Virus record (IMG/VR): IMGVR_UViG_3300049845_000469
Location: 1 to 22,603 of that record
Length of the DNA stretch: 22,603 bases
DNA from: a virus
Strand: one strand, 5' to 3'
The position numbers were made by a program, and so were the translations under genes. Below are positions 1-22,603 of the stretch, piece after piece. Positions within the stretch are counted from its first letter, which is position 1; each line of letters begins with the position of its first letter. Under the pieces are notes generated by a model that had not been told where the DNA came from, made no database searches, and worked only from the letters and a program-made list of their open reading frames with translations.

Positions 1-131
1 AAAAAAAATTTTTTTGTGGAAAACGATATTTCCAAACCCCCCTATTTTTCACTCCTTGATATTTTGATAATTTTTGTTACTTTAATTCGATTGGCTCACT
101 TTCGAAAAATCAACCATCAACCACCTCATCG

Positions 132-159
132 ATTCCACATAATATACCTTATGTGGAAT
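132..159. repeat. Inverted repeat, 11-bp perfect arms, 6-nt loop
   Basis: The arms ATTCCACATAA (132-142) and TTATGTGGAAT (149-159) are exact reverse complements around TATACC. No T-run follows on either strand, so an intrinsic terminator is unlikely. A protein-binding operator or an origin/packaging structure fits better; this is inference. Confidence 0.7.
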
Positions 160-204
160 TTGCCTACATCGGTACACTATCCATTTGTGAATTATCTATA
201 GAAA

Positions 205-226
205 TCATCAGGTTATAACCTGATGA
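205..226. repeat. Perfect 22-bp palindrome
   Basis: The 11-base half TCATCAGGTTA is followed without gap by its exact reverse complement TAACCTGATGA. Perfect unspaced dyads of this size are typical of sites bound by symmetric DNA-binding proteins. No T-run follows, so it does not look like a terminator. A weaker dyad (CTTGT at 237-241 with ACAAG at 245-249) sits just downstream. Confidence 0.75.
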
Positions 227-380
227 CACCTTACAACTTGTAATACAAGGCATGAGACGCATTTAAATCGATTTTAAGCGTAGGGGAATATCCGATGTGT
301 CTTGATGACTTAAAGGGACTAGGATTGCAGCCACAGGCTTTTAAACGCTTTCTAGAGGTGGTTTTAAGTGGGACAATGTC

Positions 381-407
381 TGAACCAGTCAGATAGGGAC
401 TGATTCA
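381..407. repeat. Imperfect inverted repeat, 10-bp arms
   Basis: TGAACCAGTC (381-390) pairs with GACTGATTCA (398-407), with one G-U type pair and a 7-nt loop. No T-run follows. The function is unknown. Confidence 0.5.
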
Positions 408-482
408 GGATTATCTAAAGTTATTAGCTTAAAATAAGGATAAGTCTATAGTTAGGGGGTAGATATTAGCTATAAATAAGGG

Positions 483-521
483 TATGTCTAAGCTATAGTC
501 TTAGGTATAGCTATAGACATA
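483..521. repeat. Long imperfect inverted repeat (15 bp with one bulge)
   Basis: TATGTCTA (483-490) pairs with TAGACATA (514-521), and after a one-base bulge at 513 AGCTATA pairs with TATAGCT. The loop is 8 nt. The surrounding 440-525 segment repeats TAGCTATA/CTATAG-like words. It is followed by a G-rich run rather than T, so terminator function is unlikely; it may be an operator or a folded RNA. Confidence 0.55.
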
Positions 522-554
522 GGGGGGGCTAAGAGGTTAAATATCAGCACAAGC

Positions 555-606
555 CCACAAAATATTTGGACACATCCCTGAACCTTAGCCAATAATATCA
601 AGTACT
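555..606. repeat. 52-bp direct repeat, copy 1
   Basis: These 52 bases are identical to 639-690. The copy starts CCACAAAATATTTGG and ends with the ScaI palindrome AGTACT. A further AGTACT lies in the spacer at 616-621. Each copy could form a weak internal stem (TATTTGG with CCAATA). Confidence 0.85.
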
Positions 607-638
607 TACCTATACAGTACTAGTCTTGCGTAAGGCAA

Positions 639-690
639 CCACAAAATATTTGGACACATCCCTGAACCTTAGCCAATAATATCAAGTACT
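639..690. repeat. 52-bp direct repeat, copy 2
   Basis: Exact second copy of 555-606, separated from it by a 32-bp spacer (607-638) that is unrelated except for an AGTACT hexamer. Only two copies are present, and flanking bases differ on both sides, so the repeat borders are sharp. A third degenerate copy was not found. Confidence 0.85.
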
Positions 691-693
691 CTT

Positions 694-722
694 AATAGCG
701 GTGCCCTTCCGTCACTGCTATT
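694..722. repeat. Inverted repeat just after the direct repeat
   Basis: AATAGCGGTG (694-703) pairs with CACTGCTATT (713-722) with one wobble and a 9-nt loop. It begins four bases after copy 2 of the 52-bp repeat. It is followed by CTTCCTATAG rather than a T-run, so a standard terminator is not supported. Confidence 0.5.
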
Positions 723-1013
723 CTTCCTATAGTCAAATCCCATAACCGCCCCCTTGTAAGCACTGATACAGATAGTCACTCACTGACCAGTGGGAGGCAA
801 TTTTAAAAATAAGGTAACGCCGCAATTTTGAATTTTCCCACGACCAATAGCCACCAGATACACACAAGTTCAAAAAAAACTGCCTCCAGTGGAAGCAGAC
901 TCCGAACCCGTGGATGGGTGGCTTGTTAGTCATCCAGCCCAATGCTGCTGTGACCTCCCCCATCCTTTTCTGGCCGCACTAAATGACCGCCTAGAATGAG
1001 GAACTACTACTCT

Positions 1014-1050
1014 CTCGTGGTAGCAACCGTAGACCACCTATACCACCGAG
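1014..1050. repeat. Hairpin upstream of the T11 tract
   Basis: CTCGTGGT (1014-1021) pairs with ACCACCGAG (1042-1050) with one bulged C; an alternative inner ACCAC lies at 1033-1037. A run of 11 T (1068-1078) follows, but 17 bases after the stem, which is too far for a textbook intrinsic terminator. It may still reduce readthrough from the left into the promoter at 1077. Confidence 0.4.
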
Positions 1051-1076
1051 TACCTCCCTTGTCAAGATTTTTTTTT

Positions 1077-1105
1077 TTGACAGAACTGACGGTATGTATC
1101 ATAAT
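1077..1105 (+). promoter_or_regulatory. Near-consensus sigma70 promoter for the RHH gene
   Basis: The -35 box TTGACA (1077-1082) is perfect, the spacer is 17 bp, and the -10 box CATAAT (1100-1105) has five of six consensus bases. The -35 emerges directly from a run of 11 T (1068-1078), which can act as an UP element. TGTCAA (1060-1065) is the inverted copy of the -35 sequence across the T tract, making a dyad that a repressor could use. The start would be near 1112, about 30 bases before the coding start at 1146. Confidence 0.75.
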
Positions 1106-1145
1106 CATATGTGGTATGGTTGTATAGACTTCAAAGGAGGCTACA

Positions 1146-1361
1146 ATGAGCGATAACAATGAAACCGTAAAAATCACGTTTAATTTGCCTAAAAAGGAAT
1201 TTGATATTTTGAACCTTCTAGCGGAAGAGCTAAAAATGACAAAGACCGATGTCATTAGAAGAGGATTAAAGCTAGAAAATTATATACAAGACGTGATTGA
1301 AAAAAAAGAAAAAATATTAATCGAAAAAAATGGCGTGTATAAAGAGCTTATAATCACATGA
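1146..1361 (+). CDS. Ribbon-helix-helix (CopG/Arc-type) DNA-binding protein
   Basis: Small 71-residue basic protein. The N-terminal stretch TVKITFNLP (about residues 7-15) is the beta strand of a ribbon-helix-helix fold, followed by helix 1 (KKEFDILNLLAEELK) and, after MTKTDV, helix 2 (IRRGLKLENYIQDVI). The tail, about residues 52-71, is charged and would be an extension outside the fold. Such proteins bind DNA as dimers through the paired strands and act as repressors, partition adaptors or antitoxins. The start is set by a strong AAAGGAGG six bases ahead of ATG. It is the only regulator at the head of the late gene cluster and sits downstream of its own strong promoter and a dyad, so autoregulation or control of the late operon is likely (inference). 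No toxin gene is adjacent. Confidence 0.8.
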   Translation: MSDNNETVKITFNLPKKEFDILNLLAEELKMTKTDVIRRGLKLENYIQDVIEKKEKILIEKNGVYKELIIT

Positions 1362-1449
1362 ATGCAATAATTCTTTAAGAGCTAATTTTTTAATTTTTAC
1401 TAGCAAAGTTTGCTGTATTTTAATAGAATAAGCAGGACGAGGGAGAGTA

Positions 1450-1878
1450 ATGACTGGCAACATCAAATGCACTGAATACTTACACAGTTGTTTTAAAAAG
1501 AATTTTAGGCCTTGCGAGGGTCTGAAGGCGGAAATTTTACGACTGGTCAAAGAGGGAATACCCCTAACCAGATGCTTGGAGATATACCTGATCGATCCTG
1601 GAACTTATGCCAAATGGAAAGAACTAGCCATGAGAGGGGATAATGAGATGCTTACATTTCACCATGAGCTACAAAAAGGGGAGGCGTCCTTTGAAATAGA
1701 CCTTATTCGCAAAGCCAAGCAACGTCCTGCTTCTGCGGCTAAGTTACTAGCGTCCCGATTTCCTGATAGGTGGCACACTTACGAGCCTTCGCCTTTATTG
1801 GAAGTGACTAGCAAAGATTTAATGGTATACTTAGACCCTCAATCAAATAAGAAGTCGATCCCAGAGAAGGTAAAATGA
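1450..1878 (+). CDS. terS: Phage terminase small subunit
   Basis: A 142-residue protein of the size and build of small terminases, which recognise the packaging site on phage DNA and hand it to the large subunit. Residues 22-60 (CEGLKAEILRLVKEGIPLTRCLEIYLIDPGTYAKW) form a helix-turn-helix-like segment. The central FHHELQKGEASFEIDLIRKAKQ is a long helix of the oligomerisation type, and AAKLLASRFPDRW near residue 105 matches the widespread small-terminase ending in which an aromatic residue follows RFP-RW. The site GAGGGAGAG precedes ATG at 1450. It overlaps the next gene by four bases (ATGA) and lies two genes before the large terminase, which strongly supports the call. The HTH region is diverged, so the exact family is uncertain. 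Confidence 0.8.
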   Translation: MTGNIKCTEYLHSCFKKNFRPCEGLKAEILRLVKEGIPLTRCLEIYLIDPGTYAKWKELAMRGDNEMLTFHHELQKGEASFEIDLIRKAKQRPASAAKLLASRFPDRWHTYEPSPLLEVTSKDLMVYLDPQSNKKSIPEKVK

Positions 1879-2303
1879 ATATAATAATACTAAGGTACGA
1901 CAAGGAAATTCACCATAACTTCGTGAAAGGCTACCTCACTTCTAGCCTAAAATACGGTATACTTTATGATGCAGACCAGCAAAAACGGAAATTGCTACTT
2001 GCAGAAATCTTACAAAATTTCGGGGCATTTAAAATTTCCGTGGCCGTAGATATCCAAGATGCTAAATCTTTTGTAGGCTTCTGTATTGCAGAGGACACCA
2101 TAGTGCCTCGTCTTCGCTACATCTACGTCAAAAAGCATAGTCAGAAGCAGGGAGTGGGTCGACGATTATTACAGGCAACTATTGACTTAGTGATAGACTC
2201 TGTAGAGGTACCCGTGAAATCCCCCGACCTCAACATTTTCTTCAAGAAGATGGGTATTAAGCCTCAAGTCAGATTTTTTGATGTCATAAAAAGGGAGCTA
2301 TAG
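1875..2303 (+). CDS. GNAT-family N-acetyltransferase (between the terminase genes)
   Basis: A 142-residue protein with the acetyl-CoA-binding motif A of GNAT enzymes: RLRYIYVKKHSQKQGVGRRLL (residues 79-99) includes the Q-x-x-G-x-G loop (Q90, G93, G95) that grips the pyrophosphate of acetyl-CoA. The preceding VGFCIAEDT is the expected beta strand, and the C-terminal FFKKMGIKPQVRFFDVIKREL resembles the final strands. Its start overlaps the small terminase stop (ATGA), so it is translationally coupled to packaging genes. The substrate is unknown; GNAT proteins are recurrent passengers in podovirus structural regions. It is one of two GNAT genes here, the other lying at 14082-14408. Confidence 0.8.
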   Translation: MNIIILRYDKEIHHNFVKGYLTSSLKYGILYDADQQKRKLLLAEILQNFGAFKISVAVDIQDAKSFVGFCIAEDTIVPRLRYIYVKKHSQKQGVGRRLLQATIDLVIDSVEVPVKSPDLNIFFKKMGIKPQVRFFDVIKREL

Positions 2304-2306
2304 AAA

Positions 2307-3899
2307 ATGAGCGGACTTCTTCCGTCCTTTGCGGATTATGACAGAATTATCAGACAGAGTAGACAACTGGAAGAGGATAAGCAGCGGTATGATAAGGCCG
2401 TGGACTCTGTTAAGGATAAGTTTAAGGAGTGCGCAGAAGAATTGCGGACAAGAATGTTTAATGTGCAGGCACAATTTTGGCTTTCAAAGGCTAAGTTAAG
2501 CAGCGCCTTATGCACCCGTCGAGCTGGCAAGTCAGAGGGGGCAAAAATAGAAATGTTAGCAACTGCGTTGGATGTGCCTAACGCTAACGTACTCTACGGT
2601 ACTATCACGAAAGATAAGGCACGCGCAATTTGCTGGAAATCCTTATTGCGTGAGATATCCCGATGTGGACTAAGACCTTGCCTTAGGGGGGACTTGACAA
2701 CTTTTGAGGAGGCTGATTATAAAACTGACGACGTGCGAATGGAGATCTTCTTTAAGAATGGGGCTAAAATAAAGCTTACAGGGTTCGATTCCACAGATAA
2801 AGAAATGGATAAAGTACTAGGCGAACCGTATGACCTAGTTATTTTGGATGAAGTGCAATCGTTTCGAGGAAACATTTCAGACTTAGTTTACAAGCGTCTG
2901 TACATCACGGTTGCGGAGAGAAGGGGGCGGATTAAGATGATAGGGACTCCCGGTGATGTGCGGATGGGCTTCTTTTATGAGGTCAACTGTACAGATGTAA
3001 GGCAGAAATTACCTTGGGAGCTCCACAAATGGTCATGGAAAGATAACATCGGAGTAAGCACCCACGAGTCCACCAAAGGGCTGTTGATGTGCGACATATT
3101 TAGACAGGAGTTGGAAGAAATTATAGCACTGAATCCAGAGTTCATATTAACTCCTGAATACCATCAAGAATGGCTAGGCGAGTACTTCATAGACACTGAA
3201 AATCTTATCTATAGGTTCGACCCTGCAAAAAACATAGGGGATCCTCCGACTATTATAGAGCATGCCATATTAGGGGTAGACCTTGGGTGGCAAGATGAGT
3301 CCGCCTTTGTTGTTCTAGGCTGGAGTGATAGTAGCCCTCTATTACATGAGCTGCATTCATTTAAAGCATCCAAAATGGACTTGGACGAAGTGGCCATGAA
3401 AGTAATGGAGTTACGAGAGCGGTATCCGCAGATATTTCAGACCGTTGTTGACAGTGCAAATGCCCAAGGTATTCAGACTATTGAAAATCGGTACCATTTG
3501 CAACTGATTAGTGCAGATAAGTACGGAAAGTTTGAGCATATCCGATTATTGAATACGGACTTGCAAAGAGGGAGGATAAAGTGTTTAGAAGGATCGGAGT
3601 GGGCAATAGAAATGTTGAAGCTCAAAAGAAAGTATAGGTTTAATGCTGGGGAGAATGGCAAGGTTGTCGAAGACCCTAGAGCGGCTAATCACCTTTGCGA
3701 TGCAGCATTATATGCATATCTACAGTGTCGTCAGTATTGGTATAAGGAAGTAGTAGTGGATCTCACAGATAAAAGCTCGCGGAAGTACCAGTCAGACTTG
3801 GAAAGACAAAACAGATTATCAAGGGACAAGCAAACTGAAACAAATTATTATGATGGTGAGGTAGATTTATGGAGCAGCTGGGCAACGAGCGATTATTAG
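2307..3899 (+). CDS. terL: Phage terminase large subunit (ATPase and nuclease)
   Basis: A 530-residue packaging motor. The ATPase half has a Walker A loop CTRRAGKSEGAK (residues 69-80), Walker B YDLVILDE (175-182) with catalytic glutamate E182, and the coupling motif KMIGTPG (210-216). The C-terminal RNase H-like nuclease shows its acidic metal ligands in order: GVDLGW (D325), VVDSA (D382) and HLCDAALYA (D465). The length is normal for the family. GGGAG precedes ATG at 2307, three bases after the acetyltransferase stop. It works with the small subunit and docks on the portal encoded next. The last 31 bases overlap the portal start in another frame, which suggests coupled translation. The call is secure; the packaging mode (headful, cos or direct repeats) cannot be read from it. 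Confidence 0.97.
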   Translation: MSGLLPSFADYDRIIRQSRQLEEDKQRYDKAVDSVKDKFKECAEELRTRMFNVQAQFWLSKAKLSSALCTRRAGKSEGAKIEMLATALDVPNANVLYGTITKDKARAICWKSLLREISRCGLRPCLRGDLTTFEEADYKTDDVRMEIFFKNGAKIKLTGFDSTDKEMDKVLGEPYDLVILDEVQSFRGNISDLVYKRLYITVAERRGRIKMIGTPGDVRMGFFYEVNCTDVRQKLPWELHKWSWKDNIGVSTHESTKGLLMCDIFRQELEEIIALNPEFILTPEYHQEWLGEYFIDTENLIYRFDPAKNIGDPPTIIEHAILGVDLGWQDESAFVVLGWSDSSPLLHELHSFKASKMDLDEVAMKVMELRERYPQIFQTVVDSANAQGIQTIENRYHLQLISADKYGKFEHIRLLNTDLQRGRIKCLEGSEWAIEMLKLKRKYRFNAGENGKVVEDPRAANHLCDAALYAYLQCRQYWYKEVVVDLTDKSSRKYQSDLERQNRLSRDKQTETNYYDGEVDLWSSWATSDY

Positions 3900-5776
3900 T
3901 AACGCCATGGTATCTAATCGAAGATGAGGATACGGCGCGCAGAGAGCTTATTAGTGCATTAATTAAAATATCAGAGGGTGATTTTCGGCTTGAAGAGCAT
4001 ACAAGGTACCTAAAGTTGTATTCGGGTCTTCCTCAATTGTCTAATTTGGGGTTTTACACCTCTACAAGTTACAATTATCTACGGGCTAAGAACAAGATGC
4101 GCGAGAAGTACCGCGTAAATTATAATGTAGTTAAATCGGTAATAGATACACTGGTGGCCAAAGCTTGTTTAAATCCCCCAAAAGCTACCTTAATCACAGA
4201 AGGTGGGGATATCTGTGATAGGTTAATGGCTCATAGGCTAGACAAGGCCATTTATATGGTAATGAAGCAAGGAGGAGTGTTTAAGAATTGGGCGCAATTT
4301 GTGAAGCAAGCCTTAGTTCATGGTGACTGTGAGATAAAAGTATATGCAGATTTAGCATGCAAGCAGGTAAAGTTTGAGAAAATACTACCTCCTGACCTTT
4401 ATGTACACAATTTAGACGCTATGTACGGCGACCCTACTTGCAAATATCAGACAACTTTTATGCGCAAGGATATTTTGTTTGCCAAATACCCTGCATTTGA
4501 GGAAGTCTATTTTAAAAAGTACAAAACCTCCAGCGTAAGATTGGACAGCCAGTTTATTTCTAAAAATAAGATAGATACCCAAACAGAATACGCGGAGTAT
4601 GTGGAGTTACTAGAGGCTTGGAAGATAAAAACTTCCCCAAGGGATAAAGGTAGGCACATGATTGTGTGTCGATATGGCACTATTTTAGATGAGTCGTATG
4701 AAGAATACACTCACAGGTTTGCTCGGCTAAGCTGGAATCGCCCACACATCGGATATTATTCCGATGGTGTGGCTAGCCAGTTAAGTTCGAAACAAGATCA
4801 AATAAATATGATTCTTAGTTTTATGACGGAAGCGGCGGAAAAATCTAAATCCCCTAAGTTGGTTGTGTATAATCAAGATTTAAGCAAAAGTCTGGACATA
4901 AAAACCAATGACATTGGACAAATACTTAATATTTCAGGAACTAGCAGGCCTGAATGGCTGTCATTTGGAGGATACCCTCCTACGGAATTTGAGCGGTTGC
5001 AGTGGTTAATACGTTCTTGCTATGAAGAAGTCGGACTAAACCAAATGAGTTCTACTGGAAAAAATATTATCGGATCTGGAGCATCAAAAGTAGCACTTCA
5101 GGAGTTTACAGACATTGAATCGGACAGATTTCAAGAGTTTGGTAAGGCTCTAGATAATTTTATGGTTGACCTTTGTGGTAAGACCATTCTAGCCTTAAAA
5201 GACTTGAAAAAAGGTGGCGTTAAGGAGTTATATGGCTCATATAATGGCGCGTATTGTGAGGTAGATTTAGAAAAAATCGATTTTGAGGATGACTATGATT
5301 TTACGATAGTAACTAGCTCTATGCTGCCGATGAGTTCTTCTGTGCGTAAAGATTTTGTTAGCGATTTATATAACAGTGGCATAATTGATAGCACGAAAAG
5401 GCTAGAATTACTACAAATGCCTGACTTAGAGCAGTATAATAAGATAACGCTTGCCCCTAGAACCGCTATAGAGATGCAAATTGAAAAAATTATTGATACT
5501 AAGGATGAACAATACATATTAGTGAACGAGAATTTTGACCTGAAATATGGGTTACAATTTGTGACTGCTTTACTATGTCAATACTCATATGATATGGATA
5601 CAGAGAATGGGGATACCGCTAAGATATTAAACTTGTTAGAGCAATTTAAAGTGAATTTAACTATTAAGCTGCAAGAGATGCAGGCAGTGCAGCAGCAGTT
5701 GGTTCAGCAATTACAAGCGGCTCCTATTGGAAACCCTGCGCAGGTTAGTGTAAGTTCGGCGCCAAGCGCGTCTTAA
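3869..5776 (+). CDS. Portal protein
   Basis: A 635-residue protein placed directly after the large terminase and before the scaffold, the standard portal position. The portal forms the dodecameric ring at one capsid vertex through which DNA enters. The N-terminal third carries KYRVNYNVVKSVIDTLVAKACLNPPKATLI, typical of podovirus portals in which the crown/wing begins after an N-terminal helix. The middle has the QDQINMILSFMTEAAEKSKSPKLVV and SGASKVALQEFTDIESDRFQEFGKALDNF helices expected of stem and wing. The C-terminus (EQFKVNLTIKLQEMQAVQQQLVQQLQ) is a glutamine-rich helix like the barrel of other podovirus portals. The start at 3869 uses GGTGAGG upstream and overlaps the terminase gene by 31 bases. 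Confidence 0.88.
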   Translation: MEQLGNERLLVTPWYLIEDEDTARRELISALIKISEGDFRLEEHTRYLKLYSGLPQLSNLGFYTSTSYNYLRAKNKMREKYRVNYNVVKSVIDTLVAKACLNPPKATLITEGGDICDRLMAHRLDKAIYMVMKQGGVFKNWAQFVKQALVHGDCEIKVYADLACKQVKFEKILPPDLYVHNLDAMYGDPTCKYQTTFMRKDILFAKYPAFEEVYFKKYKTSSVRLDSQFISKNKIDTQTEYAEYVELLEAWKIKTSPRDKGRHMIVCRYGTILDESYEEYTHRFARLSWNRPHIGYYSDGVASQLSSKQDQINMILSFMTEAAEKSKSPKLVVYNQDLSKSLDIKTNDIGQILNISGTSRPEWLSFGGYPPTEFERLQWLIRSCYEEVGLNQMSSTGKNIIGSGASKVALQEFTDIESDRFQEFGKALDNFMVDLCGKTILALKDLKKGGVKELYGSYNGAYCEVDLEKIDFEDDYDFTIVTSSMLPMSSSVRKDFVSDLYNSGIIDSTKRLELLQMPDLEQYNKITLAPRTAIEMQIEKIIDTKDEQYILVNENFDLKYGLQFVTALLCQYSYDMDTENGDTAKILNLLEQFKVNLTIKLQEMQAVQQQLVQQLQAAPIGNPAQVSVSSAPSAS

Positions 5777-5786
5777 AGGAGTTTTT

Positions 5787-6755
5787 ATGACAGATACCGC
5801 ACCAGCAACAACCACCTCTATTGTCGAGGAGACTTTGACCCCTCCTACTTCTTCAGAGGTAGTAGCTCCAGAAGCTACACCTTCGAAGGATATCATACCC
5901 TCAGCTCCAGCTCCAGCCCCTAATGTAGATGAGCTAAAAAGCAAAATAGCGGAGTACGAACGAAACATAAAAGAGTTACAGGACAAGGCAAGTGCTCTGG
6001 AGCAAGAATCTTCAGAGTATCGGGGAAAGAAAAGTTTGTTATCCCTGATTGAAGGGCTAAGTCCATCTGCTATTCAATCCTTAAAAGCTAAGGATGTATG
6101 GTCTTTAATTGATGCAATGGAGATGAAGGATGAAGACCTGCTAGAGACGGTCGCTAAAGGGCGCCCTCAAATATCTGTGGAAGACAGAATTGCTAGAGAG
6201 TTCGAGAAGCTAAAACAGGCGGAGACTAAAGCCGCAGAGCAGAGACAAAAAGAACAGTACCAGAAGCTCAGAGAAGGACATGCAAAGAATCTATCAGATT
6301 GGTTAGATAAGTCAACCGTCGAGCCAGAATATGAAAATTCTCACGCTATTTTAAAATTTATTCGAGAAGAAAAAGACATGCCTGTAGAGCAAGTACTTAT
6401 TGATATGGTGGAAAAACGAGGAATAACTTATGGGGAGGCGGTAAATGTACTTGCTAAAGAGGTTCAAGAAAAAGTTTTACGATACACGTCTTTAAAATCG
6501 CTTGACTTAGAATTATCAAAGAAATATGATAAAAATAAGACACAAGTTTCTGGAAATGAGGAACTTACATCTGACGATAAGAAAGAAAAAGAAGTTATAA
6601 AGACCCTTGAAGCTAAGATAGAGTCAGCACCAAAGACATCATCCCTTTACGATGACGATGGAGTCGATGAGACTACATTGCCATTGGATGCACTTGTGGC
6701 GAGACTGAAGCGGAAGGAAGCAATGAGAATTGCAGCCCTTCGCAAAAAAGCTTAA
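5787..6755 (+). CDS. Capsid scaffolding protein
   Basis: A 322-residue, highly charged, helical protein between portal and capsid genes. Residues 1-45 are rich in Pro, Ala, Thr and Ser and look disordered. From about 46 to 80 (DELKSKIAEYERNIKELQDKASALEQE) it has strong coiled-coil character, and another charged helix runs over about 130-165. The last 17 residues (RLKRKEAMRIAALRKKA) form a basic helix like the capsid-binding tail of known scaffolds. Scaffolds guide assembly of the procapsid and leave before or during DNA packaging. AAAGGAG lies at the correct distance from ATG. Its stop codon lies inside the first arm of a three-arm hairpin system that reaches the capsid gene's ribosome binding site (see 6750-6801). 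Confidence 0.85.
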   Translation: MTDTAPATTTSIVEETLTPPTSSEVVAPEATPSKDIIPSAPAPAPNVDELKSKIAEYERNIKELQDKASALEQESSEYRGKKSLLSLIEGLSPSAIQSLKAKDVWSLIDAMEMKDEDLLETVAKGRPQISVEDRIAREFEKLKQAETKAAEQRQKEQYQKLREGHAKNLSDWLDKSTVEPEYENSHAILKFIREEKDMPVEQVLIDMVEKRGITYGEAVNVLAKEVQEKVLRYTSLKSLDLELSKKYDKNKTQVSGNEELTSDDKKEKEVIKTLEAKIESAPKTSSLYDDDGVDETTLPLDALVARLKRKEAMRIAALRKKA

Positions 6756-6801
6756 GGGTCAAACTTATTAATAGCCCTTAAGCGCAACACCTAGCTTAAG
6801 G
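6750..6801 (+). promoter_or_regulatory. Three-arm alternative hairpin before the capsid gene
   Basis: Arm 1, GCTTAAGGG (6750-6758), covers the scaffold stop codon. Arm 2, CCCTTAAGC (6775-6783), pairs perfectly with arm 1 (9 bp, 16-nt loop). Arm 3, GCTTAAGG (6794-6801), pairs equally well with arm 2 (8 bp, 10-nt loop) and contains part of the AAGGA Shine-Dalgarno site (6798-6802) of the capsid gene at 6809. The two hairpins exclude each other. This geometry could tune capsid translation according to ribosomes finishing the scaffold gene; that role is inferred. No T-run follows, so it is not an intrinsic terminator. Confidence 0.6.
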
Positions 6802-6808
6802 AAATAAT

Positions 6809-8113
6809 ATGGCCGTTACTACTAGTGGGCTCCTCCCCGATAATGCCGAGGTAATCAAAAATTTACAAAATATCGATAAATCCGCAAGTGAAATATTATT
6901 CACCCATCGCCCATTTTTAGGGATGATAAAGAAAATAGACGACTTATATGGAAAGTCCTTTACCTATTTAACAGATTTATCTCTGTCGGGAGGGGTATCT
7001 TCTGATTGGGCAGTTGCAGATAGAAATAGGACAAACCCTGGCAGTAGGGTGCAATGGATTTTGAATACTGGGCCTTCCTCCCCTTATGGCGGAATGTGGG
7101 AATGTACTGGGGAGTTCGAAATCAATGAAAGGACACTTCGTTTAACGTCTCGGGAGGGATATGGCGCATTCTATGAGGAATTTGCGCACGACCTGAAGGG
7201 GCTGAAGCGTAAAATGGGCGAGAGACTCAATCATTCCATTTATCGTAAAGCCCACGGAGGAATCTGCCAAATAACCTACACCCCTGCGGATACCAAAGTA
7301 GTTCTGAACGTCCCTCAAGAGCATGTATCATTTCTCCTAAACGATGAAGTTCAATTCGCTACCAATGTCTCAGGTGCGCCCGGAGTTTTGCGTGCGTCAG
7401 GGGCTTATATGTATGTTGTAGGAATTAAAAGACCTACAGTAGGAGGAACCGCGGAAATCACGCTGGCCACTTCTATCTCTGGGACTCCTTCAGCCGTAGA
7501 TGCCACCATTACAGGTATTACTACAGGTGACTGGATATTATTTAGTGGCCAGCTAAATAATTCTATTTTAGGCGTGCAAGACTGGATTGTGGGAAGCACT
7601 GTAACAAATACTCCATTTCTGCAAGTAGATAGAACCAAAGACCCTGCCAAATTAGCAGGTCACGTATATGCAGGAAGTGTCTCTATAGAAAATACTCTAT
7701 GTGATGCTATGAGAATAGTCGATTTTTATGGTAGTACAGTCGGAAATATAATGATGAATCCTGAAGACCTCAATCTTTTGAGAAAAGAGCTGATCAATAA
7801 GGAAGTTCGATTCAGGACGGCGACCTTAGACGGCGCGCTGGCGCAATTATCGTACAAGGCTATGGAGTTCGAAGGCACCCCTATTTACTCTGATAAGGAT
7901 GTACCAAGGGGATTGGCGTTTTTGTTAGATATGACTACCTGGGAATTACACACAAATGGAGAATTAGCATCCCCCTTTGCAGTAGATGGGGGGGCTACTT
8001 CTTTAACTAGCCCAAATATTGATGGCAAATTAGTACGGTTTAGGACTTTTGCCCAACTATTGTGCAGGGATCCTTCGCGTAACATCATTGCCAAATTACC
8101 AATTACAGGATAA
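6809..8113 (+). CDS. Major capsid protein
   Basis: A 434-residue protein immediately after the scaffold gene, in the size range and position of HK97-fold major capsid proteins of podoviruses. The N-terminal half contains ASEILFTHRPFLGMIKKI, a typical N-arm followed by an elongated loop region (about 50-110). FYEEFAHDLKGLKRKMGERLNHSIYRKAH (about 117-146) fits the long spine helix. The C-terminal half, ENTLCDAMRIVDFYGSTVGNIMMNPEDLNLLRKELI and the following strands, resembles the P/A-domain core. The glycine/threonine-rich stretch at about 190-270 may be an inserted surface domain. The start is fixed by AAGGA eight bases ahead. The gene is followed directly by a small structural gene and then a terminator. 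Confidence 0.85.
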   Translation: MAVTTSGLLPDNAEVIKNLQNIDKSASEILFTHRPFLGMIKKIDDLYGKSFTYLTDLSLSGGVSSDWAVADRNRTNPGSRVQWILNTGPSSPYGGMWECTGEFEINERTLRLTSREGYGAFYEEFAHDLKGLKRKMGERLNHSIYRKAHGGICQITYTPADTKVVLNVPQEHVSFLLNDEVQFATNVSGAPGVLRASGAYMYVVGIKRPTVGGTAEITLATSISGTPSAVDATITGITTGDWILFSGQLNNSILGVQDWIVGSTVTNTPFLQVDRTKDPAKLAGHVYAGSVSIENTLCDAMRIVDFYGSTVGNIMMNPEDLNLLRKELINKEVRFRTATLDGALAQLSYKAMEFEGTPIYSDKDVPRGLAFLLDMTTWELHTNGELASPFAVDGGATSLTSPNIDGKLVRFRTFAQLLCRDPSRNIIAKLPITG

Positions 8114-8117
8114 GTTT

Positions 8118-8474
8118 ATGACAAGGTTAGGCTCTCTTCCGAAGTACCACAAATCAGCAGTCAAAGTCTTAACGGGGTCAATTACGTTAGGGACTGCCTC
8201 TATTACCTCATATACAGCTTCTTCTACCTCAGAGGCTGTTATTACCCGTACTGGAGTAGGTACGTATGCAATCACATTGAATGATACCTACAATAGTGCT
8301 TTAGAATTCCCCGGAATTATGATACAGTCTACAGCGGCGGCTGACTTAAAGGCTCAGATAGTCTCTTTTACTAATGGTATTCTGACTTTTCGAGTAGTGG
8401 CAGTGGCGGCCCCCACAGATCCTGTATCAGGTAGTGTGATATATTACAACATTGTATTGCGAGAGGCTATCTAA
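8118..8474 (+). CDS. Small probable capsid decoration/structural protein
   Basis: A 118-residue protein of mostly beta character, rich in Ser, Thr, Ala and Val. It starts at ATG 8118 with AGGA at 8107-8110. The same frame is open upstream to 8034, but that part overlaps the capsid gene and uses only a TTG start, so the ATG is preferred. GVGTYAITLNDTYN and the closing GSVIYYNIVLREAI look like strands of a small sandwich or head-fibre-type domain. I do not recognise a named family. Its place between the major capsid gene and the terminator suggests a cement or decoration protein. Its frame is +1 relative to the capsid gene, so a frameshifted capsid extension is formally possible. Confidence 0.65.
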   Translation: MTRLGSLPKYHKSAVKVLTGSITLGTASITSYTASSTSEAVITRTGVGTYAITLNDTYNSALEFPGIMIQSTAAADLKAQIVSFTNGILTFRVVAVAAPTDPVSGSVIYYNIVLREAI

Positions 8475-8512
8475 CTTTACCTCCCCTTTTGTTAGATCTT
8501 GTCTTTTGCATG

Positions 8513-8546
8513 CCCCAATGCTACTATAGTAGTATTGGGGTTTTTT
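8513..8546 (+). terminator. Strong intrinsic terminator after the capsid genes
   Basis: A 13-bp stem, CCCCAATGCTACT with AGTAGTATTGGGG (8513-8540, one G-U pair), is followed at once by six T (8541-8546). It stands 38 bases after the decoration gene stop and only 16 bases before the next ATG. Phage T7 has its main late terminator in the same place, after the capsid gene, so partial readthrough setting a high capsid-to-tail ratio is a likely role. Confidence 0.9.
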
Positions 8547-8562
8547 ATTTAGGAGTGGGAAA

Positions 8563-9216
8563 ATGGCAAGGAACTACACGTGGGGCGCATTACGTACAAA
8601 AATTAGACAGAGAACCAATAAAGAAATATCACAATTTGTTAAAGACTCAGAAATAGATGGGATGATGGAAGAGTCCTACGCTACTTTACATAATATACTA
8701 GTAAATCTGAATGAGAACTACATCTATAAAGAGTACCAGCTGGCTATTTATGCAAATACTACTAGGTTTGAGCTACCCGTAGATTTTTTTAAGTTGAAGG
8801 GAGTCACTATAGAAGATAACGGATATATACGTAGATTAGAGTTGGTGCCATGGGAACGTCGCTGTCATTATCAACAAACGTCTCCAGCGTGGGGAGGGTA
8901 CCCTGTTGGTTATGCTTTAGTAGGTAGTCAAATTCAATTTTTTCCTACTTCTCAGTCAAATATATACGTTACAGTGGGATATATCCCTGCCGCACCTGTT
9001 TACATAAGTGATGAGACAGTTATAGATGGGATTTCAGGTTTTGAGACCTATATTATCTATTCAGTAGCTGCCTTAATTAGGGCGAAGGAGGAGAAGCCTG
9101 CTTCAGAGTTTTTAGCGCAAAGAGAATTAGCGTTGCAAAATATCCGTGCAGCAGCAACTCCTCGGGATATGGAAAATGCGGTAACGATAACTGACGTATT
9201 GGTATATGATATATGA
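8563..9216 (+). CDS. Head-tail adaptor (T7 gp11-like tail tubular protein A type)
   Basis: A 217-residue protein with TWGALRTKIRQRTNKEISQFVKDSEIDGMMEESYATLHNILVNLNENYIYKEY at residues 6-58, a helical start typical of podovirus adaptors that bind the portal. Next comes a beta region (FELPVDFFKLKGVTI, IQFFPTSQSNIYVTVGYIPAAP) and then a helical end (YIIYSVAALIRAKEEKPASEFLAQRELALQNI). This helix-beta-helix pattern with the YIP.AP segment is common to adaptor/connector proteins next to capsid genes. AGGAG lies just before ATG, directly after the terminator's T-run. It overlaps the following gene by four bases (ATGA). Assignment rests on pattern and position, not on a catalytic motif. Confidence 0.75.
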   Translation: MARNYTWGALRTKIRQRTNKEISQFVKDSEIDGMMEESYATLHNILVNLNENYIYKEYQLAIYANTTRFELPVDFFKLKGVTIEDNGYIRRLELVPWERRCHYQQTSPAWGGYPVGYALVGSQIQFFPTSQSNIYVTVGYIPAAPVYISDETVIDGISGFETYIIYSVAALIRAKEEKPASEFLAQRELALQNIRAAATPRDMENAVTITDVLVYDI

Positions 9217-9485
9217 GCATTTCTTTTGATGCAAACCCCACAGACAAATGGGACTTAGTAATATCTCAACTAATTAATGAAAATACTGGCGGCAACATTT
9301 TCGAGGATTTGAAGATAGACGCCACTAACCCAGTAACTATAAACCACGGGCTAGGAAGGGTACCTAAGGGGTATTTAGCTATTAAAAAATCAGCGTTCTG
9401 CGATATTTATCACACAGCTCTATCAATAGACTCAATAACACTAAAAGGCAATGCAGCCTCAACAATTACATTATGGATTTTTTAA
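9213..9485 (+). CDS. Small conserved phage structural protein, function unknown
   Basis: A 90-residue protein, translationally coupled to the adaptor by an ATGA overlap. The motif NPVTINHGLGRVPKGYLAIKKS followed by IYHTALSIDSITLKGNAASTITLWIF recurs in small podovirus proteins and at the ends of fibre proteins: a compact beta domain with the ending LWIF/LWVF. No signal peptide or membrane segment is seen. It could be a virion component or a small assembly factor for the fibre encoded next, to whose start (9487) its stop codon is joined. The role is not known. Confidence 0.6.
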   Translation: MSISFDANPTDKWDLVISQLINENTGGNIFEDLKIDATNPVTINHGLGRVPKGYLAIKKSAFCDIYHTALSIDSITLKGNAASTITLWIF

Positions 9486-9486
9486 T

Positions 9487-11061
9487 ATGACAACACCTAA
9501 TTTAAAATTAAAACAAAGCATCGTCGGCGTGACGTCAGGGTCAGTGGCCGCGACTGCCGAGCAAGCTAATATAGGAATCCTCGATCTGCATGATCATAGC
9601 GAAGGTAAGGGGGTGAAAATACCCTCAGGCGCTATCAATATTAATTCCGAGTTAGGGTTCAATAATAACGGAGCCAGCAACTTAAAGTTTACTGCATTCA
9701 CTTCACAAAACGATAATATTGAAAGCAAAAATACGCTATATTGCAAGGGCGGAGAATTATATTATATAGATTTTGCAGGAAACTCTGTACAGATAACTAA
9801 CAATGGCTACTTATACCTTAATTCATTGATTGGTGGGTCAGTATTTTTAGATGGGGGTAACTCTAGGGGAGCTGACTTATCTTTGGGTACTAAGGATGCG
9901 TATTCTTTTTCATTTAAGACGAACGATGTTAATAGATTTACTATTTCCTCAAATGGCTTATTGCAGTTTGATGCTGATTGGGGCATTTACCCTACTTCAA
10001 ACAATTCCTCTGGTGATTTACACGATGTTACTGTTACCAATTCCTCGTATTTAAGACTTACGGGGTCTGCAACTTCTGTCTCTGGGTTTATTAGTGGCGG
10101 AGCAAGCAAGATACTGTTATTGACTAATCAGACAGGCACAGGAATAATAATTAAGAATGAAGGCGGCAGCTCTTCCGCAAGTTTTAGAATTGTGACGGGC
10201 ACAGGTAATGATATTTCTTTAGCCAACAATGCTTCTGCGCTTTTTGTGTATAATGAAAACATTTCAAGATGGTCACTTTTAACAGGAGCGGCTACTTCAG
10301 CAACTCTTGTGTATCCTAACGCTGACGTGAATGATAGGGATAGCACTCAAGTTTTTACAGCGGCGGATAATCGAGTCCAAGTTTGTACCCCCACCTCACA
10401 TCGGATCTACACCTTACCTTCCCTCGGAATTTCAAAAGGGGATACGTGGACTATTCACAATAGAGGCGCAGCAGGGGCTGCAACAATTGCTATTAACTCA
10501 AGCAATGCGAATATCATCGATTTTGTGTTACCTCTAGGTATGACCAAATTTATAGCACTAGTAGATAGTCCTACCTCTAACTCGGATTGGGGTGTTATAG
10601 AGGCCAGAAGCGGATGGACGGATTTAAATATCCAGGATAGTAATTTTGTTGATGGTTTTGGCGTGTTGTTTGATCGTCGAATCTTTTTCCGTCGAGAAGG
10701 AAGAGATCTCGTTATTAAAGGGCGGATAACTTCAGGGTCAGTCCCTGCCAGAGAGGGGACTATGACTTTGCCCCAAATAGGCAGCACTCAGCTTACTTGG
10801 GATATTTTCCCAGGGCTATCAGCCCAGAAATATGCGTTCGGAGTAGCACAAAGAATACCCCCAGTATCTTCTACCCCCGAAAATTTAGCAGGGTATACAA
10901 TGGCATGGATCGGCAGCCCTTTGGGTACGACTATGATCCAATTGGCTGCTAATGTAGGGAATAGTTTATATATCAGCAATAATTGTCGAGATATTATCGA
11001 TTCTGGAGATGCTGTAGGATTCATTAATGTTGTAGTACCCATTACGCAGTTTAGAGGGTAG
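9487..11061 (+). CDS. Fibre-like virion protein (probable receptor-binding tail or head fibre)
   Basis: A 524-residue protein. I chose ATG 9487, one base after the upstream stop, over the in-frame ATG at 9451, which overlaps the previous gene and has its AAAGG too close. The N-terminus MTTPNLKLKQSIVG and especially LDLHDHSEGKGVKIPSGAININSELGFN (residues 32-59) is a module common to podovirus fibre proteins. The middle is repetitive beta structure rich in Asn, Gly and Ser (SNNSSGDLHDVTVTNSSYLRLTG and following). A distinct C-terminal domain begins around GWTDLNIQDSNFVDGFGVLF. This build, attachment part, shaft and tip, suggests host recognition. No chaperone gene is seen next to it. Whether it sits on tail or capsid is open. 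Confidence 0.7.
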   Translation: MTTPNLKLKQSIVGVTSGSVAATAEQANIGILDLHDHSEGKGVKIPSGAININSELGFNNNGASNLKFTAFTSQNDNIESKNTLYCKGGELYYIDFAGNSVQITNNGYLYLNSLIGGSVFLDGGNSRGADLSLGTKDAYSFSFKTNDVNRFTISSNGLLQFDADWGIYPTSNNSSGDLHDVTVTNSSYLRLTGSATSVSGFISGGASKILLLTNQTGTGIIIKNEGGSSSASFRIVTGTGNDISLANNASALFVYNENISRWSLLTGAATSATLVYPNADVNDRDSTQVFTAADNRVQVCTPTSHRIYTLPSLGISKGDTWTIHNRGAAGAATIAINSSNANIIDFVLPLGMTKFIALVDSPTSNSDWGVIEARSGWTDLNIQDSNFVDGFGVLFDRRIFFRREGRDLVIKGRITSGSVPAREGTMTLPQIGSTQLTWDIFPGLSAQKYAFGVAQRIPPVSSTPENLAGYTMAWIGSPLGTTMIQLAANVGNSLYISNNCRDIIDSGDAVGFINVVVPITQFRG

Positions 11062-11065
11062 AAAT

Positions 11066-14000
11066 ATGGCAACTAGCTCTCAAAATATAAATCTACAGTT
11101 TTCCACTGCTATCAATGATAAGACGGTGGATGAATCACGAGATTTTAATAAATTAATAGCCGCGGAGAATACACAATTTATTTATGATGGGTCTTTAGAA
11201 GTTTCTCAAGGATACGATAAATTGGACGGGGTCTTAGAAGATCCTCTACAATACATCTACCCATTTCAAGGTTCCTTTGCAGCAGCCTCTAACAGTAAAT
11301 TATATGCCTATGACACTGAATTTCAGCGGTTTACGGAAATGGGGGCATCTGCAACCTTGGGGGTTGAAACGAATGTAGTATATAAGCCCACTTCTTCCAC
11401 TTTAATCCAGCAAAATATGGTTAGACTTCTAAATACTGATATATATTGTATTACTTGGGTAGATCCTTTGAGTACTACTGCATGGTTTTCAGTATACAAT
11501 TTAAAGACAAAAACATTTATAGTATTGCCCCAAGCCTTAGAAACTAATTACACTTCTATAAAAGCAGTAGCACTCCCTAGGATAAATTCATTTTTATTAG
11601 TGACATATTCTCAGACGTTGGATCGGCTATCTGGCAGAAAGTATGATTTAAATTCACGGACGTTAGGGAGTGAGGTGACTTATTGTTATGAGATCCGACT
11701 AAAGTCCAACAATATTCCACTGTGGGATATTTGTCCATATCTTGGGGAAGCAGGAGCCACAGTTGCATACATTGACAATATTACGGCACTTGTAAAAGCG
11801 TTTAATATTACAGAGGACAATGTGATTGGAAATGGCAGTAATGGTGCTTACGCACCTGCCACTTTTTCAGAAACTGCTAATGAGGTTGTGGCAATAAATA
11901 GAATAGGCACTTCTCTATTCATCGCCTGGAATCAAAAATATAATCTTCCAGAAAGCCTACACATCGGTGTATACAGTTCTAGTTTCATCCCAAAAACTAC
12001 CCATACTATAACATCCTCTGTCGGGTTACCAATAGAAATCGGTAAAATATCTGCGGTTACCGCAGGGGTAGTAGGGGATACAGTCGTAGCGTTTTTTGAT
12101 ACAGTAGAAACTACTGATAAAAGCTCGGGCAAACTATATAAAGCGGTTACGGGATTGTTGGATAACAGCCTAGCCGTTTCAAAATTGCAATGGGGGTGTT
12201 TCTTAGCATCAAAAGCATTTACGAATAGTGCAGGGCTGCCCACGGTCATGGCGATCCACAAGTCAACGGAGCAATCAGCATACTTTGCGATTGATGCGGA
12301 TCGCAACATTAACGCTCAATTTCAAGTGGGTACGGCTGGAGATGCGGATGTTTCGGGGGATTTATGGGGAATAACCGAAGCCTGCGATGATGGGAAGTCA
12401 GTTCATATAGCAACCTTAGTAAAGGGAAAATTATCTAGTCAGTCTGGTGTATTTTATAGTCTATCTGGAATTGGGTTGACAACTTTATACAAAAATACTC
12501 CCATCACTAGTATAGAATTTGGGGGAGGGTTATACACTTCGGGGGGTATGCCTCGGTACTATGACGGCGTGCATATTAGAGAAGCAGGATTCACGATATA
12601 TCCAGAAGGGTTAGAAATTAGAGAGACGGTATCTTACATTGGCGGCATAGAGCCAGGTACTTATTCTTATAAGGCTACGTTTGAATACTACGATAACAAA
12701 GGGAAAATTTTTGAGTCAAAAACTTCTACTGCGATTAGTACAGTGATTCCAACAGGGTCTCAAACTTATAAAACAGTGGTAAGAGTCCCTATTAACTTAG
12801 TTACAGAAAAACCTAAAATAATTGTGTCTTTATACAGAACTTTGAATGGGGGGACGGTTTTCTATAAGTTGCCTACTTCTCCTCTATCCACGCTTATTGT
12901 AGATCCACTAGAAACTCAATTTGTAGATATTGATGACGTTTTTACAGATAATGAATTGAAAAGTAATCAAACGTTGTATATTACTGGGGGGATTTTGGAT
13001 AATGCAAATTTTCCTAGCTGCAAAATAATTAGGAATCTCAATGGAAGGATATGGTTCGGAGGCTGCGAAACCCCTAGTAAACTCTATTATAGTAAAACCT
13101 CTAATTTATTTCAGGCGTTACAAGTAGCGAGTGAGTTGTATTATGATACTTTGGAAGGCGGAGGGGTGCAAGCATTATTTGAATTTAACTCTAGCGTGGT
13201 AGTTGCAAAATCTGAAGGTATTTTTATTGTCACTGGAAACCCTGTATTAAATAACCTACAAGGTGGAAGTTTACAGCCAATTAAAAGTATTGCGGCTAAC
13301 ATAACCGCGTTAAATCAGCAAGGAATATGTAGTTCACAATTTGGCATTTTCTTTGTTTCTCGAAGTGGGATTAAACTTTTTACTAGCGCAGGTATCCAAA
13401 ATATAGGAGACCCTATTTCCACAAAACTAGTCCCTGAAGAAATCACCAAAATCACATACAATGAACGACGGCAGCATCTTCGTGTATTCACTCTCGATAC
13501 CTGCTGGGTTCGGGATATGGGGCAAAATACCTGGTTTAATTGGAGCAATTGGGCGGCAAAAGACATGACTGAAGTAGAGGGGCTTGATCATTTTATTAAG
13601 CCCGATGGGGCTGTTCGAAAAGAAACAGACAGCCCTACTATAGATAATGTCGCTATTTCTTGGAAGATTAGGTCAGGTTGGGTGACTACATATGAGATGG
13701 GCAGAGTTATTACTATCTGGCCAAGATTTAGATATTATTCAAGTCAGTCGATACAGATAAATTTATATTACGATTATGAGCCTAACTATTTTGACAGCTT
13801 CACCATAGATACAAAAAAAATTGTCAATTCTAGTAGTGTTTATGGTATTGAAGACGTATATGGGGACGAAGTATTGTACGGTGGAGGGTATAATAATGAT
13901 CTAGCCATTGAAGTCCAGCCTACTCGACAAGAATGTAGGGCAATTTCATTAGAATTTATTATATATAATAATGGAGATCCACTAGGAAGAGGAGTAGGAC

Positions 14001-14080
14001 TACTAGGGGTTACTCTGGAAGTAGAAGGTACAGCAACTCGGATTCAAGTTCCTGCCAGCAAGGCAATTAGGGAGGATTAA
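11066..14080 (+). CDS. Large tail nozzle-like / stabilisation protein
   Basis: A 1004-residue beta-rich protein between the fibre gene and the ejection proteins. The first 50 residues (FNKLIAAENTQFIYDGSLEVSQGYDKLDG) and repeated blade-like stretches are typical of podovirus nozzle proteins (T7 gp12 family), which close the tail tube and are built around a beta-propeller platform. Recognisable landmarks are FGGGLYTSGGMPRYYDGVHIREAGF in the middle, NGRIWFGGCETPSKLYYSKTSN and CSSQFGIFFVSRSGIKLFT in the propeller-like part. The end, GRGVGLLGVTLEVEG, is a final strand pair. It is longer than T7 gp12 (794 residues), so an added domain is likely. The start has GAGGG upstream, five bases after the fibre stop. 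Confidence 0.72.
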   Translation: MATSSQNINLQFSTAINDKTVDESRDFNKLIAAENTQFIYDGSLEVSQGYDKLDGVLEDPLQYIYPFQGSFAAASNSKLYAYDTEFQRFTEMGASATLGVETNVVYKPTSSTLIQQNMVRLLNTDIYCITWVDPLSTTAWFSVYNLKTKTFIVLPQALETNYTSIKAVALPRINSFLLVTYSQTLDRLSGRKYDLNSRTLGSEVTYCYEIRLKSNNIPLWDICPYLGEAGATVAYIDNITALVKAFNITEDNVIGNGSNGAYAPATFSETANEVVAINRIGTSLFIAWNQKYNLPESLHIGVYSSSFIPKTTHTITSSVGLPIEIGKISAVTAGVVGDTVVAFFDTVETTDKSSGKLYKAVTGLLDNSLAVSKLQWGCFLASKAFTNSAGLPTVMAIHKSTEQSAYFAIDADRNINAQFQVGTAGDADVSGDLWGITEACDDGKSVHIATLVKGKLSSQSGVFYSLSGIGLTTLYKNTPITSIEFGGGLYTSGGMPRYYDGVHIREAGFTIYPEGLEIRETVSYIGGIEPGTYSYKATFEYYDNKGKIFESKTSTAISTVIPTGSQTYKTVVRVPINLVTEKPKIIVSLYRTLNGGTVFYKLPTSPLSTLIVDPLETQFVDIDDVFTDNELKSNQTLYITGGILDNANFPSCKIIRNLNGRIWFGGCETPSKLYYSKTSNLFQALQVASELYYDTLEGGGVQALFEFNSSVVVAKSEGIFIVTGNPVLNNLQGGSLQPIKSIAANITALNQQGICSSQFGIFFVSRSGIKLFTSAGIQNIGDPISTKLVPEEITKITYNERRQHLRVFTLDTCWVRDMGQNTWFNWSNWAAKDMTEVEGLDHFIKPDGAVRKETDSPTIDNVAISWKIRSGWVTTYEMGRVITIWPRFRYYSSQSIQINLYYDYEPNYFDSFTIDTKKIVNSSSVYGIEDVYGDEVLYGGGYNNDLAIEVQPTRQECRAISLEFIIYNNGDPLGRGVGLLGVTLEVEGTATRIQVPASKAIRED

Positions 14081-14081
14081 T

Positions 14082-14408
14082 ATGTCACATTACTCGGACT
14101 ATATTAAAGAGAGAGAAGGGTATGAGTGTATAGAAAATGATAGAGGCTTTATTACTTTTGTTGTTTCAGCTAATATTTGTTATATTCGTGATATATATGT
14201 AGTAAGATCTGATAGAGGAATGGGGGTAGCAAAGGGATTATTATCTCAAGTAACTGATTTAGCAAAGTCTCGGGGGGTAAATGTGCTCGGCGCTACAGTA
14301 TGTACCACAACTAATGGGGTGGAAAACTCAATGAGTGGCCTTTTATACCAGGGATTTAAATATTCCCATGCTGAAGGGAACTTATTATTTTTTAAAAAGG
14401 AGATTTAG
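14082..14408 (+). CDS. Second GNAT-fold acetyltransferase-like protein
   Basis: A compact 108-residue protein with clear GNAT motif A: the strand YIRDIYVVRS leads into RGMGVAKGLL (R45-x-x-G48-x-A50), followed by helix LSQVTDLAKSRGVN and the motif B-like LGATVCTTTNGVENSMSGLLYQGFKYS. It is shorter than most free GNAT enzymes and lacks a long N-terminal part, so it may have lost activity or work as a structural domain. GGGAGG precedes the ATG, and it begins one base after the nozzle gene stop. It occupies the slot between nozzle and internal proteins that T7 gene 13 fills in its gene order. A virion-associated role is possible but unproven. Confidence 0.75.
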   Translation: MSHYSDYIKEREGYECIENDRGFITFVVSANICYIRDIYVVRSDRGMGVAKGLLSQVTDLAKSRGVNVLGATVCTTTNGVENSMSGLLYQGFKYSHAEGNLLFFKKEI

Positions 14409-14409
14409 C

Positions 14410-15240
14410 ATGGGTTCAGGCAATCCAATTAGTAATTTATCAAAGTCTTTTGGTAATATAGGCTCTGGGAAAAATCTTGTAGGCTCCTTCCTTTCCCTCT
14501 CATCAGGGGGGCTGATAGGGCCTGGAGATGCTCCTACTCAGCAACCTATCCCTTCTTTGCAAGATCGGGTAAACGCTTTAGAATCAGCAGGAATTTTTGG
14601 GGGGATGTCCCTAAAGGATTTTCAAAATCAAAATTTAAATTTTATGCAAGCAGGTAGAGATTTACAGAACACTGGAGTAGGGTACACGAAAGAGGCAGCT
14701 GCAAATGCAGAGAACGTGTTATCAGGTAAAGCCCCCTCCGTTGCACAGTTACAATTTCAACGAGGTATGGATGATATCCTGAACTCTCAATTTTCAGCGG
14801 CACAAAGTGCTCCCGTTGACCCAGCAATAGCTTACCGGGCAGCGCAAGATGCGGCTAATCAAGCTCGTCAGCGAGCGGTATTAGATGCTGCGATGCTTAG
14901 GGCATCGGAGCAAGCTGCCGCTAGAGGAGAGCTTGGAGGATATGGAGGGCAGCTAAGTCAGGTAGGGATGAATCAGCAAGGATTATACGGCAATCAACTG
15001 TCCAATACTACAGGAGAGCTAGTAGGTACAGGGCAGCAGCAAGCTGCTCAGCAGTTTGGGGCAGGGCAACAACAATTTGCGGCAAATCAGCAAGACTATA
15101 TGAACACCTCAAATTTATTTTCACGTATTCTAGGGGGGTTAGCAGGTGGCGCCGCTGCCTATCTGGGGACTGAAGCTGGTGCAAAGGCTGTACGGTTACC
15201 TCAGGGCGGCACATCAGGTACTCGGGGTCTCGTTCGTTGA
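14410..15240 (+). CDS. Probable internal virion / DNA ejection protein (small)
   Basis: A 276-residue protein. ATG 14410 is chosen because AAGGAG lies just ahead; in-frame ATGs upstream would overlap the acetyltransferase gene. The composition is Ala, Gln and Gly rich. Helices appear in FQRGMDDILNSQFSAAQS and AYRAAQDAANQARQRAVLDAAMLRASEQAAARGE, followed by a low-complexity run QLSQVGMNQQGLYGNQ and GQQQAAQQFGAGQQQFAANQQ. A short glycine/alanine hydrophobic segment near the end (ILGGLAGGAAAYLGTEAGA, about residues 238-256) could insert in a membrane. This pattern and its place after the nozzle match ejected core proteins such as T7 gp14. No enzymatic motif is seen. Confidence 0.65.
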   Translation: MGSGNPISNLSKSFGNIGSGKNLVGSFLSLSSGGLIGPGDAPTQQPIPSLQDRVNALESAGIFGGMSLKDFQNQNLNFMQAGRDLQNTGVGYTKEAAANAENVLSGKAPSVAQLQFQRGMDDILNSQFSAAQSAPVDPAIAYRAAQDAANQARQRAVLDAAMLRASEQAAARGELGGYGGQLSQVGMNQQGLYGNQLSNTTGELVGTGQQQAAQQFGAGQQQFAANQQDYMNTSNLFSRILGGLAGGAAAYLGTEAGAKAVRLPQGGTSGTRGLVR

Positions 15241-15253
15241 TAAGGGATAAAAA

Positions 15254-16675
15254 ATGGGAACAATGTTAGATGCTTTAAATCAATTTTATTTGTCGCGACA
15301 TGGGGTTATGGGGGGAGACCCAGGGGCGTTACTTGGGCAGGCTGGTACCTTATCCTACGACGCTCCCCAGCCTCTTCCACAGATTGCTCCCCCAGCCTCC
15401 GCCCCCGTAGCTGCACAACCCTCTGTAGATCTTCAAGCTTTGCAGAGTATACCACAAATGGGGCAAACCACGAAAATCGGGGAGACCTCTCAAGGGATTT
15501 CACCAGAAGGAAAAGCAGCACTCGCAGAGTCTGCACAGAACATAAAATCAAATTATGGGCAACAGTTAGATTATTTAAAAGCAACTTCCCAAGCTGAAAA
15601 GGAACAGCAAGATGTTGTAGACAAGAAGTTAAACACTACCCCTTTAGAACAAGCTACTCAAGCAGTGGCCTTTAATCAGGCAGCGGTAGATGCATTGAAG
15701 AAAAATGTGGGAGAAATTGATGGCCAAATTGAGAAACTTAAAAATTTCAAATTCCAAAACTTCTGGGCTGATAAAAGCTCAGAGTACAAAGTAAAGGCAG
15801 CTATTTCCGTTGGATTAGGGGCATTAGCTCAAGGATTATCGGGGGTGGGGGAAAATATAGGGATGACTCTGCTACAGAAAGCCATGGATGACGATAGTCG
15901 CATGCAGCAGCAGGCATATTCCAATGTCATCAATAGTATTAATCTTTTAAAATTGTCAGCAGACCAGAAAAATACTCTGATGACCAGAGCCAAAAATCAG
16001 TATGATGCATATAAGATTGCTAGATTTGATGCAGTACAAAATATGGTACAGGATCAAGTAGCTCGGAACCCTAAACTAGCGTCCTCCCCAGAATTGCAAC
16101 AAGCGATGTTCGCTCTTAACAACAGCAGGGAAGCAACAATTCAGAATGTTATAAAAGATCAGTATGACCGAATAGCTACAACCTCAGCAGTCCAGCAATC
16201 ACCATTAACCCCCTCCGATTGGAAAGATCAGGCAAAGCCTGACTCAGGGACTAATTTAGGTAATTACAATAAGGCTGTGGACGATTACAATTTCACTAAA
16301 AATCTGGATGCTTCAGGGCTTCAAAAGGCGATTATTGTTAATCTGATTGCTAACAAACTAAATCAAAACTCCTATGACCCTGCTAAGTTTGATTTGAGGT
16401 CTATGAGTACCGTAGGGCAGTATGCAGACGCACTTACTGAAAAATTTGCCGGGCCGGATGCAACTAAATATGTTGCAAAGGTAAAAGAGTTGATTGCAAG
16501 AGATCTAGATACAGCCTATGATAATGTAAAAGGCCAAATTCCAGCGGCTATGATTGCTGGGAAACGGCATTTTAATGATATTAATGCCTACGTCAGAAAA
16601 TTACCAGCGGAAGCCCTATTGCGTGCGAAAAAAGCGGAATATCCTAGTTTTGGGCTACGTCCGGGAGGTAATTAG
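15254..16675 (+). CDS. Probable internal virion / ejection protein (medium)
   Basis: A 473-residue, mainly helical protein. The N-terminal 60 residues are Pro/Ala rich (QPLPQIAPPASAPVAAQPSV) and probably flexible. After that come long amphipathic helices (YGQQLDYLKATSQAEKEQQDVVDKKL; NQAAVDALKKNVGEIDGQIEKLKNF), a small hydrophobic patch around AAISVGLGALAQGLSGVGENIGMTLL (about residues 182-207), and more helices to the end. The second of three consecutive ejection-type genes, it fits the T7 gp15 slot. It has a moderate AAGGGA site before ATG, 13 bases after the previous stop. No lysozyme or protease signature is visible. Confidence 0.62.
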   Translation: MGTMLDALNQFYLSRHGVMGGDPGALLGQAGTLSYDAPQPLPQIAPPASAPVAAQPSVDLQALQSIPQMGQTTKIGETSQGISPEGKAALAESAQNIKSNYGQQLDYLKATSQAEKEQQDVVDKKLNTTPLEQATQAVAFNQAAVDALKKNVGEIDGQIEKLKNFKFQNFWADKSSEYKVKAAISVGLGALAQGLSGVGENIGMTLLQKAMDDDSRMQQQAYSNVINSINLLKLSADQKNTLMTRAKNQYDAYKIARFDAVQNMVQDQVARNPKLASSPELQQAMFALNNSREATIQNVIKDQYDRIATTSAVQQSPLTPSDWKDQAKPDSGTNLGNYNKAVDDYNFTKNLDASGLQKAIIVNLIANKLNQNSYDPAKFDLRSMSTVGQYADALTEKFAGPDATKYVAKVKELIARDLDTAYDNVKGQIPAAMIAGKRHFNDINAYVRKLPAEALLRAKKAEYPSFGLRPGGN

Positions 16676-16683
16676 GAAAAAAT

Positions 16684-19600
16684 ATGCCAATTTTAGTCAA
16701 TTCGAAGGGCGAAAGATTTACCGAATCTGATGCCAATAATATTTATAACGCAATAAAGTCAGGCGAATATACTCTAGAGCCTGGCTCAGAACTAACCGTC
16801 AGGGATCCTACTGGGGATCCTTGGAGTTTGGATGCCAAGGCAGGGGATATAAATAATCAATTAACACTTGCTTTAGAAAATGGCGCAAGGTTTGAAACCG
16901 CTAAGGAAACTTTTGAACGGAAATACCCCGAGCTAACTGGACTAGGGGGGTCAGTATTAATTGGGGGTGCGTCTTTACTGAATACAGCGCTTTTTGGTGC
17001 TCCAGCATACATAACCTCCCAAACTTTATTGCCAGACGATATTTCTTTAATCAAGGGCGCTCAAGAATCCAGCCCCATAGCTTCTACAATAGGTAGTATT
17101 GGGGGGTACTTTACTCCAACCGGGATAGGAGACGTCATTTCAGGGACGGCAGGGGTAGTAGGCAAGTTACTCCCTGAAGCTACATCAATTTCAGGCAAAT
17201 TAGCAACCTCCGCTGTTACAGGATCCGCTATAGGTGCAGTCAGCGCAATCCCTACTGCCGTTACAGAAGCCTCATTTGGAGATCCTGGCAAGGCGGCTGA
17301 CAATTTTATAGCACAAATAGGGTCAGGAACCCTTTTAGGGGCAGCAATCAACCCTGTAGGAGATATTATTACTCAAGGGATTATGAAGCTAGCTAGCCCT
17401 AGTTTACTGGATAAGTCGCGGAAATTGATAAATAACGTAGTATCTAAGGATAATAATTTTACTCCTGAACAACAAAAAGTATTTGATACTTTGTTAGAAG
17501 ACCCAGAGACTCGCCAGCAGGTATCTGAATTAAATGCCAATGTAGAGAAGGATGCTATTGCTTCCACTATACAAAATTTGGGAGATCTAGACACCCTCCT
17601 AAATAAAGATGTACAGGAATACTATGGCAAGGAATTTGATGGGATTACGTCTCAAGTAAGTGCAGCCTCTGCTGCTGAAGGTTCCGCTAAGATACAAGAT
17701 TTACTGTTTACTGCGGAGCAGCAAATCTTGGCCTCTCCTGAAAGCTATAATAAAGATTTCTTGAAATCCATTGAAGCCGCTAGAAATACGTTAAAATTAA
17801 GGGGGGCTTCCCAAGTAAGAGCTGCGGAAAGGGCATCTGAAAGATATGGGGTATCAGGCGAGCCTACGGCTTCCACACCTTCTGCGGAACCCGAGGTAGC
17901 TCCTCCAAGGGTTTCAATGGAGGAAGTCACAAATAAAACTAGTGAGCTCCAAGACTATGTACAGGGGGCTGCATCAAATATTGACATGTCTATTGCGGAT
18001 ATACGGCAAGCTGCCCAGTCGTTTGGGGAAGGAAGCATAGCACCCCCTACTCCTGTCCAAATACCTGAAGGGATGGGGAAAAGGGCGGCAAAAAAACTAC
18101 AGTCTACGGCAATTAATCCTGTGGATGATTTTATTTCGAAAAGCACCAATAAAATAGACTTATTAGACCAAAATGTGAAGGATTTCACAGCATCTTTATC
18201 CGATAAAGCAACAGAATTACAACAAAAGATATCTTCTTTTTCTATCCAAGGGATCGATGAGGTTGCTCCTAAACTAACTCAAAGCTTTATGACCACTACT
18301 ACTCAAAAACTAGATGCTTTAAATAAGGACATTAGAGACTTTAATACTAAAATATTTAATAAAATGGATGTATTGAGGAAGGATACTAGGGAATTCACAA
18401 TAAAAGATAAAGCAAGTCAAGAGGTTTTGCAGAAAAAATTAGAGCAGTTCGATATGAAATCTAAAGGTCGGGTGGACGCCATTCAAAAAGATATCAGAGA
18501 GCTAAGTGCAAAAATTACGAATCGGTTTGAAGGCTTGCAGTCTGATATAAAGGCGTTCGGCAATAAAAGTACGATGATTGCACAAGAGAGAACCTTACTA
18601 CCACTTGAGCCGCCTTCAATCCCTCAACCCCCCTCATTGGAGGAGATATACCAAAAAGTCATTGCGAGTCGCCCAGATATGGCAGGCATGGCGGCTAAGG
18701 CATGGGAAAGGGCAAAAATAAAGGCTTTAAAAGAGGCGAGGACTCAAATAGGATATAAAGCAGGATTCGGGGTTGCTAGGTTATCTTCCGATCAAACTCC
18801 TCAACTGGCTAAACAACTATACTCTGATATCTCAGACGTTGTGAACCAGGTATACGGGCAACCTTTTATTAAATTGTCCGATACTTATACGCAGGCGAGG
18901 GATGCACTGAAAGATATAAAGCGGTCAATTGTAACGGGGGACAACATATCTGCCGCAAAAGTAAAGTCTTTAATTTCCAATAACCCTGCAAAACAGCTAC
19001 AGTTGGAATCATTAATTGCAAAAGTTGAAGAGTTACAAGGGCAAATAGGACAAGGCACTAACCTTAGAGCTCGCATGGATAAGACCTTATTTAATGTTAG
19101 AGCACGTAGAATGTTGCAAGGTAAGGCTAATCCCCTTATTGATTCCTCTATGGCGGCAGGAGCAGTAGGGTCTGCGGCAATAGGATCTGCGGTTCCTGCG
19201 GTAGGAGTAGGGGCCTATAAACTGTATCAAATGCTTAAAAATCCCAAAGTAGCGCTTTCTTTCATGAGTGTATTAGAAAGAGGTCAGGCAAAAATATCGA
19301 ATACCATTTCCGCAATATCCCGAGGCACTAAATATACTGGGGTCAAACGCCCTACTCTTACGGGGGCATTTGCAGGATTGGCAGAAAATAAGAATGATCA
19401 GGTAGCGCTATCTGTCCAAGCGTATCAAAAGGCTAGTGATGCTACTAGGGTGCAGACAGGTATTGAAAACAACTTAGGGGAATTAAAAGTAACAGCACCT
19501 AATTTACTAGCAAATAGTACGGGAAAGCTGTCTCAAATAGCTCAGTTTATGGTATCAAAATCCCCTAACATTTCAGTAGATGCATTTACGCAAAAACCTA

Positions 19601-19971
19601 CCATTCAAGACTCCCAACAGAAGGTTGATAATTTTCTGATATATGAGCAAGCTGCTAGTAACCCCTTGCAGGCGCTTCAAGACCTAGTCAATATGAAAAA
19701 CGTTTCTCAAAATAGGGAGGTACTACAGCAACTGTATCCTACTATTTGGTCTCACTATTTCAATCAAACTTTGCAATATTTACAAGGTAAGGAAGTGGAC
19801 TTTTCGGAGCGCAGGAAGTATAATACTTTATTGGGGGCTCAAGACTTAAATTTTTCTTTACCCTCTGTTAGTAATAACATATTATCTGCTAGTCCAGAGC
19901 CTAGGGCTCATAATAAACCTGCGCAAAATGTGGATACGACGGATACCGCGAGGCTAAGAAGAGGTGATTAA
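16684..19971 (+). CDS. Probable large internal virion / DNA ejection protein
   Basis: A 1095-residue protein, the largest in the window and the last of the ejection cluster, as T7 gp16 is. Residues 86-113 (GLGGSVLIGGASLLNTALFGAPAYI) and 123-230 are Gly/Ala/Ile rich and could insert in membranes; a second such patch is AAGAVGSAAIGSAVPAVGVGAYKLY (about 822-847). Between them, residues 490-631 carry seven 18-residue helical repeats. A proline-rich hinge (PLEPPSIPQPPSLEE, about 639-653) follows. The C-terminus is charged and unstructured. No transglycosylase or peptidase motif was recognised, unlike T7 gp16, so wall degradation by this protein is not supported. The proposed role is forming a conduit for DNA entry. 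GGAGG and AGGA lie upstream of ATG. Confidence 0.65.
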   Translation: MPILVNSKGERFTESDANNIYNAIKSGEYTLEPGSELTVRDPTGDPWSLDAKAGDINNQLTLALENGARFETAKETFERKYPELTGLGGSVLIGGASLLNTALFGAPAYITSQTLLPDDISLIKGAQESSPIASTIGSIGGYFTPTGIGDVISGTAGVVGKLLPEATSISGKLATSAVTGSAIGAVSAIPTAVTEASFGDPGKAADNFIAQIGSGTLLGAAINPVGDIITQGIMKLASPSLLDKSRKLINNVVSKDNNFTPEQQKVFDTLLEDPETRQQVSELNANVEKDAIASTIQNLGDLDTLLNKDVQEYYGKEFDGITSQVSAASAAEGSAKIQDLLFTAEQQILASPESYNKDFLKSIEAARNTLKLRGASQVRAAERASERYGVSGEPTASTPSAEPEVAPPRVSMEEVTNKTSELQDYVQGAASNIDMSIADIRQAAQSFGEGSIAPPTPVQIPEGMGKRAAKKLQSTAINPVDDFISKSTNKIDLLDQNVKDFTASLSDKATELQQKISSFSIQGIDEVAPKLTQSFMTTTTQKLDALNKDIRDFNTKIFNKMDVLRKDTREFTIKDKASQEVLQKKLEQFDMKSKGRVDAIQKDIRELSAKITNRFEGLQSDIKAFGNKSTMIAQERTLLPLEPPSIPQPPSLEEIYQKVIASRPDMAGMAAKAWERAKIKALKEARTQIGYKAGFGVARLSSDQTPQLAKQLYSDISDVVNQVYGQPFIKLSDTYTQARDALKDIKRSIVTGDNISAAKVKSLISNNPAKQLQLESLIAKVEELQGQIGQGTNLRARMDKTLFNVRARRMLQGKANPLIDSSMAAGAVGSAAIGSAVPAVGVGAYKLYQMLKNPKVALSFMSVLERGQAKISNTISAISRGTKYTGVKRPTLTGAFAGLAENKNDQVALSVQAYQKASDATRVQTGIENNLGELKVTAPNLLANSTGKLSQIAQFMVSKSPNISVDAFTQKPTIQDSQQKVDNFLIYEQAASNPLQALQDLVNMKNVSQNREVLQQLYPTIWSHYFNQTLQYLQGKEVDFSERRKYNTLLGAQDLNFSLPSVSNNILSASPEPRAHNKPAQNVDTTDTARLRRGD
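18151..18576 (+). repeat. Tandem 18-residue (54-bp period) helical repeats in the ejection protein
   Basis: Units begin at 18151, 18205, then after a 48-bp degenerate unit at 18307, 18361, 18415, 18469 and 18523. Aligned, the last five have Lys at position 15 in every copy, Leu/Ile at 5, Phe/Leu at 12, mainly Asp at 8 and Asp/Glu at 3. Examples are KLDALNKDIRDFNTKIFN and RVDAIQKDIRELSAKITN. DNA identity between copies is low, so the array is old and held by selection on protein. Eighteen residues equals five turns of a straight alpha helix. Confidence 0.75.
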
Positions 19972-20177
19972 TGGAAACTGAAAAAGTAATCGGCATACAC
20001 GAAAGACTTACCCGTATTGAAACTAAACTAGATAGCTTATTGCAAAAGGATAGCAACCTCGAGCAAATTGTTGATGGTCATAGTAGTGATATCAACAAAG
20101 GCAAAGGGCTTGTATTAATCACCACAGTGGTAGGCCTATTGCTTAGTTTAAAATCATTATTTGGACTACATCAATAG
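19971..20177 (+). CDS. Holin-like small membrane protein (XhlA-type layout)
   Basis: A 68-residue protein with an N-terminal amphipathic helix (VIGIHERLTRIETKLDSLLQKDSNLEQIV, about 6-34) and one C-terminal membrane segment (GLVLITTVVGLLLSLKSLFG, about 46-65). The ERLTRIETKLD start and single end-located span match the haemolysin XhlA group of phage lysis proteins. The start overlaps the previous stop by one base (TAATG) and has a perfect GAGGTGAT site, so it closes the late operon. It probably permeabilises the inner membrane or helps release the lysin, but the peptidase that would serve as lysin lies on the other strand at 21973-22425. Confidence 0.65.
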   Translation: METEKVIGIHERLTRIETKLDSLLQKDSNLEQIVDGHSSDINKGKGLVLITTVVGLLLSLKSLFGLHQ

Positions 20178-20192
20178 ACTTGAAATTTTTAT

Positions 20193-20588
20193 CTAAGAGT
20201 TTTTATTTTTTATACTCCATAAAAATAGAATAGCAGCCCAAAAACTTTGAGTTATCAAGCTTATTACCATATAATTACAAATAGCTGAATGCTTATGTAC
20301 TTCTTCTACCCCTATAAAAAGCAGCAAGATGCTCCCTGAAATGGCTGGGAAAACGATAGTTGCAATATATGGAAGTAAGACTTCTAATCGTTTTAAAAGA
20401 ATTGCAATTTTTGCACGTTGGCCAAAGTTCATAAAAATAAAACTTGTAATGATGCAAAGCATAGCAATAATGGGGGACAATACAGCTAATGTTTTATTGC
20501 TAGGGGAAAATTCCGCAATCTGTAACAAATATATCAAGCCTATCAGAAACCCTGAAGGCCAAAACAGAATAATAGATTTACTAATCAT
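20193..20588 (-). CDS. Four-span membrane protein, unknown function
   Basis: A 131-residue very hydrophobic protein with four predicted membrane segments at about 6-25, 34-55, 71-94 and 106-126; the loop between spans two and three is basic (GQRAKIAILLKRLEV). There is no signal sequence beyond the first span and no recognised motif. It is the last gene of the minus-strand block, and its stop is only 15 bases from the stop of the convergent holin gene, with no clear bidirectional hairpin between. AAAAAGG precedes its ATG at a suitable distance. Position in a regulator-containing block suggests superinfection exclusion or another membrane-level host effect, but this is guesswork. The overlapping plus-strand frame is judged a shadow. 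Confidence 0.55.
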   Translation of the reverse strand: MISKSIILFWPSGFLIGLIYLLQIAEFSPSNKTLAVLSPIIAMLCIITSFIFMNFGQRAKIAILLKRLEVLLPYIATIVFPAISGSILLLFIGVEEVHKHSAICNYMVISLITQSFWAAILFLWSIKNKNS

Positions 20589-20610
20589 GTATGCTACCTT
20601 TTTTAACTTA

Positions 20611-20970
20611 CTAAACTTTCAATAGGTGCATTTCTATTGATTTTCGAATAGCGGTAGGGCTGCAAATGCAGTCTTCTTTGCCTTTATTGACTACTGCGTT
20701 TAATAATTCGTCGGATACTCTAAAAGTAACAGTAGTTGACTTGCGCTCTTTACAAGCCCCGTCACTAGCAGCCATGGCCGATACAGGTATTGCACCATTT
20801 ATATATCCTTCCATTGCCTCCCTTATCATTCTTTGATAGGGCACTTGCTCTTGCTGCGCTTTCTTCAGCAGACGAGAAAACATATCGCTAGTTATACGCA
20901 AGGCAACCGTCCTATCTTTTCTATAATACTCAAAAGTTCGATAAGGCTGTTCGATACTTTGTGACTCCAT
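20611..20970 (-). CDS. Protein with two tandem ribbon-helix-helix domains
   Basis: A 119-residue protein with two copies of a ribbon-helix-helix pattern in one chain. Domain one is RTVALRITSDMFSRLLKKAQQEQVPYQRMIREAMEGYI (about 20-57). Domain two is STTVTFRVSDELLNAVVNKGKEDCICSPTAIRKSIEMHLL (about 78-117). Each has a strand with alternating residues followed by two helices. Most RHH proteins are about 45-80 residues and dimerise; a fused pair could fold as a single-chain pseudo-dimer or bind a longer operator. A linker containing AMAASDGACKER joins them. Its ATG overlaps the upstream stop by one base (TAATG). A gene regulator of this block or of phage genes is the likely role. Confidence 0.65.
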   Translation of the reverse strand: MESQSIEQPYRTFEYYRKDRTVALRITSDMFSRLLKKAQQEQVPYQRMIREAMEGYINGAIPVSAMAASDGACKERKSTTVTFRVSDELLNAVVNKGKEDCICSPTAIRKSIEMHLLKV

Positions 20971-21194
20971 TATTCCCCCCTATTGCTTTCTATTTTGTTT
21001 TTTCCGATTATTTTGGATTTCAAATGGGCTTCTATGGCATTTTTCCCACTTAAAAATCCATACATGACAACCACAGAATTTTGCAATTCTGGGTGTATTA
21101 TAATAACTATACTAGCGATTATAAACCCTAAAAAGGTAGCCCTAACAAGCTCTGAAACCCGATCTTTATAGGGTATTGCACTAATCCTTCCCAT
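20970..21194 (-). CDS. Small membrane protein, unknown function
   Basis: A 74-residue protein with a basic N-terminus (MGRISAIPYKDRVSELVRA), a hydrophobic segment FLGFIIASIVIIIHPE (about 20-36), a weaker second one NSVVVMYGFLSG (about 39-50) and a basic tail (KSKIIGKNKIESNRGE). This may be one span or a short hairpin of two. It overlaps the end of the XRE gene by 14 bases and is joined to the following RHH gene by TAATG, so it is an integral part of the operon. A holin or antiholin is possible given the lysin gene nearby, as is a membrane-anchored signalling partner; neither is supported by a motif. Confidence 0.5.
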   Translation of the reverse strand: MGRISAIPYKDRVSELVRATFLGFIIASIVIIIHPELQNSVVVMYGFLSGKNAIEAHLKSKIIGKNKIESNRGE

Positions 21195-21498
21195 TAATTA
21201 ACCACTTCAATTGATGTAAAATTAATTTTCTATATGGGTTATCTATTTTTTGAAGCGCATTTAAAGCGAATTTGAGTTCCGCAGAGTTCTCAAAGCCTTC
21301 AAGTCCTAGCAAATAGTCTGTCGTAACCCCAAATATTTTTGCTAATTTGATAGTTACTTTTGTACTAGGCACCCTCCCATAGATTTCTATAGTATGTATT
21401 GTACAAGGCGCTACATTACATTTCATAGCTAGTTGTTTTTTAGTCATTCCGCGGCCTATTCTTAACTTACTAACCCGTTTACCTAATATGGAGGTCAT
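21181..21498 (-). CDS. XRE-family (Cro/CI-type) transcriptional regulator
   Basis: A 105-residue protein with a classic HTH_3 domain over residues 4-66: RVSKLRIGRGMTKKQLAMKCNVAPCTIHTIEIYGRVPSTKVTIKLAKIFGVTTDYLLGLE. The GMTKKQLAMKCNVAPCTIHTIE part holds the two DNA-reading helices, and VTTDYLLG is the usual closing segment of XRE domains. The remaining 40 residues are helical and may dimerise. It lacks a LexA-like peptidase domain, so RecA-triggered self-cleavage as in lambda CI is not expected. AAAGGAAAA lies ahead of ATG. It is the second gene after the minus-strand promoter at 21958-21986 and probably controls it, perhaps through the dyad at 21931-21950. Confidence 0.88.
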   Translation of the reverse strand: MTSILGKRVSKLRIGRGMTKKQLAMKCNVAPCTIHTIEIYGRVPSTKVTIKLAKIFGVTTDYLLGLEGFENSAELKFALNALQKIDNPYRKLILHQLKWLINGKD

Positions 21499-21525
21499 TT
21501 AATTTTCCTTTCCCCTTTAAACTTA

Positions 21526-21906
21526 TTACGCTAGTGGCTTTACGGATATTATAGTATTACACTTAAACTTTTCTCGAATTAAATAGGTAGGAATACCACT
21601 CCCTTTGTAAGCCACTAAAAATAAATAATCTTGGGACATAAACATCTGTTGACATTGCCCTATCAAGTCCATTAAAGAATCATTTAAATTTGCAGCACTT
21701 ACTCGTATTATAACAAATGGATAACCTAGTGCGATAGAGTTAATTAGCTTTTTCACTTCAGTAAATGATACTGGATCTTCTATGTAAGCCAGTTGCAATT
21801 GATTGTGAGTTGCTATAACACTTTCTATATCGAATTTAGAAGGTATTATTGTAATTAAAGGGAATACCCTCTTTATTTTTTCCGTTGCCGATTTCTTCTT
21901 TTCCAT
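21526..21906 (-). CDS. Unknown small alpha/beta protein, possibly SepF-like
   Basis: A 126-residue protein, first gene after the minus-strand promoter. After a basic start (MEKKKSATEKIKRV) it alternates strands and helices: FPLITIIP, FDIESVIATHNQLQLAYIEDP, VSFTEVKKLINSIALGYPFVIIRVS, NDSLMDLIGQCQQMFMSQDYLFLVAYKGSGIPTYLI. The order P-x-SF-helix, G-x-P-x-VI-strand, then a D-containing helix and a final strand pair resembles the core of the cell-division protein SepF, but the shared residues are few and the glycine-rich dimer helix of SepF is not evident. I therefore call it unknown. AGGAAG stands just ahead of ATG. It might act on host division if the resemblance is real. Confidence 0.5.
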   Translation of the reverse strand: MEKKKSATEKIKRVFPLITIIPSKFDIESVIATHNQLQLAYIEDPVSFTEVKKLINSIALGYPFVIIRVSAANLNDSLMDLIGQCQQMFMSQDYLFLVAYKGSGIPTYLIREKFKCNTIISVKPLA

Positions 21907-21930
21907 ATACTTCCTATCTTATTTAACTTT

Positions 21931-21950
21931 AGAGGCACTAAATTACCTCT
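21931..21950 (-). promoter_or_regulatory. Dyad at the start of the minus-strand transcript
   Basis: On the minus strand AGAGGTA and TGCCTCT form a 7-bp inverted repeat (one wobble) around six bases. It begins right at the expected start point of the 21958-21986 promoter (about 21951). It could be an operator for the XRE or RHH protein, or a protective 5' mRNA hairpin. Confidence 0.4.
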
Positions 21951-21957
21951 TTATATA

Positions 21958-21986
21958 ATTTTAACACACCTACTAGACGTTGTCAA
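21958..21986 (-). promoter_or_regulatory. Near-consensus sigma70 promoter, leftward, for the accessory block
   Basis: Reading the minus strand, TTGACA (21986-21981) is a perfect -35, the spacer is 17 bp and TAAAAT (21963-21958) has five of six consensus -10 bases. The -35 lies inside the final codons of the peptidase gene and is embedded in GTTGACAAC, a small dyad. It would start transcription near 21951 and drive the genes at 21906 down to 20193. Confidence 0.75.
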
Positions 21987-22425
21987 CACCGTGATCATAT
22001 ACTCCAGACCATAATTTTTCAGATTGCCACGGGTTGGAATTGGGCTTGAAGATTCTTTTACCTGATTTTGGGGGTAATGTTTGTATGTGAACCCATGAGG
22101 GGGTAGCACGTTTATCTTCAAAATAGAGCCCCATAGATTTTGCAAGCTCTAAATTGTCCAACACATAGTTCCATACTGACATTGACGTGTCTATTATATC
22201 TACCGCATGTCCTGTAATATGAAGGGATTTTGTAGCCCCTCCTACAGAATCATTTAATTTAGCAGGTCTCCAACCAGAAGATATTGAGATGTGACCAGAG
22301 TACTCTTTTAGAAACTCTTGAACTTTCCCTCTGAGTAGTTCTAGGTTATCTGCAATTTCTTTTGTGTATTCTTTCGGGAATTGTTCGTTGCGGCCTTTTA
22401 GTAGCATGCTTATTGTGAGCTTCAT
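21973..22425 (-). CDS. M15-type zinc peptidase, probable endolysin
   Basis: A 150-residue protein with the zinc-binding signature of D-Ala-D-Ala carboxypeptidase-like M15 enzymes: S67-L-H69-I-T-G-H-A-V-D76, in the context SGWRPAKLNDSVGGATKSLHITGHAVDI, and later W111-V-H113. H69, D76 and H113 are the expected zinc ligands. Phage members of this group cut the peptide part of peptidoglycan and serve as lysins. There is no signal peptide, so it would need the holin. Its length is normal for single-domain phage M15 lysins and there is no wall-binding domain. AAAGGGAG precedes ATG at 22425. The upstream beta-barrel gene ends 17 bases before, so the two are probably cotranscribed. It lies on the strand opposite the other late genes. 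Confidence 0.85.
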   Translation of the reverse strand: MKLTISMLLKGRNEQFPKEYTKEIADNLELLRGKVQEFLKEYSGHISISSGWRPAKLNDSVGGATKSLHITGHAVDIIDTSMSVWNYVLDNLELAKSMGLYFEDKRATPSWVHIQTLPPKSGKRIFKPNSNPWQSEKLWSGVYDHGVDNV

Positions 22426-22442
22426 TTCTTTCTCCCTTTATT

Positions 22443-22603
22443 TTAAAATCTTATACCTACTCCAACCATAACTGTGGAATCCATAAAAAATGCCCCTGAA
22501 ATGTAAGTATTTAGCAATCCTGTATCAAAAGTCGCTTGAATACCTAAATTTTGAAAGGAGGGGACTCGAAAAGAAGTAATACTATTTTTATATAATACAC
22601 CTA
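22443..22603 (-). CDS. C-terminal end of an outer-membrane beta-barrel protein (partial)
   Basis: The minus-strand frame ending at the stop codon 22443-22445 is open to the window edge, giving 53 residues. It alternates polar and hydrophobic residues (LGIQATFDTGLLNTYISGA, then DSTVMVGVGIRF) and ends in phenylalanine after a V-x-V-x-I-x-F pattern, the sorting signal recognised by the BAM machinery for outer-membrane barrels. Phages can encode such proteins (lambda Lom is an outer-membrane protein). Here it lies 17 bases upstream of the lysin gene. The N-terminus, signal peptide and family cannot be seen. A surface-modifying or exclusion role is possible, and a diderm host is implied. Confidence 0.6.
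   Translation of the reverse strand, partial: GVLYKNSITSFRVPSFQNLGIQATFDTGLLNTYISGAFFMDSTVMVGVGIRF

What the first reader, a model, noticed from the sequence alone, without database searches (positions are those of the whole stretch)
6750..6808. Possible RNA switch coupling scaffold termination to capsid translation
Three arms share the core CTTAAG. Arm 2 (6775-6783) pairs equally well with arm 1 (6750-6758, covering the scaffold stop codon) or arm 3 (6794-6801, covering part of the capsid Shine-Dalgarno site). A ribosome stopping at the scaffold end would occupy arm 1, releasing arm 2 to hide the capsid start; an idle upstream message would leave the capsid start open. The pairing is seen directly; the control model is inferred. 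It would be a neat way to balance scaffold and capsid supply.
Basis: partly seen in the sequence, partly recalled or inferred. Interest (0 to 1): 0.55.

Follow-up and report, generated by a model that had tools for sequence, protein, structure and literature searches.

The report
Capsid start-masking RNA switch candidate
Between the scaffold and capsid genes of an uncultivated virus, the messenger RNA can fold in two competing ways, one hiding and one freeing the capsid's ribosome site; relatives fold differently there, so the proposed switch is plausible but unproven.

Summary
The three arms are real and at the stated coordinates. CTTAAG occurs three times in the 22.6-kb window, all here. On the window's + strand this is the only three-arm competition with both stems at or below -9 kcal/mol, though looser three-arm sets are common (14). 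Calculation supports the core of the model: with arm 1 free, opening the capsid Shine-Dalgarno (SD) costs a median 1.6 kcal/mol; with a ribosome on the scaffold stop it costs 3.2-6.6 more in all 80 contexts, which shuffled spacers matched in 0 and 1 of 400. The pairings are not equal alone (-13.1 versus -9.8), and their balance depends on context. The only close relative (L001, capsid 50% identical) lacks the three-arm set: a 13-bp hairpin buries its SD, and a terminating ribosome changes that by -5.1 to +2.0. Of four distant relatives, one has a weak SD hairpin that a terminating ribosome opens and three have none clear. Masking of the capsid SD is thus shared with L001; the ribosome-toggled arm 1 is seen in one phage. 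Best reading: translational-control element with an anti-sequestrator; function and direction unproven.

The parts
5787..6755 (+). scaffold-protein-like gene (322 aa), stop codon 6753-6755
   Evidence: ORF; lies between portal-like and capsid genes; 44% identical to the same gene of L001; no PHROG match, so 'scaffold' rests on position, size and charge-rich sequence
6750..6759 (+). arm 1, overlaps the scaffold stop; anti-sequestrator strand
   Evidence: sequence; pairs 6774-6783, 10 bp, -13.1 kcal/mol
6774..6783 (+). arm 2, the shared strand: 6774-6783 pairs arm 1, 6776-6783 pairs arm 3
6794..6801 (+). arm 3, covers 5 of 6 bases of the capsid Shine-Dalgarno
6797..6802 (+). capsid Shine-Dalgarno TAAGGA, 6 nt before ATG
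   Evidence: same TAAGGA, 9 nt before ATG, in L001
6809..8113 (+). major capsid gene (434 aa)
   Evidence: phrog_14242 major head protein, E 0.00034; of 6 aligned members, 2 match that family and two other major-head families match 1 member each
8512..8546 (+). intrinsic-terminator-like hairpin (13 bp, then T run) after the small gene that follows the capsid
   Evidence: L001 has a hairpin at the same place (4697-4731)

Best explanation
The scaffold-capsid junction carries a cis-acting RNA element that controls capsid translation. SHOWN by sequence and computation: arm 3 contains the capsid SD; arm 2 can hide it (H23); arm 1, which overlaps the scaffold stop codon, can take arm 2 away (H12) and so acts as an anti-sequestrator; with arm 1 covered or absent, the calculated cost of opening the SD rises by several kcal/mol. 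SHOWN by comparison: the one close relative also hides its capsid SD, in a stronger single hairpin, so masking of the capsid SD is shared. INFERRED: that this masking sets capsid output in infection; that in the window a ribosome finishing the scaffold covers arm 1 and transiently shuts the capsid start, so dense scaffold translation lowers capsid initiation on the same message while scaffold-free messages favour capsid. The arm-1 layer is seen only in this phage.
For: Arms, stop and SD placement. H12 forms first and alone on a growing transcript up to 6797. Blocking 6735-6766 gives H23 0.998 and adds 3.2-6.6 kcal/mol to SD opening in 80 of 80 contexts. Without arm 1 (5' end at 6760) opening costs 7.1-8.3 versus 1.3-3.5 with it. 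Null shuffles of 6756-6794: 0 of 400 and 1 of 400 reach the observed difference. Only + strand three-arm set in the window with both stems at -9 kcal/mol or below. Independent test in L001: 13-bp stem over the capsid SD, 4 of 5000 shuffles, MFE z -5.0; it is the longest SD-zone stem among 10 gene starts examined in that contig, the others reaching 8.
Against: n = 1 for the three-arm form. L001 lacks it and does not toggle the same way. L005 has the opposite predicted sign and L006-L008 show no strong masking. Loose three-arm sets are common, and a stem of 8 bp or more lies over the SD zone in 5 of 14 window genes, so H23 alone is not unusual. The free-state balance swings with the context chosen (H12 0.05 to 0.99). 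The 91-nt fold is ordinary (z -0.70). A pattern scan of viral contigs for the three-arm motif returned 18 stretches, none before a recognisable capsid start. Ribosome dwell at the stop, co-translational unfolding and host factors are not modelled.
Confidence: 0.4

Rival explanations
1. T4 gene e type control: read-through messages have the capsid SD buried, and capsid is made from a shorter message whose 5' end (promoter or cleavage) lies inside or after the hairpin and so lacks the masking strand.
For: Precedent: T4 e, soc, 49 and I-TevI (PMC3014915 passages). In L001 a 5' end at 2972 lowers SD opening from 5.9-8.2 to 2.0-3.5 kcal/mol; in the window a 5' end at 6784 gives 1.2-1.6. AT-rich boxes TTATATAAA (L001 hairpin loop) and TTATTAATA (window H12 loop) lie just upstream. 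It explains how a capsid SD so deeply buried in L001 could still be used.
Against: No sigma-70-like + strand promoter found at either junction. The AT-rich boxes do not recur as a shared motif at other junctions, and the loop similarity is not significant (160 of 2000 shuffles). No transcript data.
Confidence: 0.22
2. No dedicated function: the SD core TTAAGG lies in a near-palindrome, so repeated CTTAAG words make stems easily; the fold has little effect on an SD that ribosomes find anyway.
For: 91-nt fold z -0.70; 14 loose three-arm sets on the + strand and SD-zone stems in 5 of 14 genes; free-state SD accessibility is ordinary for this phage; distant relatives manage without strong masking.
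Against: CTTAAG is otherwise absent from the window; 0 and 1 of 400 null shuffles; L001's independent 13-bp stem at the same junction.
Confidence: 0.24
3. Protein operator: the hairpin is bound by scaffold, capsid or another phage protein that represses or activates translation (autoregulation).
For: The loops of H12 (CAAACTTATTAATA) and of the L001 hairpin (CACTTATATAA) look alike and both hairpins lie at the same junction; phage proteins that bind a hairpin near their own start are known (T4 gp43, passages).
Against: Loop similarity 160 of 2000 shuffles, not significant; loops differ in length; no RNA-binding protein identified.
Confidence: 0.08
4. Processing, mRNA stability or termination element: the hairpin is an RNase III-type site or a 5' protector of capsid mRNA; on the minus strand H12 is followed by TTTTTT and could end antisense transcripts.
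For: Minus strand reads H12 then TTTTTT; the capsid unit is followed by a terminator-like hairpin in both phages, and L001 has another at its capsid stop.
Against: No T run follows either hairpin on the sense strand; the H12 loop of 14 nt is long for a terminator; L001 has no T run on the minus strand (junction sequence); the minus-strand ORFs likely to be genes start 13 kb to the right.
Confidence: 0.06

Closest known systems
T4 gene e, soc, 49, I-TevI start-masking hairpins (PMC3014915, passages read)
   Same: SD and/or start of a late gene held in an RNA helix in read-through messages
   Different: there a late promoter removes the masking strand; no promoter found here, and the window adds a competing third arm
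Classical translational coupling, upstream ribosome unwinds a structure that blocks the next start (PMC7538156, passages read)
   Same: upstream translation alters structure over the downstream SD
   Different: opposite predicted sign in the window: the ribosome at the stop promotes masking, because its modelled footprint covers arm 1 and ends before arm 2; distant relative L005 has the classical sign
Ribosome-mediated attenuation with alternative hairpins (trp leader; erm and cat translational attenuation; recalled, not read)
   Same: a ribosome covering strand 1 decides between pairing 1-2 and 2-3
   Different: those use a stalled ribosome on a leader peptide; here a normal stop codon of a full-length structural gene; in erm and cat the stall frees the SD rather than hiding it
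P22 scaffolding protein autoregulation (recalled; searches listed no paper on it)
   Same: post-transcriptional balance of scaffold and coat
   Different: there free scaffold protein lowers its own synthesis; here the predicted target is the capsid start

Membership tests
Ribosome-toggled attenuator (strands 1-2 versus 2-3) | one strand pairs alternatively with an upstream and a downstream strand | tested here: met
Ribosome-toggled attenuator (strands 1-2 versus 2-3) | the ribosome position covers strand 1 and shifts the balance | tested here: met
   by calculation only: H23 0.998 and +3.2 to +6.6 kcal/mol in 80 of 80 contexts
Ribosome-toggled attenuator (strands 1-2 versus 2-3) | alternative pairing conserved in relatives | tested here: not met
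   L001 has one hairpin and no three-arm set at the junction; L005 has a two-strand hairpin of the opposite sign, L006-L008 no strong masking
Ribosome-toggled attenuator (strands 1-2 versus 2-3) | measured change in downstream expression with upstream translation | not testable with these tools
   needs a reporter
T4 gene e type start-masking hairpin | SD or start in a stable helix in read-through RNA | tested here: met
   L001 hairpin probability 0.995-0.998, SD unpaired 0.00; window partly, SD unpaired 0.18-0.63
T4 gene e type start-masking hairpin | promoter inside or just upstream that yields a message without the masking strand | tested here: inconclusive
   no sigma-70-like + strand site at the junction; AT-rich boxes only; phage-specific promoters not covered
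Intrinsic terminator | G+C-rich stem with short loop, then T run, on the coding strand | tested here: not met
   none reported at 6750-6808 on the + strand
Rfam families | match at gathering score | tested here: not met
   0 matches in window and L001; two sub-threshold chance-level matches near the junction

The most novel reading that the evidence does not exclude
A negative translational-coupling switch: a ribosome finishing the scaffold gene covers an anti-sequestrator strand that overlaps the stop codon, letting the next strand hide the capsid start, so the two assembly partners are balanced on one message without any protein regulator.
Probability: 0.2. Interest if true: 0.65.

Novelty: new variant of a known kind. 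Interest (0 to 1): 0.38.

Why it matters
Virus assembly needs scaffold and capsid proteins in proportion. If a stop codon of one gene lies in the control strand for the next gene's start, supply could be balanced by the ribosome traffic itself. The sign (translation of gene A lowers gene B) would be opposite to usual coupling and is easy to test with a reporter.

Tried and rejected
Close relatives: nucleotide and protein searches of 50,697 phage records gave no match for the junction, capsid or portal, nor for the L006 capsid. They gave one close relative contig (L001; L003, L009, L010, L011 and L013 are the same contig), one fragment identical over 332 portal residues that ends before the junction (L004), and four distant relatives, L005-L008 (L014-L016 are the same contigs as L006-L008).

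Shared loop or promoter motif: the H12 and L001 loops look alike, but 160 of 2000 shuffles score as well, and the box does not recur at other junctions. Whole-junction local alignment: 7 of 300 shuffles score as well; I think the CTTAAG words carry most of that score.

Frameshift or readthrough at the scaffold stop: AAA AAA before GCT TAA is not a canonical -1 heptamer in frame (motif recalled), the stem starts without a spacer, and readthrough would add only about a dozen residues.

Capsid fold: AlphaFold model of mean pLDDT 31.5, not used. Rfam: nothing. Covariation with RNA models: not attempted, two homologous junctions are too few.

Full report
OBSERVATION. Arm 1 covers the scaffold stop (6753-6755), arm 3 covers five of the six bases of the capsid SD TAAGGA (6797-6802), and arm 2 lies between. 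CTTAAG occurs 3 times in 22,603 bases against about 10 expected, and all 3 are these arms. Region 6746-6808 folds better than its shuffles (z -2.89), and a competing three-arm set arose in 5 of 5000 shuffles; the wider 91-nt stretch is ordinary (z -0.70). Loose three-arm sets with G-U pairs are common (14 on the + strand). Of these only this one has both stems at -9 kcal/mol or below, and it is the only Watson-Crick-only set on that strand. The site was picked because it looked striking, so these fractions are optimistic.

THERMODYNAMICS. In flanking RNA the balance shifts with the segment folded: median H12 0.56, H23 0.43 over 396 contexts. On a growing transcript H12 forms before H23 can. 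The cost of opening the SD in the free RNA is a median 1.6 kcal/mol over 80 contexts; in the one context used for all genes it is 1.3, just below the 1.6-4.9 of the 11 other window genes measured. With 6735-6766 blocked, as by a ribosome whose A site holds the scaffold stop, it rises by 3.2-6.6 kcal/mol in all 80 contexts. The rise starts when the P site reaches 6738, and with a short leading edge of +12 it is complete only from 6744. Permuting 6756-6794 while keeping the genes and the SD gave an equal difference in 0 of 400 and 1 of 400 (two contexts). The footprint used (-15 to about +16 from the P site) is general knowledge, not measured here.

CLOSE RELATIVE. Only one was found, L001 (portal 57%, scaffold 44%, capsid 50% identical). 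Its junction has no three-arm set. It has one 13-bp hairpin, 2959-2971 with 2983-2995, that buries the capsid SD TAAGGA (probability 0.995-0.998, SD unpaired 0.00). This was an out-of-sample look at one named place: a stem of 13 or more arose in 4 of 5000 shuffles, MFE z -5.0. Among 10 gene starts examined in that contig, 5 have a stem of 8 bp or more over the SD zone; the capsid's 13 is the longest and the others are 8. By SD-unpaired probability one other gene start (7092 in the joined contig) is as masked, 0.00, and costs more to open (7.3 versus 5.9). In L001 a ribosome at the scaffold stop changes SD opening by -5.1 to +2.0 kcal/mol over 80 contexts, unlike the window; ribosomes slightly upstream of the stop raise it in the one context scanned.

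DISTANT RELATIVES. L005-L008 (portal and capsid 22-24% identical) have 24-28 nt between the genes. L005 has an 8-pair hairpin (5992-5999 with 6013-6020, two G-U) that pairs the end of the scaffold gene, stop codon included, with its SD. SD unpaired is 0.04-0.08 and opening costs 3.5-3.7 kcal/mol, falling to 0.8-1.9 with a ribosome on the stop, the classical coupling sign; the fold is not unusual against shuffles (z -0.66). L006-L008 show no strong masking: SD unpaired 0.22-0.79, opening 0.6-3.3, and weak or doubtful SDs. So none of the five relatives shows the window's behaviour.

GENES. The window reads terminase, portal-like, scaffold-like, capsid, a small gene, a terminator-like hairpin, then a tail-adaptor-like gene (Pfam SU10_adaptor). 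Capsid identity rests on a weak but consistent major-head-protein match. Of the 6 portal-like proteins aligned, 5 match a head-tail adaptor PHROG and one a portal PHROG; the window's own has none. 'Scaffold' rests on position, size and composition (no family match to a scaffold). A terminator-like hairpin after the next gene is at the same place in both phages.

MECHANISM. The feature shared with L001 is masking of the capsid SD by a CTTAAG-type stem. In the window a third strand overlapping the scaffold stop can undo the masking, and a terminating ribosome would cancel that third strand. Steps shown: sequence, alternative pairing, calculated shift. Steps inferred: that it happens in the cell, that the ribosome dwells long enough, and that output changes. 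The main rival is a T4 gene e type arrangement, in which a shorter message lacks the masking strand (PMC3014915, passages read). It would explain L001's deeply buried SD better than a ribosome toggle does, but no promoter was seen.

LITERATURE. Eight searches listed no paper on such a scaffold-capsid switch; the library holds only open-licence papers, so absence there means little. Passages of two papers were read; of the others only search listings were seen. trp, erm, cat and P22 precedents are recalled.

VERDICT. Observation confirmed, interpretation partly supported; a plausible new arrangement of known parts, awaiting a reporter test and more relatives.

Noticed in passing
8512-8546; L001 4697-4731: Terminator-like perfect hairpin after the small gene that follows the capsid, at the same place in both phages; in the window it leaves little room before the adaptor gene at 8563.
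   Followed up: partly
L001 4260-4289: A 12-bp hairpin spans the capsid stop codon of the relative; the window shows no comparable structure at its capsid stop.
   Followed up: no
6744-6783, minus strand: Read on the minus strand, the arm 1-arm 2 hairpin is followed by TTTTTT (the scaffold's last two lysine codons), resembling an antisense terminator with a long loop.
   Followed up: partly
L005 5992-6020: In a distant relative the scaffold stop region pairs directly with the capsid SD (8 pairs), which would give ordinary positive coupling; the fold is weak and not unusual against shuffles.
   Followed up: partly
1875-2303 and 14082-14408: Two acetyltransferase-like (GNAT-type) genes inside or beside the structural region (Pfam and PHROG matches).
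   Followed up: no
20611-20970 (-) and 21973-22425 (-): Arc-like repressor and endolysin-like genes on the minus strand to the right of the structural genes.
   Followed up: no
L004 3917-4912: Contig from another sample whose 332 N-terminal portal residues are 100% identical to the window; it ends before the junction.
   Followed up: no
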